Shown: positions 1-64,000 of the stretch, one piece after another
Layout: each line of letters opens with the position of its first letter
Numbering within the stretch: the first letter of the stretch is position 1
NCBI GenBank assembly: GCA_003054665.1
Contig: QAYY01000011.1
Coordinates: 532,654-596,653, forward strand
Source: Opitutaceae bacterium EW11
GTDB taxonomy: Bacteria > Verrucomicrobiota > Verrucomicrobiia > Opitutales > Opitutaceae
DNA length: 64,000 nt
Direction of reading: 5' to 3'
Position numbers and translations under genes: made by a program
The notes under the pieces: model-generated
Databases searched by the model: none
The model's input: the letters and a program-made list of their open reading frames with translations, nothing else
What the model was told of the DNA's origin: nothing

Positions 1-165
1 AGCCACGAGTGCAGCGGGGGGGCCGCCAGGAAAATCCAGATCGAACAGCGTCAGTTGCGGAGAGGCGGCGGAGACGGGTTGCGCCTTGTTGGCCGGAACC
101 TGGCCGGACACCGGGACGGCTGCCAGGAGCGCGGTCAAAAGGGCGAGCGATAGGTAGTGTTTCAT
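1..165 (-). CDS. Secreted protein, N-terminal fragment, function unknown
   Basis: The reverse strand opens with an ATG at 165 and stays open to the window edge, giving 55 residues. They begin MKHYLSLALLTALLAAVPVSG, a textbook signal peptide (Lys-His n-region, Leu/Ala core, small residues before the cleavage site). A low-complexity linker follows, then a stretch reading LFDLDFPGGPPAALVA. The body of the protein lies outside the window, so no family can be assigned. The protein is expected to be exported. Codon use matches its neighbours. Confidence 0.6.
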   Translation of the reverse strand, partial: MKHYLSLALLTALLAAVPVSGQVPANKAQPVSAASPQLTLFDLDFPGGPPAALVA

Positions 166-420
166 GGTGGATACATTCAGATACACGACAGCCGCGGCCA
201 TTTCCTTCGCCTGTTCGTTCTGCCGGTATGGCTGGCTTGCCGCAGAGTCCAGTAGGCGGATCGGAGCATCGCTGGCCAGCGGTTCCTGACGAGGCTGTAA
301 CCGCGCTGCGCTCCGCTCACCAGGGTATCCACCTCGCAGAATCTGAGGGATAGCCGATGTAAATCATTCACGAAGTTGGTCCGATGAAAAGGGCGCGGGT
401 GGGATGTGCCCGCATACCCT

Positions 421-1347
421 ATGAACCTACTACGCCCCTTGTTGGTTGCGGTTGGCCTTGGCGTTGCAACATCGCTCCATGCGAGCCCCAAAATCGGGGT
501 GCTCCTACGCGATCGGGATCTGTTCTACGGTGCCGTGGAGCAGGGAGCCCAGCAGGCGGGAACGCGGCTGGGCGCGGAGGTGGTGGTCAAGGCGCCGATG
601 CGCGCCAATTCCACCGCACAGCAGCTCGCGTTGCTCGCCTCGTTTCAGAAGGAGCCATTCGACGCCCTTGTCGTCGCGCCGCTCACCGCGGCCGAGTTCA
701 AACAACCACTCGCGGATCTTGCCGCGAAGGGCGTGAAGATCGTGCTGATCGAACTGCCGATCCCCGGAGCGGCGTATCCTACCGTCGAGTACGACCAGGC
801 CGAGATGGCGGCCACGGCGGGACGCGAGATGGGAGCGTTGGTGAAGGACGGAGACGAGATCCTCCTCATGCGGGCCAATTCCCTCGACGGCGTGACGGTG
901 CGCGAGAAGACGCTGCTCACGACGTTGAAAGCCACTCATCCGAAGTCCGCCGTCCATTCCGATTTCATGACCGGCCTCGAGCGCGGCGACGATCATCCCC
1001 AAATCGTGAAGGCGCTGGCCGCGCACCCGCAGAGCAAGCTCCTTTGCACGGCTTTTACCGCGGCGTCGCTCGCCGGCATCCAGGTCATTCAGGAGAAGGG
1101 CCTCGCGGGCAAAGTGCTGCATGCCGGTTTCGGCTCCGGATTGCCGGCGGAGGCAGTCCAAGCGCTCGAAAAAGGCGCGCTGCAGATTTGGGTGGCTCAG
1201 CAGCCGAAGCAGATCGGCGCCAAGGCGGTCGAGTTGGCGCTCGATTTGGTGAACGGCAAGACCCTCCCGGCCACAATACCCGCTCCTTACGCGATCGTTA
1301 CCAAAGCGAACCTCGGCTCGCCCGAAATCCAGGCCATCCGGCAGTAA
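421..1347 (+). CDS. Periplasmic sugar-type ABC substrate-binding protein
   Basis: The 308-residue protein has a signal peptide (MNLLRPLLVAVGLGVATSLHA, residues 1-21). It is followed by KIGVLLRDRDLFYGAVEQG and a two-lobed alpha/beta fold typical of ribose/galactose-type binding proteins (Peripla_BP_4). The 'FDALVVAPL' and 'KGVKIVLIELPIPG' segments match the strand-turn pattern of the ligand cleft. Such proteins capture a sugar or related solute in the periplasm for an ABC permease or a chemoreceptor. No permease or ATPase lies next to it here, so the partner is unknown and a sensory role is possible. A GTG at 406 would add five residues; the ATG at 421 is preferred because it starts the signal peptide directly. 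Confidence 0.8.
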   Translation: MNLLRPLLVAVGLGVATSLHASPKIGVLLRDRDLFYGAVEQGAQQAGTRLGAEVVVKAPMRANSTAQQLALLASFQKEPFDALVVAPLTAAEFKQPLADLAAKGVKIVLIELPIPGAAYPTVEYDQAEMAATAGREMGALVKDGDEILLMRANSLDGVTVREKTLLTTLKATHPKSAVHSDFMTGLERGDDHPQIVKALAAHPQSKLLCTAFTAASLAGIQVIQEKGLAGKVLHAGFGSGLPAEAVQALEKGALQIWVAQQPKQIGAKAVELALDLVNGKTLPATIPAPYAIVTKANLGSPEIQAIRQ

Positions 1348-1790
1348 AGGCTGCCTTGCGAATCTGTCCGCAGGCGTGCTTTCGAAGAGAGACGGCACGC
1401 TTCGCGGACGTGAAGATCGGCACACGCCTGCGGGTGGCGCGACGCATCCCTGCGGCGCGATAGGAACTCGGGCCTGCGTTGAGCGCGAAATCGAGGTTCG
1501 GTTGGGGGCGGAGCGAAGGTGTCGTCGCAGGGACGCGCCGACCCACCCGCTGGCGTGCTGGTCGACGTCTAGAGCACCGTCAGTCGCTCCTCGTGATGGA
1601 TAGCCTGCCGATGCTCGTTGGGCATGCACGGGACATCATGTTTTGGGCATCACCGCGCGTGGAGCCGCGCGCCGGTGCGATCCCTCGTTTCGACGCGAAA
1701 ACCGGGCCCAATTCAGGGCCGTCTGGTGCCGAAGTTCTGCCGTGGCGCCGGTTTTCCGTCGGTCGAAGGCACAGCGGCAAGGGTGCGGAA
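1348..1790. other. Intergenic stretch without a convincing gene
   Basis: I see no reading frame with protein-like composition. The stretch contains an 11-bp perfect inverted repeat (CCGCAGGCGTG at 1369-1379 and its complement at 1424-1434). A roughly 31-bp segment at about 1508-1541 recurs in inverted orientation at about 12352-12388 with a few differences, so it is a dispersed repeat. Confidence 0.5.
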
Positions 1791-1824
1791 AATAAAAAAC
1801 CGCTACCTTCTGTTTGGTAGCGGC
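1791..1824 (-). terminator. Rho-independent terminator of tRNA-Val
   Basis: Read on the minus strand, an 8-bp stem (CCGCTACC paired with GGTAGCGG, arms 1816-1823 and 1800-1807) is followed by a T-run (TTTTTTATTTT). It lies about 12 nt past the tRNA 3' end. Confidence 0.85.
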
Positions 1825-1835
1825 TTACGGCAGGA

Positions 1836-1912
1836 TGGTGGACCCTACTGGACTCGAACCAGTGACCTTTTCCATGTCAAGGAAACGCTCTAACCAACTG
1901 AGCTAAGGGTCC
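1836..1912 (-). tRNA. tRNA-Val (anticodon GAC)
   Basis: The minus strand gives a 77-nt cloverleaf starting GGACCCTTAGCTCAGTTGG and ending in an encoded CCA. The acceptor stem GGACCCT pairs with AGGGTCC. The anticodon stem TTTCC/GGAAA encloses loop TTGACAT, so the anticodon is GAC, reading the Val codon GUC. The T-loop is TTCGAGT. A terminator follows directly, so it is a single-gene unit. Confidence 0.95.
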
Positions 1913-1930
1913 AAAAAACGAGAGCCGTGG

Positions 1931-1960
1931 AGTAAGCACGGTCCGGGGCCGGATCTGCAA
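1931..1960 (-). promoter_or_regulatory. Possible sigma-70-type promoter of tRNA-Val
   Basis: On the minus strand a TTGCAG (-35, 1955-1960) stands 18 nt before CTTACT (-10, 1931-1936), about 18 nt upstream of the tRNA 5' end. The -10 match is weak (3 of 6), so position supports this more than sequence does. Confidence 0.35.
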
Positions 1961-2117
1961 GAAAAATGTTCGGATTTACGGCTGGTCCAATCCGGCGGAA
2001 AGCCGTCTGCCGGCACGAGCGACGATGCCCCAACGCTCGACCGAGATCCAGCGCTTGAAACGGCCCCCTGGACTCCAACGCCGTTCCGACGTTGCGGCGA
2101 GTCCCGGGGGGCTCCGC

Positions 2118-3323
2118 TTACCGGATACGGACGTCGACGATCGCCGACAGGCCGAGGCGCAGCCGGTCGCCGATGCGGGCCACGTCCGCCGGATCGAAGA
2201 CGATTTTCACCGGTACGCGCTGGACGACCTTGTTGAAGTTGCCGGTGGCGTTGTCGGGCGGCAGAAGGGCAAACTGGGCGCCGCTGGCGGGGGCGAGACT
2301 GTCGATGTGGCCGTGCAGCGTTTCGCCCGGGAGGGCGTCGATGCTCAGCTCCACCGGCTCGCCGGCGTGCATCCTCGCGAGCTGCGTTTCCTTGAAGTTG
2401 GCCACGACCCAGGCGTCGTTCGAAGCGATGGCGAAGAGCGCTTGCCCGGCCTGGACGCGGTTGCCGGTCTCGACCGATTTGTTGCCGATCCGTCCGGCCA
2501 CCGGTGCCTTGATGGTGGTGTAGCTGAGGTCCAACTCGGCGTTGCGGAGGGCGGCCCGGGCGGTGGCGATCGACGCCTTGGCGGCGGCGGCTTGCGCGCG
2601 GGCGGCGTCGAGCGAGGCGTGGGCGGAAGTCACGCCGGCCTTGAGGGCGGCGATGTTGGCCGCTGCGGCGGCTGCGGAGGCGCTGGCCGCATCGTAGGCG
2701 CTGCGGGCGGCGTCGACGTCGGCTTGCGTGGAGGCGCCGGTGTTGTTGCGGAAAAGCTGTTCGGTGCGGGCCTGGGTCAGACGCGCGAGCTCCAATTGGG
2801 CGTTGATCTGCTTGAGCTGCGACTCGGCCTGCGCCTCCCGCGCCTCGGCGCCGGCGGCCTGTGCCTCGGCCTGTCCGACGGCGGCGTCGGCTTGAGCGCT
2901 CTGCGCGATGACTTGAGCTTCGGCGGCGCGGGCCTTTTCGACCGCGATCTGGAATTCCGCCGGATCGAGCACCACCAGCACATCGCCCGCGGCGACCACC
3001 TGGTTGTCCTCAACGCGGACTTCCTTCACCGGTGCGCTCACCTGCGCGCTGATGCGGTGCAGGTGGCCGGTGACGTAGGCGTCGTCGGTGCTCTCGTAGC
3101 GGTACGAATGCAGCACGAAGTGCGTGCCCCAGCCGAGAAATCCCGCGGCCACGACTCCCAGTGCGACGCGGCGGGGGAGCGAGCTTTTGCCTTGCTTCGC
3201 CTTCCCGCGCGAATGCGGGCCCGGTGGCTCCGCGCGGGCGTGGTGCGTGTGCGCGGGAGGCGCGGCGGGAGCCGGCGTCGAACTTGGCGCCGGCGGTTCG
3301 GGAAGAGCGGTGGAGGAACTCAT
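2118..3323 (-). CDS. emrA: EmrA-like membrane fusion protein (HlyD family)
   Basis: The 401-residue protein has a Pro/Ala/His-rich cytoplasmic N-terminus and one membrane helix at about residues 52-70. The HlyD signature follows ('YESTDDAYVTGHLHRISAQV', then 'APVKEVRVEDNQVVAAGDVL', the first lipoyl half). A long Ala/Gln-rich alpha-helical hairpin (about 135-265) precedes 'YTTIKAPVAGRIGNKSVETG', the second lipoyl half, and the beta-barrel. It should link the MFS pump to an outer-membrane channel for export of amphipathic drugs. It starts 13 bp after the emrB stop, as the third gene of tetR-emrB-emrA. No TolC-like gene is in the window. Confidence 0.9.
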   Translation of the reverse strand: MSSSTALPEPPAPSSTPAPAAPPAHTHHARAEPPGPHSRGKAKQGKSSLPRRVALGVVAAGFLGWGTHFVLHSYRYESTDDAYVTGHLHRISAQVSAPVKEVRVEDNQVVAAGDVLVVLDPAEFQIAVEKARAAEAQVIAQSAQADAAVGQAEAQAAGAEAREAQAESQLKQINAQLELARLTQARTEQLFRNNTGASTQADVDAARSAYDAASASAAAAAANIAALKAGVTSAHASLDAARAQAAAAKASIATARAALRNAELDLSYTTIKAPVAGRIGNKSVETGNRVQAGQALFAIASNDAWVVANFKETQLARMHAGEPVELSIDALPGETLHGHIDSLAPASGAQFALLPPDNATGNFNKVVQRVPVKIVFDPADVARIGDRLRLGLSAIVDVRIR

Positions 3324-3336
3324 GGTCGGAATTGGA

Positions 3337-4956
3337 TTAGTGAACGGCCTCGGCGGCCTGGCGGTTGCGGCCCTTGCTCAGGAGCAGCAGGAGCGGAAGC
3401 GAGGCGACGAAGGCCATCGCCACGTACATAAAAACGTCGGAGAACGAGAGCAGCGCAGCCTGGCCGTTCACGATGCGGTCGATCAGCGAGAGCGCCTGCT
3501 GGTGGGCCATCACGGGATCGCCGTTTGCCTGGGTGAACGCGGCCTGCAGCTGGGTGATCCTCTCCTGGGTCGCGGGCTGGAAGGGATTGACCTTCTCGAC
3601 CAGAACCGCGCGGTGAACGGCTTCGCGCTGGGCGAGCACCGTCGTGATGACGGCGATACCGATGCTGCTTCCAAGCTGGCGGGTGAGATTGTAGAAACCC
3701 GCGCCGGCGGCCACCTGCGGTTTCGGCAGACTGCCGAGCGCGGCCAGGCTGAGCGGGAGGAACATGAAGACCGTTCCGATCCCGCGGAAAAGCAGCGGAA
3801 GAAAGAGGGAGTGCGTTCCGGAGTTGGGGTTGATGTTGGACAACACCATCGCGACGCCCGTCATCATCAGCGCACCGAAGGCCACGAGGAACCGCGCATC
3901 GTATTTTCCGGCGAGCTTGCGGCCGACGACGATCATCGTCACCGCCGAGGCGAGGGCGCCCGGCATCTGCAGAAGCCCGCTCTGCATGGCGGTGAAGTTG
4001 AGGCTAGTCTGGACAAAGACGGGTATGGCGAAGATCACGCCGTACAGCCCCATGCCGAGCACGAGCGAATAGAGGCTGCCGGCGGCCAGCGAGCGGTGTT
4101 TTAACACGCGCAGGTCGACGGCCGGGGAATCCGTGCGGAGTTCGTGCCAGACAAAAAGCACGAGGGAAACGGCGCCGACGATCGTGATGCCGAGGATGAA
4201 CCGGGAGCTGAACCAGTCGTCCTGCTGGCCCTCCTCCAGCATCGTCTGGAGGCAGCCGAGGCCGAGGGCGAGGAGGCCGATGCCGGCCCAGTCGACGGGG
4301 TCGCGGCGGATTTCTGCGGGATCGTCGGACGGGAAAAAGATCAGGGCCATGATCACGGCGACCAAGCCGACCGGAAGGTTGATGAAGAAAATCCACCGCC
4401 AGCCCACCGTGTCCGTCAGGTATCCTCCGAGCACCGGACCGAAGGCCGGCCCGGCGATGACGCCGATGCCGAACATGGCCTGCGCCGCGCCCTGCTCCTC
4501 GGGCGGGAACGACTCGAAGAGGATCGACTGCGCCTTCGCGAGCAGGCCGCCGCCGGCGAGCCCCTGGAGGACGCGGGCGAGGATCAGCGTGCCGAGATTG
4601 GGCGCCAGGCCGCAGAGCGCGGACGCGACGGTGAAGCCGATGAGCGAGAAAAGCAGGTAGTTCTTCCGTCCATACCGGTTGCTCAACCAGGCGGTGAGCG
4701 GGATGATCACGACGTTGGCGCAGGCGTAGCCGGTCGAGACCCAGCCGGCCTCGGAGAGCGTTGCGCCCAGGTTGCCCTGAATCTCGGGCATCGCGACGTT
4801 GACGATGCTCGTGTCGATCACCTCGAGAAGCGCGCCGAGCGACGCCGTGAGCGCGATCATCCACTTGAGCTTGTCCTTCGCGGCGAGCCGCGAGGCCACC
4901 GGGCCCAGGAAGCGCGGATCCGTCCCGTAGCGGGCGTGTGGTGCGGACGCACTCAT
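3337..4956 (-). CDS. emrB: EmrB/QacA-type MFS multidrug exporter (DHA2, 14 TM)
   Basis: The 539-residue protein shows the DHA2 hallmarks. These are 'LGALLEVIDTSIVNVAMPEI' in TM1 (motif D1), 'WLSNRYGRKNYLL' (motif A) and 'GIGVIAGPAFGPVLGGYLTD' (antiporter motif C), with about 14 hydrophobic segments. The family exports drugs, uncouplers or other hydrophobic compounds in exchange for protons and works with a HlyD partner, here the next gene. Its ATG overlaps the tetR stop (ATGA at 4953-4956), indicating translational coupling. The N-terminal 30 residues are longer than usual and hydrophilic. The substrate cannot be read from the sequence. Confidence 0.92.
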   Translation of the reverse strand: MSASAPHARYGTDPRFLGPVASRLAAKDKLKWMIALTASLGALLEVIDTSIVNVAMPEIQGNLGATLSEAGWVSTGYACANVVIIPLTAWLSNRYGRKNYLLFSLIGFTVASALCGLAPNLGTLILARVLQGLAGGGLLAKAQSILFESFPPEEQGAAQAMFGIGVIAGPAFGPVLGGYLTDTVGWRWIFFINLPVGLVAVIMALIFFPSDDPAEIRRDPVDWAGIGLLALGLGCLQTMLEEGQQDDWFSSRFILGITIVGAVSLVLFVWHELRTDSPAVDLRVLKHRSLAAGSLYSLVLGMGLYGVIFAIPVFVQTSLNFTAMQSGLLQMPGALASAVTMIVVGRKLAGKYDARFLVAFGALMMTGVAMVLSNINPNSGTHSLFLPLLFRGIGTVFMFLPLSLAALGSLPKPQVAAGAGFYNLTRQLGSSIGIAVITTVLAQREAVHRAVLVEKVNPFQPATQERITQLQAAFTQANGDPVMAHQQALSLIDRIVNGQAALLSFSDVFMYVAMAFVASLPLLLLLSKGRNRQAAEAVH

Positions 4957-5573
4957 CGCCGCTGGGTCGCGCCGGCGAGGATCAGGTCGACGATGTGGCG
5001 CAGGTAATCATCGGACGAATACGGACGCTGGAGGTGAGGCGTGTTGCGCCGAAGGACGCCCATGAACACCATCGAGCCGAACAGATCGGCGATGATGTGC
5101 GGATCCATCTCCGGGCGGAGCTCGCCGGCGTCGTGGGCGGACTGCATGCGGGCGAGGACGGCCTCCTTGATCGGCACGAACAAGCCGCGGAAAACCTGGC
5201 CCTCGTGTTCCTGGTGCCGCTGGATTTCCCCGATCATCGTGCGAACGAGCGGGAGGTTCTTGTCGATGAGCCGGTCGTAGGTTTCGGCCAGGGCGACGAG
5301 ATCGTGCCTAAGGTCGTTTGTCGGCTGGGGAATCTCCGGCCTTGCGATGGCGCCGTCGCCGAATTGCTGCCCGATCACCGCGGCGAGCAGGCCCTCCTTG
5401 GATTTGAAGATGCGGAAAAGGGTGACCTCGTTGACGTCGGCCTCGCGTGCGATCTCCCGGGTCGTCGCACCGGCAATGCCGTCGCGTGCGAAAACTTTCG
5501 CGGCGGCGGCGAGAAGACGGTCATGGGCGCAAGAAGGAGCTGCGGTGGAGGGTGTGGGGATCTCAGGCGGCAT
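4953..5573 (-). CDS. TetR-family repressor of the efflux operon
   Basis: The 206-residue regulator carries an N-terminal TetR DNA-binding domain at about residues 18-64 ('LLAAAAKVFARDGIAGATTR', 'IAREADVNEVTLFRIFKSKE') and an effector-binding helical domain. First gene of the operon, it overlaps emrB by 4 bp, so it probably controls its own transcription and the pump. The ATG at 5573 is chosen. A GTG at 5591 would add six residues and would put the left operator copy inside the coding region. The operator pair at 5571-5634 overlaps this start, consistent with autorepression. The ligand is unknown. Confidence 0.88.
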   Translation of the reverse strand: MPPEIPTPSTAAPSCAHDRLLAAAAKVFARDGIAGATTREIAREADVNEVTLFRIFKSKEGLLAAVIGQQFGDGAIARPEIPQPTNDLRHDLVALAETYDRLIDKNLPLVRTMIGEIQRHQEHEGQVFRGLFVPIKEAVLARMQSAHDAGELRPEMDPHIIADLFGSMVFMGVLRRNTPHLQRPYSSDDYLRHIVDLILAGATQRR

Positions 5574-5634
5574 GTAAGTGGTTGCTTGCACACGAAAGCC
5601 GAGATGCGACGTCGCGCAAGCAACTGCTTACATG
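5571..5634. promoter_or_regulatory. Twin inverted operator for the TetR regulator
   Basis: Two 19-bp elements, CATGTAAGTGGTTGCTTGC (5571-5589) and, inverted, GCAAGCAACTGCTTACATG (5616-5634), match at 17 of 19 positions and are separated by 26 bp. Each is itself a near-palindrome (AAGCA-N2-TGCTT in the right copy). The left copy includes the tetR ATG. Two dimer sites spanning the promoter and start region of a tetR-led operon are best explained as the autoregulatory operator. Confidence 0.75.
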
Positions 5635-5788
5635 GCTCGCGAAGGCCATTGACTGGCAGCGCATTACAGATATCGCTGCAGTTCTCCCTTTGCGGCTCCA
5701 TGAGCGGAGCCGCTTCGCGGGGTGCTTGCGCACTCGGCTCAGCAGGGGGTGGGTGGGAGGAGAACCTGCTGGCCCCGGAGTCCCAGAG

Positions 5789-6274
5789 CTATTTACCGGC
5801 CGCGAGCGGTTCCATCTCCGCGCCGCTGCAGTGGACTGCCAACGGCACCGTGATGCGTTCGAACCGAATTCCTCTGCGACCTAGCGCAGTGCCCAACTGC
5901 TTCTCTGCGCCGTCGCGACAAACCACAAAAAGAACGGATGAGTTTTCCGAAAGCTTGTCCCGCACCTGGGCCAGCACCACGGGATCGATTCCCACCCGGG
6001 CAAGGATTCCGCTGTCGCCCGAGAAACTGTCTTCGCCGCCGGATGCCTCGGGCAACGACCTGAAGAGGCGTTTCCAGAAGGCGCCGTCGAGGGCCTCGGG
6101 GCCGTCGAAGACCTGCAGGTGCCCTGTCTTGAATCCTCCGTCGCCCGGCCGCCGGGAAACGATTGCGGCATCCACCACCGAGACCAGGCGCCGGCGTTCC
6201 AGGCCGGCGATGACCCAGGCGGCGGCCTCCGCGCCGTCAGCGTGGGCAAATCCGAAAAGCGTGAGCGAAGGCAT
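5789..6274 (-). CDS. DUF1269-family protein
   Basis: The 161-residue protein reads MPSLTLFGFAHADGAEAAAW, then 'GLERRRLVSVVDAAIVSRRP' and a C-terminal half 'GIDPVVLAQVRDKLSENSSV LFVVCRDG' (given in two parts). This matches DUF1269, a ferredoxin-like-fold family of stress-associated proteins of unknown biochemical role. Longer in-frame starts upstream run into the receiver gene and lack protein-like composition, so the ATG at 6274 is used. It is the last gene of a three-gene operon, 26 bp after the receiver gene. Confidence 0.7.
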   Translation of the reverse strand: MPSLTLFGFAHADGAEAAAWVIAGLERRRLVSVVDAAIVSRRPGDGGFKTGHLQVFDGPEALDGAFWKRLFRSLPEASGGEDSFSGDSGILARVGIDPVVLAQVRDKLSENSSVLFVVCRDGAEKQLGTALGRRGIRFERITVPLAVHCSGAEMEPLAAGK

Positions 6275-6300
6275 GGGCGGACGAAGGCTGCGGTTGAGGT

Positions 6301-6669
6301 TTAGTTGAGCACGAGCGCGTGGCGGACGGCGCCGACCAGGGTTCGCCCGAGAAACGGCTTCTGCAGCCGCCGCGTGTTGCCGACGGATTCGGCCTCGGGC
6401 TCCATGCTTTCGTCGGCCGTCATGAAGATCGAGGGCGGCACCACGCCTTCGGCCGCGAGGCGCTTCCGAAGTTCGTAGCCGGACATGCCGGGCAAGTCGG
6501 TTTCGACGAGCAGGCAATCGGGGTGCTCCGGCAACGGCGTCTTGAGCAGCGCCTCGGCGGATTCGAACGAAGAGGTGGAGTAGCCGGAAACCTGCAGGAG
6601 CTGTTCGAGAGCCTGGCTGAGGCCGGGATCGTCTTCCACGATCACGATGTGCGGATTGTCGGTTGACAT
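6301..6669 (-). CDS. Stand-alone receiver protein with Glu at the phospho-acceptor site
   Basis: The 122-residue protein is a CheY-like receiver without output domain. The acidic pocket E12-D13-D14 ('IVIVEDDPG'), the switch Thr ('IFMTAD') and the conserved Lys ('LQKPF') are present. At the position of the phosphorylated Asp ('CLLVETDLPGMSGYEL') it has Glu56, encoded GAA, three residues before the LPG turn. Glu there often mimics the phosphorylated state, so the protein may be permanently active or regulated by binding alone. Asp58, two residues on, is not at the normal acceptor position. It lies between the VIT-like and DUF1269 genes (28 and 26 bp gaps) and is probably co-transcribed with both. 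Confidence 0.85.
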   Translation of the reverse strand: MSTDNPHIVIVEDDPGLSQALEQLLQVSGYSTSSFESAEALLKTPLPEHPDCLLVETDLPGMSGYELRKRLAAEGVVPPSIFMTADESMEPEAESVGNTRRLQKPFLGRTLVGAVRHALVLN

Positions 6670-6697
6670 GGGAGGGCGGGTTGAGGGCTGGGATGGC

Positions 6698-7375
6698 TCA
6701 GCTTCCGAGGCGCGTCGCGGCGACGATCATGCCCACGCTGAGAAAGGCGAAGAGGCTCACGGTCAGCCAGCGGGAGGCGCTGGTGTAGCGGGCCCAGACG
6801 TATCCATTGATACACAACAGGCCGACGACCACGCCGTTCGAGACGCGGAGCGCGGCGGGGACGTCGGACATCCAGAGGAACGGCAGCGCGGCCGGGATGA
6901 TCGCGCAGAAGACCAGGAGCGCGGACGTCAGCCCGCCGAACAGGTCCTCGCGCTCGATCCGCACCTTCTGCGGCTCCGCGGCGGCGATGCTGGCGAGAAT
7001 CTGCCAGTAATAGCGTCCGCGGACCGTCTCCGTCACGAGGGACGCCAGAGTCGCGTCGAGTTCCTTCTCGATCGCGTTCAGCGCGTAGTCCTCGTCCGGG
7101 CGTATCCGGTACTCCTGGACAAAACGCGCGACCCGTCCGCGGCGGACGAGGTTGTGAACCACAAACATCACGCCGTCGATGACGGACCATCCCAGGGCGC
7201 AGATGATCGTCGCGAACAGCATCTGGCGGGCCCCGGTCGCACCGGGTTGCACGAGGTCTCCCGCTGCGAGGGTAAAGATCAGGATCGTGATGAGGCCGAA
7301 CATCACCTCAGTGAGGTGGCTTGCGGGATCGCGCAGGCGTACGGCGACGGGTGGTGATGATACTGCGATGTTCAT
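6698..7375 (-). CDS. Membrane protein resembling the VIT/CCC1 family
   Basis: The 225-residue protein has about five hydrophobic segments: 'VMFGLITILIFTLAAGD', 'MLFATIICALGWSVIDGVMF', 'LTSALLVFCAIIPAALPFLW' and two near the C-terminus. A charged, helical cytosolic insert (about residues 78-140) sits between TM2 and TM3. This layout, with a large helical loop after TM2, resembles VIT1/CCC1-type Fe/Mn transporters, but the acidic metal-binding pattern of the classical family is not clear. The in-frame TTG at 7381 is a less likely start than ATG 7375. First gene of the operon with the receiver and DUF1269 genes. Confidence 0.6.
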   Translation of the reverse strand: MNIAVSSPPVAVRLRDPASHLTEVMFGLITILIFTLAAGDLVQPGATGARQMLFATIICALGWSVIDGVMFVVHNLVRRGRVARFVQEYRIRPDEDYALNAIEKELDATLASLVTETVRGRYYWQILASIAAAEPQKVRIEREDLFGGLTSALLVFCAIIPAALPFLWMSDVPAALRVSNGVVVGLLCINGYVWARYTSASRWLTVSLFAFLSVGMIVAATRLGS

Positions 7376-7855
7376 GGTCAAAAACAGTGGGCGTCGGAGG
7401 CTGGATGAAGGACGTGGCTCTGGTCTGAGACTGGGCGGCGCAAGGCGGAGTGCATGGTTCGGAGGGGAAGCTGATATCCGAAACCCGGCTCACCGACTCC
7501 GCGCCGCCCTCGGCCTCAGCTTGCAGATAGAGTCTATCCTACCTGGCCTGATACGCCCAGTTGGTAGAATTGCTGAAGCGTTCTACGTAGTGCTTTGGAC
7601 AGGAGAAACCCGCGGTTCTACGCCGCTAAGCCCCGGTGGCTCCCGAATCGTTTCGTAGAACTATCTAGATTCGTATGCGGAATATTCCTGAGGCCAATCG
7701 GCCGTAGCCGCCTTGTGCCGACGCAGCTTTTGCGGCAAACATATACGCGGTGTAAGAAACACCGATGATCAGCTTCGGCGCCCGGCCGATTATCACGGAA
7801 GGATGGATACAAGGGCGTGAGGAGGTCCAGTTCAGCCGATCTATTCACTCCCATC
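7376..7855. other. Divergent intergenic region with repeated TTCTAC motifs
   Basis: No gene is seen. Within 100 bp the hexamer TTCTAC or its complement occurs four times: GTAGAA 7564-7569, TTCTAC 7581-7586, TTCTAC 7616-7621 and GTAGAA 7655-7660. Another TTCTAC lies at 7943, inside the kinase gene. The region separates the VIT-like operon from the kinase-regulator pair, so it should hold both promoters. The hexamers could be binding sites. Confidence 0.4.
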
Positions 7856-9703
7856 ATGTGGTCTTGGCCGGAATTCACGCGTACACTCGAGCCGCTCAGC
7901 GGACGGGTCCTTTATGTAGATGCAAACGGACGTTTGCAGTCGTTCTACGAAGCGAGCGATCGCCCTGTCGGAACGCCTTGCCCGTCGTTTCCTCTACAGG
8001 TCGGGGAAGACCTCCTCGCGCGCTGGGACAGCGGAAGCGCGCAGGCGGAGGCGAACGACTCGCGCGTGCTGATCGGTCTGCGCTCAGTGCTGTGGGGCGA
8101 GGTACCTCAGTTTCGGATGGAGTTCTCCAGCGAGGAGGCGGACCGCACCTCCTGGTATCACGTGGTGATATTCCCGGTCACCGGAGAGCGCCCAGGCGCG
8201 GTGCTGGTGCAGACCGACGTGACGGACCAGAAGTGCGAGGAGGCGGGGCGGCGGGAGGCCGAGGACCGTTGCCGGTCCCTCCTGCAGGCGAGCGCCGCCG
8301 GATTTGTGGTGCTCAACCGCTCCGGCAACATGGTCGAGGCCAACCCGGAGTTCCTGAAGCTCGCGCAACGCTCCGCGGTCGAACAGCTGCGCAGTGAGCG
8401 CCTCGAGCGTTGGACGAGCGAGTCCGACCGTCCGAAGCTCCGCACGGCGGTCGAAAACGCCCTCGGCACGGGCGAACCGCAATACCTCGATATCGAGTGG
8501 CGGCCGGGCTCCGGGACGGCGCCCGTCTTCCTTTCGCTCACGGTCACGCGGGTCCGCTATTCCAACGAGCCGCACGTGGCCGTTTTTTGCATCGATCGCC
8601 GCGAGCAGCGCCTGGCGATCGGGACGCTCGAGACGGAGGAGCGGTACCGCGCCGTCGTGGAGAGCCAGACGGAACTGATTTGTAGGATCGCCCCTGATAC
8701 AACGATCGTGTTTGTCAACGAGGCCTGCTGCCGGTTCTTCGGCCGCACGCGTGAGGAGCTGATCGGCCGGCCCTTTGTCGATTGTGTGCCGGCCTCCACG
8801 CGTCCGTCGATCCGCCGGACCATCGTCGAGGTACTGCGCGAGACCAAGCCGGTATCCACCGAGCACGAGATGGTGGCCGGCCGCGGCCGCGCGCGCTGGG
8901 TTCACTGGGTGTTCCAGTCGGTCCGCCAGACGGACGGCGGGGTGGAACTGCAGGGGATCGGCCGCGACGTCACCGACCGCCATCGCGTCGAGGAGGAGCT
9001 GCGTCGCAGCCACCGGAAGATCCGGGACCTCGCGGGGCGCCTGATGCAGGTGCAGGAAGAGCAGCAGAGGCACATCGCGCGGGAGCTGCACGACGACATT
9101 TGCCAGCGGCTCGCGGCGCATTCGCTCGCGCTGACGAACTTCGGGCGCCGGCTGCCGGCCGGAGCGCCTGCGCTGCGCGACGCGTTCCGCCGCCTGGAAA
9201 CCGAGTCGGCGGAGATCATCGAGGGAATCCGGAGCTACTCGCATCAGCTTCACCCCGCGTACGTCGAGCAGTTCGGAATCTGCGCGGCGCTCGAGATGTT
9301 CTGCTCCGCCTTCGGCGCGCAGCACCGGCTCGTCATCACGCTCGAACTCGCGAAGGACGTCCCGCCGCTGCCCCCGCAGATGGCTGTATCCCTTTACCGG
9401 ATAGTCCAGGAGGTTTTCTCCAACATCGCGCGGCATGCCCACGCCACGCACGTCACGGTCACGCTCCGCGCGGTCGACGACGAACTCACCCTTGTCGTGG
9501 AAGACGACGGGGTGGGTTTCGAGATGGGCACGGCGGTCTCCAGCCATGGATTCGGCCTGATCAGCATCGAAGAGCGCGTCCGCTACTTCAGCGGCCGGGT
9601 GGCTTTCGAAAGCCAGCCCGGCCAGGGCGCGCGCATCACCGTCCGCATTCCCCTGTCAACCTCAGCTCATCGCCATGAAACGAGCGCGCATCGTACTAGC
9701 TGA
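7856..9703 (+). CDS. Soluble PAS-domain histidine kinase (NarL/HisKA_3 type)
   Basis: The 615-residue protein has no membrane segment. It carries two or three PAS-like domains, the clearest at about residues 262-385 ('TEERYRAVVESQTELICRIA' through 'GVELQGIGRDVTDRHRVEEE'). The HisKA_3 box is 'RHIARELHDDICQRLAAHSL', with the phospho-accepting His at residue 412 (codon 9089-9091). The ATPase domain has N-box 'VFSNIARHAHATHV' and 'VEDDGVGFEMG'. It should autophosphorylate and pass phosphate to the NarL-type regulator, whose gene overlaps its last 29 bases. A GTG at 7817 would add 13 residues; neither start has a clear ribosome site. A cytosolic signal such as redox or a small molecule is likely. 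Confidence 0.85.
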   Translation: MWSWPEFTRTLEPLSGRVLYVDANGRLQSFYEASDRPVGTPCPSFPLQVGEDLLARWDSGSAQAEANDSRVLIGLRSVLWGEVPQFRMEFSSEEADRTSWYHVVIFPVTGERPGAVLVQTDVTDQKCEEAGRREAEDRCRSLLQASAAGFVVLNRSGNMVEANPEFLKLAQRSAVEQLRSERLERWTSESDRPKLRTAVENALGTGEPQYLDIEWRPGSGTAPVFLSLTVTRVRYSNEPHVAVFCIDRREQRLAIGTLETEERYRAVVESQTELICRIAPDTTIVFVNEACCRFFGRTREELIGRPFVDCVPASTRPSIRRTIVEVLRETKPVSTEHEMVAGRGRARWVHWVFQSVRQTDGGVELQGIGRDVTDRHRVEEELRRSHRKIRDLAGRLMQVQEEQQRHIARELHDDICQRLAAHSLALTNFGRRLPAGAPALRDAFRRLETESAEIIEGIRSYSHQLHPAYVEQFGICAALEMFCSAFGAQHRLVITLELAKDVPPLPPQMAVSLYRIVQEVFSNIARHAHATHVTVTLRAVDDELTLVVEDDGVGFEMGTAVSSHGFGLISIEERVRYFSGRVAFESQPGQGARITVRIPLSTSAHRHETSAHRTS

Positions 9704-10370
9704 CGACCATCGTATCCTCCTCGACGGGCTGAAAACCGTGCTGTCCGAGGAGTTCGACCTCGTGGGCACGGCCATGTCCGGCACGGAACTGGTTCAACTC
9801 GCCCGCCGGCTCCGGCCCGACGCGGTCGTGACCGACATCGGCATGCCGGAAGTCTCCGGCGTCGACGCAACGCGCCTCCTCCTCCGGGAGGGGCTTCCGG
9901 CGAAGTTCGTCGTTCTCACCATGCGCGGCGACCTGAACGCCGTGCTCGAGGCGTTTCGCGCCGGAGCCTCCGGTTACGTGATCAAAAACGCCGCGGGCAC
10001 CGAACTGGTCCTCGCGGTGCGCGAGGCGCTTGCCGGCCGCGTCTTCATCTCGCCGTACGTCGCCAACGACCTCATCCGCGTCCTGCTCAGCAGCCCGACT
10101 CTGCGCGACCAGCTTCCCGCCGCGGCACCGTTCACGCGTCGGCAAGCCGAGGTGCTGCGCCTCGTGGCGCAGGGAAAGACGATGAAGGAGGTGGCGGCCT
10201 GCCTCGGGATTTCCACCCGCACCGCCGAGGTGCACAAATACCAGATGATGGATCGGCTCCACGTCCGGACGGTACCGGAGCTCATCCGTTGCGGGATCCG
10301 GGCGGGAATCGTCGAGATTTCGGGAGGACCGGTCGATAGCGTGCCGGCGCCGGTCGCGCTGGCGAACTAG
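9675..10370 (+). CDS. NarL/LuxR-type response regulator
   Basis: The 231-residue protein has an N-terminal receiver ('RIVLADDHRILLDGLKTVLS') with the phospho-acceptor Asp54 in 'VVTDIGMPEVSG', plus the conserved 'VLTMRG' and 'VIKNAAG' segments. The C-terminal LuxR helix-turn-helix (about residues 150-205) reads 'FTRRQAEVLRLVAQGKTMKE' and 'CLGISTRTAEVHKYQMMDRL'. It should bind DNA as a phosphorylated dimer. It overlaps the upstream kinase gene by 29 bp, so the two form a coupled two-component pair. Targets are unknown. Confidence 0.92.
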   Translation: MKRARIVLADDHRILLDGLKTVLSEEFDLVGTAMSGTELVQLARRLRPDAVVTDIGMPEVSGVDATRLLLREGLPAKFVVLTMRGDLNAVLEAFRAGASGYVIKNAAGTELVLAVREALAGRVFISPYVANDLIRVLLSSPTLRDQLPAAAPFTRRQAEVLRLVAQGKTMKEVAACLGISTRTAEVHKYQMMDRLHVRTVPELIRCGIRAGIVEISGGPVDSVPAPVALAN

Positions 10371-10456
10371 CGGACATTCTTGGGGAGCTGGGGAAATACG
10401 TCCTCCACGGCTCTCCGGAAGTTTGGGGACGACCCGGGGTAACGGGCGGAAGGGCG

Positions 10457-10485
10457 GGGCGAACGCCGGGCACCGGCGTTCGCCC
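10457..10485. terminator. Strong 12-bp hairpin after the response regulator gene
   Basis: GGGCGAACGCCG (10457-10468) and its perfect complement (10474-10485) enclose a 5-nt loop, about 90 bp past the regulator stop. No T-run follows, so it may pause or protect the mRNA rather than terminate on its own. Confidence 0.45.
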
Positions 10486-10601
10486 GGAGCCCGTGGGTCG
10501 CTGATAACCCTCGCGAGCCAAGGCACCGACGTGCCAGCGCACCGGCCGCGCCAGAACTGCTTTGACCGCGGGCGAATCACCGGCGATGAAAACGCCGACC
10601 C

Positions 10602-12266
10602 ATGCTGCAGACGCTCCGCATCAAGAATCTGGCCCTGTTGGAAGAGGTGGACCTTGAATTCGAGGAGGGCTTCACCGCCGTCACAGGCGAGACCGGAGCG
10701 GGCAAAAGCATCCTCTTGGGCGCGTTGAGCCTCTTGGCCGGCGAGCGGGCGGACAAGACGGTGATCCGCCAGGGCGCGCCCGCCGCGGAGGTGGAGGCCT
10801 CGCTCTTTTTCGACGACACGAAGCGCGTCGATGCCGTGCTCGCCGAGTTGGATCTCCCGGCTTGCGAGGAGGGGAGGTTGATCCTGAAGCGGAGTCTTCC
10901 CCGCGAGAAGGCGCCGCGCATTTCGGTCAACGGAGGGCTCGCCACGCTCGCCGCGCTTCAGAAATTGGGCGAGCACTGGATCGATTTTCACGGACCGAGC
11001 GAGCCGCGGCGACTGCTCAAGGAGGCCTGCCAGCTGGAGCTGCTCGATCTGTTTGCCCGCGCCCGCGACGCCGTTGCTGCGTATCGGGTGAAGTATGACG
11101 CCTGGCGCGAGCGGGTGAACGAGCGCGAGCGCATCGCACGCGAGACCAAACTCTCGCCCGACCAGATCAAGTTTCTCGAGAATCAGCTCGCGCGCCTCGA
11201 CGCGCTGGACCTCACCGAGGAGGCGATTGACGCACTGGAGCGGGACTCGCAGCGCCTGGACCGTGCGCAGGAGTTGACCGAGCTGGCCTCCGCCCTCGAA
11301 GCGGGGCTGATCGGAGAAGAGGGTGTTTCCTCCCGCGTCAGCGCGCTGGTGCGCGAGGCGCGCCAGTTGGAGAATCTCGATCCGGCCAGCAAGGCGCTGG
11401 CCGACCGGCTCGCGTCGGCGGCGGTCGAGCTGGCCGATCTCGGGGCGGAATTCGCCTCGCTCGGCGGGGAGTTTCAATTCGATCCCGAGCAGGCGCAGGA
11501 CATCCAGGAACGGATGAACACGTGGCTCGAGGTGAAGCGGAAACACGGCGGCGACCTGCGTGCGGTGATCGCTGGACGCGATGAAATGCGCCTTCGCCTC
11601 GAGGTGCAGGGCGATCTCGAAGGCACGCTGGCTCGCCTGGAAAAGGAGATCGCCGACGCCGAACGCGCGGCCCGCAAGGAGGCCCAGGCGCTTCGCAGCC
11701 TGCGGGAAAAAGCCGCGCGTGAACTCGCGAAAGCGGCGGCCAAGGGCATTGCCCAGCTCGGCTTCAAGAAAGCGGATTTCCAGGTGAAGCTCGTCACGCT
11801 TCCCGAGCTTGCGCCGACGGGCGACTGCAGCTGCGAGTTTCTGTTTTCGCCGAATGTCGGAGAAGCGCCCCTTCCGCTGAATCGGATCGCGTCGAGCGGC
11901 GAACTCGCCCGCGTGATGCTCGCCCTGAAAACCGTGCTGGCCGACCTGGACGAGGTGCCCGTACTGGTTTTCGACGAAGTGGACGCCAACGTCGGCGGCG
12001 AAATCGGCCACGTCGTCGGCGAGAAGATGGCGGAGATCGCGCGCGGCCATCAGGTCCTCTGCGTGACGCACCTGCCGCAGGTGGCGGCCCAGGCGGCTCA
12101 TCATTTGGTGGTGACCAAAGACCAGACAAAAGATCGCGCCGAAGTGCGCATCTCGGGCCTGGACGGAAATCGCAAAGCCCGCGTCAGCGAACTCGCCCGC
12201 ATGCTGGGCGATCGCACCGCCAAGAGCGCCCTGGCCCACGCCGAGGAACTGCTGGGTAAAGGCTGA
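10602..12266 (+). CDS. recN: DNA repair ATPase RecN
   Basis: The 554-residue SMC-like protein has Walker A 'GETGAGKS' at residues 29-36 right after 'LRIKNLALLEEVDLEFEEGF'. A central coiled coil (about 150-360, rich in Glu/Arg/Leu/Ala) follows. The C-terminal half of the ATPase has the signature 'IASSGELARVMLALKTVLAD', Walker B 'VLVFDEVDANVGG' and 'HQVLCVTHLPQVAAQA'. RecN acts at double-strand breaks before RecA-dependent repair. The length is normal for the family. No LexA-like site was recognised upstream. It converges with the MMPL cassette. Confidence 0.95.
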   Translation: MLQTLRIKNLALLEEVDLEFEEGFTAVTGETGAGKSILLGALSLLAGERADKTVIRQGAPAAEVEASLFFDDTKRVDAVLAELDLPACEEGRLILKRSLPREKAPRISVNGGLATLAALQKLGEHWIDFHGPSEPRRLLKEACQLELLDLFARARDAVAAYRVKYDAWRERVNERERIARETKLSPDQIKFLENQLARLDALDLTEEAIDALERDSQRLDRAQELTELASALEAGLIGEEGVSSRVSALVREARQLENLDPASKALADRLASAAVELADLGAEFASLGGEFQFDPEQAQDIQERMNTWLEVKRKHGGDLRAVIAGRDEMRLRLEVQGDLEGTLARLEKEIADAERAARKEAQALRSLREKAARELAKAAAKGIAQLGFKKADFQVKLVTLPELAPTGDCSCEFLFSPNVGEAPLPLNRIASSGELARVMLALKTVLADLDEVPVLVFDEVDANVGGEIGHVVGEKMAEIARGHQVLCVTHLPQVAAQAAHHLVVTKDQTKDRAEVRISGLDGNRKARVSELARMLGDRTAKSALAHAEELLGKG

Positions 12267-12640
12267 GGGAAGGCGAAAGGCTGAAGGACTGAAAGGCTGA
12301 AGGGCTGAAGCAGAGTGCACCCGCCTCAGCTCCCGGGTATCCACGCTTGCGGTCGGTCGGCGCGTCCCTGTGACGACACTTCGCTCAGTCCGCGTTTGAC
12401 GCCGATCTGCCGGGCATGGCGACGAGCTTCCCTTCCACTCGCGCGCTAACACAGATCCGGGATCCTCGCGCGTCGCGAGGGACGCGTCGCGCCACCCCCA
12501 AGCGATTGAGTCGCGCTGGATGGGTGAGCTGTCGGCCATCTTTGGAGTCGCTCCGGCAGCCGAAGTATCGTGGCCCACTGACGCCACGAACCACGCCTCT
12601 TTCAGCCCTTCAGCCTTTCAGTCCTTCAGCCCTTTGTCTT
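12267..12640. repeat. Intergenic region bracketed by a perfect 29-bp inverted repeat of octamers
   Basis: Between the convergent stops of recN and the MMPL gene, 12281-12309 is the exact reverse complement of 12601-12629. The left arm belongs to a run of 8-bp units (AAGGCTGA, AGGACTGA, AAGGCTGA, AGGGCTGA at 12277-12308). The mirrored run continues to about 12640, against the MMPL stop. The arms sit immediately behind each gene's stop codon. No gene is seen in the 291 bp between them. Confidence 0.8.
12352..12388. repeat. Dispersed repeat, second copy inverted at about 1508-1541
   Basis: The core GGTCGGCGCGTCCCTG, one variable base, then GACGACAC and TTCGCTC is shared with the complement of 1508-1541. 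The copies differ by one substitution and one single-base indel across about 31 bp. Both lie in non-coding DNA. Confidence 0.6.
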
Positions 12641-14986
12641 TCATCCCTTCGCTGCCTCCACACTTCCGCGGGCGTGATGGCGGAAAAGCCAGCGCGCGAG
12701 TGCGGGAAGCACCACGATCGCGGCAAGCATGTTCACAAGAAACATGAAGGTGAGCAGGATTCCCATGTCGGCCTGGAATTTCAGATCCGAGGCGATCCAG
12801 GTGCTGACGCCGATGGCGAGTGTCAGACCGGTGAATACGACGGCGCTGCCCGTTTGCGTGAAAGCGGCGTACATGGCGTCCTCGAAATAGTCGCCGGCCC
12901 GAAGCGCCGCCTGGAGCTTGGCGAAAAGATAGATGCCGTAATCGACGCCGATGCCCACGCCGAGCGCCACGACAGGGAGCGTCGACGTTTTCAGGCCGAT
13001 CTGCAGGTAGACCATCAGCACGTAGCCCAGCCAGGAAACCAGAGCGAGGGGGGCGACGATGCAGATCGTCGCTCGAAGCGAGCGGAAGGTGATCAGACAG
13101 AGGAGAATGACCGCGCCGAATACCCAGAGCAGGATGGGGAACTGGGCCGAGTTCACCGCCTCGTTGGTCGCCGCCATTACTCCGGCGTTGCCTGTGGCGA
13201 GCCGGAATCGCGCCTTGGGGGAATCGTGCGCCTGGCTGAAACGTTTCACCGCATCCGTCACCGACTGCAGCGTCTCGGCGCGGTGGTCGCGGAGAAAAAT
13301 CATGATCGGCATGACGCTGCCGTCGGCGTTGAGCAGGCCCGTGGCCGTCTCGATCGGCGAGACGGCCTGCGCAAGCGCCTGCTGATTCCGCGGAATGATC
13401 CGCCACTTGAGCGAGCCCTCGTTCCAGCCCGCGTTGACCACCTTTGCCACGGTCGCGACGCTGATCACCGACTGGACGCCGGACAGCTGCCGCATCTCTC
13501 CCTCGAACTTGTCCATCAGGCTGACGACGTCGTGGTCCACGCACCCGTTGGGCACCGTCTCCACGATCACGGAGAGCGTATCCACGCCGATGCTGAACTT
13601 CTCAACGATCATCCGCGTGTCGCGGTTGTACCGGGAATTCTGGCGGAGCTCGGGCACGCCGGTGTGCAGGTCGCCGACCCTGACTTCCTTGGCTTTTTGA
13701 TACGCGTAGGCGCCGAGGCATGCGGAGACGACTAGGATGCTGATCGAGATGCCGGGCTCCATGATCACCGACACCCTCCGCCACCATTGGTCGGTCACGA
13801 CTTTTCGGGCGGCGACACGCAGCTGGTACGCGTCGGAAAGCGTCAGGTACGACAGCAGCACCGGGAGCAGAAAGAGATTGGTCAGGATGATCACACCCAC
13901 GCCCAGCGACGCAGTGATCGCCAGTTCCTGGATCGTCGGGATCTTTATCACCAGCATCGTGATGAAGCCGAAGGTGTCGGTGAGCAGCGCCACGCCGCCC
14001 GGCACGAGCAGCTGGCGAAACGCTGCCCGCGCCGCATCGAGGCCGTCTTCGCCGCCGAAGACCTCCGCCCGGTATGCCCGAACCATCTGCACCGCGTGGC
14101 TCACCGCGATCGCGAAGACGAGGAACGGTACGAGGATCGACATCGGGTCGATGCCGTAGCCGAGCGCGTTCAGCAGCCCCAGCTGCCAGATCACCGCCAC
14201 CACCGAACAGAGGAGGGGCAGGAGCGTGAGTTTGACCGAGTGCGAATAGAGATAGACGAGCACGCTCGTGATCAGGAGCGAGACGACGAAGAACAGAATC
14301 ACGCCCTGGGCGCCTTCGCTCACATCGCCGATCGCCTTGGCGAAACCGATGATGTGGACGCTGACCTTGTCGCTCGTGAACCTGTCGCGTATCCGTTTCT
14401 CTAGTTCACGGGAGATCGTGCGGTAGTCGACTCGCTTCTGCGTGGTCGGATCGACGTCCTGGAGCTGCACGCTGATCAGCGCGCCGGTGAAATCGTTGGC
14501 CACGAGCTGGCCGACCTTGCCGGACTTGATCGCGTTTTCCCGGACCTTGGCCAAGCCCTCCGGCGTGGGCTGGAAATCGGCCGGGATGACATTTCCGCCG
14601 GCGAATCCGTCTTCGACCACCTCGACGTACCGGACGTTGGGCGTGAAGAGAGACTGTACCTGGCTCCGGTCGACTCCGGGAATGAAGAATACTTCGTCCG
14701 TCGCGGCGCGAAGTGTGTCGAAGAACTCGGGAGTGAAGATGTCGCCCTGCTTGGCCATCAGTGCGATCAGCACCCGGTTCGCGCCGCCGAATTGCTCCTG
14801 GTATTTCGAATACGTGCGGATGTACGGATGCTCGTAGGGAAGTCCCTTGCTGAAGCTCGCGTCAATGCGCGTCCGGGCGACCAGCACCGCCATGACTGCC
14901 GTGATCGCCGCGAAAACCAGCGCGACCGCACCACGGCGGCGGAAAACGAAATTCTCGATAGCGCTCGTGAGAGTGGCCGCGCTCAT
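12641..14986 (-). CDS. RND/MMPL-family exporter, last gene of the DUF1302 cassette
   Basis: The 781-residue protein has the two-fold RND/MMPL layout. One TM lies near the N-terminus ('GAVALVFAAITAVMAVLVAR'), followed by a large periplasmic loop, five clustered TMs (about 265-440), a second TM and loop, and a final TM cluster. 'YGIDPMSILVPFLVFAIAVS' and 'VALGVGIGVDYGIYLFAKL' are the transmembrane motifs that usually carry proton-relay acids in this family. Members export lipids or hydrophobic compounds. The ATG at 14986 overlaps the stop of the upstream YCF48-like gene (ATGA). The upstream in-frame extension is only the shadow of that gene. The substrate is unknown. Confidence 0.88.
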   Translation of the reverse strand: MSAATLTSAIENFVFRRRGAVALVFAAITAVMAVLVARTRIDASFSKGLPYEHPYIRTYSKYQEQFGGANRVLIALMAKQGDIFTPEFFDTLRAATDEVFFIPGVDRSQVQSLFTPNVRYVEVVEDGFAGGNVIPADFQPTPEGLAKVRENAIKSGKVGQLVANDFTGALISVQLQDVDPTTQKRVDYRTISRELEKRIRDRFTSDKVSVHIIGFAKAIGDVSEGAQGVILFFVVSLLITSVLVYLYSHSVKLTLLPLLCSVVAVIWQLGLLNALGYGIDPMSILVPFLVFAIAVSHAVQMVRAYRAEVFGGEDGLDAARAAFRQLLVPGGVALLTDTFGFITMLVIKIPTIQELAITASLGVGVIILTNLFLLPVLLSYLTLSDAYQLRVAARKVVTDQWWRRVSVIMEPGISISILVVSACLGAYAYQKAKEVRVGDLHTGVPELRQNSRYNRDTRMIVEKFSIGVDTLSVIVETVPNGCVDHDVVSLMDKFEGEMRQLSGVQSVISVATVAKVVNAGWNEGSLKWRIIPRNQQALAQAVSPIETATGLLNADGSVMPIMIFLRDHRAETLQSVTDAVKRFSQAHDSPKARFRLATGNAGVMAATNEAVNSAQFPILLWVFGAVILLCLITFRSLRATICIVAPLALVSWLGYVLMVYLQIGLKTSTLPVVALGVGIGVDYGIYLFAKLQAALRAGDYFEDAMYAAFTQTGSAVVFTGLTLAIGVSTWIASDLKFQADMGILLTFMFLVNMLAAIVVLPALARWLFRHHARGSVEAAKG

Positions 14987-16032
14987 GGTTTTGCGGCCGG
15001 AGCCGTCGGCGCAGGAGGAGGCAGACGCGTCGCGCCGCCCTCGCCGAACGCGAGGAGGGAACCGTCCGGCGCCTCGAGAAGCCGGGCGACCGCGGTGGTG
15101 AGTGAAGTCGGCCACGGCGAAAACGTGGAGCCCGTGTCGTGGCTGACCAGGATCACGCGGGCTTGTCCGGCCAGAACCACGGGGCCGGACGACAGGATTA
15201 CGCCGGTGCTGAGAAGGGCCGCCGGCATGTTCCCGATGGGCTCCCAGTGCGCGCCGTCGTCGAGCGAACGAAACGCATGGCCGCGGAGTCCGTAAGCCAG
15301 AAGCTGGCTCGGACCGATCGCCAGGACTCCGTTGAAGGATCCGTCGTACGAGGTGGAAAGCGCGACCGGATCGGCGCGGACATCCGCGAGGCGCAGGAGC
15401 GTGCCGCGTTCGCCGGCGATCAGGACGTCCGAACCGCGGCCACGGGTGAGTCGGTTGAGATGAAGCTCCTCCTCGAGCAGCTTCCGCCGCGTCCAAGCGT
15501 GGCCGCCGTCGCTCGTGATGTAACACGCGCCGAACGCGCCGACGGTGATTGCGGTGTTCGCGTCGACGGCCAGGACGTCGAGAAACGAGGTGTCCTCGGG
15601 GGCGCCGGTGTTCTGCGGCGACCAGCTCGCGCCTCCGTCGGACGACTTCAGCACGGTGGCGTCGTGGCCGACGATCCACCCGGTTGTTGCATCCGCGAAA
15701 TTGATACCCGTGAGCGTGGCTTCGGTGGGTGAGTGGACCGTGCTCCAGGACCGGCCCGAGTCGTCCGAGCGCACGACGGCCCCGCGTTCGCCGACCGCGA
15801 GCACGATGTTGCCCACCCGGCAGGCGTCCAGGAGCAGGCTGCGTGCGGCGGCGGGAGATGGGGTCTCGGCGTTGGCGGTTACCGCGGTTGCGGACGCCGC
15901 CAGCACGGCGAAGGTGCACGCGACCGTTCGCGCCCACCGGAGGAACGGCGTCTTCAGTCTAGGGCGGGCGGTCTCTGGGGCGAGACCGTCTCCGCCTTCG
16001 GCAACGTGGTCATCGGATGCGAGCACTTCCAA
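14983..16032 (-). CDS. YCF48/BNR-repeat secreted protein
   Basis: The protein of up to 349 residues has a hydrophobic export segment ('TVACTFAVLAASATAVTANA') near residues 35-55. Repeated BNR/Asp-box-like blades follow: 'VVRSDDSGRSWSTVHSPT', 'VLKSSDGGASWSPQNTG', 'YITSDGGHAWTRRKLL' and 'FRSLDDGAHWEPIG'. This is a YCF48-type beta-propeller, in chloroplasts and cyanobacteria a photosystem II assembly factor. In proteobacterial cassettes homologues sit next to DUF1329 and MMPL genes, as here, probably as a periplasmic accessory. The start is uncertain: TTG at 16032 or GTG at 16026, with no in-frame ATG. The gene begins 10 bp after the DUF1329 stop and overlaps the MMPL start. Confidence 0.8.
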   Translation of the reverse strand: MEVLASDDHVAEGGDGLAPETARPRLKTPFLRWARTVACTFAVLAASATAVTANAETPSPAAARSLLLDACRVGNIVLAVGERGAVVRSDDSGRSWSTVHSPTEATLTGINFADATTGWIVGHDATVLKSSDGGASWSPQNTGAPEDTSFLDVLAVDANTAITVGAFGACYITSDGGHAWTRRKLLEEELHLNRLTRGRGSDVLIAGERGTLLRLADVRADPVALSTSYDGSFNGVLAIGPSQLLAYGLRGHAFRSLDDGAHWEPIGNMPAALLSTGVILSSGPVVLAGQARVILVSHDTGSTFSPWPTSLTTAVARLLEAPDGSLLAFGEGGATRLPPPAPTAPAAKP

Positions 16033-16042
16033 AAGACCGCCG

Positions 16043-17392
16043 TCAGCGGACGCCCTCGCGGCTCAGCGCGGCGGGCGTGTAGTCGGCCGCGCTGCGCTTG
16101 ATGCTGAAATCGTACATCTTGCCTTCGTTATCGAGACCGATGGCCAGATAGCGTCCGGCCTGAAGATCCGTGTGGACCTCGAGCGTGCTCCAGAACGTGG
16201 GGACGTCGTAGTAGTTGATGCAGTGCGCCTCGGAGACGCGCCAGAGCTGGCCCCGCTTGTCGTACTGGTCCACGGCGAGGATCTGCCAGCTGTCCTCGTC
16301 GACGTAAAAGGTGCGGCGCGAATAGACGTTGCTCACGCCGGGCTTGAGCGTGGCTTCCACCACCCAGACGCGGTGCAGTTCGTAGCGCGTATAGTCCTGG
16401 TTGATGTGGAGAGGCTTCAGGATGTCGGAATACTTCAGCTTGTCGCTGTGGAGCTGATACGAGTTGTACGGCACGATCAGCTCGCGTTTGCCCTCGAGCT
16501 TCCAATCGTACCGGTCGGGCGCTCCGCTGAACATGTCGAATTGATCCGTCGTGCGCATGCCGTCCGCCGCGGTGCCGGGGTTGTCGTACGCGACGTTGGG
16601 GGCGCGGCGCACGCGGCGCTGGCCGGTGTTGTAGACCCAGGCGGTGCGCGGCTCCTTCACCTGGTCGAGCGTCTCGCGGACGAGGAGGATGGAACCGGCG
16701 AGACGGGCCGGGGCCAGGACGTTCTGCTTGAAGAAGACGATCGTGTTATCGAGCTCCTTCTCGGTGATGTCCGGGCGCGCGTAGTTGAACCAGAACTCGT
16801 CCTCGAATTCGACCAGGGTGTAGCTGCCGTTCCGCAGGGGCGCGGCCTGGTTGATGTAACGAATGGCGGCCTGTCCGCGAAAACGGAGCAGATGGTTCCA
16901 GATCACCTCGAGGCCGTTCTGCGGCACGGGAAAGGGGGTGCCGATCAGGGCGCCCTCGACCCCGGAGCCGTTGTTGGACAGGTGGGCGGTCGGCGCGTAT
17001 TTCTTTGTGGCGTCGTAGATCCGTTGCGGGACGGACGCGGTGCGATGGGTCGGATACAGCGGCACCTTGTACGTCGAGGGATAGGTCTTGAGCAGCGCGA
17101 TGCTGCCGGCGGTGAGCCTGCTCTCGTATTCGGAAAGATTGGACGCGGTGATCGTTGCGATCGGTTTTTCCTCCGCGAACGGATCCGGGTGGTGCATGCC
17201 GGGCTTGTAGCCGGCGGGGGGCGTCGTGATTCCCCCGTCCCACGCCGGGATCGTGCCGGCGGCATTGCCCGCCCGCTCGGCGCCGAGTGGGGTGAGATCG
17301 GCGCCGAGTCGGGCGAGGTCGGCTTCCGAGATGGAGCCGAAGAGGGAAAGGCTGGGAAAGAGGCCGGCGAAGAGAATGCCGCGGAGATTCAT
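16043..17392 (-). CDS. DUF1329 secreted/outer-membrane-associated protein
   Basis: The 449-residue protein begins with a signal peptide (MNLRGILFAGLFPSLSLFGS) and the family opening 'LGADLTPLGAERAGNAAGTI'. It continues with 'GQRRVRRAPNVAYDNPGTAA', 'LHRVWVVEATLKPG' and 'YSRRTFYVDEDSWQILAVDQ', characteristic of DUF1329. The fold is thought to resemble lipoprotein-localisation (LolA/LolB-like) domains, implying lipid handling. It lies 10 bp downstream of the DUF1302 gene and 10 bp upstream of the YCF48-like gene. The order DUF1302-DUF1329-YCF48-MMPL is familiar from proteobacteria, often near genes for hydrophobic substrates. Confidence 0.88.
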   Translation of the reverse strand: MNLRGILFAGLFPSLSLFGSISEADLARLGADLTPLGAERAGNAAGTIPAWDGGITTPPAGYKPGMHHPDPFAEEKPIATITASNLSEYESRLTAGSIALLKTYPSTYKVPLYPTHRTASVPQRIYDATKKYAPTAHLSNNGSGVEGALIGTPFPVPQNGLEVIWNHLLRFRGQAAIRYINQAAPLRNGSYTLVEFEDEFWFNYARPDITEKELDNTIVFFKQNVLAPARLAGSILLVRETLDQVKEPRTAWVYNTGQRRVRRAPNVAYDNPGTAADGMRTTDQFDMFSGAPDRYDWKLEGKRELIVPYNSYQLHSDKLKYSDILKPLHINQDYTRYELHRVWVVEATLKPGVSNVYSRRTFYVDEDSWQILAVDQYDKRGQLWRVSEAHCINYYDVPTFWSTLEVHTDLQAGRYLAIGLDNEGKMYDFSIKRSAADYTPAALSREGVR

Positions 17393-17402
17393 GGCGAAAT
17401 CG

Positions 17403-19352
17403 TTAGAAGGAGTACTTGAGCGTCGAGGCCACGTAGTCGCGGTTCCCGAGGAGATTATAGCGCCCGCCGCCGAAATAGTTCACGTAACGCACCTCGAAGG
17501 ACCAGGCGTTCTGCCAGGTGAACTCGGCGACGACGTTGATCGATTTGCGGCCCTCGAGAAAGTTGCCCAGCGGCAGCGGGGTGTTGCCGCTGACGTCGTG
17601 CGAGAAGCCCACGGCGGGAAGGAAATTCACGCCGGCGAAAAGGTTGTTGTACTCGAGCCGGCCGATGAGCTGGTAACCCCACGAGAAATCGTCGGCGAAC
17701 GCGCCCGCGGGCGTGGCCGGCAACGGCGTGCCGCCTGCGGAGGTGGTCGCGTTCATCGCGGCCTGGCTGCCGCTGGTGAACGTCCCCGGTCCGTCGAACC
17801 GCAGGACGGATTTGTCTGGAAGATCGGCGTAAACGCCGCCGATCTCCCCCACCACCGTGAATTGCCCCGCGCCCAGCATCGGGCCGAAAACCCGGCTCAG
17901 CGTCGTCTGGCCCGTCCAAACGTCACGCCTCCGGTATCCGGGAATGTACTTCGCGTACTGGCCGAGGAAACTGCCGATCTGGTTGTTCGGCGAGCCGAAC
18001 GTGGGTGAAAGGGCGGACATTGTCGCGAAGAGCAACTCCACGTCGTCCACCTGGAGCGGCACGTCGTGTTTGTAGGAGACTTCGCCCTGCCAGGCGACGT
18101 TGCCGATGCTCGTGTTGAAACTCGCGCCGAGCATCTGGATGTCGTCCGGGTATTCGAGGAAGTACCGTCCGGTCGAGGCTGCCGAGAGCAGGGCAATCTG
18201 CTTCGCGCCGTTGATCGCCGCCTGGATTTGCGGGTTCTGCAGCGTCGCGACCTGTGTCGGCGTCATCGCGCTCGGATTGGTCTGCGAGAGGACGATCAAC
18301 TGCCAGATGCTCGCGGCGAACTGGGCCGGCGTCACTCCCGAGGGCACGCTGCTCCGGGAGAAGACCTGCGTCAGCGGGCCGGTGAGATTGGTGTTCACGG
18401 GCACCATCGGCGTCCGGGAGCTGATCACCGGGAGCCGACTGTGATAGTTCGCGAAATACAGTCCGAATTCCGTGTCGCCGAGCGAGGGGACCGTCACGCG
18501 GACGTCCGCCCCGTATTGCGTGTAGTTGTTGGGACGGTGGTCGGCGTCCCGGGGGATCGCGCCGAGCGGCTGCTGATCGGAGAGCGAACCGAAGCCGAGG
18601 TAAACGTTTTTGCCTCCGCGGGCGGCAAAGTCGTTCGTGCTGAAAAAGTACCCGGCAGGATCGATCTCGGTCTTGCGAAACTCCAGCAGCCAGAAGGCCT
18701 CGACCGTCACGTTGTCCGCGACCGCCAGCGATCCCTTCAGCATGTTCACCGGGAGGAAGGCCTCGCGGAGTTCGGCGCCGGGAACACGCAGACGGGAAAC
18801 GTCCACGGCATTCACGACGTTGATACCGTTCGGGATGAACGTGCTTTCACCGAGATTGAGCACCTGTCGCCCGAAGCGGACGTCGAGCGGACGGCCTGCG
18901 ATGTCGAACGTGCCGCGGGCGTAGACGTCGAGGAACTCCGCGCGCTTGCCGACCCAATCCTTCGCCTCCTGCGAGAGCGGAGTGCGGGCCCGGTCCCCCT
19001 TTTGGTTTTCCCAGTCGTAGAAATATGAACCGCGGACAAACGCGCCGAAGTCGTGATACTTCAGCTCCAGTTCGTGCGTGCCTTTGAAAACGGAGGACGC
19101 GATCCCTCGCTTGTAGTTGAGTTCGCCGTCATCGGCGTTGACCGAGAGCTGTTCGCCCCCGTTCGCGAGGCCGTAGTAGGCGGGATCGGGGTTGTTGAGC
19201 CGGTAGATGCCTCCGACGGAGAGCGTGGTGTCGAACGTGACCTTGAGGTCGCCGTAATCGAAGACCAGCGCGTGTGCGGTGGGGGCAAAAACGGAGGCGC
19301 CGAGAAGGGAAGCGAGAGCGGCGCTGGAGCTGGCTAAATCCTTCCAATTCAT
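17403..19352 (-). CDS. DUF1302 outer-membrane barrel protein, first gene of the cassette
   Basis: The 649-residue protein starts MNWKDLASSSAALASLLGAS (signal peptide). It continues 'HALVFDYGDLKVTFDTTLSV' and 'GIYRLNNPDPAYYG', the DUF1302 opening, then 'RPLDVRFGRQVLNLGESTFI' and many amphipathic strands. It ends 'NYFGGGRYNLLGNRDYVAST LKYSF' (split here), with the C-terminal Phe typical of outer-membrane barrels. It is predicted to form a channel or passive uptake/export route for hydrophobic molecules. An ATG at 19352 is used; the longer open frame upstream has no export signal at its start. It leads the four-gene operon; the promoter must lie in 19353-19711. Confidence 0.85.
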   Translation of the reverse strand: MNWKDLASSSAALASLLGASVFAPTAHALVFDYGDLKVTFDTTLSVGGIYRLNNPDPAYYGLANGGEQLSVNADDGELNYKRGIASSVFKGTHELELKYHDFGAFVRGSYFYDWENQKGDRARTPLSQEAKDWVGKRAEFLDVYARGTFDIAGRPLDVRFGRQVLNLGESTFIPNGINVVNAVDVSRLRVPGAELREAFLPVNMLKGSLAVADNVTVEAFWLLEFRKTEIDPAGYFFSTNDFAARGGKNVYLGFGSLSDQQPLGAIPRDADHRPNNYTQYGADVRVTVPSLGDTEFGLYFANYHSRLPVISSRTPMVPVNTNLTGPLTQVFSRSSVPSGVTPAQFAASIWQLIVLSQTNPSAMTPTQVATLQNPQIQAAINGAKQIALLSAASTGRYFLEYPDDIQMLGASFNTSIGNVAWQGEVSYKHDVPLQVDDVELLFATMSALSPTFGSPNNQIGSFLGQYAKYIPGYRRRDVWTGQTTLSRVFGPMLGAGQFTVVGEIGGVYADLPDKSVLRFDGPGTFTSGSQAAMNATTSAGGTPLPATPAGAFADDFSWGYQLIGRLEYNNLFAGVNFLPAVGFSHDVSGNTPLPLGNFLEGRKSINVVAEFTWQNAWSFEVRYVNYFGGGRYNLLGNRDYVASTLKYSF

Positions 19353-19711
19353 AGAAAGAAGCCTGACTAAGCGGCGGGGTTGTGGGGCAACGGGACTGCG
19401 AGGGATATCGGGACGAACAACCGGTTCAAGGACGAAAAACGGACCGCCGTCCGTCCCACCCTCACGCAGCCGAACGCGTCTCGGGTATCCTGCAAAATCG
19501 GCGAGGCGCTGGGCCCGCTCGCGAGGCCCTCGTGCGGACGCTCGTCGAGCAAACACGTCGCTAGAAAGCTCGGCCGTGCGCGCGAAGACGGCAAAACGCG
19601 CGGTTCGCTGGTGCCCCAACTTCCAACTTCCAACTACCAACTTCCCCGCGCCGTCCCGGCGCGACCAGGCTTTGACGTCCGCCGGCTTTCGGCGATGTTT
19701 CGGGTTCGCTC
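19353..19711. other. Divergent promoter region with a heptamer repeat
   Basis: No gene is seen between the DUF1302 cassette and uvrA. At 19616-19643 four consecutive heptamers (CCAACTT, CCAACTT, CCAACTA, CCAACTT) form a short tandem repeat about 70 bp before uvrA. No convincing -35/-10 pair was identified for either direction. Confidence 0.5.
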
Positions 19712-22576
19712 ATGCAGGCCGCGACGCACATCCACATCAAAGGGGCTCGGGAGCACAACCTGAAGAACCTGGAACTCCGCATCCCGCGCGGGAAGCTGGT
19801 CGTCGTCACCGGCCCCAGCGGATCGGGCAAATCGTCGCTCGCCTTCGACACCATCTATGCGGAGGGCTACCGGAAATATATGGAGTCGCTCAGCACCCAG
19901 GCGAGGCAGGTGCTGGAGCAGCTGAAGCGGCCGGACGTCGATTTCATCCACGGACTCTCGCCCGTGCTGGCCATCGAGCAGCGCACCGGCGGCGGCTCGC
20001 CGCGCAGCACCATCGCGACGGTGACGGAAATTGCCGACTACGCGCGGCTCTTTTGGGCGCTGCGCGGGGAGCAACGTTGCCCGAAGGACGGCGGTCGCGT
20101 GTTGCAGCGTTCGCTCGACGACAATGTGCAGCGGGTCCTCACCGCCGCACCGGGCGAACGCATCATGCTGCTCGCGCCGTTCATGCGGGCGAAGCCGAGC
20201 GTCCTGCGCGAGGAACTGCCTCGACTCCGCCAGCGGGGTTTCCAGCGCGTGCGCCTCGCCGGCGAAATCAAGAATCTCGACGACCCGAAAATCGCCCCGA
20301 CCGGCACGGCCGAGGTGACCGTCGAGCTGGTGGTCGACCGGCTGGTCGCGTCCGCGGAGCAGAGAAGCCGCCTGGCCGACTCGCTGGAACTCGCGTTTCG
20401 AGAGGGCCACGACCGGGCGATCGTCCTCGCGCAACGCCTGCCGGAAGATCCCTGGCGCGAGATCCAGCTCAGCCAATCGCTCGCGTGTGAGGTTTGTGGC
20501 GACGTTTTCGACCGCCTCACCCCGCGACACTTCTCTTTCAACCACTCGGAGGGCGCCTGCCCGACGTGCGGAGGCTTGGGGCGGAAGCTCCGGTTTGTGT
20601 CCGAACTGGTGGTGCCGGATCCGTCGAAATCGGTTCGCGAGGGCGCGATCAAACCCTGGCGAATCGGCGGGAAAAATCTCATCATCAAACACAATGCGAT
20701 CCTGAAGCAGCTGGCGGAGCAGCTGCCGTTCGACGCCGAAAAACCGTGGCGGGATCTGCCGGAGGAGACGCGACAGGTTTTGCTCGAGGGCGGGGGAGAA
20801 CGGCTGTTTGCCTTCAAACTGCGGCGCATGCGGGAGGCGCGGGCAATGCCGTTCGAGGGCGTGCTTCGCCTGCTCGATCAGAGCTGGCGCGAAACCGACA
20901 GCGAGGGCTTCCGCGCCCGTCTGACGACCTTCATGGTGAGCGGCGAATGCCCGGAGTGCCACGGCACCCGCCTGAACGCGCGCAGTTCGGCCGTGCGCGT
21001 TCACGATAGGAGCATACCCGACTTCTTCTCTTTCGACGTCGGAGTGGCTCATGCTTTCGCGCGAGACCTCGTGGCTGCGCACGGCGGCGAGGAGGCGGTG
21101 CGCGAGGTCGTCACGGGCATCGAACAGCGACTGCACTTCCTCGAGGAAACCGGCCTGGCCTACCTCACGCTCGACCGCGATTACGACACCCTTTCCGGCG
21201 GCGAGGCGCAGCGCGTGCGGCTCGCCACCCAGCTCGGCATGGGACTGATGGGCGTGATCTACGTGCTCGACGAGCCGAGCATCGGACTGCACCCGCACGA
21301 CAACCAGAAGCTCCTCGAGACCCTCTGCGAACTCCGCGACCGGGGAAACACCGTGATCGTCGTCGAGCACGACGAGGAGACGATGCGGATCGCGGACGAA
21401 CTGATCGAACTCGGCCCCGAGGCCGGGGTGGAGGGCGGACGTATCCTGTTCCAGGGTACACCGGAGGCCTGCATGCGCGAGCCGTTGAGCCATTCGCGCA
21501 CCGGTCCGTACCTGGCCCGGACCATGTCGGTGACGAAAGACGCCGCCACCAAGGCGCCCGACGGCGCATGGCTGACGGTGCGCGAGGCCCGGCAGCACAA
21601 CCTCCGCGGCATCGACGTGCGTTTTCCCGTCGGCCTGCTGACCTGCGTGACCGGTGTCTCCGGCTCCGGCAAGAGCACGCTCGTGAACGACATCCTCGCC
21701 GCCGCCGCCGCCCGAAAGCTGAACGGCGCCAAGACGCTTCCCGGAAAACACCGCAGTATCGAAAACCTGGATTTCTTCGAGAAGCTCGTGCAGGTGGATC
21801 AGGAGCCGATCGGGCGCAGCCCGCGCTCGAATCCAGCCACCTACACCAAGCTCCTGGACTTGTTGCGCGACCTCTTCGCGCAGGTCCCGCTGGCGAAGGT
21901 GCGCGGCTACAAGGCCAACCGGTTTTCCTTCAACGTGCGCGGCGGACGCTGTGAGCGCTGCCAGGGAGACGGCGTGATCAAGCTCGACATGCAGTTCATG
22001 GCCGACGCCTACGCGCCGTGCCCGAGCTGCGGCGGAAGGCGTTTCAACCGCGAGACGCTCGAGGTCCTTTTTCACGGACGAAGCATCGCGGACGTGCTGG
22101 ACATGACCGTGCGCGAGGCGATGCAGCTCTTCCGGCACATCCCGCGGGTGATGGAGAAACTGGAGACGTTGAACGCCGTGGGGCTCGGTTACCTCACGCT
22201 TGGCCAGTCGGCCACGACGCTCTCCGGGGGCGAGGCGCAGCGCATCAAGCTTTCGCTCGAGCTGAGCAAACGCCAGCAGGGGCAGACGCTGTACATCCTG
22301 GACGAGCCGACGACAGGACTCCACTGGACGGACATCCAGAACCTGATGGACCTGCTCTTCAAACTGCGCGACGCCGGCAACACGATCGTCGTCATCGAGC
22401 ACAATATCGACGTGATCAACCTCGCGGACTGGATCGTCGACCTGGGCCCCGGCGGCGGATCCGCAGGCGGCGAACTCGTCTACGCCGGTCCTCGCAAAGA
22501 AATCGAAAAGGCGCCGCGCTCGCTCACCGGCGAGGCGCTCCGTCATTGGGCCGCGCAGGCGAAAACGAAGGTTTAG
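19712..22576 (+). CDS. uvrA: Excinuclease ABC subunit A
   Basis: The 954-residue protein has two ABC ATPase halves. The first has Walker A '[20 protein letters not shown]' near residues 35-54 and the signature '[19 protein letters not shown]'. The second has Walker A '[15 protein letters not shown]' and signature '[19 protein letters not shown]'. Both structural zinc modules are present: CEVCGD...CPTCGG and CERCQG...CPSCGG. UvrA scans DNA for bulky lesions and loads UvrB. The length matches a full UvrA rather than the shorter UvrB-independent class, but a paralogue elsewhere in the genome cannot be excluded. No SOS box was seen. Confidence 0.9.
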
Positions 22577-22606
22577 GTACGCCGCGCGCGCGTTGTTTTG
22601 ATGTGG

Positions 22607-22627
22607 GCCGGGTGCCCCCCACCCGGC
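22607..22627. terminator. Hairpin between convergent genes
   Basis: GCCGGGTG (22607-22614) pairs perfectly with CACCCGGC (22620-22627) around a C5 loop, 30 bp past uvrA and between two convergent genes. It lacks a T-run in either direction, so a terminator role is only positional. Confidence 0.35.
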
Positions 22628-22691
22628 GGGTTGCGACGTCGCTCTGCGCGGCGGGCACCGCGCCCACCCGAAGGAGAATACGGCAGCGAGC

Positions 22692-23225
22692 TCACATCCG
22701 CTCCGCGGGTGGCGTGACGTCGATCGTCTTGTGTTCGCCGACGTTTTCCGGCCGCTTTCCGGTGAAGACCGCCTTCGCGTAGCCGTAGAGCTGGACCATT
22801 TTGCTGGAGGGCGCATCCCAGTACTCCGCGCGCTGCGTCCGAACCCGAAGTACCGCGAGATGCGGATCGTCGATCCCTCGCGGGAACCAGGCTTTGGCGG
22901 CCGGCGTCCAGAGTTCCTGGATACGCGCCCGGTCGCGAACCACCGTGGCCAGGCCGGAAACGCTGATGTAGCGCTGCTTTTCGGGCTCGGCGTACGAGAC
23001 GCAGACGTGATGCTCCCGCACGATCTCGTCGACCTTGGGAGCGTCGTCGTCGGTGAAGAACCAGAGATCTCCGTCGAAAGGCGTCGCGAGCGTCGCCATC
23101 GGTCGGCTGCGCAGGGAGCCGTCGGGCGCTTGCGTCGTCAGCATGGCGAAGCGGATGTCCTTCACGAACTCGGCGAACTTCTCGATTTCCTCCTGGGTGG
23201 GCGTCGAAAGGGTGTTGCTGTTCAT
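22692..23225 (-). CDS. Pyridoxamine-phosphate-oxidase-fold (general stress type) flavin protein
   Basis: The 177-residue protein reads 'IRFAMLTTQAPDGSLRSRPM', 'FDGDLWFFTDDDAPKVDEIV', 'HVCVSYAEPEKQRYISVSG' and 'WFPRGIDDPHLAVLRVRTQR AEYWD' (split). This matches the general stress protein 26-like branch of the split-barrel PNPOx fold, which binds FMN or FAD. The physiological substrate is unknown. The ATG at 23225 is used because the longer upstream frame is not protein-like. It converges with uvrA and is divergent from the next small gene. Confidence 0.85.
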   Translation of the reverse strand: MNSNTLSTPTQEEIEKFAEFVKDIRFAMLTTQAPDGSLRSRPMATLATPFDGDLWFFTDDDAPKVDEIVREHHVCVSYAEPEKQRYISVSGLATVVRDRARIQELWTPAAKAWFPRGIDDPHLAVLRVRTQRAEYWDAPSSKMVQLYGYAKAVFTGKRPENVGEHKTIDVTPPAERM

Positions 23226-23397
23226 CGGCCAACGTAGTCCCGACTGCGGCAGCCGGGCATCGGGCGGACTGCCGAGCGGCGCATCGGATGCGGGCCCCGC
23301 GGCGCCGTCCTGCCGGCTACGGAGCCAGCGACCACCGATCGCGGAGTGCGGAACCGGGCTTTCTCCTCGCCGGACGAATCGGACGTTTTTCCTCCTC

Positions 23398-23724
23398 ATG
23401 CCTACGTCCATCGATCTCAAGCGTCTCGACCGCCAAGCTGTCCTCGTGCGTTCCTCCGTCGATACCCACAATCCACCGACCGGCGTGAGAGGCTGGATAC
23501 ACGTCGTCGACACGGGCGACGCGACCGGCGAGCCGAAAGTGGAAATCGTGATCGAGTTCCCGGATATGTACAACGTGCCCGCCCATGAGCGGATCATCCG
23601 GCTTCGCGAGGATCAGCTCGAGCAGTTGCTCGCGTCGGAACGAGCTGGCTGGTTCGAACTCACGCTCGACGGCCCGCTTGACGACGCGGTGCCAGGGCCG
23701 CGCACGAATCTGGAGGCCCGCTGA
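23398..23724 (+). CDS. Small protein of unknown function
   Basis: The 108-residue protein (starting MPTSIDLKRLDRQAVLVRSS) reads through 'RGWIHVVDTGDATGEPKVEI' and 'VIEFPDMYNVPAHERIIRLR'. Its alternating hydrophobic strands and charged turns suggest a compact beta-rich cytosolic domain. I do not recognise the family. It is the only sensible frame between two divergent and co-oriented genes, and its codon use is genome-like. The ATG at 23398 is chosen because the upstream extension overlaps the opposite-strand flavin-protein gene. Confidence 0.65.
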   Translation: MPTSIDLKRLDRQAVLVRSSVDTHNPPTGVRGWIHVVDTGDATGEPKVEIVIEFPDMYNVPAHERIIRLREDQLEQLLASERAGWFELTLDGPLDDAVPGPRTNLEAR

Positions 23725-23924
23725 GGCGATCCGAGCAGTCGGCCCGCGCGGGCGCTGCCCCGGCCCGTTTGCTCCGGTTTCATCCAGCGAGGGTCCGTGC
23801 CAATCGCGCGAGTCCCGGCGACGGGATAATCCGAGCGCCGACGGCAGAGCGGCCGCGAGGTAACGCCTGGTTCTTTTGTCTGCCCGCCCGCCGCCGTCAC
23901 AAACCGGCGGCCGAATTCGACGGT

Positions 23925-23966
23925 TTGATTTGGGTCAAAGATTTCTCAGCCCGCCGGTGCTAACGT
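23925..23966 (+). promoter_or_regulatory. FNR/NnrR-type box and -10 element of the nirK promoter
   Basis: TTGAT-TTGG-GTCAA (23925-23938) matches the FNR/DNR/NnrR consensus TTGAT-N4-ATCAA at nine of ten fixed positions. A -10-like TAACGT lies at 23961-23966, 32 bp (centre to centre) downstream, exactly the class II spacing in which the activator sits at -41.5. Transcription would start at about 23973, the A of the nirK ATG. This is the sign of oxygen- or NO-controlled expression expected of a nitrite reductase. Confidence 0.8.
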
Positions 23967-23972
23967 GCCCCC

Positions 23973-25682
23973 ATGGCTGAGATCCCTCCCCAAGCCCCAT
24001 GGATCGTGAAAGTGGCGATGGCGCATCTCCTGGTTGGCGCAGCCTTCCTGGGTTCGCTGCCGATCAATTCCTTGCTCTCGCATGCGGGAGAGCCATCCGC
24101 CGCTCAGTCCGCGATTCCGAAACAGATCGCCGCTGCCGTGCCGGCGGCGGCTTCGCCGTCTGCTCAAGCCGCGCCCGCGCCATCTGCCGATTTGCCGGCG
24201 GCCGAAAGAGCAACGGCGGAAGCCGCCCCCGTTGCTCCTGTCTCGGAAGGTCCCGCCGACGCGCAAGGCCGGGTTCAGCTGCCCGCGGACATCGCCGCGT
24301 TGCCCGTCGAACACGCCGTGCTGGTCGCCCCCCCGCAGGTGCCGCCCCCCATCACCCGGCGGCACGCCGCTCACGTCATCCTCCAACTTGAAGTGCGCGA
24401 GCAGGTCATGCGCATGGCCGACGGCGTGGATTATACGTTCTGGACGTTTGGAGGCTCCGTGCCCGGTTCGTTTCTCCGCGTGCGGGAAGGCGACCTGGTC
24501 GAGTTTCACCTGAACAACCACCCGTCGTCGAAACTGCCGCACAATATCGATCTTCACGCCGTCAACGGACCCGGCGGAGGCGCCGCGTCGACCTTCACCG
24601 CACCCGGGCACAGCTCGCAGTTCACGTTCCAGGCTCTCAACCCGGGGCTCTACGTTTATCACTGCGCGACGGCGCCGGTTCCCATGCACATCGGGAACGG
24701 CATGTACGGGCTCATCCTCGTCGAGCCGAAGAACGGACTGCCTCCGGTTGATCGCGAGTATTACGTGATGCAGGGTGACTTCTACACGACGGGCCCGAAT
24801 GGCGAGCCGGGGCTCCAGTCATTCGACATGGCGAAGTCCATCGACGAGCGACCCACGTACGTGCTCTTCAACGGCGCCGTCGGTTCGCTCGTCGGCGATC
24901 GTGCGCTCACGGCGAAAGTGGGCGAAACGGTTCGTCTCTTTTTCGGCGTCGGCGGCCCGAACCTGACCTCCTCGTTCCACATCATCGGTGAGATCTTCGA
25001 CCGCGTGTATCCGGAAGGCGCGTTGAACCAGCCTCAGGAGAACGTGCAGACGACGATGGTGCCGTCTGGCGGCGCGGTGATGGTCGAGTTCAAGGTCAAC
25101 GTTCCCGGTACCTACGTGATGGTCGACCATTCGCTGAGCCGCGCCTTCAACAAGGGCGCACTCGGGATGCTGAAGGTCGACGGCCCGGCAAACCGCGTGA
25201 TCTATTCGGGCAAGGAAGTCGACGAGGTGTACCTCGGTTCACAAGCGCCCGCGGGTTCCGAATCGGCGAAGCGCGAGGCGGAACTCCAAGTGAAGATTCA
25301 GAGGGAGATCAGCGCCAACCCCGTGATTGCGGGCCTGACGAAAGAAGCGCAGATCGAGCGCGGAAAGCAGGTGTTCATGGGGGTCTGCTTCGCGTGCCAT
25401 CAGCCCGACGGCAAGGGCCTGCCCGGAGTGTATCCGCCGCTGGCTAAGTCCGACTTCCTCATGGCCGACCGGGACCGCGCGACCCGCATCGTTCTCAAAG
25501 GCCTGACCGGCCCGGTCACCGTGAACGGGAAAACGTTCAACAGTGTCATGCCGCCGCAGGAGTCCGTGCTCACGGAGCAGCAGGTCGCGGACGTGCTGAC
25601 CTTCGTCGTGAACAGCTGGGGCAACTCTGGAGAGGCCTTCAAGGTGGACGACGTTCGCCGGGTGAAGAGCACCAACCCGTAG
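23973..25682 (+). CDS. nirK: Copper nitrite reductase with C-terminal cytochrome c domain
   Basis: The 569-residue protein has an N-terminal export segment, an Ala/Pro-rich linker (about 40-125), two cupredoxin domains and a class I cytochrome c domain. Type 1 copper ligands are His190, Cys231, His239 and Met244. Type 2 ligands are His195, His230 and His386. The catalytic pair is Asp193 ('HNIDLH') and His336 ('SSFHIIGE'). The heme motif is C472-F-A-C475-H476. It reduces nitrite to NO in the periplasm; the fused cytochrome should feed electrons directly. It is first in the nirK-nirV-sco operon under the FNR-type box. The start may instead be the ATG at 24018, because the predicted transcript would begin at 23973. 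Confidence 0.95.
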
Positions 25683-25697
25683 AGGGAGGAAACCGCC

Positions 25698-26549
25698 ATG
25701 AAACGCGCGACAAACACCGGCACTCGCCTTCACAGAATCGCGGTTGCCGTGCTCGCATTGGCGTTTGTTTCTTTCGGTGTGGCTCCGGCCGGAGCGACGC
25801 CACCGATGCGCCTGATTCCCGCTGGCAACTACGCGCCGCTGATTCGTTCCACGGGCGACGCGGCGGCTGTCGGGGTGGCGGCATTCTGGCTGCAGGAAGT
25901 GCCCGTGACCAACGCCGAGTTTCTCGAATTCGTCCGCGCGAATCCCAAATGGCGCCGCTCGCAGGTGAGCCGGCTGTTCGCGGACGCCTCGTATTTGGAA
26001 TCGTGGGACAACGACCTGGCCCCCGGCCCGCGCGCACCGCTCGACTCGCCGGTCGTGCACGTTTCGTGGTTTGCTGCGCGGGCCTATGCGCGGTGGCTCG
26101 GGCTGAGGCTGCCGACGACGGTGGAGTGGGAACGCGCGGCTTCAGCCGGTTACGACCGGCCCGATGGGCGCGCGGATGCGGCTTGGCTGCGCGATCTCTA
26201 CGCCTGGCTGGCAAGACCGACGCCGGACGTCCTGCCGAGCGCTACCGCTGCGCGCCCCGACTTCTTCGGCGTGCGTGGGCTGCAGGGCTACGTCTGGGAG
26301 TGGGTGGACGATTTTAATGCGGCTCTGCTCACCGGAGAATCCCGCGCCGACTCGAGCCTGGAACGGAATCTTTTCTGCGGCGCCGGAGCCGTGAGTTCGA
26401 GCGATACCTCGGATTTCGCCGCCTACATGCGCATGGCGCTGCGTTCGTCGCTCAAGGGAAACAACACTACCTCGTCGCTTGGATTCCGCTGCGCGGGCGA
26501 CGCCGTCGCGGGCAATCTGGCCGCAGCTTCGCGCGATGCCGCGCGCTGA
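25698..26549 (+). CDS. nirV: NirV-like formylglycine-generating-enzyme (SUMF1) domain protein
   Basis: The 283-residue protein has a signal peptide (ending VAPAGAT near residue 34) and a SUMF1/FGE-sulfatase fold. Diagnostic stretches are 'LQEVPVTNAEFLEFVRANP', 'PVVHVSWFAARAYARWLGL RLPTTVEWERAAS' (split), 'YVWEWVDDFNAAL' and the end 'TSSLGFRCAGD'. nirV is commonly found just downstream of nirK and its role is still unclear; it is thought to help nitrite reductase maturation or function. I could not identify the paired catalytic cysteines of true formylglycine generators. It follows nirK by 15 bp with the ribosome site GAGGGAGGAAA. Confidence 0.88.
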   Translation: MKRATNTGTRLHRIAVAVLALAFVSFGVAPAGATPPMRLIPAGNYAPLIRSTGDAAAVGVAAFWLQEVPVTNAEFLEFVRANPKWRRSQVSRLFADASYLESWDNDLAPGPRAPLDSPVVHVSWFAARAYARWLGLRLPTTVEWERAASAGYDRPDGRADAAWLRDLYAWLARPTPDVLPSATAARPDFFGVRGLQGYVWEWVDDFNAALLTGESRADSSLERNLFCGAGAVSSSDTSDFAAYMRMALRSSLKGNNTTSSLGFRCAGDAVAGNLAAASRDAAR

Positions 26550-26570
26550 GAATCTTTTTCCACCGTCTTT

Positions 26571-27266
26571 ATGAATTCGTCCTCGAAGCTCCTCCTCCCG
26601 CTTGCCCTGTTCGGAGCCGCTGCCGTCGCCTGGGCAGATGGCGCCGTCCGTCCGTGCTGTCAATCGGCCGAGTCAAAACCGGCACCCCGTGCCGCGTGTT
26701 GCGCCGGCGCAACAGGGCCGGCGTCGACCCCGTCTCCTCTGACCCGCAACTCGCTGTATCAGTTCGATGGCGACTTTCAGGACGACGCTGGCCGAAAAGT
26801 GACACTGGCCGAGCTCCGAGGCCGGCCGGTCCTGGTCGCGATGTTTTTCTCCAGCTGCACGTATGCTTGCCCGATGTTGATGTCGGAGATGGCCCAGGTG
26901 CGTGAGAACCTGCCGGAGCCGCTCCGAAGCCGGGTTGCCCTGGTTCTGGTCTCGTTCGACTCGGACCGGGATACCTCCGATGCGCTGAGGGCGTTTCGGA
27001 GCAGCCGCGGGCTCAGCCCGCAGTGGCGGCTGTGGCGTTCGGATCCGGCGACGATTCGCGGGCTCGCGGCGGCGCTTGGAGTGAACTACCGGCGCGAGGC
27101 CAACGGGCAGTTCTCGCATTCGAATCTGCTCACGGTGCTGAACGCGGAAGGCGAAATCGTCCACCGGCGCGAAGGGCTTGCGGGCAGCCTCGACGGCGTC
27201 ATGGCCGCGCTCTCGCACGCGCCCGCCGGGCCGACCGTCGCCGCCGCCGATTCCGTCCGGCGGTAA
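26571..27266 (+). CDS. SCO1/SenC-family copper chaperone
   Basis: The 231-residue protein has a signal peptide (residues 1-22) and a thioredoxin-like Sco domain. The copper ligands are Cys96 and Cys100 ('CTYACP') and His183 ('FSHSN'). Sco proteins deliver or reduce copper for cytochrome oxidase CuA sites, and some serve nitrite or nitrous oxide reductases. Position 21 bp after nirV suggests service to NirK. Unusually, the linker after the signal peptide has two CC pairs (Cys29-30 and Cys43-44), possibly extra copper-binding or disulfide sites. The third gene of the operon, it converges with the DUF72 gene; no terminator is obvious. Confidence 0.9.
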   Translation: MNSSSKLLLPLALFGAAAVAWADGAVRPCCQSAESKPAPRAACCAGATGPASTPSPLTRNSLYQFDGDFQDDAGRKVTLAELRGRPVLVAMFFSSCTYACPMLMSEMAQVRENLPEPLRSRVALVLVSFDSDRDTSDALRAFRSSRGLSPQWRLWRSDPATIRGLAAALGVNYRREANGQFSHSNLLTVLNAEGEIVHRREGLAGSLDGVMAALSHAPAGPTVAAADSVRR

Positions 27267-27319
27267 GCCCGCCTTTGGTTGTGCAGGCTGCCGGTCCGCC
27301 CTCCAGGTCGGCCTAGCGT

Positions 27320-28285
27320 CTACTTTCGGAACTCCCAGCGTTTCACGACCGAAGGCCAGATTGTGCGCGCGGTCTCCGCGATCGTTTCAGCCGCCGGCGG
27401 GGCGCCGGGTTTTGGGCCGACGCCGAGCTTGTGAGCGAGGTTCATCGCGTCGAATGGGGCTCGGACCTTCACGTCGTTGTCGAAATAGACGTAGATGTCG
27501 CGGCCCTTCGGAACCCGCGAGGACGGCGGACCAACGGTGCGGGTGCCGCGCGGGGTCGTGCCGCGAGCCCAGGCACGGAGCTTTCTCGCCCAGGTCTCGA
27601 GCGCGGCGTCGTCATAGCCGCTGACGTAGAGCTCCTCGCCTCCGTGGAGCCGCACGTAGACGAAATCGGCGGTGACATCCTCGAGAAACGGCCATTTGCC
27701 GGCGGTATCCGCAATCACGAGACCGATCTCGTGCTCCCGGAGCAGTTCGATGAAACGCGCGTTCTCGAACGACGGATGCCGTACCTCCAGCGCGTGCCGG
27801 AGCGGACGTTTCGCATCGGTATCCGTCCAGGCGCGACCGTTCACGCGCGAGTCGTGCCGCCGAGCCAGGGCGGCGGCACGTTCGCTGTCGCGCGGCAGGA
27901 GATCGAAAAACGCGGCGAGTTTGTCGGGCTGGAAAACGAACTGCGGCGGAAGCTGCCAGAGAATCGGGCCGAGCTTGGACCCGAGCCGGAGCACCCCGGA
28001 GGCGAAGAAGTTCGCGAGCGGCGCCTCCACGTCCTTCAGCCGCTTGAGATGGGTGATGAAGCGGCCGCCTTTGACGGAGAAAACAAAATCGTCGGGCGCC
28101 GCATCGTGCCATGCCCGGTAGCTCGACGGCGTCTGAAGCGAGTAGAACGATCCGTTGATCTCGACCGTGTTGAGCTGCCGCGAAGCGTATTCGAGCTCCC
28201 GCTTCTGCGGCCATTTCTTCGGGTAGAACGTTCCGCGCCAGGGACGATACGTCCAGCCGGAGATGCCAATCCGGAATTGCGGCAT
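27320..28285 (-). CDS. DUF72 family protein
   Basis: The 321-residue protein starts MPQFRIGISGWTYRPWRGTF. It continues 'ELEYASRQLNTVEINGSFYS', 'KVKGGRFITH'-like and 'SKLGPILWQLPPQF', the DUF72 signatures of a TIM-barrel related to endonuclease IV-like folds. Biochemical function is unknown; a nuclease role has only been guessed. A longer open frame extends upstream to 28357, but the conserved opening 'RIGISGW' fixes the ATG at 28285. It is monocistronic and divergent from the next small membrane protein. Confidence 0.85.
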   Translation of the reverse strand: MPQFRIGISGWTYRPWRGTFYPKKWPQKRELEYASRQLNTVEINGSFYSLQTPSSYRAWHDAAPDDFVFSVKGGRFITHLKRLKDVEAPLANFFASGVLRLGSKLGPILWQLPPQFVFQPDKLAAFFDLLPRDSERAAALARRHDSRVNGRAWTDTDAKRPLRHALEVRHPSFENARFIELLREHEIGLVIADTAGKWPFLEDVTADFVYVRLHGGEELYVSGYDDAALETWARKLRAWARGTTPRGTRTVGPPSSRVPKGRDIYVYFDNDVKVRAPFDAMNLAHKLGVGPKPGAPPAAETIAETARTIWPSVVKRWEFRK

Positions 28286-28410
28286 GGCGGCGCAGACACA
28301 CGGCACAACGCATGGTTGCCCGGCCGACCGAGCGGCCGCACGCCAAACGCTGCGCAACGACAGCCAAGCGGCGCGAGGACGACGGTGCGCGGCGGGGCTA
28401 TCTTGGCTCC

Positions 28411-28623
28411 ATGAACATCCCTGCAGACCATCGCACGGTGAGTCTCAGCGGCCGGCAGTGCTCGTTTCTCGGAGTGGCCTGGCTTTTGATCGCGGTGAAA
28501 TGCATTCTCGTGACTTGGGCGATTCGGCAGTGGGACGTCCCGATTCACCCGCTCTGGATTGTCGGCCCGACCATCCTGTTTGCTGGTTTGGCAACGGTGC
28601 TTTGGGCGACCCATCGGGAGTGA
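28411..28623 (+). CDS. Small two-helix membrane protein
   Basis: The 70-residue protein (MNIPADHRTVSLSGRQCSFL) has two hydrophobic segments, 'FLGVAWLLIAVKCILVTWAI' and 'IVGPTILFAGLATVLWA', joined by a short loop. It ends in a charged tail. I do not recognise a family. The frame is credible because hydrophobicity is organised into two clean helices and the ATG directly precedes it. It could equally be a fortuitous frame; ribosome profiling or conservation would settle it. Confidence 0.45.
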   Translation: MNIPADHRTVSLSGRQCSFLGVAWLLIAVKCILVTWAIRQWDVPIHPLWIVGPTILFAGLATVLWATHRE

Positions 28624-28705
28624 GGTTGCCTCGTGAGGAGAGACCGGGCACGCCGTCCCGAACGCCGGTTCGGTTGCGGGACGGCGGTTTCGCCGGCTTG
28701 ACGGC

Positions 28706-30487
28706 TCACTTCAGCGTAAGCGGCCAGAACCGCGGGATCAGGACCAGCGTCAGGACGAATATCGCGAGCACGAGGGGACTGCCGATGCGGATGAAATCGG
28801 AGAATCTGTAGCGACCCGGACCATACACCATGAGGCACGCCGGCTCGAGCGGGGTGATGTACGAGCAGCTGGCGGCCACGGCGATGCCGATCGCGAAGGC
28901 CCTCGGGTTGAGACCCATCTGGTGTGCGGTTTGAATCGCGATCGGCAGGATCACGGCGGCCGCCGCCTGGTTCGACATGGGTTGGGTGAGCACCACCGTG
29001 AGCAGGAAGAACCCGCCGAGAAGGGCGATGGGCGGCAATCCCGTGCTCCATTGGGCGACGTGGGACGCGAGGTACTGGGCGGCCCCGGTTTTCGTCATCG
29101 CCGCGCCGAGCGCCAGCATGCAGCCGATGAGGATGATCGCCCTCCACTCCACCTGACGGTAGGCGTCGGACGGAGCGACGCAGCGCGTGGCGAATACGAG
29201 AAAGGCCCCGAGGAGAACGGCGAGTGCGAGGGGCACGACGTTGAACGAGGCGAGGGTGAGCGAAGCGACGAAGATGAGGGTCGCTCGCAAGGCGCGGGAC
29301 CGATCCGGGCGCTTTTCCTGAACGGTATTCAGAATGCTGAGCGAGCGATCCCGGTCGATGTTGGCGAAGTTCGTCCGCCGCCCCTGCAGGAGGAGCACGT
29401 CTCCGATGTGCAGCGGAATGCGGCTCAGTTTTTGGAGCAGGTTTCGGCCGTGCCGGTTGATCCCCATCACCTGCACGCCGTAGCGCTCCCGGAAGCCGAC
29501 GTCCTTGAGCGTGCGGCCGGCCAGCATCGATCCCGGCACGACCAGGGCCTCGACCAAGGCGGTGTCTTCGGAGCGAAGATTCGGTTCCGAAAGTTTGGCT
29601 TCCGGGCGGATCTCGATGCCGGTGGTGTCTTTCACCTTCAGCAGATCGGCCCGATTGCCCTCGACCAGCAGGACATCGCCCGGTTTGAGGACCATGCGGG
29701 CGTTGGGCAGAAGGTACTGGTCGTTGTTGCGGATGACTCGGACGACCGAGAGATCCATGTCCCGTCCGAGATTCGCCTTCCCGAGCGTCTGGTTGGCGAT
29801 CGGTGAGTCGGGCAGAATCAGCACTTCGCTCAGATACGGGCGGACACCGAAGCGTTCGATCAAGCCGCTGCTTCCGGTCCGGTCGGGTATCCAGTTTCGC
29901 ACCACGAACACGTAAATCAGTCCGACGATCGAGATGGGAAGGCCGACGGGAGCGAGTTCGAACATCCCCATCGGCTTCACGCCGGCTCCGGCCATCAGTC
30001 CGTTGATCACGAGATTGCTGGAGGTGCTGATCAGCGTGACCGAACTGGTGATGATCGAGGCAAACGCCATCGGCATGAGCAGTCGGGATGGGGAGGTCTG
30101 CGACTTTTCCGCGATCCCCATCACGATCGGAAGGAAGAAGGCCGCTGCGGCCGTGTTGCTGATGAACGCTCCCAGCGTTGCGACCACGATCAGGATGACC
30201 GCCAGCAGCACGTTCGGATTCGTACCGGCGTGCCGGAGAATGGTGCGCCCGACGATTTCGACGACTCCCGTTTCCAGAAGGGAGGCTGTCATCACTAGCA
30301 GGCCCAGGATCATCAGGACCGTCTCGCTGCCGAAACCGGCGAAGGCTTCGGCGGGCGAGAGAACGCGAAAGACGACGAGGGCCAGCATCAGGCCGAGCGC
30401 GACCACGTCGGCCGGTACCCACTCGATCGAGAAAAGAACGAGGGAGAGAAGAACGAGCGCGAGGAGGAGTCCGATCTCGAATGTCAC
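28706..30487 (-). CDS. DASS/SLC13-type transporter with two TrkA-C domains
   Basis: The 593-residue protein starts with GTG (VTFEIGLLLALVLLSLVLFS); no in-frame ATG is plausible. The transmembrane halves each carry the family's re-entrant 'SN' motif: 'FISNTAAAAFFLPIV' with 'STSSNLVINGLM', and 'MSNQAAAAVILPIAI' with 'ITPLEPACLMVYGPG'. Between them (about residues 200-390) lie two RCK_C/TrkA-C regulatory domains ('SEVLILPDSPIANQTLG', 'ALVVPGSMLAGRTLKDVGF'). The family imports sulfate, dicarboxylates or similar anions with sodium. The double TrkA-C branch is linked to sulfate or citrate/succinate transport in other bacteria. It lies about 5 kb from cysI, so sulfate is possible but unproven. Confidence 0.85.
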   Translation of the reverse strand: MTFEIGLLLALVLLSLVLFSIEWVPADVVALGLMLALVVFRVLSPAEAFAGFGSETVLMILGLLVMTASLLETGVVEIVGRTILRHAGTNPNVLLAVILIVVATLGAFISNTAAAAFFLPIVMGIAEKSQTSPSRLLMPMAFASIITSSVTLISTSSNLVINGLMAGAGVKPMGMFELAPVGLPISIVGLIYVFVVRNWIPDRTGSSGLIERFGVRPYLSEVLILPDSPIANQTLGKANLGRDMDLSVVRVIRNNDQYLLPNARMVLKPGDVLLVEGNRADLLKVKDTTGIEIRPEAKLSEPNLRSEDTALVEALVVPGSMLAGRTLKDVGFRERYGVQVMGINRHGRNLLQKLSRIPLHIGDVLLLQGRRTNFANIDRDRSLSILNTVQEKRPDRSRALRATLIFVASLTLASFNVVPLALAVLLGAFLVFATRCVAPSDAYRQVEWRAIILIGCMLALGAAMTKTGAAQYLASHVAQWSTGLPPIALLGGFFLLTVVLTQPMSNQAAAAVILPIAIQTAHQMGLNPRAFAIGIAVAASCSYITPLEPACLMVYGPGRYRFSDFIRIGSPLVLAIFVLTLVLIPRFWPLTLK

Positions 30488-30550
30488 GGGAATAGGCTGC
30501 GTCGCCGGACCTGGGCCCGGCCAGAAATGCTTCGCCCGATTGCGGTATCC

Positions 30551-30582
30551 AAAAAACGGCGCCCCGGGGATCGGGGCGCCGT
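30551..30582 (-). terminator. Rho-independent terminator
   Basis: On the minus strand ACGGCGCCCCGATCCCCG and its complement form a strong stem (9-10 bp) followed by TTTTTT. It ends the 30624-31205 gene and lies just upstream of the DASS transporter start. Confidence 0.9.
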
Positions 30583-30623
30583 CGCGTTCCTTCGCCCGCA
30601 GCTCAGCGGGTAACCGGGATGAA

Positions 30624-31205
30624 TCAGGAGGAGGGGGTTGCCACTTCGACGCCCGCGACCGCTGCGGCGTAAAACGCATAGTCGGTCGCGAGCGTGGAGC
30701 GGACACGTTCCCAGGCTTTCGCGTCGGCGTTACGGGCGGCTTCGACGCTCTGCTCGAGTTTGGCTTTGGCCTTCTGGTAGTCCTTCCAGGACTGGTCGAA
30801 GTCCTTTTTGCTGTCGCCGGTGAGTTCGTCCGGGTTCGCTTTCTGGCGGGATTCCGCCAGCTGCTGATCGACCGTGGCCATCCGTTGCGTCATGTCTTCG
30901 AGAAGCGGCGCTCGCGAATCGAGTTCTTGTCGCTGGATGGTCGATACCGCGTGACTCGAGTCTAGCAGGCCGGTGATCGTGCCGCCGATCGGCGTGCCCC
31001 GATCGGGAGTCGGCAGCACCTTGGTTCCGACGACGGGAAGGGCGGGCTTGGCGGCGGGAGCGGGCGTCTCCGGCGCCGCGGCGGCGGCGGGCGTGGCCGC
31101 AGGTGCGGCCGGTTGGGCCTGCGCCTTCAGCAGCGAGGCGGCGGCAATGCCGCCGACAAGTGCGGTCAGGCGAAGGAGGTGGGGGAGGGAGGATTTCTGG
31201 GTCAT
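30624..31205 (-). CDS. Secreted Ala/Pro-rich protein with helical C-terminal half
   Basis: The 193-residue protein (MTQKSSLPHLLRLTALVGGI) has a signal peptide ending near LLKAQAQP. An Ala/Pro/Thr linker (about 33-60) precedes a charged helical region (about 95-170, 'LLEDMTQRMATVDQQLAESR', 'DFDQSWKDYQKAKAKLEQSV') suggesting a coiled coil. The family is not recognised; a periplasmic structural or cell-envelope role is possible. Longer upstream frames are rejected because the signal peptide fixes the ATG at 31205. A strong terminator follows. Confidence 0.65.
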   Translation of the reverse strand: MTQKSSLPHLLRLTALVGGIAAASLLKAQAQPAAPAATPAAAAAPETPAPAAKPALPVVGTKVLPTPDRGTPIGGTITGLLDSSHAVSTIQRQELDSRAPLLEDMTQRMATVDQQLAESRQKANPDELTGDSKKDFDQSWKDYQKAKAKLEQSVEAARNADAKAWERVRSTLATDYAFYAAAVAGVEVATPSS

Positions 31206-31584
31206 GGCTGACGAACACATTTGCTCAGGACGTGCCAACGCGCGGCCGTAGCCGTAAGTCCTTGGTTGCAGGGGATAGGGGCGCCTTTCTCGGACGCCCG
31301 TCGCCTGCCCGGGAGTGCTTTCTGCACGAGAAACCGTTTCGATCTTGGCAGGATGCAAATGGCGGATCCCCGCTTCGCCGGTTGCATTTTGAAACTCGGT
31401 GCGAGCGGCGACCGTGCAGAATAGCGGAGGATTCTTTTTCCTCGTGGCGCCGACTCGGCAGCGGCTTGGTCCTCAACCTCCACGGGATCAAGCGACTGTC
31501 GGATCTCCGGGCAAGGGTGGCATCGCTCGTGCGGGGGAGACTGCCGCCGCTGCCCCAGCAAACGCGGTTCAACCCAAAACGCAT
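31206..31584. other. Divergent intergenic region
   Basis: No gene, tRNA or clear repeat is seen. It must carry promoters for the secreted helical protein on the left and the glycine-zipper lipoprotein on the right, but no convincing -35/-10 pair could be chosen by eye. Confidence 0.4.
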
Positions 31585-32007
31585 ATGATGAAGACGCTTC
31601 AATTCCTCCCTGCGGCCGCGATCTCGATCTTGCTTGCGGCCGGATGCAGCAGCGCCTCCCGAACCGAGCGAAGCGCGGCTGTCGGCGCCGCGACCGGTGC
31701 GATCGTGGGCGGCGTGATCGGAAACCAGTCTGGCAATCCACGCACCGGTGCCGCCATCGGCGCCGCTGTCGGGGGCGTGGCCGGCGGCGCCTACGGCCAT
31801 AGCCAGGAGCAGCGCTCCGTGTCCGGCGGTTCAAGCTCGAGCGACGACTATTACCTCTCGCTCATGACGCCGGACGAGGTCGACGTGCTGCGGGCTCGTG
31901 CTCGTGCTTCGGGCCGGAGCGACTATCGCCTGACCGATTTTCTCACCGACCAGGAGCGTGAGAATCTGCGTCGTCGCGACGCCTCCCGGCGCGAGATCGG
32001 CCGGTGA
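31585..32007 (+). CDS. Glycine-zipper lipoprotein
   Basis: The 140-residue protein starts MMKTLQFLPAAAISILLAAG and the lipobox LAAGC places a lipidated Cys at about residue 21. Then comes a Gly/Ala-rich zipper (about 32-78: 'AVGAATGAIVGGVIGNQSG', 'GAAIGAAVGGVAGGAYGH'), as in the 17-kDa/OmpA-like or Rickettsia-type surface antigens that span or line a membrane. The C-terminal 50 residues are charged ('DEVDVLRARARASGRSDYRL'). It is probably anchored to the outer membrane. Two consecutive ATG codons make the exact start ambiguous by one residue. Confidence 0.75.
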   Translation: MMKTLQFLPAAAISILLAAGCSSASRTERSAAVGAATGAIVGGVIGNQSGNPRTGAAIGAAVGGVAGGAYGHSQEQRSVSGGSSSSDDYYLSLMTPDEVDVLRARARASGRSDYRLTDFLTDQERENLRRRDASRREIGR

Positions 32008-32169
32008 AGACGCGGGCGGCGGACGGGCTCAGCCGACATTTGCCGCCAGCCGCGGTTCTTTCGTTCCGTTTGACCGGCTTAGCCGGCGCCGCGGTCGGCG
32101 CCACCTCTGGCCTCCCCGCCGGAAGCGCCGGCTTGTGTTGCCCGCAGGGAGCCGCCTCCCTGGAGGGAA

Positions 32170-34737
32170 ATGCCTTCCGCCTCTGCTCCCTCCGCGCCGC
32201 TTGCCCCGCTCCCCGGCACCCCCGATGCCGACGCCGTGCTTGCGCGATTTCTCGAGGTCATGGCGGCGCGCGGACTGGAACTTTACGCGGAGCAGGAAGA
32301 GGCGATTCTCGAGCTGCTCGCGGGGCGTAACGTCATTCTCAATACTCCGACCGGTTCGGGAAAGTCGCTGGTCGCGGCTGCGTTTCATTTCAGCGCTCTC
32401 TGCCGCGGCGAGCGCACCGTGTACACCTGCCCGATCAAGGCGCTGGTGAACGAGAAGTTCCTTTCGTTGTGCCGCGACTTCGGCCCGGAGAACGTCGGCA
32501 TGATGACGGGCGACGCGAGCGTCAACCCGCACGCGCCGCTCCTGTGCTGCACCGCCGAAATCCTGGCCAACATGGCCCTCGCCCGGGGGGCGGACTGCGG
32601 CCTGCAGGCGGTGGTGATGGACGAGTTTCACTACTATTCCGACGTCGAGCGCGGATACGCCTGGCAGGCACCTCTGCTTACGCTCGCACGTTCGCGCTTC
32701 CTGCTCATGTCGGCGACGCTGGGCGAGACCTCGTTTTTCGAGAAAGAGATGGAAAAGCTGACTGGCGCGCCCGCCGTGACGATTCGCTCCGACCGGCGCC
32801 CCGTCCCCCTCGACTTCGAGTACTCCGAGACGCCCCTCGGCGAGAAAGTCCAGGAACTGCTCACCACAAAAAAGGCCCCCATCTACCTCGTGCACTTCAC
32901 CCAGCGGGCAGCCTCCGAGGCGGCGCAGGACCTGATGAGCCTGAGCGTCTGCTCGCGCGAGGAGAAAGCCGCCATCGCCACCGAACTCGAGCGCTTCCGC
33001 TTCAACAGCCCGTACGGAAAGGAAATCAAACGCTGGCTGCGCAGCGGAATCGGTGTCCACCACGCCGGTCTCCTGCCGAAATACCGCGTGCTCGTCGAGC
33101 AGCTGGCCCAGCGCGGACTGCTCAAGGTGATTTGCGGCACGGATACGCTGGGCGTGGGCATCAATGTGCCGATCCGCACCGTTCTTTTCAGCCAGCTTTG
33201 GAAATACGACGGCAAGAAGGCCGCGATCCTGAGCGTGCGCGACTTCCGCCAGGTTGCGGGGCGCGCCGGGAGAAAAGGTTTCGACGACAAAGGCTACGTG
33301 GTCGTGCAGGCGCCGCCGCACGTGATCGAGAACAAACGCGCCGAGGAGAAGGCCGCCGGAGATCCGAAAAAGCAGAAGAAGCTGGTGAAGGCTCGCCCGG
33401 CCGAGGGCGAAGTCGGCTGGGACGCCAAGACGTTCCAGAAACTGATGACCGCTCCGTCGGAACCGCTGCAATCGCGCTTCGACGTGAATCACGGCATGTT
33501 GCTTCTGGTGCTAAGCCGCGAGGCCGACGGATGCCGCGCAATGCGGCAGTTGATTGCCGACTGCCACGAGACCGCGCACAAGAAGAGGCAGCTTCGCCGA
33601 AAGGCGTTTCAGCTGTTTCGTTCGCTGTTGGAGCGACGGATCGTGGAGTGGATACCGCCTCAGCCCTCGGGACGAAAGCTGCAGGTGAACGTGGAGCTCC
33701 AGGAGGACTTTTCGCTTCACCAGACGCTCTCGCTTTTCCTCATCGACACCTTGCCGCTGCTGGATCGCGAGTCTCCGGATTATCCGTTCGATGTTCTGAC
33801 GCTCTGCGAGGCGATTGTGGAGGATCCGGATGCGATCCTGCGCCGGCAGGTCGACCGCATGAAGTCGGAAAAGATCGAGGAGCTCCGGGCTGCCGGAGTG
33901 CCGTACGAGGAGCGGATGGAGAAATTGGAAGAGGTCGAATACCCGAAGCCGCTCCGGGAATTTCTCTACGACAACTTCAACCGGTTCGCCGCGATGCATC
34001 CGTGGGTGGGGCAGGAGAACGTCCGCCCGAAGTCAATCGCGCGGGAGATGTTCGAACGGTACATGTCGTTTGCCGACTACGTGAAGGCCTACGAACTCCA
34101 GCGGTCCGAGGGGCTGCTGCTCCGGCATCTGTCGCAAGTCTGGAAAGTGCTTTCGCAGACCGTGCCGGACACGTTCAAGACGGAGCCCGTCGTGGAGATG
34201 GAGGTGTATTTCCGCGAGTTGATCCGGGGCATCGACTCCAGCCTGCTCGAAGAGTGGGAGAGGTTGCGCAATCCGGAATTCGTCGCGGCGGAGACCGCCG
34301 AAAAACCGGCGAGGCCGGAGAGTTTCGACGTCACCCGCGACCGCACCGGGTTTCAGCGGCTCGTGCGCACCGCGATCTTGGCCGTGCTTCAGGACGCCGC
34401 CGCAAGGGACTGGGAGAGCGCCGCCGCACGACTCGAGCTCCCGGCGCCCGTCGACGGGAAAGTCGTATCCGTCGAGGCACTATCGAGGCAGCTGGAGGAT
34501 GCGTTTGCCCCCTATTTCGCGGACCGGGGCCGGTTCCGTCTCGATCCGGAGGGGAGGGCGGCGAAACACACTCACTGGAATCTGGATACGTCCCCGTGGG
34601 AGATCGCGCAGGTGCTGGTGGACCCTGCCGATCAGAACGATTGGGAAGCCAGGTTCTCCGTCCCGCTCGATGCGTCCCGCGCGCAGGCGCGCCCCGTGGT
34701 GCGCTGGGAGGGGATTTCTAGGGTAGGAAACCCATAA
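32170..34737 (+). CDS. Ski2-like DEAD/H-box helicase (DUF3516-type)
   Basis: The 855-residue protein has Walker A 'NTPTGSGKS' at residues 58-66, motif Ia '[12 protein letters not shown]', motif II '[13 protein letters not shown]', motif III 'LLMSATLGE' and motif V '[20 protein letters not shown]'. Motif VI '[20 protein letters not shown]' completes the set, followed by a long C-terminal region of about 450 residues. Motifs II, V and VI are those of Ski2/Mtr4-like RNA helicases. The architecture resembles the DUF3516 helicases best known from actinobacteria. A role in RNA unwinding or DNA repair is possible. The ATG has the ribosome site GGAGGGAA. It appears to be a single gene. Confidence 0.85.
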
Positions 34738-34873
34738 TTTTCGTCACTTTCATGGGTTGCAAACGGTGAAAATCCCGTGATTATTCTGCCCCACTGTCGC
34801 TTACGCTTTAGGCGGCTGCTCGCCTATCGATAGTAGGTGGCATTGGTAAGTCGGGCTTCGCCCCGCTTGTCCC

Positions 34874-35140
34874 ATGAATACCCCAGAATACCCTGCAGAG
34901 CAGTCTGCGCGGGTCCCGCCGTCGACTTGGCCGGACGCCGTCACCCAAGAGTGGTTGCGTATGCACCGCATGATCGAGGAGCTGACTCGGATTCAGCGGC
35001 GCTTGGGTACACCCCTTGAAGAACCGGAAGATTTTCTTCGCATCCGCGAAATGGGGACAGAAATCCGCGAAAAGCTGGATGAACTGCGTCCCTGGGTAGA
35101 CGAGCCCATCGAAATCCACGACGAGGAGCCCGTTGCTTAG
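34874..35140 (+). CDS. Small acidic protein of unknown function
   Basis: The 88-residue protein (MNTPEYPAEQSARVPPSTWP) is rich in Glu and Arg with a predicted helical middle ('HRMIEELTRIQRRLGTPLEE', 'IREMGTEIREKLDELRPW'). It has an acidic tail (IEIHDEEPVA) and no membrane or export segment. The family is not recognised. The opposite-strand frame over the same bases has less protein-like composition. It lies in an unusually AT-richer stretch (34738-35349) between the helicase and cysI. Confidence 0.5.
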   Translation: MNTPEYPAEQSARVPPSTWPDAVTQEWLRMHRMIEELTRIQRRLGTPLEEPEDFLRIREMGTEIREKLDELRPWVDEPIEIHDEEPVA

Positions 35141-35263
35141 CGCCGCGCCTGCGGTCGCTTGAACGTCCCCGGTGTCGCCGGCAAAATGTCGGCGCGAAAG
35201 AGTGCTATTTATCCTCACTATCGATTAGGGAAGAACCAGTTGTGCTAAACGAGTGCCTCCGGG

Positions 35264-35310
35264 TTTTGATTCAATCATAAGTAACCAACCCAAGAAACTA
35301 AATTGTTCTT
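35264..35310 (+). promoter_or_regulatory. AT-rich region with palindrome upstream of cysI
   Basis: The 86 bp before cysI contain an AT-rich block with the palindrome TGATTCAATCA (35267-35277, arms TGATT/AATCA around C). This contrasts with the GC-rich surroundings and suggests a promoter and regulator site. The regulator is unknown. Confidence 0.35.
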
Positions 35311-35349
35311 GAAAGCACGGACGAAGAGCGCAGGTTAACGCTCCTTTTC

Positions 35350-37059
35350 ATGAGCTCAGAACCTGCGGCAACCAAGCCCCTCAGCGCCAACGAAGGCCTA
35401 AAAGCGGCCTCCCGTTTCCTTCGCGGCAATATTGCGAACGAGGTGGCGGATGCCTCCACCGGCGCGATCAGCGAGGAGAGTTCGCAGCTGACGAAGTTTC
35501 ATGGGCTTTATCTGCAGGACGACCGCGATCTGCGGAAAGAGCGCGTGAAGCTGAAACAGGAGAAGGCGTACGGCTTTATGTTGCGCGTGCGCCTCCCCGG
35601 CGGGCGATGCACTCCGGAGCAGTATCTGATGCTCGACCGGTTGGCCGGCGAACGCGCGAACGGCTCGCTGCGGCTGACGACGCGCCAGACGTTCCAGTTT
35701 CACGGTGTGCTGAAGGGCAACTTGAAGCCCTTGATCCGAGGCATGCATCAGGTCTTGCTCGATTCCATTGCCGCCTGTGGCGACGTGAATCGCAACGTCA
35801 TGGCTCCGCCGAATCCGGAGCGCTCCCCGGTTCACCAACAGGTTTACGAGCTCGCCAAAAACTGGAGCGAGTTCGCTCTTCCGAAGACCCGCGCCTATCA
35901 CGAAATCTGGATCGACGATGAACTCGTCGCCGGCGGGGAGCAGAAGGAAGACGAGGAGCCGATGTACGGCCCGACGTATCTCCCGCGCAAATTCAAGACC
36001 GGTTTTGCCATTCCTCCGTCGAACGACATCGACGTGTTTTCTCAGGACCTGGGCTTTATTGCGATCGTCGAAGGCGAGAAACTCCTGGGCTTCAATGTGG
36101 CCGTTGGCGGCGGCATGGGCATGAGCCACGGCAACGCCGAGACGTTCCCGCGCCTGGCCGACGTGATCGGTTTCATCACTCCGGACAAGGTCAACACGAT
36201 CGGCCACGCCGTGCTCACGACGCAGCGCGACTTCGGCGACCGCAGCAACCGCCGGCATGCGCGCCTCAAGTACACCATCCAGGATCGCGGGATCGAGTGG
36301 TTCAAAGCCGAGGTGGAGCGCCGCGCGGGTTTCAAGCTGGACGCGGCCCGCCCGTACAATTTCACCACGATTGCCGACGATTACGGCTGGCATCGCGGTG
36401 TGGACGGCAGCTGGTACTGCATGCTGTTTATCCTCTCGGGTCGTATCCGCGACACGGAGGACTGGAAGATGCGCACCGCGCTTCGTGAGATCGCGCAGGT
36501 CCATCGCGGCGACTTCCGTCTCACGCCGTCTCAGAACTTGAGTATTTCAGGGGTGAGCGAGGAGCAGAAGCCCGTGATCGAGGGGATTCTTCGCCAGTAC
36601 AACCTGCACGAGACGCATCGGCAGAGCGGGATCCGTTTGAATGCGCTGTCCTGCGTCGCCCTGCCGACCTGCGGTCTGGCGCTGGCCGAAAGCGAGCGGG
36701 CGTTGCCCGGACTGCTGGACAAGTTTGAAAACGTGCTCGATGAAGCCGGATTGCGCGACGACGCGATCAGCCTGCGCGTCACGGGCTGCCCGAACGGCTG
36801 CGCGCGGCCGTTCCTCGCCGAGATCGGCTTTGTTGGGAAGGCGCCGAACAAATACGCTCTGTATTTGGGGGCCAATTACAACGGGACCCGCCTCAACCGG
36901 CTTTTCGCGCCGTCCGTCACGATCGACGAAGGTGTCGCCCTGCTCACTCCGGTGATCAAGCGGTACGCTCTGGAACGGCAGGACGGCGAGCGCTTCGGCG
37001 ATTTCTGCCACCGCACCGTGCTGGCCGAACAGACTGCCGCGCCCGTCGCTACCGCCTGA
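35350..37059 (+). CDS. cysI: Assimilatory sulfite reductase hemoprotein (CysI)
   Basis: The 569-residue protein matches NADPH-type sulfite reductase beta subunit in length and motifs. Siroheme-[4Fe-4S] cluster ligands are Cys435 and Cys441 ('CVALPTCGLALAESERALPG') with Cys480 and Cys484 ('VTGCPNGCARP'). That is the C-X5-C...C-X3-C pattern at almost the E. coli positions. Substrate-binding Arg/Lys segments include 'LTTRQTFQFHG' and 'NVMAPPNPERSP'. It reduces sulfite to sulfide in sulfur assimilation. No cysJ (flavoprotein) or cysH gene is next to it, so the electron donor must be encoded elsewhere. A nitrite reductase role is unlikely given the CysI-specific spacing. Confidence 0.93.
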   Translation: MSSEPAATKPLSANEGLKAASRFLRGNIANEVADASTGAISEESSQLTKFHGLYLQDDRDLRKERVKLKQEKAYGFMLRVRLPGGRCTPEQYLMLDRLAGERANGSLRLTTRQTFQFHGVLKGNLKPLIRGMHQVLLDSIAACGDVNRNVMAPPNPERSPVHQQVYELAKNWSEFALPKTRAYHEIWIDDELVAGGEQKEDEEPMYGPTYLPRKFKTGFAIPPSNDIDVFSQDLGFIAIVEGEKLLGFNVAVGGGMGMSHGNAETFPRLADVIGFITPDKVNTIGHAVLTTQRDFGDRSNRRHARLKYTIQDRGIEWFKAEVERRAGFKLDAARPYNFTTIADDYGWHRGVDGSWYCMLFILSGRIRDTEDWKMRTALREIAQVHRGDFRLTPSQNLSISGVSEEQKPVIEGILRQYNLHETHRQSGIRLNALSCVALPTCGLALAESERALPGLLDKFENVLDEAGLRDDAISLRVTGCPNGCARPFLAEIGFVGKAPNKYALYLGANYNGTRLNRLFAPSVTIDEGVALLTPVIKRYALERQDGERFGDFCHRTVLAEQTAAPVATA

Positions 37060-37330
37060 GCCGCCGGCCGTTCACCGGCGCCTTCGCGGCTGCCTAACAG
37101 AGCGCGCCGTGACGCTGCGCTTCATCCGCGAGCGTGTTCGCCCCGGTCGCTCGGCCGTGTCCGGGGCGGCTCAGTACGGCCGCAGACCGGACGTTGGGGA
37201 TAGTCCACGATACCTCGCGAATGGCGCGGTGGGCTGGACTTATACTACGTGCGAAGGAGGTCTGACGTCCGCGAACGATTGCACAGCGATCGGCGGGTCG
37301 CGCGATCGAGTTGAATCCCTCCATGCGGGC

Positions 37331-37358
37331 ACAAAAAAGCCCCTGGAAACCAGGGGCT
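37331..37358 (-). terminator. Rho-independent terminator of tRNA-Asp
   Basis: On the minus strand AGCCCCTGG pairs with CCAGGGGCT (9 bp, loop TTT), followed by TTTTTT. It lies 4 nt past the tRNA 3' end. Confidence 0.9.
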
Positions 37359-37362
37359 AAAA

Positions 37363-37439
37363 TGGCGGGATGGACGGGACTCGAACCCGCGACCTTCTGC
37401 GTGACAGGCAGACGCTCTAACCAGCTGAGCTACCACCCC
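37363..37439 (-). tRNA. tRNA-Asp (anticodon GTC)
   Basis: The minus strand gives a 77-nt cloverleaf starting GGGGTGGTAGCTCAGCTGG and ending in an encoded CCA. The anticodon stem TCTGC/GCAGA encloses CTGTCAC, so the anticodon is GTC (Asp). The T-arm is GCGGGTTCGAGTCCCGT. Discriminator base G agrees with Asp. It has its own promoter and terminator. Confidence 0.95.
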
Positions 37440-37460
37440 GGAATCGGGAAAAGAGCGGCG

Positions 37461-37488
37461 AACGTAGAATCCGAGAAATGCAAGTCAA
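37461..37488 (-). promoter_or_regulatory. Promoter of tRNA-Asp
   Basis: On the minus strand TTGACT (-35, 37483-37488) stands 16 nt before TACGTT (-10, 37461-37466). The predicted start is about 14 nt upstream of the tRNA. The -35 is a near-perfect sigma-70 match; the -10 is weaker. Confidence 0.55.
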
Positions 37489-37522
37489 GCGTCCTTTTGG
37501 AACATTCTCTTCGGTACTCGCT

Positions 37523-37714
37523 TCACTCCGCAATTCCGTGAGATTCAACCCGCAATTGCCCTCGCAAAACCTCCACCGTGACCGTCATCGGTCTGCAGCA
37601 AATCTCACAGTCGTAATCGAGTTCCGCCGGGAGCTCCTCAGATTCCGGCGTCGGGATCTCGAACCGCTCTCCGCAAGCGGGACAAATCACGGTGATGAAC
37701 TCGGGCAGCTGCAT
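37523..37714 (-). CDS. CPXCG-type cysteine-rich small protein
   Basis: The 63-residue protein starts MQLPEFITVICPACGERFEI and continues with a second cysteine pair 'DYDCEICCRPMTVTVEVLRG', so one zinc-ribbon-like site of type CPACG...CEICC is likely. Short proteins of this 'CPXCG' family are widespread in proteobacteria and of unknown function. The longer frame to 37768 overlaps the tRNA-Arg promoter region, so the ATG at 37714 is preferred. It is divergent from tRNA-Arg. Confidence 0.8.
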   Translation of the reverse strand: MQLPEFITVICPACGERFEIPTPESEELPAELDYDCEICCRPMTVTVEVLRGQLRVESHGIAE

Positions 37715-37727
37715 GGCGCATTTCCCC

Positions 37728-37756
37728 TTGTGAACGGCGCGAGCGCAAATTAGCTG
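37728..37756 (+). promoter_or_regulatory. Possible promoter of tRNA-Arg and the repeat array
   Basis: TTGTGA (37728-37733) stands 17 nt before TAGCTG (37751-37756), placing a start about 13 nt upstream of the tRNA. Spacing and position are good, the -10 match is poor. Confidence 0.35.
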
Positions 37757-37775
37757 GGTCCGGTTCAAGATTCAA

Positions 37776-37852
37776 GCGGTGGTAGCTCAACCGGATAGAG
37801 CAACGGTTTTCTAAACCGTAGGTCGCGGGTTCGAGTCCCGCCCACCGCGCCA
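37776..37852 (+). tRNA. tRNA-Arg (anticodon TCT)
   Basis: The 77-nt gene starts GCGGTGGTAGCTCAACCGG and ends in an encoded CCA. The acceptor stem GCGGTGG pairs with CCACCGC. The anticodon stem ACGGT/ACCGT encloses TTTCTAA, so the anticodon is TCT (codons AGA/AGG). The T-arm is CGCGGGTTCGAGTCCCGCC. Its last 21 nt recur three more times downstream (see the repeat array), and no terminator follows the tRNA directly. Confidence 0.95.
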
Positions 37853-38280
37853 TCTTTTGGTCTTCGCCTGTTCCGGGGCTCGATCCCGCGACTTGCCGGA
37901 TCGCTTCGCGATCCTTCGCGGGTGTCAGGCCTCTCGCTTCGCTCGTAGACGAGTCCCGCCCACCGCGCCATCTTTTGGTCTTCCCTGTTCCGGGACTCGA
38001 CCCCGCGACTTGCCGGATCGCTTCGCGATCCTTCGCGGGTGTCAGGCCTCTCGCTTCGCTCGTAGACGAGTCCCGCCCACCGCGCCATCTTTTGGTCTTC
38101 GCCTGTTCCGGGACTCGATCCCGCGACCTGCCGGATCGCTGTGCGATCCTTCGCGGGTGTCAGACCTCTCGCTTCGCTCGTAGACGAGTCCCGCCCACCG
38201 CGCCATCTTTTGGTCTTCGCCTTTCCGGGACTCGATCCCGCGACTTGCCGGATCGCTGCGCGATCCTTCGCGGGTGTCAG
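37832..38280 (+). repeat. Tandem array of 117-118 bp units, each starting with the tRNA-Arg 3' end
   Basis: Units lie at 37832-37949, 37950-38066, 38067-38184 and 38185-38280 (the last shortened by about 21 bp). Each opens with CGAGTCCCGCCCACCGCGCCA, the final 21 nt of tRNA-Arg; in unit 1 this is the tRNA itself. A conserved TCTTTTGGTCTT segment follows, then a segment resembling an antisense tRNA T-arm (CGGGACTCGATCCCGCGAC). A long hairpin and a GCCTCTCGCTTCGCTCGTAGA tail complete the unit. Units differ at only a few positions and nothing in them varies like a CRISPR spacer. Confidence 0.92.
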
Positions 38281-38315
38281 GCGCGGCGCTGTGCGCTGGA
38301 TCGAGCGGTCGATCC
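37853..38315 (+). ncRNA. Candidate structured RNA co-transcribed with tRNA-Arg
   Basis: Every unit can form a hairpin with outer stem CCCGCGA/TCGCGGG and inner stem GGATCGC/GCGATCC (unit 1: 37885-37922). The paired bases are identical in all four units. The 3-nt loop varies (TTC, TTC, TGT, TGC) and one bulge base varies (unit 3). Past the array, 38298-38315 forms a similar hairpin GGATCGA-GCGG-TCGATCC. With no terminator after the tRNA, read-through would yield tRNA plus these hairpins, as for the rtT RNA behind E. coli tyrT. Expression is inferred, not shown. Confidence 0.45.
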
Positions 38316-38516
38316 TGCCATTTGGGTTCCTCCTCCACGGATGCTTTTTCGCGCAGGTGGGCAGCGATCCGACGGCTCGATGTCGAAATGCGTTGTTGAG
38401 GTTTCCGAGCGGGACAGATCGCTGAGGCTTGTTCTCGCACGGAGCTTGATCGATGTGAGTTGGCCTCGTGGGCGTGCACGGTGCCGCGCGTTGGGCTGCG
38501 GAGCTTGGGTTGAGAA

Positions 38517-38966
38517 ATGAAGGAAGCTGACTTCGTTCGTCGGCGTTTCCCCATGGTCTCATCCCCAAGCGCTGCCTCCACTCCGTTTCTTCTTCTCTTC
38601 CGCAATACCGGACCTGACGTCCATCAGCACCTCACGGCCGAACAGCGGCTCGAGCTGACAAAACAGTGGAACGACTGGTACGACGGGCTGGCCGCGCGCG
38701 GCCAGGCGATCCAGGGTTCGCCGCTCGGGTTCGAGGGCCGCGTTCTCTCAGGTCCCCAAGGCCGCAAGGTGATCGATGGCCCCTACGCGGAGGCCAAAGA
38801 GGTGGTCGGGGGATTCGTGATGGTTCGAGCCGCGGACCTCGACGAGGCCACGGAACTCGCAAAGGGCTGCCCCGGTTTGCCGCTCGGGCTCACTGTCGAA
38901 GTGAGGCCGCTCGTACCGGTGAGCCCCGTGCTCGAAGGCGTGCAGGCACACGCGCCTCAAGCCTGA
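38517..38966 (+). CDS. YCII-related protein
   Basis: The 149-residue protein has the YCII core 'FLLLFRNTGPDVHQHLTAEQ', 'KQWNDWYDGLAARGQAIQG', 'RKVIDGPYAEAKEVVGGFVM' and 'ATELAKGCPGLP', a dimeric ferredoxin-like alpha/beta domain seen in small cytosolic enzymes and in proteins next to ECF sigma factors. The specific reaction is unknown. An ATG at 38553 (MVSSPSAAS) is an alternative start that would remove 12 poorly conserved residues. It lies just downstream of the tRNA-repeat region and upstream of the M48 protease gene. Confidence 0.8.
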   Translation: MKEADFVRRRFPMVSSPSAASTPFLLLFRNTGPDVHQHLTAEQRLELTKQWNDWYDGLAARGQAIQGSPLGFEGRVLSGPQGRKVIDGPYAEAKEVVGGFVMVRAADLDEATELAKGCPGLPLGLTVEVRPLVPVSPVLEGVQAHAPQA

Positions 38967-39162
38967 CGCGGCGATCCGGATACGTTTTCCCCGCCGGGAA
39001 CGGACTAGAGAATCACAAGTTCTCGGCGAGTGGAACCTCGAGCTCCGCTCGGGATGCGGGGGCGCCGGGCGGATCTCTATTCTGTCGTGTCGCGCTTTCC
39101 GAGCCTTTGCGGGGCTTGAATCAGCTGGCTGCTGGAGCCAGCATCTAGGTTCCAGCTTTCTT

Positions 39163-41100
39163 ATGAATCCGTTTACGTGGTGGGTGTGGGGTCGTTTCGT
39201 CGTGGCTATTTGCCTCAGTTGTGCAGCCCTTGGGGCGCAATCGGCCCGTGATCAGGAACGGGAAAACCGTTATCTGGAAGAGCTTCGTGCGCTGAGGCCG
39301 GAGCTAACGGACGTCTTCAAACGAGCCAACGACGCCCTCGACTCGAACAACGTTGCCGAGGCGATTTCGCTCTACCGGCAGGTGTATGCGGGCGCCCCCT
39401 CGTTTGAGCCCGGGATGAGGCGACTGGGTTCGGCGCTCGTTTATTCGGGGAACCGTGACGAAGGGCTGCGACTATGCCGGAAAGCTGTCGAGCTTCACCG
39501 CTCTTCGGCCAACCTCGCCACGCTGGCGTACGCACTTGCCGGCGGGCACAGCCTCAGCGCATCCAGCGACGACAAGCGTGAGGCGCTGCGATTGCTCGGC
39601 GAATGTCGCGTCTCGCCGGAAGGCGCCGATGCCGACGAACTCACTCTCGCTGCGCAGCTCGCATACGGTCTCGACGCGAACGACGAGTATGAAAGGTCGG
39701 TCGAGGAACTGACGCGCCGGTTCCCTGAATCGGTGGGTGCCCACTATTTCGCCGCGATCAGGGCGGCGATGGGCGAGCAGTGGATCCGAGCGGAACGCGA
39801 AATAAAAAACGCCGGCAAAGCTGGTCTGCCCGCAGAAACGGTAGAAAAGTTCCTCGCCTCCGGGATTCGATCGCGTGCGTTTGGATGGAAACTTGCCTGG
39901 GGCGGCGGGCTGGCTTTCGCCGCTTGGATTCTTGGCTTGGTTCTGCTCCTGGGTATAGGCTACCTGCTCTCCCGCGCCACGTTGCGTTCTACAGAGAACG
40001 CAGATCCCAACTTGCCAATCACGGAAAACGAGCGGCGCATCCGCCGCTTGTACCGCGTGGTGCTCAATGCCGCCGGAGTGTATTACTACATCTCGCTTCC
40101 CGTGGTGTTGGTGATGGTTCTGGCCGCATGTGGCGGAATTGTGTTCTTCTTCTTGGCGATCGGTTGGGTCCCGATAAAACTGACGATCCTTCTGGTCATC
40201 GGCGCCGTGGTCACGATTGTCGCGATGGTGCGGTCGTTGTTCGTCAAGGTGTCTTCGGAGGATCCGGGGCGGGAACTGAGGCGCGCGGAGGCGCCAGCGC
40301 TCTGGCAGTTGGTCGACGAAGTTGCCCGTGATGTCGGAACCCGTCCGGTCGATGGCATCCAGATCACTCCCGGAACTGATCTGGCTGTTTACGAAAAAGG
40401 TAGTTGGCGCGAAAAGATGCAGGATCGGGCGACCCGCATCCTGATTCTCGGCGCCGGCATCATGAACGGTTTCGAGATTGCGCAATTCCGCAGCGTGCTC
40501 GCGCACGAGTACGGCCATTTCTCACACCGCGACACCGCGGGCGGGGATGTGGCTCTCCGGGTGAGAAACGACATGATCAAGTTCTACTACGCGATGGTGC
40601 ACTCGGGGCAGGCCAGCTACTTCAACTTGGCTTTCCATTTTCTCCGGATCTACCACTACATCTTCCGACGTATCAGCCACGGTGCGACTCGGCTTCAAGA
40701 GGTTCTTGCGGATCGTGTCGCGGCTCAGACGTACGGTCCAACGGCGTTTGCGGGCGGGCTGCAGCATGTGGTGCGTCGAGCGATCGAGTTCGATCGATGG
40801 GCCAACCTGGAGATCGATCAGGTCATCAAGGCGAAGGCGCCTCTGGTGCGATTGTACGACGCCGCGGACTGTGATGGGACTCTGGTTCAGAAAGATTTTG
40901 AGACAGCGATGAACCGACCGACCACTCCGGACGATACACATCCCTCGCCGGCGGACCGTTTGCGTCTTGTCTCCGCTGTGCGCGCGACGCCGAAGAATTC
41001 GGAAAGCGGTGAGGTGTGGAGCCTGTTCGCCGAGCCGGATGCGATCAAACGCGAGATGCTCGCGCGGGTTGAGATGCAGATTGCTCAGTTTCGAAAGTAG
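39163..41100 (+). CDS. Membrane M48 metalloprotease with N-terminal TPR region
   Basis: The 645-residue protein has a signal peptide or anchor (to about residue 25) and a helical repeat region resembling TPRs (about 40-215, 'ALDSNNVAEAISLYRQVYAG'). Three hydrophobic segments follow at about 250-355. A C-terminal M48 peptidase domain has the zinc motif H448-E449-Y-G-H452 ('SVLAHEYGHFSHRD') and third ligand Glu513 ('RLQEVLADRVAA'). M48 enzymes (HtpX, BepA, Ste24) degrade misfolded membrane or outer-membrane proteins. Here the TPR part precedes the peptidase, the reverse of BepA. A role in envelope quality control is likely; substrates are unknown. Confidence 0.85.
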   Translation: MNPFTWWVWGRFVVAICLSCAALGAQSARDQERENRYLEELRALRPELTDVFKRANDALDSNNVAEAISLYRQVYAGAPSFEPGMRRLGSALVYSGNRDEGLRLCRKAVELHRSSANLATLAYALAGGHSLSASSDDKREALRLLGECRVSPEGADADELTLAAQLAYGLDANDEYERSVEELTRRFPESVGAHYFAAIRAAMGEQWIRAEREIKNAGKAGLPAETVEKFLASGIRSRAFGWKLAWGGGLAFAAWILGLVLLLGIGYLLSRATLRSTENADPNLPITENERRIRRLYRVVLNAAGVYYYISLPVVLVMVLAACGGIVFFFLAIGWVPIKLTILLVIGAVVTIVAMVRSLFVKVSSEDPGRELRRAEAPALWQLVDEVARDVGTRPVDGIQITPGTDLAVYEKGSWREKMQDRATRILILGAGIMNGFEIAQFRSVLAHEYGHFSHRDTAGGDVALRVRNDMIKFYYAMVHSGQASYFNLAFHFLRIYHYIFRRISHGATRLQEVLADRVAAQTYGPTAFAGGLQHVVRRAIEFDRWANLEIDQVIKAKAPLVRLYDAADCDGTLVQKDFETAMNRPTTPDDTHPSPADRLRLVSAVRATPKNSESGEVWSLFAEPDAIKREMLARVEMQIAQFRK

Positions 41101-41163
41101 CGATCCGGCCGAGTTGGCGGGTTCGTCAGGTTGATCAAATCCCGAATCGCGCCATCCTGCTGG

Positions 41164-44157
41164 ATGGACCGTTTTCTCACGCCCGATCAGGGGCTTGAAT
41201 CGGAAATCCGCGCTCGAGGAGGGGCGTTGCTCGATACGATGGACAGGCAGCCGGGGTCCGCGCTGTTCTCGAAGAAAGGGGCCTACGCCCGGCTCATGGA
41301 TTGGGCGATGAAGGACGCGGCCTTCAAAACCCAGCTGTTCCGGTTTGTCGATGTCCTGCCTTCCCTCGACTCATCCGCCGAAATTGTCCGGCATCTGCAG
41401 GAATACCTGGGTGACAAGGCCGTCGAACTGAACCCGGCGCTGAAAGCCGGGCTTGCCGCGTCCTCATTCGCACCCAGCTTGGTGGCAGGTCCGGTGAAGG
41501 CACAGATTCTCGATCTCGCCTCGCAGTTTGTGGCGGGAAAAGACCCCGATGACTTGGTTCGGCAGATCGAGAAGAATGCACGCGAGGGGTTGGCCACGAC
41601 GATCGATCTTCTGGGCGAGGCTGTGGTGAGCGAGTCGGAGGCGGACGCGTTCCTGAAGCGCAACCTGGCAGTGCTCGATACGGTTTCGCGCTTTCTCGAA
41701 AGATCTGCGCCGTGCGCCAGCGATCTTGGTCCGGGAGGGAAGCCGCTTCCGCGCCTCAATCTCTCGGTCAAGGTTTCCGCGCTTACACCCGACGTTCATC
41801 CGGCGGACCCGGAGCCTTCCATCGTCGCACTCAAGGCGCGGCTGCGCCCGATCCTCCGGCGGGCCCGGGAAGTCGGCGCGCTGATCAACTTCGACATGGA
41901 GAGCTACAAGCTGAAGGACCTTACGCTCGCGCTCTTCCGGTCCATCCTCGAGGAGGACGAGTTTCGCGAAGGCCCCGCAGTGGGCATCGCTCTTCAGGCG
42001 TACCTGCGCGAGTGCGAGGACGATCTCCGTGCGTTGATCTCGTGGTCGCGGGGGCGCCGGCGTCCGATCAACATCCGTCTGGTGAAGGGCGCGTATTGGG
42101 ATTTCGAGACGCTCACCGCCAGGCAACGCGGGTGGCCGGTGCCGGTCTGGCAGAAGAAGCCGGAGTCCGACGCCAATTTCGAGAAGCTCTCCGTCCTTCT
42201 GCTGGAGAACGTCGATGCCGTCACCCCGAACTTCGCCACCCACAACGTCCGTTCCGTGGCTCATGCCATCGCGCGGGCCGAACGGCTCGGCATCGACCCG
42301 AAGGCGTACGAGTTTCAGGCGCTGTACGGGATGGCCGACGACCTCAAGGCCGCCCTGCTCAAGCTGGGGCACCGCGTTCGCGAGTACTGCGCGATCGGCG
42401 ATCTTCTGCCCGGTATGGCCTATCTCGTCCGTAGGCTTCTGGAGAATACGTCCAACGAGGGATTCCTTCGCCGAGAACATCACGACGGCGTCGCCCGGGA
42501 CCAACTCCTCGGGAATCCAGTGGAAGCGATCGCCTCGGCGCCGGAGCCGCTTCCGGAACGCGTCAAGCAGCCCGGAGAATTCGTGAATTCGGCGGGCACC
42601 GATTTCTCACGCGCGGACAGTCGTGCGCGACAGCACGAAGCGCTCCGCGAGCGGATGTCCTCCGCGCCGAAGCGGTGGCCCCTGATTGTCGCGGGAAAAT
42701 CGGTCGCCGACCGCGAGTACGCGGCGTCCGTCAACCCGGCGCATCCGTCGCAGATCGTCGGATACTGGGCCCGCGCGAGTCGAACCGACGCGGACTCGGC
42801 CGTGAGCGCGGCGCGCGCAGCGTTTCCGAGTTGGAGCCGGCAACCGGTGGAGGTTCGCGCGGGTGTGCTCGAGCGCACCGCGGACTTGATGGAGGAGCGC
42901 CGCTTCGAGCTGAACGCGCTTCTGATCGCCGAAGCCGGCAAACCTTGGATCGAAGCCGACGGTGACGTTTCGGAGGCGATCGATTTCTGCCGCTTCTACG
43001 CGGTCGAGATGCGGAAACTGGGGGCTCCGTCCAGGGCGCAGGACGTTCCGGGCGAACGCTGCATGCAACGCTGGGTTCCCCGCGGGGTGGGTGTTTCGAT
43101 CGCACCCTGGAATTTTCCCCTCGCGATCCTGACGGGCTTGGTCGTCGCGCCGTTTGTGGCGGGTAACTGCGTCGTGATGAAGCCCGCCGAGCAGACCACC
43201 GTGATCGCCGCTCATCTGATGAACCTGCTCACCGAGGCAGGCGCGCCCCCGGGGGTTCTTTCGTTTTTGCCGGGTCTCGGAGAGGAAGTGGGAGTCCACC
43301 TCGTCGAGCATCGGGAGGTAGATTTCATCGCGTTCACGGGCTCGCGCGCTGTCGGCTGCGCGATCTGGGAAGCGGCGGGAAGGACGCTGCAAGGCCAGAA
43401 GAATTTGAAGAAAGTTGTCTGTGAGATGGGCGGAAAAAACGCCATCGTGGTGGACAACGACGCAGACCTCGACGAGGCGATTCCTGCCGTGCTTGCCAGC
43501 GCCTTCGGCTTCAGCGGCCAGAAGTGCTCCGCTCTTTCCCGCCTCATCGTCCTCGATGGGGTGTACGAGCGATTTGTCGGACGTCTTCTCGCCGCGTGCG
43601 ATTCATGTCCGATCGGCGATCCGGCGGAGCCCGGAACCGTGATCGGACCAGTCATCGACGCCGACGCGAAAGAGAAAATCCTGCGGCTGATCGAGCAGGG
43701 CAAACGGGAGGCGCGCCTCGCGTGGCAGGGCACGATACCGACCGAGCTGGCGCGGACCGGCGGCTACTACGTGCCGCCGACGGTATTCGTCGACGTGCGG
43801 AGAGAGCACGTTCTTGCCCGCGAGGAAATATTCGGCCCGGTGCTGTCCGTCTTGCGGGCGAAGAACCTCGACGACGCTTTCGAATTGGCGAACGCGACGG
43901 ACTTTGCGCTCACCGGCGGGCTGTTCTCACGCAGCCCGAGCGCTCTTCGGCGAGCGGAGGAGGAAATGCGCGTCGGAAATCTGTATCTCAACCGCGGAAT
44001 CACCGGGGCAATCGTCGAGCGGCATCCGTTTGGCGGCTACGGCATGTCGGGCGCCGGCACCAAGGCGGGCGGGAAAGAATACCTCCAGAACTTCCTTTTC
44101 CCACGGGCCATCGCGGAGAATACCCTTCGGCGGGGATTCGCGCCCGAAACAGACTAG
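41164..44157 (+). CDS. putA: Bifunctional proline dehydrogenase / P5C dehydrogenase
   Basis: The 997-residue protein has a FAD proline dehydrogenase barrel (about residues 100-440; '[20 protein letters not shown]', '[15 protein letters not shown]', '[20 protein letters not shown]'). The aldehyde dehydrogenase domain (about 500-990) has Glu754 ('VVCEMGGKN') and catalytic Cys788 ('[12 protein letters not shown]'). It oxidises proline to glutamate in two steps with channelled intermediate. There is no N-terminal ribbon-helix-helix, so it is an enzyme only, not a repressor. The TTG at 41131 would add 11 residues; ATG 41164 ([14 protein letters not shown]) is preferred. It follows the protease by 63 bp. 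Confidence 0.93.
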
Positions 44158-44357
44158 AGACGGTCGCCCCAGCGCACCTTCTCGCCCTCGAGGCGGGGCT
44201 CCCGGGCGTTCGTCGCCGAGCTGCGGATACGCCCGGCGGCTGGACGCCCGACGCTCAGCAAGGTTCCGCGGGTTCGACCTGCCCGGGAAACGGATGACGC
44301 GTTGCCGTTTCTGCTGGGGAGAAACCGATCGCCCAGTTGTGCGTTGAGGGACGGCGT

Positions 44358-46241
44358 ATGAGAAAGTCACTCGTCCGATTTCTTGGAGTTCCTGCCTGGT
44401 TGGCTCTGCTCGTCGGCGCGGGGGCGTCCCTTCGCGCAGCGTACGACGGACCGGTGCCGGCGCCGACCGACGCGTTCGGCGGCGCCGGCGCGTATGCGGT
44501 CCGAACCGATACGTTTCCCAACGCGGATTGGCCCGGGCACGACATCACCGTGGTGCATCCGGTGGATGCGCCTGGGCGAAGGCCGACGTGGTTCTTTGCC
44601 CACGGGTTTGGCGGTGGAGATCCGGCCAACTACAGCGAGTTTCTCCAGCACCTCGCCAGCCACGGGTCGGTCGCGGTTTATGTGCCGTACCCCGCCTCGG
44701 AGGGCGGGCAACCGGACGAAGTCTACGCAATCCTGAATCGCGGGTTCGTCGCAGCGGCGGACCGCTTCTCCGACCTGATCGATACCTCGCGCGTGGGTTT
44801 CGCCGGGCATTCCTATGGCGGCGGGGCGGTTCCAGGTCTGGCCTTGCGGGCGGTCCGCGAGCGTGGCTGGGGCGCGAACGGGCTCGCGCTGTTCATCCTG
44901 GCGCCGTGGTACAGCTTTTCGCTCACCGACGCGGACCTGGCGTCTTTCCCGGCGAACACGCAAGCGGTGGTCGAGGTGTACGAGGACGACACGATGAACG
45001 ATCACCGGATGGCGATCGATCTTTTCACCCACTTCAACATCCCGGCCGAAAACAAGGATTTCCTCATGCTGAGATCGGACCGGATCGACGGCTACAACTA
45101 CGCCGCCAACCACCGCGTTCCGACCGGTGCGGCCCGGCCCGGATCGGCCTCCGCGTTCAACGCGCTCGACGCCTGGGGTGTGCTGAGGATCGCTCAAGCG
45201 CTGACGGCCTCGGCCTTTCAGGGCGATGCGGGCGGCCGTTCGGTGGCGCTTGGGCACGGTTCGCCCGAGCAGGTATCGATGGGCGTCTCGCCGGGAGGGC
45301 GGGCGTTGAGGCCGATGACGGAGAGTTCTCACCCCGTGCCGTTGTATCCCATGGATCGTTACAACTTCGGATTTGACCGGCCGGCGAATCCGCGGGTGAA
45401 CGCCGCGCTGCCCGCTTCCGACAACCGGCCGCGTCTGATCAACCTCTCGGCCCGGGCGCGTTCGGAACCTGGGGACGGCGTGCTGATTGTTGGCGCGCTC
45501 ATCGCGGGTTCCCGCCCGAAGTCGATCCTGGTCCGCGCAGCCGGACCTGCGCTGAAGACCTACGGCGTGGGCGGTTCGATGACGGATCCGCAACTCGCGT
45601 TGTTCCGCGGTACGGCCCTGGATCTGACGGTCGACGACTGGAGTCAGAGTCCGGATACGGAGGTCCTGGCTGCCGCCACGCACGATGCGCATGCGTTCCC
45701 GTTTCCCGACGGCAGCAAGGATGCGGCGGTGCTGGCGTCTTTTGTCCCGGGGGCGCTCACGGCCCACGCTCAGGTGGCGAGCGGCTTGCCCGGCGTGGCG
45801 CTGCTGGAGTTCTACGACACCGAGGTGGATGGGACCGCGTGCCTCTCCAATCTGTCGGCGCGCGCGTCCGTCGGCACGGGGGACGACGTGCTGATCGCCG
45901 GATTTATCACCGCCGGAGGCGGCGCGATGCGGATCCTCGTTCGCGCGATCGGTCCGGGGCTGAAGCCTTTCGGCGTGGGGGGTGTGCTCGACGATCCCCA
46001 GCTGGAGATCTATCGAGGCAGTGAACGCATCGCGGTGAACGACAACTGGTCCTCGGATCCCGCCGGGGCGGCGAGCGTTTTGGATGCGACGGCGTCCGTC
46101 GGCGCATTTGCGCTTCCCGCGGGCAGTGCGGATTCCGCCCTGGTCCTCAGCTTGCCTGCAGGCGCGTACACGGCCCAGGTGCGTGGTCGGGACGGAACGA
46201 CGGGCGTCGCCCTCGTGGAAGTCTATGCCCTCCCGCAGTGA
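44358..46241 (+). CDS. Secreted alpha/beta hydrolase with two C-terminal Opitutaceae-type repeat modules
   Basis: The 627-residue protein has a signal peptide (to about residue 28) and an alpha/beta-hydrolase domain with nucleophile Ser152 in 'GFAGHSYGGGAVPG' and oxyanion region 'FFAHGFGGGDPANY'. Two copies follow of a module starting 'RLINLSARARSEPGDGVLIV' (about 362-490) and 'ACLSNLSARASVGTGDDVLI' (about 494-625). Each contains 'ILVRAAGPALKTYGVGG'-type and 'DPQLALFRG'-type blocks. These modules recur at the C-terminus of many secreted Opitutaceae proteins and probably mediate surface display or binding. The domain resembles PET-hydrolase/chlorophyllase-type esterases; the substrate is unknown. 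Confidence 0.8.
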   Translation: MRKSLVRFLGVPAWLALLVGAGASLRAAYDGPVPAPTDAFGGAGAYAVRTDTFPNADWPGHDITVVHPVDAPGRRPTWFFAHGFGGGDPANYSEFLQHLASHGSVAVYVPYPASEGGQPDEVYAILNRGFVAAADRFSDLIDTSRVGFAGHSYGGGAVPGLALRAVRERGWGANGLALFILAPWYSFSLTDADLASFPANTQAVVEVYEDDTMNDHRMAIDLFTHFNIPAENKDFLMLRSDRIDGYNYAANHRVPTGAARPGSASAFNALDAWGVLRIAQALTASAFQGDAGGRSVALGHGSPEQVSMGVSPGGRALRPMTESSHPVPLYPMDRYNFGFDRPANPRVNAALPASDNRPRLINLSARARSEPGDGVLIVGALIAGSRPKSILVRAAGPALKTYGVGGSMTDPQLALFRGTALDLTVDDWSQSPDTEVLAAATHDAHAFPFPDGSKDAAVLASFVPGALTAHAQVASGLPGVALLEFYDTEVDGTACLSNLSARASVGTGDDVLIAGFITAGGGAMRILVRAIGPGLKPFGVGGVLDDPQLEIYRGSERIAVNDNWSSDPAGAASVLDATASVGAFALPAGSADSALVLSLPAGAYTAQVRGRDGTTGVALVEVYALPQ

Positions 46242-46335
46242 CCCTGTTCTTCGAATCTCCGTGAAACCGGATTGCCGGTGACGCGTTGAGAAACCTGAAC
46301 CGCATTTCTCCGATCAACTTCAACCATTCTGTACT

Positions 46336-46719
46336 ATGAAATCACTACGTTTGTTTGCTTTTGCCTTCGCCGCGCTCGTCCTGACGTCCGCCCTCAGTTG
46401 GGCCGGAGATCCGACGGGCACCTGGAAGTTCAAGGTCCAGACGCCCAAGGGCCGCACGCTCGACGCGACGCTGGTCCTGAAGCTCGAGAACGGAAATCTC
46501 ACCGGTGAGATCAGCAATGCCGCCGGCACGACGGCCATCAGCGAAGCCAAGTTCACCGACGACCAACTCAGCTTTACCGTTGTCCGCAAAGTCCGCCGCC
46601 GCGAGGTGACGACCCACTACACGGGAAAACTCGAGGGCGATACGATCAAGGGGTCCATCGAGGCCGAAGCTCGGGCCAAGACGGCCACGATGGTCTGGGA
46701 CGCCGCCCGGCAAAAGTAG
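46336..46719 (+). CDS. Small secreted beta-rich protein
   Basis: The 127-residue protein has a signal peptide (MKSLRLFAFAFAALVLTSAL) cleaved near SWA-GD. A compact domain 'GTWKFKVQTPKGRTLDATLV' follows, with 'KFTDDQLSFTVVRKVRRREV' and 'HYTGKLEGDTIKGSIEAEAR'. The pattern of strands resembles small periplasmic beta-barrel or lipocalin-like domains (GTWxxxV...GxxxG repeats). The role is unknown. A strong terminator lies 18 bp past the stop, so it is expressed as its own unit or ends one with the hydrolase. Confidence 0.75.
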   Translation: MKSLRLFAFAFAALVLTSALSWAGDPTGTWKFKVQTPKGRTLDATLVLKLENGNLTGEISNAAGTTAISEAKFTDDQLSFTVVRKVRRREVTTHYTGKLEGDTIKGSIEAEARAKTATMVWDAARQK

Positions 46720-46737
46720 CGGATTTGGCGGGAGGGC

Positions 46738-46774
46738 GGTGCGACGGAGGTGAACCGTCGCACCGTTCTGTTTT
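46738..46774 (+). terminator. Strong terminator hairpin
   Basis: GGTGCGACGG (46738-46747) pairs perfectly with CCGTCGCACC (46755-46764) around a 7-nt loop. GTTCTGTTTT follows. It ends the small secreted-protein gene. Confidence 0.85.
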
Positions 46775-46945
46775 CGGCGCTCGCGCTCCACGGAGAGAGA
46801 ATCCCGGGACCGCCACGCCGCGGCAGGGAAGGGTCGTGCGTTCCCCCGATCCACACGCGCAAATGCCTAGCCACCAGTATGCTCTAACGTTTGGCGTCGT
46901 CCGAAGTGGCAAACGTAGGTGGGGCTCCTCAATCTGCGCGGCTCC

Positions 46946-48727
46946 ATGGCGAACAGGACAGGCCAGCATCCGCTTGAGCATCGGTTTTCCGGCGAGCATC
47001 CGCTTCAAACGCTGCTTTTCTTGTATCGCGGGCAGCGGGCCAAGCTGATCGGCGCGACCCTTTCCTTCGTCGTCAAACACAGCCCGGTGTGGATCATGCC
47101 GGCGATCACGGCGAACATCGTCGATATCGTATCCAGACCGGACGCACACTCCCGGCATGAGCTGTGGCTCAATGCGCTCGTCCTGATCGCGATCGTGGCG
47201 CAGAACGTACCGCTTCATTACGTCTACGTCCGCGCGCTCAGCGCCGGCTCGCGGAAGATGGAGACGGGCCTGCGCTCGGCGCTGTGCCGGAGACTGCAGC
47301 ATCTTTCGATCGACTACTATGCCCGCCAGAGCGCCGGCGCGCTGCAGTCCAAGGTGCTTCGCGACGTGGAGGCGGTGGAGCAGCTGACCCGCGTGATCTT
47401 CGATGCCGGCCTCTCGTGCCTCACGAACATTGTGTTTGCCTTCGTCATCACCGGTTGGCGTCAGCCGAAGTTCCTGCTCTTTTTCGTCGTTGCGGTGCCG
47501 TTCGCGGTGACCCTGGTTTACGTGCTGCGGCGGCCGATGCAGGCGCGCAATGCCGCCTTCCGCGAGGAGATCGAGCGGATGTCGTCGCGTGTGATCGAGA
47601 TGACGCACCTGCTGCCGGTGACCCGCGCCCACGGCCTGGAGTCGACGGCGCTCGAGCGGGTGGGGGAGTCGTTCGAGCGCGTGCAGACGGCGGCGCTTCG
47701 GACCGACGGGATCAACGCCGTGTTCGGTTCGCTGTCCTGGGCGACCTTCAACGGCTTCAACATGCTCTGCCTCGTGGCCGCGGCATGGGCCTGCCTCTCC
47801 GGTTGGCTGCCGATCGGGCCGGGCGACGTCGTGTTGTTGTCCACCTACTTCGGTCTGATCACCAGTTCGGTGCTGGGGCTCGTCGGCATGGCGCCGCAGG
47901 TGACCAAGGGACTGGAGTCGATTCGCTCGATCGGCGAGGTGCTGGAGTGCCCGGACCTGGAGAACAACGAGGGCAAGGCGCCGGTCGACGACGTTCGCGG
48001 CGAGTTTCGGTTCGAGAACGTCGGCTTTCAGTACCCAAGCGCGGATACGTCGGCGCTGCACGATTTCACCCTCACCGTGCCTCCGGGCGAAACAATCGCG
48101 CTGGTGGGAGCGTCGGGGGCAGGCAAGTCGACCGTGATCAAGCTGGTCATCGGCTTCATCCGACCCACGTCCGGCAGAATCCTGGTCGATGGGCGCGACA
48201 TGGAAGCCCACGATCTGCGCAGCTACCGGCGTTTCCTCGCGGTGGTGCCGCAGGAATCGATCCTTTTCGACGGCAGTATCCGTCAGAATGTGACATATGG
48301 CTTGCCGAGCGTGCCGGACGAGGTGGTAGAAAAGGCTTTGCGGGACGCAAACGCCTGGGAGTTCGTTTCCGCCTTGCCCAAGGGTCTGGATACCGAAGTG
48401 GGGGAAAAAGGAGCACGGCTTTCCGGCGGACAAAAGCAGCGCCTGGCGATCGCGCGGGCGCTGATCCGCAATCCCCGGGTGCTGATCCTGGACGAAGCAA
48501 CCTCGGCTCTCGACACGGAGACCGAGGCGCTGATCCAGGAGGCGCTGGCGCGGTTGATGAAGGGGCGGACCACCTTCGTGGTCGCGCACCGTCTGTCGAC
48601 GATTCGGGACGCGCGTCGGATCGTCGTGCTCGAGCACGGCCGCATCGCCGAGATCGGATCGCACGACCAGCTTCTCCGCTCCGGCGGCATCTACGCCCGC
48701 CTCCACGCGAAGCAGCTCGGCGTCTAG
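46946..48727 (+). CDS. ABC exporter (fused membrane and ATPase domains)
   Basis: The 593-residue half-transporter has six membrane segments in its first 310 residues. The nucleotide-binding domain follows: Walker A 'GASGAGKST' near residue 395, Q-loop 'AVVPQESILFDG', signature 'LSGGQKQRLAIARALI', Walker B 'VLILDEATSALD' and H-loop 'FVVAHRLST'. Such MsbA-like exporters work as dimers and move lipids, peptides or drugs. A GTG at 46919 would add nine residues; ATG 46946 is used. It appears to stand alone apart from the OsmC gene 116 bp downstream. Confidence 0.9.
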   Translation: MANRTGQHPLEHRFSGEHPLQTLLFLYRGQRAKLIGATLSFVVKHSPVWIMPAITANIVDIVSRPDAHSRHELWLNALVLIAIVAQNVPLHYVYVRALSAGSRKMETGLRSALCRRLQHLSIDYYARQSAGALQSKVLRDVEAVEQLTRVIFDAGLSCLTNIVFAFVITGWRQPKFLLFFVVAVPFAVTLVYVLRRPMQARNAAFREEIERMSSRVIEMTHLLPVTRAHGLESTALERVGESFERVQTAALRTDGINAVFGSLSWATFNGFNMLCLVAAAWACLSGWLPIGPGDVVLLSTYFGLITSSVLGLVGMAPQVTKGLESIRSIGEVLECPDLENNEGKAPVDDVRGEFRFENVGFQYPSADTSALHDFTLTVPPGETIALVGASGAGKSTVIKLVIGFIRPTSGRILVDGRDMEAHDLRSYRRFLAVVPQESILFDGSIRQNVTYGLPSVPDEVVEKALRDANAWEFVSALPKGLDTEVGEKGARLSGGQKQRLAIARALIRNPRVLILDEATSALDTETEALIQEALARLMKGRTTFVVAHRLSTIRDARRIVVLEHGRIAEIGSHDQLLRSGGIYARLHAKQLGV

Positions 48728-48843
48728 CCGAGAGGCTTTCTCGCCGAAGTTCAGGGAATCTCTCAGCTTTCGATCAGCGTCCCCGGCGCATGCCGGCCTC
48801 ACTCCGGAATTGCGGGAGCGGCGGATTCATCGATGCTGCGGGG

Positions 48844-49254
48844 ATGGTCACCATCACCGGAGAGTACGAAGGGGATCTGCATTGCACGGCCACACATGGC
48901 CCGTCGGGACGGAGGCTCGTCACCGACGCGCCGAAGGACAACCAGGGCAAGGGGGAGGCGTTTTCGCCCACCGACCTGGCTGCGACATCGCTGGCGGTCT
49001 GCATGCTGACGATCATGGGCATGGCGGCCCGAAAACACGGCGTGGAGCTGCGCGGCACGCGTTTTCAGGTCAACAAACACATGTCCACGGATACGCCCCG
49101 GCGTATCGTCAAGATTGAGACGGAGTTTTGGCTGAGCGTCCGAAAGAATGCCCTGCCCGAGGGCGTGCTGGAACGCGCGGCGGCGACCTGCCCCGTGCAT
49201 CAGAGCCTGCATCCGTCGATCGAGAAGCCGGTGACCTTCTATTGGGCCCAATAG
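48844..49254 (+). CDS. OsmC/Ohr-family peroxiredoxin-like protein
   Basis: The 136-residue protein reads MVTITGEYEGDLHCTATHGP, 'GEAFSPTDLAATSLAVCMLT', 'MGMAARKHGVELRGTRFQVN' and ends 'TCPVHQSLHPSIEKPVTFYW'. The two redox-active cysteines ('AVCMLT' and 'AATCPVHQSL') and the conserved Arg/Glu pattern are those of OsmC thiol peroxidases, which reduce organic hydroperoxides. An in-frame ATG at 48790 would add a non-conserved tail of 18 residues. The upstream part of the open frame is the shadow of the ABC exporter. Confidence 0.88.
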   Translation: MVTITGEYEGDLHCTATHGPSGRRLVTDAPKDNQGKGEAFSPTDLAATSLAVCMLTIMGMAARKHGVELRGTRFQVNKHMSTDTPRRIVKIETEFWLSVRKNALPEGVLERAAATCPVHQSLHPSIEKPVTFYWAQ

Positions 49255-49463
49255 CGAATAGGTGCGGCTGCACCGCGGCCACGTGAGTACTGGCGATTTG
49301 GCTTCCGGGCTGCGGCGCCCGCCGGTCGGAGCGCGTATTGCTCACCGGCGTTAGTCTTCTTGAGATCGAAGCGAAGCAGCGCTGGTCGCCGCGGCTGGGC
49401 CCCGCGCCGATGTTCCAGCCGAGCGCGAAGCGGGCACGTACCGGAAAACGGCCGGTGGCGAGC

Positions 49464-49919
49464 CTACTCGAAGCGGTAGGTCGTGTTGAAGATCAGCTCG
49501 ATCTTCTTCGTGACGAAGACGCGCACCTTGATCTTGCCGTGCTTCGCGCCGGGGGCGTCTGGGGTCGCGTGGCCTTCGACGTGTCGAGGTTCCTTTTCAG
49601 AATTCTCGGCTCGGCCGGTAAACGGTACGCGCTCGCCGCGAGCGAGCCGGGCGAGTTGCTCATCGTTGAAATCCACCTTCAGCCAGCCGTGCTCGTTGGC
49701 GAAAAAATAGGGGAAGACCTTCGCGCGGTAGTCCGCCGCGTAGACGCCTTGGTCTCGGCGAAACGGTGTCATCGTGATCGTCACCGTCCCGATGTAGATC
49801 GAAGTCTTTCCGGGCTCGACCGTGAGGTGTTCGAAATCGGCCGCGCGCACGGGAGCGGCCGTCGCCCATGCGAGGGCAACCATCATCGCTGCGCAATGTA
49901 TCCACCGAACCCGAGCCAT
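49464..49919 (-). CDS. Small exported protein of unknown function
   Basis: The 151-residue protein has a signal peptide ([20 protein letters not shown], cleaved near VRAAD) and a beta-rich body ('[20 protein letters not shown]', '[19 protein letters not shown]', '[20 protein letters not shown]'). I recognise no family. It lies divergent from argH with a stop at 49464. Longer upstream frames lack a signal peptide at their start and are not adopted. It probably works in the periplasm. Confidence 0.7.
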
Positions 49920-50144
49920 GGCGGCACTCTGCGCAGCCCGCGACCGCGCGCCAGCGGAAAAAGAGATCAGAACACCGGAGCGCCGGCCGCTGGCCGGGGA
50001 CCTATCGGGTGCCGGCGGGTCGCCGGCGCTCCCATGGATCGCACCGCCCGGGGCCTCAGACCTGCGGCGTCCGTCCTTCGTCCTCTGCCATCTGCTTCTT
50101 TCGCGTTGCCCCCGCCGGGCGGCGCTTCTCTGGTGGAAGCCGTC

Positions 50145-51545
50145 ATGGCCAAATCTTCTCAAGCCACCTGGGGCGGACGCTTCAGTGCCGGTCCCGCCGA
50201 ATTGATGCTGACGTTCAGCGAGTCCGTCTCGTTCGATCGCCGGCTGGCGCCGTTCGATATTCAGGGCAGCAAGGCTCACTCAGCGATGCTGGCGCACGTC
50301 GGCATCATCTCGACGAAGGAGCGCGACGCGATCCACCGCGGACTCGATGCGATTCTGGCCGAGATTGAGGCCGGCAAGTTCACTTGGGACACGAAGCTCG
50401 AAGACGTTCACATGAACATCGAGCAGGCGCTGACCCAGCGCGTCCCGGAGGCGGCCAAACTGCACACGGCGCGGAGCCGGAACGACCAGGTCGCGACCGA
50501 TATGCGCCTGTTCTTCAAACACGCGTGCCGCTTGCTGGCGGAGAAGGTTCTGAATGCGGAGCGGACGATCCTCTCCGTCGCCGAGGACAACCAGGACGTC
50601 CTCGTGCCCGGCTACACGCACTTGCAGCGCGCCCAGCCGGTTTTCGTCGCCCACCACCTTTTCGCCTACCTGGAAATGCTCGAGCGCGATCGCGCCCGGT
50701 TTCTGGAGGTGGCCGAGCATGCCAACTGGTGCCCGCTGGGCGCCGGGGCGATCGCGGGAACGACGCTCCCGATCGACCGGGAATTCACGGCCAAGGAGCT
50801 CGGTTTTGTGGATACGAAGGGCCGGCCGCAGGTGACGCAGAATAGCATGGATACGGTCGCCGATCGCGACTTGTTCATCGAGTTCGCCCATGCGTGCGCG
50901 CTCTTCGGCGTGCATGCGTCCCGGATCGCCGAGGACCTCATCCTTTGGGCGAGCGCGGAATTCAACTTCATCGATCTGCCCGACACCTTCTGCACCGGCT
51001 CCAGCCTGATGCCGCAGAAGAAGAACCCGGATTCCTGCGAGCTTCTTCGCGGCAAGTCCGCCCGTCTTCAGGGCAACCTCCACACCTTGCTGACGTTGGT
51101 GAAGGGCCTTCCGCTGACCTACAATCGCGACCTCCAGGAGGACAAGCCGCCGGTATTCGACAGCTTCGATCAGGCAGGCCTCTGCGCGGACGTCATCGCG
51201 GGCACGTTTGCCGGCATCACGATGGACCGCGCCAGCTGCGCCGCTGCGGTGAAGGATCCGGCGCTGCTCGCGACCGACCTCGCGGATTATCTGGTCAACA
51301 AAGGCGTGCCGTTCCGTGAAGCGCACCATGCCGTCGGCGCGGTGGTCCGTGTGGCGGAGAAAATGGGCGTGCGTCTCAACGAGCTCCCGTTCGAGGAAGT
51401 GAAGCGGATCCATGCCGGCTTCGGCCCGGACTGGGTGGACGTGTTCGATCTCAACCGAGCGCTCTCGATGCGCAAAGGCACGGGCATGCCCGGCCCCGCG
51501 CAGGTGAAAAAGCAGTTCGAGCGCTGGAAGAAACTGCTCGCGTAA
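50145..51545 (+). CDS. argH: Argininosuccinate lyase
   Basis: The 466-residue enzyme of the fumarase/aspartase superfamily has '[20 protein letters not shown]', '[20 protein letters not shown]', '[19 protein letters not shown]' and the signature '[20 protein letters not shown]', which holds the catalytic Ser loop. It splits argininosuccinate into arginine and fumarate, the last step of arginine synthesis. No other arg gene is adjacent. The ATG at 50145 ([14 protein letters not shown]) is fixed by conservation; the long upstream open frame is a shadow. Confidence 0.96.
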
Positions 51546-51729
51546 CCACCGCCTTCTCAGGTTGGCGATTCCGGCGCACATTTCGGTGCAGCACTCCAAA
51601 TCGGAGTGCACCGGGTTCCGGATCACCGATTCGTGAGCGCCGAATACCCCCCACGGAAACAGCTCCCCGCAGCGACCTGGCGGCCTGCTGCCGGAAAGGG
51701 AGTCTGCACCGCCGGCTTCGTTCGCCCGG

Positions 51730-52644
51730 TCAGCTGTCTCCGCGCAACGGCAACGAATGCCGATCCAGGAGGTCGACGAAAGGGCGGAGCAACGGGGCCG
51801 TCCGCGACTCCAGCCAGACCGCCCGGATTTCGAGGAAAAGCAGCTCGACCTCCTCGATGAACGGCCGTGCGGCGATCCCGCGCGCCGCGAGCGCCTCCGC
51901 GAACGGCGGCGCGATGGTGACCCCGTGGCCTCCCGCGAGCAGGACGACGAGCGACTCGTAATCCTCCACCAGCTTGATCCGCGGGCAGCGAAAGCCGGAC
52001 TGCGAGAAGACGCTGCGGATGCGCTCGCGATGGCCGCTTGCCTGCTTCTGCTCGGTGTAGCAGAGGAGGGTCTCGTCACGCAGATCGCTCAGGGAAACCG
52101 ACGTCTTCTTCAGCAGCGGATGATCGTGCGCCGCGACGATGCCCATCTTCGTGCGGAAAAGGAAGCGGTGGGCAAAAACTCTCGGCAGATCACGCGAGAG
52201 AGATGCGGTAATGCCCACGTCGATACGCCCCTGGCGGAGCGACTCGAATTGCGCGAGCGGATGCATCTCTCCGATTTTCACGTCCACGTGCGGGTATTTG
52301 CGGCGAAACGACGCAAGCGCCCGCGGCAGGAAACTGGAGGCGAGGAAGCTGATCTGGCCGATGCGCAGGACATCGGTGTCGCCGCGCTGCGCGTCCCTTG
52401 TTTTCGACGCGGCGCGTTCGACCCGGGCGAGAATCTCCTGCGCTTCCTCGAGGAAGGCGCGCCCGCCGGAGGTCAGCCGCGCACCCCGGCTGTGACGCTC
52501 CAGCAACGCCACGCCGAGCTCCTCCTCGAGATCCGAGATCTGTTTGCTCAACGCCGGTTGCGAGACGTGCAACGCCTCCGCGGCCTTCCGGTAATTCCCT
52601 TGGGACCCCACCGCCACGAAATACCGCAGGTGTCGCAATTCCAT
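51730..52644 (-). CDS. LysR-type transcriptional regulator
   Basis: The 304-residue protein has the LysR helix-turn-helix at residues 1-62 ('LRHLRYFVAVGSQGNYRKAA', 'LHVSQPALSKQISDLEEELG') and a periplasmic-binding-like effector domain (about 92-300). Such regulators usually control a divergent neighbour. The divergent gene here encodes a small outer-membrane barrel, with 234 bp between them. No paired T-N11-A site could be confidently picked. The effector is unknown. Confidence 0.92.
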   Translation of the reverse strand: MELRHLRYFVAVGSQGNYRKAAEALHVSQPALSKQISDLEEELGVALLERHSRGARLTSGGRAFLEEAQEILARVERAASKTRDAQRGDTDVLRIGQISFLASSFLPRALASFRRKYPHVDVKIGEMHPLAQFESLRQGRIDVGITASLSRDLPRVFAHRFLFRTKMGIVAAHDHPLLKKTSVSLSDLRDETLLCYTEQKQASGHRERIRSVFSQSGFRCPRIKLVEDYESLVVLLAGGHGVTIAPPFAEALAARGIAARPFIEEVELLFLEIRAVWLESRTAPLLRPFVDLLDRHSLPLRGDS

Positions 52645-52878
52645 CGGCGGGCACGATAGGTCGCGGTTATCGGAGCGAGAAGATCAAAGTAATTCCGCGG
52701 CGGCTGTGCGCTTGATATTCTCAGGGCGCTGGCCGCTCACCGGAGCTTTTCGACAACCTTCCAGCGGACTCTGCGAGAAGGGGCCGGGAGGGGCCGGACC
52801 TGGTGCCATCGTCGGCATCGGGCCAGACCCAAACCGTCATCAACCCACAAACCCGGTGGAAGCCTCCACCGTTGAACC

Positions 52879-53439
52879 ATGAACAGACTACGTCTTGCCC
52901 TTGCCTCGCTATTCGCCACCGCCGTGGCCGTATCGGCTGGCGCCGAATCCGACGCTCCGGGGTTCTTTCTCGAGCCGTCGCTCGGCTACGCCATCCTGAG
53001 CGACTACGACTACGTTTTCGGCCCGGAAATCGCGTTCGGCTATCGCCTGGATGCGGTGAACCGGATCGCCGTGGAGACGGCGTATTATGCGACCCGGGCG
53101 TCGGTCCTGAAGGACGACATCGAGCTTGTGCCGCTGCTCATCCGCTACGACCGCGAGGTACAGCTCGCGCCGAAATGGACGGGCACGGTGGGTCTGGTCG
53201 GCGGCGCCCTTTTTCAACGATTTGAGAACCACGACTGGCTTTTCCCGCTGGTACGCCGGCATGACGAAGAAAAAACACACACCGCCGGTGCGCTCGGCGG
53301 CGAAGTCGGTATCGACTATCATCTCAACGACCGAGTCTCGCTCGGCGTGTCCGCGACCGTGCTGGCGTTGACCTCGACGGATATCGTGACGAGCAACGCC
53401 CTGGCCGTGCTTCGTTTCAAAGCTGGGATTGCGTTCTGA
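52879..53439 (+). CDS. Small outer-membrane beta-barrel protein
   Basis: The 186-residue protein has a signal peptide (MNRLRLALASLFATAVAVSA) cleaved near AGAES. It then has about eight amphipathic strands ('GFFLEPSLGYAILSDYDYVF', 'GYRLDAVNRIAVETAYYATR', 'EVGIDYHLNDRVSLGVSATV') ending in Phe, as in OmpA/OmpW-type eight-stranded barrels. Function is unknown. It is divergent from the LysR gene, which may control it. Confidence 0.8.
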   Translation: MNRLRLALASLFATAVAVSAGAESDAPGFFLEPSLGYAILSDYDYVFGPEIAFGYRLDAVNRIAVETAYYATRASVLKDDIELVPLLIRYDREVQLAPKWTGTVGLVGGALFQRFENHDWLFPLVRRHDEEKTHTAGALGGEVGIDYHLNDRVSLGVSATVLALTSTDIVTSNALAVLRFKAGIAF

Positions 53440-53643
53440 AATCCGCGGGGGACCGCGCGGCTGTTTCTCCGGGCCGCGCGGCCGGCCCGAACACGGACTC
53501 GCGCGTTGGGCCGGAATCGCAGGACTGGGTGGTTCCACCGGCGGAGCCACATGCAGGCGCATCGGTCCGTTTCAGGGACGCGGCTGTGGTGAAAAATCGC
53601 TTTGCTCTGCTGGGAGTTCCCTTGAGTCTGAGCACTCCGCGTC

Positions 53644-55488
53644 ATGCCTCGTATCCACGTCCTGCCCGACCGTGTCGCCAATCAGATCGCCGCCGGCGAG
53701 GTGATCGAACGGCCGGCGGCTGTCGTGAAGGAGTTGGTGGAAAACGCGCTCGACGCCGGCGCGACCCGCATCGAGGTCGAGTTCGCCCATGGCGGCCGGT
53801 CGCTCATGCGCGTCGAAGACAACGGCTGCGGCATGTCGCGGGACGACGCCGGGCTTTCGCTACAACGTCATGCCACGAGCAAAATCGCGGTGGCGGACGA
53901 CCTGAACCGCCTGGCCAGCTTCGGCTTTCGCGGCGAGGCGCTGCCGTCGATCGCGAGCGTATCTCGTTTTCTGCTACAGACGCGCGAGACGGGCGCGGAG
54001 GTTGGAACGGAGATTCTCATCAGCGGAGGCAAGCCGGTGCACGTGCGCGACTGCGGAAGGCCGGTGGGAACGCGGATTGAGGTGTCGCAGCTGTTCAATT
54101 CCGTGCCGGCGCGGCGCAAGTTCCTCAAGAGCGACACGACGGAGGCGGCGCATATCATTCACTGCGTCCGGCTCTACGCGCTGGCATTTCCCGAGGTCGG
54201 TTTCACGCTCATCGAGGACGGACGGACCGTGTTTCGTTCGCCCCAGAACACCCGTTTGGCCGAGCGCGTGATGGCGATTTTCGGACGACAAACCGCCGAG
54301 GGGCTGATTCCGCTCGAGGCGGAAGAACAGGGCATGCGGGTATCGGGGCTGATCGGCGCGCCCGGGCAGGGCAGGGCGACGCGCCATGAGATGATCACGT
54401 TCATCAATCAGCGCCCCGTCGACAGCCGCACGCTGAATTACGCCCTCCTGGAGAGCTACCACGAGTCGTTGCCGAAAGGACGCTATCCCGTGGCGTTCGT
54501 GTTTTTTCAGATCCCTCCGGCGGAGGTCGACGTGAACGTGCATCCTGCAAAACGGGAGGTGCGCTTCCGGAGCGAACCCGCGGTGCGGTCCTTCGTCATT
54601 CGCACGGTGCTCGCGCGATTGCGGGAAGTCAGCGGCAGCGTGGCTGGCGCCGGTCTGGTCACAGTGGCTCCGACTGCACCCCCCGCTGCAGCGTCGATGT
54701 CTTCTGCGCCCGCCTTGGTTGCTCCCGCTCTTCCCGTGTCGGCGAATCCGATTCCCTCGGCCTCGCCGACGGCGCCGATGCCCGCGCTGGGTTCGCCCCC
54801 TGCAACAGACGCTCAGCGCACATGGCCGGGACCGGTGGTGACGATTCACCCGGCCTCGACTGCCGTGCCGCCGGTCCCGATTCAGCCTCAGCCGCCCTCG
54901 CCGGCGGATACAGCGCGCAAATGGCGTTTTCTCGGACTGGTGCACCGTCACTACGCATTGTTCGAGACTCCGGGTGGACTCGGGCTTCTCGACCGGCGCG
55001 CGGCGCAAGAGCGCATCGTTTACGAGGAGCTGAAAAGCACGTTCGGCGGAGATTCCCGCCGCAGCCAGCGTCTGCTCCTGCCGGTGCCGTTGGAGCTGGA
55101 CTCGATCGCGACCGCGCTGCTGATCGACGCCACGCCATTCCTCGAGAAGCAGGGCTTCGAAATCGTCGAATTCGGCCGGAATTTCTTCCGGGTCGAAGCG
55201 GTGCCGGATTGGGTCCAGCCCAGTGAAACGGAGCCTTGGGTGCGCGATCTCCTGGGACTGCTGCGCGAAGGCCAGCTGCACCTGAAGGATCTCGACGTCG
55301 CTCGCGAGGAGTTCGCGCGGTTTGCGTCGGCGCGCTCCGTGCGCCTGCCCGAAGCGGTCAGTGAGGCGGAAATCCACGCCGTGGTTGCCCAGCTTTTCCG
55401 GACTCAAACGCCGCTCACGAGCCCGGGCGGGCGGCCCACCTACGTCGAGCTGAGTCACGGCGACCTCGCGCGCCGCTTTGGTCGCTGA
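53644..55488 (+). CDS. mutL: DNA mismatch repair protein MutL
   Basis: The 614-residue protein has the GHKL ATPase motifs 'VANQIAAGEVIERPAAVVKE', 'ELVENALDAGATRI', 'VEDNGCGM' and 'FGFRGEALPSIASVSRF'. Then come 'SKTDTTEA'-like residues around 'FLKSDTTEA', 'VNVHPAKREVRF', a Pro/Ala-rich linker (about 335-430) and a C-terminal dimerisation domain. MutL couples MutS to downstream steps of mismatch repair. I do not see the metal-binding endonuclease motif DQHAxxER; the corresponding segment is 'LLDRRAAQERI', so the protein may lack nuclease activity. No mutS gene is adjacent. Confidence 0.93.
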   Translation: MPRIHVLPDRVANQIAAGEVIERPAAVVKELVENALDAGATRIEVEFAHGGRSLMRVEDNGCGMSRDDAGLSLQRHATSKIAVADDLNRLASFGFRGEALPSIASVSRFLLQTRETGAEVGTEILISGGKPVHVRDCGRPVGTRIEVSQLFNSVPARRKFLKSDTTEAAHIIHCVRLYALAFPEVGFTLIEDGRTVFRSPQNTRLAERVMAIFGRQTAEGLIPLEAEEQGMRVSGLIGAPGQGRATRHEMITFINQRPVDSRTLNYALLESYHESLPKGRYPVAFVFFQIPPAEVDVNVHPAKREVRFRSEPAVRSFVIRTVLARLREVSGSVAGAGLVTVAPTAPPAAASMSSAPALVAPALPVSANPIPSASPTAPMPALGSPPATDAQRTWPGPVVTIHPASTAVPPVPIQPQPPSPADTARKWRFLGLVHRHYALFETPGGLGLLDRRAAQERIVYEELKSTFGGDSRRSQRLLLPVPLELDSIATALLIDATPFLEKQGFEIVEFGRNFFRVEAVPDWVQPSETEPWVRDLLGLLREGQLHLKDLDVAREEFARFASARSVRLPEAVSEAEIHAVVAQLFRTQTPLTSPGGRPTYVELSHGDLARRFGR

Positions 55489-55613
55489 AGATCGCCCGTG
55501 CGGCGGGGTGCGGTCCGGACAAGGACAGAACCTAAATTTACCGCGCAATTTCCTCGCGGCGGGTCATACTGGCTTGGCACGGTCTGTGGTAAGAGCCTTC
55601 AATCCCTCCAGGT

Positions 55614-58154
<2,541 letters not shown>

Positions 58155-58167
58155 CGGGGCTCCGGCC

Positions 58168-58186
58168 GGCGGGCGCTGCGCCCGCC
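58168..58186 (+). terminator. GC-rich hairpin after glgP
   Basis: GGCGGGCG (58168-58175) pairs with CGCCCGCC (58179-58186), a stem of eight pairs with a 3-nt loop, 14 bp past the glgP stop. No T-run follows. Confidence 0.4.
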
Positions 58187-58240
58187 TCGGGCTCGAACTC
58201 TTGGATTGCCCGCGCCGGGCCGCCGGCTGAAATCCCAGCC

Positions 58241-59467
58241 GTGCCGCCCTGCGCGAATTGCTGGAAGCTGTCCGTTTTGCTCGGACTCACCGGGCTTGCT
58301 GCCTGCGGTGCCGGCATCTGGCTGCCGCCCCTCGACGGTTCGTTTTCGGGAAAGTTGAGCCCGCTGGGGGCCGACGCAGGTATCCAGCTGGATTGGACGC
58401 TTGAGGCTTCGTCATCGCAGCCCGGCGAGCGTGCCTTGCGGTTCTCCTTCGTCGGCGCGGGGACAGCGGTTGAGGGACGCGCGACGTTGACGCTGCCAGA
58501 GGCCTCCGGCTCCTGGCGATTGGATCGCGCCGATTTGGAACTCGGCCCGTGGTGGTCGGCGTTGGGCCAGCGCCGTTTTCCCGCGCTGAAGCCGATAACT
58601 GCGTCGGGCCGGATCGAGCTGTCCGGCGCGGGAACGTTCGCGACCGAACCGGAGGGGATCTATGCGGGAGAATTCCGCGCCAAGCTTTCCGGGGCCGCTT
58701 TCAAGGGGGCGAACAATGCGTGGTCGCTGAGCGGGGTGGAGGCGAACGTCGTTCTGCCGAACCTTCCGGACCTCTCGACGGCGCCGCGGCAGCGGATCGC
58801 GTTTTCCTCCGGTGCCGCGGGCGAATTGCCGCTGGGTGCCGGCTTTGCGGAGTTCGAGCTTCTGCGCGGGCAGATCCTCCGTGTCCATGCTTTCGAACTC
58901 GAAGCGCTCGGAGGAACCATCCGCTGCAAAGGATTCGACGTGGATCTGGCGAAGCCGGACGTCACCGCGACCGTGCAGGTCGAGGGCCTCGAACTCGCCG
59001 CGTTGCGGCCGTATATTCCACAAGCGGTGGCCGACGCGCAGGGCCGGCTGGATGGGCACGTCGCGTTGCGCTGGAGTTCGGCTTCGGGATTTTCGCTGGG
59101 CGACGGCGATCTCAGCTTGCGCAAGGACGCACCGGCTTCGATTCGGCTCGCCTCGAGTCCGGGGTTTCTGAGCTCTCGCGTTCCTTCTCGTCTGAAGCTC
59201 TTGGCCGGGGTCGTCGACGAACCCAACCCGGCGAAGAGGGCGCTCGAGGAGATCGAACTCGGTCAAGAAGCTCTGGTCGTCGATTCGGTTCAGGCGGAAC
59301 TGAGGCCGGACCGCGCCGGAGCGGGTGCGACGGCGGTCGTGAAGATCGTGGCGCATCCGACGGACGCCACGTCGGTGAAGGTGGTGCGGCTCAACGTCAA
59401 CGTCTCCGGCCCGTTGGCGGACGTGCTGCGATTCGGAATGAGCGGCCGCACTTCGCTAAGTCGATGA
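58241..59467 (+). CDS. ydbH: YdbH-like AsmA-family protein (short form)
   Basis: The 408-residue protein has an N-terminal hydrophobic export/anchor segment ('LSVLLGLTGLAACGAGIWL') and a beta-strand-rich body. The C-terminal half ('EALGGTIRCKGFDVDLAKPD', 'ALRPYIPQAVADAQGRLDGH', 'LSSRVPSRLKLLAGVVDEPN') resembles the conserved end of E. coli YdbH. YdbH there works with YnbE and YdbL in phospholipid transfer between membranes, redundantly with TamB and YhdP. Here the protein is about half the E. coli length, so it should be too short to bridge the periplasm alone. GTG start at 58241. The genes for YnbE- and YdbL-like proteins follow directly, which supports the assignment. Confidence 0.75.
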   Translation: MPPCANCWKLSVLLGLTGLAACGAGIWLPPLDGSFSGKLSPLGADAGIQLDWTLEASSSQPGERALRFSFVGAGTAVEGRATLTLPEASGSWRLDRADLELGPWWSALGQRRFPALKPITASGRIELSGAGTFATEPEGIYAGEFRAKLSGAAFKGANNAWSLSGVEANVVLPNLPDLSTAPRQRIAFSSGAAGELPLGAGFAEFELLRGQILRVHAFELEALGGTIRCKGFDVDLAKPDVTATVQVEGLELAALRPYIPQAVADAQGRLDGHVALRWSSASGFSLGDGDLSLRKDAPASIRLASSPGFLSSRVPSRLKLLAGVVDEPNPAKRALEEIELGQEALVVDSVQAELRPDRAGAGATAVVKIVAHPTDATSVKVVRLNVNVSGPLADVLRFGMSGRTSLSR

Positions 59468-59510
59468 AACCTTCGTTGCCCCCGCCCGTCCAATGACCAC
59501 ACTTCCCACC

Positions 59511-59705
59511 ATGAGCCGCGTTTTTCTCGCTGCCTTGCTTCTTCTTCTTCCCGCCGCAGGATGTCTGCGCGTGAAGCTCGATCCGATCGAGGTTAATGCC
59601 AATGTGAACGTCAACGTGCGCGTCGACAAGGCGCTCACCGACTTCTTCGGCGACCTGGACAAACAGTCCGCCACCATCGACGCCGCTCCGGCTCCCGCCA
59701 AATGA
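59511..59705 (+). CDS. ynbE: YnbE-like lipoprotein
   Basis: The 64-residue protein starts MSRVFLAALLLLLPAAGCLR, with lipobox PAAGC and lipidated Cys18. It continues 'VKLDPIEVNANVNVNVRVDK ALTDFFGDL' (split), the hydrophilic strand-helix typical of YnbE. In E. coli YnbE joins the C-terminus of YdbH in an outer-membrane complex. An ATG at 59493 would add six residues. The stop overlaps the ydbL start (ATGA at 59702-59705). Confidence 0.8.
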   Translation: MSRVFLAALLLLLPAAGCLRVKLDPIEVNANVNVNVRVDKALTDFFGDLDKQSATIDAAPAPAK

Positions 59706-60088
59706 ACACCGCCATGAAAAAACTCCTTTTTGTTTTTGCCCTGTTCTTCGGCTTGATCGCTCCCGCGTTGGTTGTATCGGCGGAGGATCTGGGAGCCGTC
59801 CGCCAGCGCATGTCGGCCCGCATTTCCCAGATCGACGAGATGAAGGAGCGCGGCGTCGTGGGTGAAAACAACCGCGGATTCCTCGAGCAGCGACCGGGTA
59901 ACGGCGCCGCTGATACAGCTGTGATCGAGGCGGAGAATCGCGATCGCCAGACAGTCTATTCGGCGCTGGCCCAGAAGACCGGCAGCTCGGAGGAGCAGGT
60001 TGCCCAGGCTCGTGCGCGGCACATCGCGCAGAACAGCAAGCCCGGCGTCTGGGTGCAGTCGGCCGACGGCAGCTGGAAGAAGAAATAG
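59702..60088 (+). CDS. ydbL: YdbL/DUF1318 periplasmic protein
   Basis: The 128-residue protein has a signal peptide (MNTAMKKLLFVFALFFGLIA, cleaved near VSAED). The DUF1318 core is 'VRQRMSARISQIDEMKERGV VGENNRGFLEQRP' (split) and 'AQARARHIAQNSKPGVWVQS'. YdbL is proposed to regulate the YdbH-YnbE complex. Gene order and overlap with the ynbE-like gene make a single ydbH-ynbE-ydbL operon. An alternative start is the ATG at 59714, directly before KKLLFVF. Confidence 0.88.
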   Translation: MNTAMKKLLFVFALFFGLIAPALVVSAEDLGAVRQRMSARISQIDEMKERGVVGENNRGFLEQRPGNGAADTAVIEAENRDRQTVYSALAQKTGSSEEQVAQARARHIAQNSKPGVWVQSADGSWKKK

Positions 60089-60185
60089 CTCGAGGGCAGG
60101 GCGCTGCCGTCGCTTGCCGGTCGGCACCGCCTCTGTTTTTGGGGCCGGCGGGAGAGACCCTCTCCGCCCGCCGCCGGGGATGCCT

Positions 60186-60884
60186 TCAGCCTTTTTTCCC
60201 GACGTGGAGGGCGACGATCCCGAACGTCATGCCGCGCGCCTGGATGTCGGTGAAGCCGGCCTTCTCCAGTTCGGCTGCGAGCGCGGCGCGTCCGGGGAAC
60301 TGCTCGATCGTCGCGTTCAGGTATTCGTAGGCGGCGCGGTCCCCCGTGATCTTTCCGGCGAGCCATGGCAGGATGTGCCGGAGATAGAAAAAGTAGATCG
60401 GCCGGAACCACGGCTGCGGCTGAGAGAATTCCAGGACGAAGACCCGGCCGCCGGGGCGCAACACGCGGGACATCTCTCGGAGCGACTGGATGCGGTCGGC
60501 CATGTTGCGAAGACCGAAAGAGATGGTGACGGCGTCGAAGGTGTCGTCCTCGATCGGCAGCGCCATCCCGTCACCCTGCCGGAACGCGATGTTTCTGAAG
60601 CCGCCCATTTCCTTTTTTTTCAGCTCTGCTTCGTCGAGCATCGGCTGGCAAAAATCCATTCCGAGGATCTCGGTGTCCTCGGAAAGCGAACGGCCGAGCG
60701 CGAAAGCGACATCGCCGCTGCCGGTGGCCAAATCGAGGACAGCGTGGGGCGTGGTTGCTTTTACTGCACCGACGAGCCGCTTTCTCCACCAGACGTCTAT
60801 GCCGCCGCTCAAAAGCCGATTTGCGACGTCGTAGCGACGCGCAATGCGGGCGAAGAGGCTGTTGACGGCTGCTGGATCGGGCAT
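60186..60884 (-). CDS. ubiE: Demethylmenaquinone/ubiquinone C-methyltransferase
   Basis: The 232-residue SAM-dependent enzyme has 'FARIARRYDVANRLLSGGID', motif I 'VLDLATGSGDVAFALGRSL', 'DFCQPMLDEAE', 'FDAVTISFGLRNMADRIQSL' and 'LRPGGRVFVLEFSQP', all UbiE/MenG signatures. It adds the C-methyl group to the quinone ring. In Verrucomicrobia the natural product is normally menaquinone, so the symbol menG would be equally fitting. It reads in the same direction as the ClpX-like gene 149 bp upstream. Confidence 0.92.
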   Translation of the reverse strand: MPDPAAVNSLFARIARRYDVANRLLSGGIDVWWRKRLVGAVKATTPHAVLDLATGSGDVAFALGRSLSEDTEILGMDFCQPMLDEAELKKKEMGGFRNIAFRQGDGMALPIEDDTFDAVTISFGLRNMADRIQSLREMSRVLRPGGRVFVLEFSQPQPWFRPIYFFYLRHILPWLAGKITGDRAAYEYLNATIEQFPGRAALAAELEKAGFTDIQARGMTFGIVALHVGKKG

Positions 60885-61033
60885 GGCTGGCGTGAAAAAA
60901 CGAGGTCTATGGCAGGCGGCCCCAAGTCCGACGAGGGAAAAAGGCGCGGAGCCCTGAGCGACCGGAGCGGTGCCGGAAGGAACCGGCCACCTCTTTCAGT
61001 GGGCGGGTACCGCTGTTGCCAGCGACGTCGGCG

Positions 61034-62668
61034 CTATGCGCTCGAGGAGCCTTGCGCCGCGTTTTCGCCGGGTTTTCTGCCTGCCGTGCCCGCCTCGCGA
61101 AAGCGCTCGACGACCAAGCGGGAGATCGTCTGATCCGGGTTCTCGACCGTGGCGCGGTCGACGGCGAAACGTTTGGGATCTCCGTCGTGGGAAAGCAGCT
61201 TCAAGCCGTGATGGAAGTTGCGGAAACGGTCTTCGCAGATGGCGCGGATCGTCTTGTCGGTCGCGAGGCTGATTTCGATCAGCGCTGTGACCGCGCTTTC
61301 GTCGAAAGCGAGTTCGAACCCGTAATCGCGCCGGAAGCGCTCGGCAAACGAGGCGACGTCGGCGCGCAGCGTGTCGCGCTGTTTCTCGGCGTTTTCCCGG
61401 AGCAGAGCCTGCAGCACCTTGTTGGGCTCGGCCACGGTCTCGCGATCGATCTTGAACTCCTTGATCCCGGTCGACGGCAGCTCGAACTTGAAGTCGCGGA
61501 AGACGCGCTCGAGCACCGTCATCAAGCCGCGGGCGCCGGTGTTCTCGCGATGCGCCTGGCGGGCGACTTCCGAAACCGCCTCCGGCGTAATTTCAAAGTC
61601 GATACCGTAGCCCGCGAAATCGGCTCGGTATTGGGTCAGGATGCTGCCTTCCGACGTCAGGAGGATCTTCTCCAAGTCCGAGGCCGTGAGGGCCTGGCAG
61701 GCCACGCGCACCGGCAGGCGCCCGACAAACTCGGGCTCCATTCCGTAGTCGATGATGTCCTTCGACTGCGCCAGACGGAGGAAATCGCTGTCGTTTTCCA
61801 GACGTTCTCCCGGGCCGGCGACGGATGAACTGAACCCGATGTGCCCGCTCTGCACGCGCCGTTTTACCTGCTCGGCCAGCTTGTCGAAGGCACCGCTGAC
61901 AATGAACAGAATGTGCCGGGTGTTGATGGTGCGCCGGCGCGGCCGACCCCGCTGCAGGTCCAGCATCGCCTGCATCTGGGCGGCGATATCGGTCTGGCTC
62001 TGGATGTTCACGTCAGTCTCCTCCATCAGCTTCAGCAAGTTGACCTGAACGCCGCGTCCGGAGACATCGCGACCGCCCATCGCGTTTGCGGCGGATGCGA
62101 TCTTGTCGATTTCGTCGACGTAAATGATGCCGTATTGGGCCAGATCCACGTCGCCATCGGCTGCCTTGACCAGATCGCGGACGAGATCCTCGACGTCGCC
62201 GCCCACGTATCCAGTTTCAGAGAACTTGGTCGCGTCGGCCTTGACCATCGGCACGCCGATCAGGCGGGCGATGCAGCGCATCAGATAGGTTTTGCCGACG
62301 CCGGTCGGGCCGAGCAGCAGAATGTTTTGTTTGGCGTAATCGCGTTCCCGAAGCTCCGGATGCTCCAGGCATTCCCGGACATGGTTGTAGTGATCACAAA
62401 TGGCTACCGATAGGACCTTTTTCGCCTCGGCCTGCTGGATAACAAACCGGTCCAGGTGATCGCGGATTTCCCTAGGTTTCAGGCTGAATTCACGGATCCT
62501 TTTCAGCACCTCCGCGTGCTCAGCATCTGGCGCTTCTACGTCACCACGAACTCCTTCCGCGCGGCCCGCAGATCCCGGGAAGAAGGCCCGAAAGGGGGAA
62601 CCTTTGAGGATATCCTGAATCTCTTTAGGCAGTTGCCCCGTCGGACTTTGCGCATCTTTTTCACTCAT
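61034..62668 (-). CDS. ClpX-like AAA+ ATPase without the N-terminal zinc domain
   Basis: The 544-residue protein has Walker A 'GPTGVGKT' (120-127), pore loop GYVG (153-156), Walker B 'IIYVDEIDKI' (181-190), sensor segments 'NTRHILFIVSGAFDKL', and a C-terminal small domain with 'RENTGARGLMTVLERVF'. The ClpP-docking tripeptide IGF is at 277-279 ('SGHIGFSSS'), as in ClpX. No Cys4 zinc-binding domain precedes the AAA+ part. The N-terminus carries a charged, Pro-rich 60-residue region instead, and about 100 residues follow the usual ClpX end. It probably unfolds substrates for ClpP but must use a different adaptor surface. Confidence 0.85.
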   Translation of the reverse strand: MSEKDAQSPTGQLPKEIQDILKGSPFRAFFPGSAGRAEGVRGDVEAPDAEHAEVLKRIREFSLKPREIRDHLDRFVIQQAEAKKVLSVAICDHYNHVRECLEHPELRERDYAKQNILLLGPTGVGKTYLMRCIARLIGVPMVKADATKFSETGYVGGDVEDLVRDLVKAADGDVDLAQYGIIYVDEIDKIASAANAMGGRDVSGRGVQVNLLKLMEETDVNIQSQTDIAAQMQAMLDLQRGRPRRRTINTRHILFIVSGAFDKLAEQVKRRVQSGHIGFSSSVAGPGERLENDSDFLRLAQSKDIIDYGMEPEFVGRLPVRVACQALTASDLEKILLTSEGSILTQYRADFAGYGIDFEITPEAVSEVARQAHRENTGARGLMTVLERVFRDFKFELPSTGIKEFKIDRETVAEPNKVLQALLRENAEKQRDTLRADVASFAERFRRDYGFELAFDESAVTALIEISLATDKTIRAICEDRFRNFHHGLKLLSHDGDPKRFAVDRATVENPDQTISRLVVERFREAGTAGRKPGENAAQGSSSA

Positions 62669-62695
62669 TTTTTATCGGAAATCGGGTCTTGCGGG

Positions 62696-62724
62696 TTGAC
62701 GTAATACTTGAATTGCAAATTACT
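62696..62724 (+). promoter_or_regulatory. Possible promoter of the HU/IHF gene
   Basis: TTGACG (62696-62701) stands 17 nt before ATTACT (62719-62724) in an AT-rich intergenic segment. The ribosome site AAAGGA lies about nine nt before the ATG at 62762. The -35 is strong, the -10 weak. Confidence 0.4.
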
Positions 62725-62761
62725 TAGGCAATCCAAACTGGATACAGAAAAGGATACCAAT

Positions 62762-63070
62762 ATGTCCACGAATCTAACGAAACGCGAAATCGTCCTGGAG
62801 ATTTACGAGAAGACCGGGTTCCCGCAGAAGGAAGTGGTGGCAACGGTGCAGATGACGCTCGATATTATCATGAAGGCACTTGCCGAGGGACGGAACGTGG
62901 AGCTTCGCAATTTTGGCGTGCTTGAGGTGCAGAAGCGCAAGTCGCGCATCGGCCGCAATCCGAACAAACCGGAAGCCGAAGTCGTGATTCCCGAGCGCGC
63001 GGTCGTGAAGTTCAAGTCTGGCAAGATCCTGAAGCAACTGCTGAAGAAACTGGATATCCAAAAACTCTAA
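62762..63070 (+). CDS. HU/IHF-family DNA-binding protein
   Basis: The 102-residue protein starts MSTNLTKREIVLEIYEKTGF. It carries the IHF/HU core: 'VVATVQMTLDIIMKALAEGR', 'VELRNFGVLEVQKRKSRIGR', 'NPNKPEAEVVIPERAVVKFK' and a basic C-terminus. The Arg-Asn-Pro beta-arm ('GRNPNKP') that inserts into the minor groove is present. It bends and compacts DNA. HU or IHF subunit identity cannot be set from the sequence alone. It is divergent from the ClpX-like gene and has its own terminator. Confidence 0.92.
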   Translation: MSTNLTKREIVLEIYEKTGFPQKEVVATVQMTLDIIMKALAEGRNVELRNFGVLEVQKRKSRIGRNPNKPEAEVVIPERAVVKFKSGKILKQLLKKLDIQKL

Positions 63071-63097
63071 CTCCCGGGATCCTTTTCCATTTTTCGA

Positions 63098-63124
63098 GCC
63101 GGACCGGACGTCCGGCTTTTTTTG
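63098..63124 (+). terminator. Rho-independent terminator of the HU/IHF gene
   Basis: GCCGGAC (63098-63104) pairs with GTCCGGC (63110-63116), followed by eight T residues. It lies 28 bp past the stop. Confidence 0.92.
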
Positions 63125-63324
63125 TGCCCGCAGGTGGGAGTCGGCTAGCCCGCAGCGAGCGGGGATTTCGATCGAGAGCGGACGCGTGAGGCTACCGATG
63201 GGGGGGGCGTCTCGGCGTCAGGCGCAGTTTCGGTATGCAGAGTGGACGTGGAGGGGCGCGGGTGGGGGCTGACGCGATTTTCGTGTCGCGCTCCGTAGGC
63301 ACGAACCGCAACGTTTTCGGCTCC

Positions 63325-64000
63325 ATGGCTACGTTTCAGACTCTACCCGGTTTCCGTGAGTTCTATCCCGACGTCCTCGCGCGTCGGAATCACATCTTCC
63401 GGTTGTGGAGGCAGACGGCGCATACGTTCGGCTTTGCCGAATACGACGCTCCGGTACTTGAGCCGCTCGAGCTCTACAAGACGAAGTCGGGAGACGAGAT
63501 CGAAGCTCAGCTCTTCAGTTTTACGGACAAAGGCGGCCGCGAGGTGGCGTTGCGTCCGGAAATGACACCGACGGTGTGCCGTCTGGTGGGAGACAAGGCG
63601 GCCACGCTGAAGCGCCCGATCAAGTGGTTCAGCATCGCTGAGTTTTATCGGTACGAGCGCATGCAGAAGGGGCGCGGTCGCTGCTTTTTCCAGTTCAACG
63701 CCGATATCTTCGGAGAACCGGGCGTGGAGGCGGAAACCGAGCTGATTGCTCTGCTCGCGCAGTGCCTCTGTTCGTTCGGGCTGACGGAGCACGATTTCTA
63801 TATCCGCCTGAGCGATCGCAATCTTTGGTTCTATTACCTCGAGGCGCTGGGCTTGGACGAAGCCCGCGTTCGCGGCGTCCTGACAGCGGTGGACCGTTAC
63901 GAGAAACTCGGGGACGATGCCTTCAAGGCGTATGCGGAGCAGTTCGGAGCGTTGTCCGACGAGTTGAAGGGCAAGATCCTCGCCTTTCTCCAGGTGAAGT
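63325..64000 (+). CDS. hisS: Histidyl-tRNA synthetase, N-terminal part
   Basis: The gene starts ATG at 63325 and runs off the window; 225 complete residues are visible. It begins MATFQTLPGFREFYPDVLAR, followed by 'FGFAEYDAPVLEPLELYKTK', the class II motif 2 region 'LRPEMTPTVCRLVGDKA', 'EFYRYERMQKGRGRCFFQFN' and 'ADIFGEPGVEAETELIALLA'. These are HisS signatures. The enzyme charges tRNA-His. The catalytic His-specific motifs further on lie outside the window. Confidence 0.93.
   Translation, partial: MATFQTLPGFREFYPDVLARRNHIFRLWRQTAHTFGFAEYDAPVLEPLELYKTKSGDEIEAQLFSFTDKGGREVALRPEMTPTVCRLVGDKAATLKRPIKWFSIAEFYRYERMQKGRGRCFFQFNADIFGEPGVEAETELIALLAQCLCSFGLTEHDFYIRLSDRNLWFYYLEALGLDEARVRGVLTAVDRYEKLGDDAFKAYAEQFGALSDELKGKILAFLQVK

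Follow-up and report, generated by a model that had tools for sequence, protein, structure and literature searches.

The array behind tRNA-Arg(TCT)

The window, by which we mean the whole 64-kb stretch of DNA analysed, contains a divergent pair of tRNA genes, one of which, tRNA-Arg(TCT), is followed by a tandem array that repeats the 3' end of the tRNA itself. The features of the locus, with the evidence for each in brackets, are listed below.

37221..37311, minus strand: decayed unit behind tRNA-Asp (84% identical to the Arg array, E 4e-20)
37358-37338, minus strand: intrinsic terminator of tRNA-Asp (predicted)
37363..37439, minus strand: tRNA-Asp(GTC), divergent neighbour of tRNA-Arg (ARAGORN)
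37776..37852, plus strand: tRNA-Arg(TCT) gene with encoded CCA (ARAGORN; Rfam tRNA 73.6 bits)
37853..37970, plus strand: unit 1, 118 bp, consisting of trailer, inverted T-arm, hairpin, T-arm with enlarged loop and copy of the tRNA 3' end (TRF, unit boundaries)
37874..37892, plus strand: left arm of unit 1, an inverted tRNA-Arg T-arm, CGGGGCTCGATCCCGCGAC (sequence; predicted folds have it paired either to the right arm or to the T-arm of the tRNA)
37898..37914, plus strand: hairpin of unit 1, GGATCGC-TTC-GCGATCC (fold)
37916..37949, plus strand: copy of the T-arm 5' strand in unit 1, TCGCGGGT, then the loop module GTCAGGC..GTAGA (sequence, relatives' units)
37950..37970, plus strand: right arm of unit 1, an exact 21-nt copy of the tRNA-Arg 3' end (exact match)
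37971..38087, plus strand: unit 2, 117 bp (TRF, unit boundaries)
37991..38009, plus strand: left arm of unit 2, inverted T-arm (sequence)
38067..38087, plus strand: exact 21-nt copy of the tRNA-Arg 3' end in unit 2 (exact match)
38088..38205, plus strand: unit 3, 118 bp (TRF, unit boundaries)
38109..38127, plus strand: left arm of unit 3, inverted T-arm (sequence)
38185..38205, plus strand: exact 21-nt copy of the tRNA-Arg 3' end in unit 3 (exact match)
38206..38282, plus strand: unit 4, truncated before its own 3'-end copy, with about 77 nt that are unit-like (TRF, unit boundaries)
38226..38244, plus strand: left arm of unit 4, inverted T-arm (sequence)

Tandem Repeats Finder (TRF) placed the 117-bp array at 37832-38282, with 3.8 copies, 96% matches and a score of 839, while the runner-up repeat in the 64-kb window reached a score of only 73. 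Exact copies of the last 21 nt of tRNA-Arg (CGAGTCCCGCCCACCGCGCCA) stand at 37950, 38067 and 38185; the window has no others, and in all three copies identity to the tRNA ends at 21 nt. The initial annotation had described almost four units of 117-118 bp, each with the tRNA 3' end; the tandem arrangement and the exact copies stand, but the count is three complete units plus a truncated one, that is, three additional 3' ends. Every unit also carries an inverted copy of the T-arm (CGGGACTCGATCCCGCGAC), whose sequence CGGGACTCG is complementary to CGAGTCCCG in the T-arm of the host tRNA. Each unit further has the hairpin GGATCGC..GCGATCC, and its 5' strand of the T-arm (TCGCGGGT) is set apart from the 3' half by the enlarged loop GTCAGGC..GTAGA. 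The inverted T-arms and the decayed unit behind tRNA-Asp are additions to the initial annotation.

On the other side of the locus, the decayed unit downstream of tRNA-Asp has a right arm that matches the 3' end of tRNA-Arg at 18 of 20 positions, versus 15 of 20 for tRNA-Asp. A search of positions 37000-39000 with Rfam models, at E values up to 1, yielded no RtT match, and the two tRNAs were the only matches over threshold. A minus-strand ORF of 267 aa (window positions 37765-38568) spans the array and is probably a spurious protein annotation; we dismissed coding on this strand as a likely by-product of a 117-bp period that is divisible by three. Arrays of this kind will confuse ORF callers.

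A family of units behind tRNA and tmRNA genes

The array is not unique to tRNA-Arg. When the 46 tRNA genes and the tmRNA of the same genome (G000) were surveyed, comparable units were found behind tmRNA, two tRNA-Glu genes, a tRNA-Met, a tRNA-Ser and tRNA-His, in addition to the decayed unit behind tRNA-Asp. Behind the tmRNA stands a 159-bp array, 3.3 copies long, in which the tmRNA's own 3' end is repeated; two further units lie behind tRNA-Glu(TTC), and one each behind tRNA-Glu(CTC) and tRNA-His. Units that end in the 3' halves of tRNA-Met and tRNA-Ser are located at contig ends, adjoining an IS-like repeat.

We built a covariance model, R1, from 15 units behind Ser, Met, Glu and Tyr tRNAs of this genome and its relatives, with no E. 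coli sequence in the training set. The 15 aligned units form one multibranch structure, composed of P1 (the closing helix, left arm with copied tRNA 3' half), P2 (GAACCC/GGGTTC) and the hairpins P3-P6, and 20 of its 32 pairs are changed on both sides. Pairing in the class is conserved to a high degree: the covariation score is 0.469, versus 0.143 for shuffles and at most 0.081 for slid structures, in an alignment that was fitted to the model's structure. R1 matched the unit behind tRNA-Glu(TTC) of G000 at 96.5 bits, and matches occurred in 86 of 200 genomes and 31 of 49 genera of the family Opitutaceae. Among the loci examined, 71 of 92 unique matches lie downstream of a tRNA gene on the same strand, first units typically start 23-69 nt past the CCA, and right ends are mostly identical to the tRNA 3' end at 19 of 20 bases. 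Host tRNAs include Tyr, Met, Ser, Glu, Pro, Lys, Gly, Leu, Asn and His.

A second model, R2, rebuilt from 129 matches, was applied to a phylum-wide sample of 289 genomes and found units in 40, other orders and classes included, mostly behind tRNAs. The class occurs behind tmRNA and no fewer than 10 kinds of tRNA; many genera of the family have it, and its distribution over the phylum is thinner. A scan of species genomes with an exact core pattern gave 14 loci, and those that were named all belong to Verrucomicrobia/Opitutales. As to plasmids and phages as possible carriers, the matches listed were all of tRNA size.

The units share one plan: an inverted T-arm fitted to their own tRNA, hairpins, and then the 3' half of the tRNA again. 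The fit of the left arm was quantified at five variable positions in 44 units, those of the window being left out. Left arms matched their own host tRNA at 3.70 positions on average, versus 1.95 +/- 0.15 after permutation (0 of 5000 permutations).

Although other units of G000 match R1, the units of the window do not. Their connection to the family runs through intermediates. Three R1 matches (L134, L182 and L185) contain the loop module of the window, GGTGTCAGGCC..GTAGACGA, and behind a tRNA-Ser (L181) one unit of each form stands side by side. The module GTCAGGC..GTAGA is also present in relatives' units behind tRNA-Asp, -Ser and -Pro; behind tRNA-Asp of G183 it has 90% identity over 49 nt. 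Because neither R1 nor Rfam matched the window array, and its link to the others is through intermediates and plan, we call it a variant form with a different loop module and not a formal member of RtT.

At orthologous tRNAs the units are sporadic. Only 2 of 29 relatives have anything similar behind tRNA-Arg, and 29 tRNA-Glu loci gave two weak matches. The initial annotation had proposed that lack of conservation in related genomes, together with lack of a transcript past the tRNA, would leave the array a chance local duplication. Conservation at the same locus behind tRNA-Arg is indeed mostly absent, but this does not extend to the element. That duplication alone could produce such an arrangement is suggested by the tail of E. 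coli rnpB (K-12, L237 247-639), a stable RNA gene trailed by 3.5 tandem copies of 113 bp that open with its 3' end; these repeats differ from the units in having a terminator each, no inverted arm was seen in them, and their sequence is unrelated. A chance event with no wider meaning is nevertheless contradicted by the recurrence of one plan, with covarying arms, behind many RNA genes and in many genera, and we consider it hardly credible.

Comparison with rtT and other repeats

The initial annotation had likened the array to the repeats of the E. coli tyrT operon, and this likeness was borne out for the class. R1 recognised all three rtT repeats of K-12 on the correct strand, at 31.7-34.2 bits (E about 1.5e-5 to 5e-5 in 96 kb). 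Conversely, the Rfam RtT model (RF00391) aligned over its full length to an Opitutaceae unit behind tRNA-Tyr (L122) at 34.1 bits, the best score among relatives and below the gathering cut-off of 45. In both RtT (tyrTV rtT, rttR) and the Opitutaceae units, tandem units lie directly behind a tRNA and each ends in the tRNA 3' half with CCA; shared sequence features are the motif GGATGAGAA in the left arm, GGTTCGA, hairpins of the GCGAAGC type and pairing arms. The likeness therefore holds in plan and partly in sequence.

The units of the window agree with RtT in being tandem and in carrying a tRNA 3' segment, here as three exact 21-nt copies; they do not reach the gathering score of 45 bits, the RtT model giving no match at all, and they differ in lacking most of the P3-P6 hairpin string and in their loop module. 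Opitutaceae units also differ from E. coli RtT in their occurrence behind many tRNA types and tmRNA. RF00391 already includes the tyr and lys clusters of E. coli. Within this species the copy number varies: the rtT unit occurs at 1-9 places per genome (median 2) and, at megablast sensitivity, had no match in 746 of 5426 genomes. So far, the E. coli repeats have passed for a peculiarity of a small number of enterobacterial tRNA operons. The class, known until now mainly from rtT of tyrT, is far wider than one locus.

Another Rfam family touches on the same arrangement. The model of the Xanthomonas sRNA sX4 (RF02223) comprises a tRNA-Ser-like gene and a trailer that extends to the start of a unit (..GGGGGGUGAGA). 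In Opitutaceae, a tRNA-Ser and the first part of the unit behind it (L117 1803-1976) scored 48 bits with this model, below its gathering score of 70 and with most of the score contributed by the tRNA. It looks as though sX4 itself models a tRNA-Ser joined to the start of an RtT-like unit.

REP/BIME sequences, which are associated with a Y1 (RAYT) transposase, resemble the units in being non-coding, palindromic, extragenic and present in many copies, and rtT-like elements are linked to BIMEs in PMC2965389. The units described here differ in that they are bound to tRNA 3' ends and both of their arms match the local tRNA. We rejected dependence on REP/RAYT functions: the genome G047 contains eight units and no Y1_Tnp domain at E<=1e-6.

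Upkeep and origin of the units

One role put forward in the initial annotation, beside a possible decoy for tRNA 3' processing and a possible record of integrase-site duplications, was that of a co-transcribed regulatory RNA. On this reading, tRNA-processing enzymes would cut units of the rtT kind from the pre-tRNA, and these would act in trans, for example when amino acids are scarce, or in cis, where they would compete with folding of the tRNA. Several lines of evidence are consistent with it. The rtT RNA of E. coli is a reported product, annotated as RttR. RtT RNAs have been seen on northern blots of Actinobacillus pleuropneumoniae. According to PMC4986893, tyrT and further tRNA operons release RtT; the same paper cites Bosl and Kersten 1991 for a modulatory effect on the stringent response. 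At our locus, no terminator was found between tRNA-Arg and the array, and in the fold predicted for the precursor the left arm of unit 1 could make about 20 bp with the T-arm of the tRNA. The predicted fold of tRNA plus unit 1 (195 nt) has an energy of -96.7 kcal/mol, with this pairing present and the cloverleaf lost, versus predicted values of -33.8 and -44.0 kcal/mol for tRNA and unit folded apart. An effect of unit 1 on its tRNA in cis is only a hypothesis, as these folds ignore co-transcriptional folding and modification.

Selection on an RNA transcribed from the tRNA strand should leave G-U pairs in excess of A-C mismatches. The tRNA acceptor and T-stems at the same loci have a ratio of 95:2. 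Within the units, G-U and A-C were balanced in P3-P6 (24:20) and in P1 (34:37), counts that come from an alignment fitted to the model's structure, treat related sequences as independent and are indicative only; P2, a small helix, was the only one with an excess of G-U (31:5). Moreover, 14 of 52 first units lie past an intrinsic-terminator-like hairpin between tRNA and unit. Together, the mismatch ratios and terminators favour upkeep at the DNA level and weaken a purely RNA role. The absence of an array at the orthologous tRNA-Arg of most relatives also speaks against a functional RNA, as does an E. coli sRNA screen (PMC4606813), in which RttR stands at 97 +/- 9% with no other change marked. 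Despite P2 and the northern-blot signals, we regard a functional regulatory RNA as unlikely, if by no means far-fetched.

The attachment sites of integrases that act at the T-loop span a block from the T-loop to the CCA. The 21-nt block copied in the window has the same limits, and the arrays could in principle be a tandem record of site-specific integration, with the 3' half serving as att identity block and each unit being a mini-element that a tyrosine recombinase had put in at the T-loop. The occurrence of single or multiple units on several tRNAs is in keeping with this, as is a T-loop fusion in G047 (L256, G047:C1:1254400-1256000, minus strand), where a tRNA-Leu is joined at GGGTTCGA directly to an RtT-like core. 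In three complete genomes, matches without an adjacent tRNA were often preceded by a tRNA 3' fragment, and such orphan units would likewise fit integration. However, the last copy is usually followed by the unit's trailer once more, a sign of tandem duplication and not of insertion of a foreign circle, and with a length of 117-170 bp the units would make very small circles. We give integration little credence.

Further details were noted at these loci. An intact tRNA-Leu(CAG) lies further downstream of the L256 fusion. RtT-like units without an intact upstream tRNA were seen at L240, L243, L245, L250 and L253, and at L240, L245, L250 and L253 a tRNA 3' fragment with its T-arm precedes the unit.

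The reading that we favour, with modest confidence, is that an RtT-type element has been amplified locally to give the array behind tRNA-Arg. Such an element would be a palindromic DNA repeat tied to tRNA genes, generated and kept up at the DNA level, with RNAs as possible by-products. A unit consists of a trailer, a left arm (the inverted T-arm), hairpins, and a loop-interrupted T-arm that runs into a copy of the host tRNA 3' half as right arm. Recombination or template switching around the palindrome of the T-arm may have generated the family and may maintain it, and tandem copies could arise by unequal recombination between the direct repeats of the 3' half. Where no terminator intervenes, as after tRNA-Arg, units may be co-transcribed and, by analogy with E. 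coli rtT, released as small RNAs ending in CCA.

Several observations sit less easily with a DNA repeat. The G-U excess in P2 and the reported rtT RNA of E. coli have been mentioned; in addition, the units of the window matched neither R1 nor Rfam RtT, so that their membership runs through intermediates and plan, and no mobilising enzyme was found, the Y1 transposase being absent from the eight-unit genome G047. Unit cores cluster significantly neither by genome, as spread would predict (p 0.12), nor by tRNA, as inheritance would (p 0.10). A broader proposal, which we advance as a doubtful possibility, is that RtT-type units are widespread mobile or self-copying DNA elements targeted to tRNA and tmRNA genes. 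Their arms would be rewritten for each new host tRNA, the right arm as a copy of its 3' half and the left arm as its inverse T-arm, through a DNA mechanism at the T-arm palindrome, with rtT RNA as a by-product.

If the units are indeed Watson-Crick palindromes without RNA-strand bias, present in many genera of Verrucomicrobiota and behind many tRNAs and tmRNA, then annotations of "RtT sRNA" may name a DNA element and not an RNA gene. The family would also provide a clear test system for repeats that carry a neighbour's sequence in both orientations. In practical terms, the arrays can mislead predictions of genomic islands that are based on repeated tRNA 3' ends.

Finally, eight contigs of G000 (L045, L055, L060, L065, L071, L073, L076 and L077) break off 77-215 bp past a tRNA gene, within a common repeat, GGATCTACACCAAAGTTTGGGGACAGCC.., of which L067 contains a diverged copy. 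We rejected the idea that these breaks are collapsed arrays; the ends are a repeated IS-like sequence starting with GGATCTACACCAAAG. A 53-aa ORF from this element had no match in Pfam. The repeat looks like the end of an insertion element that prefers the regions downstream of tRNAs, and at L045/L130 it appears to split an RtT-like unit, with the repeated flank AGCTTGCC.
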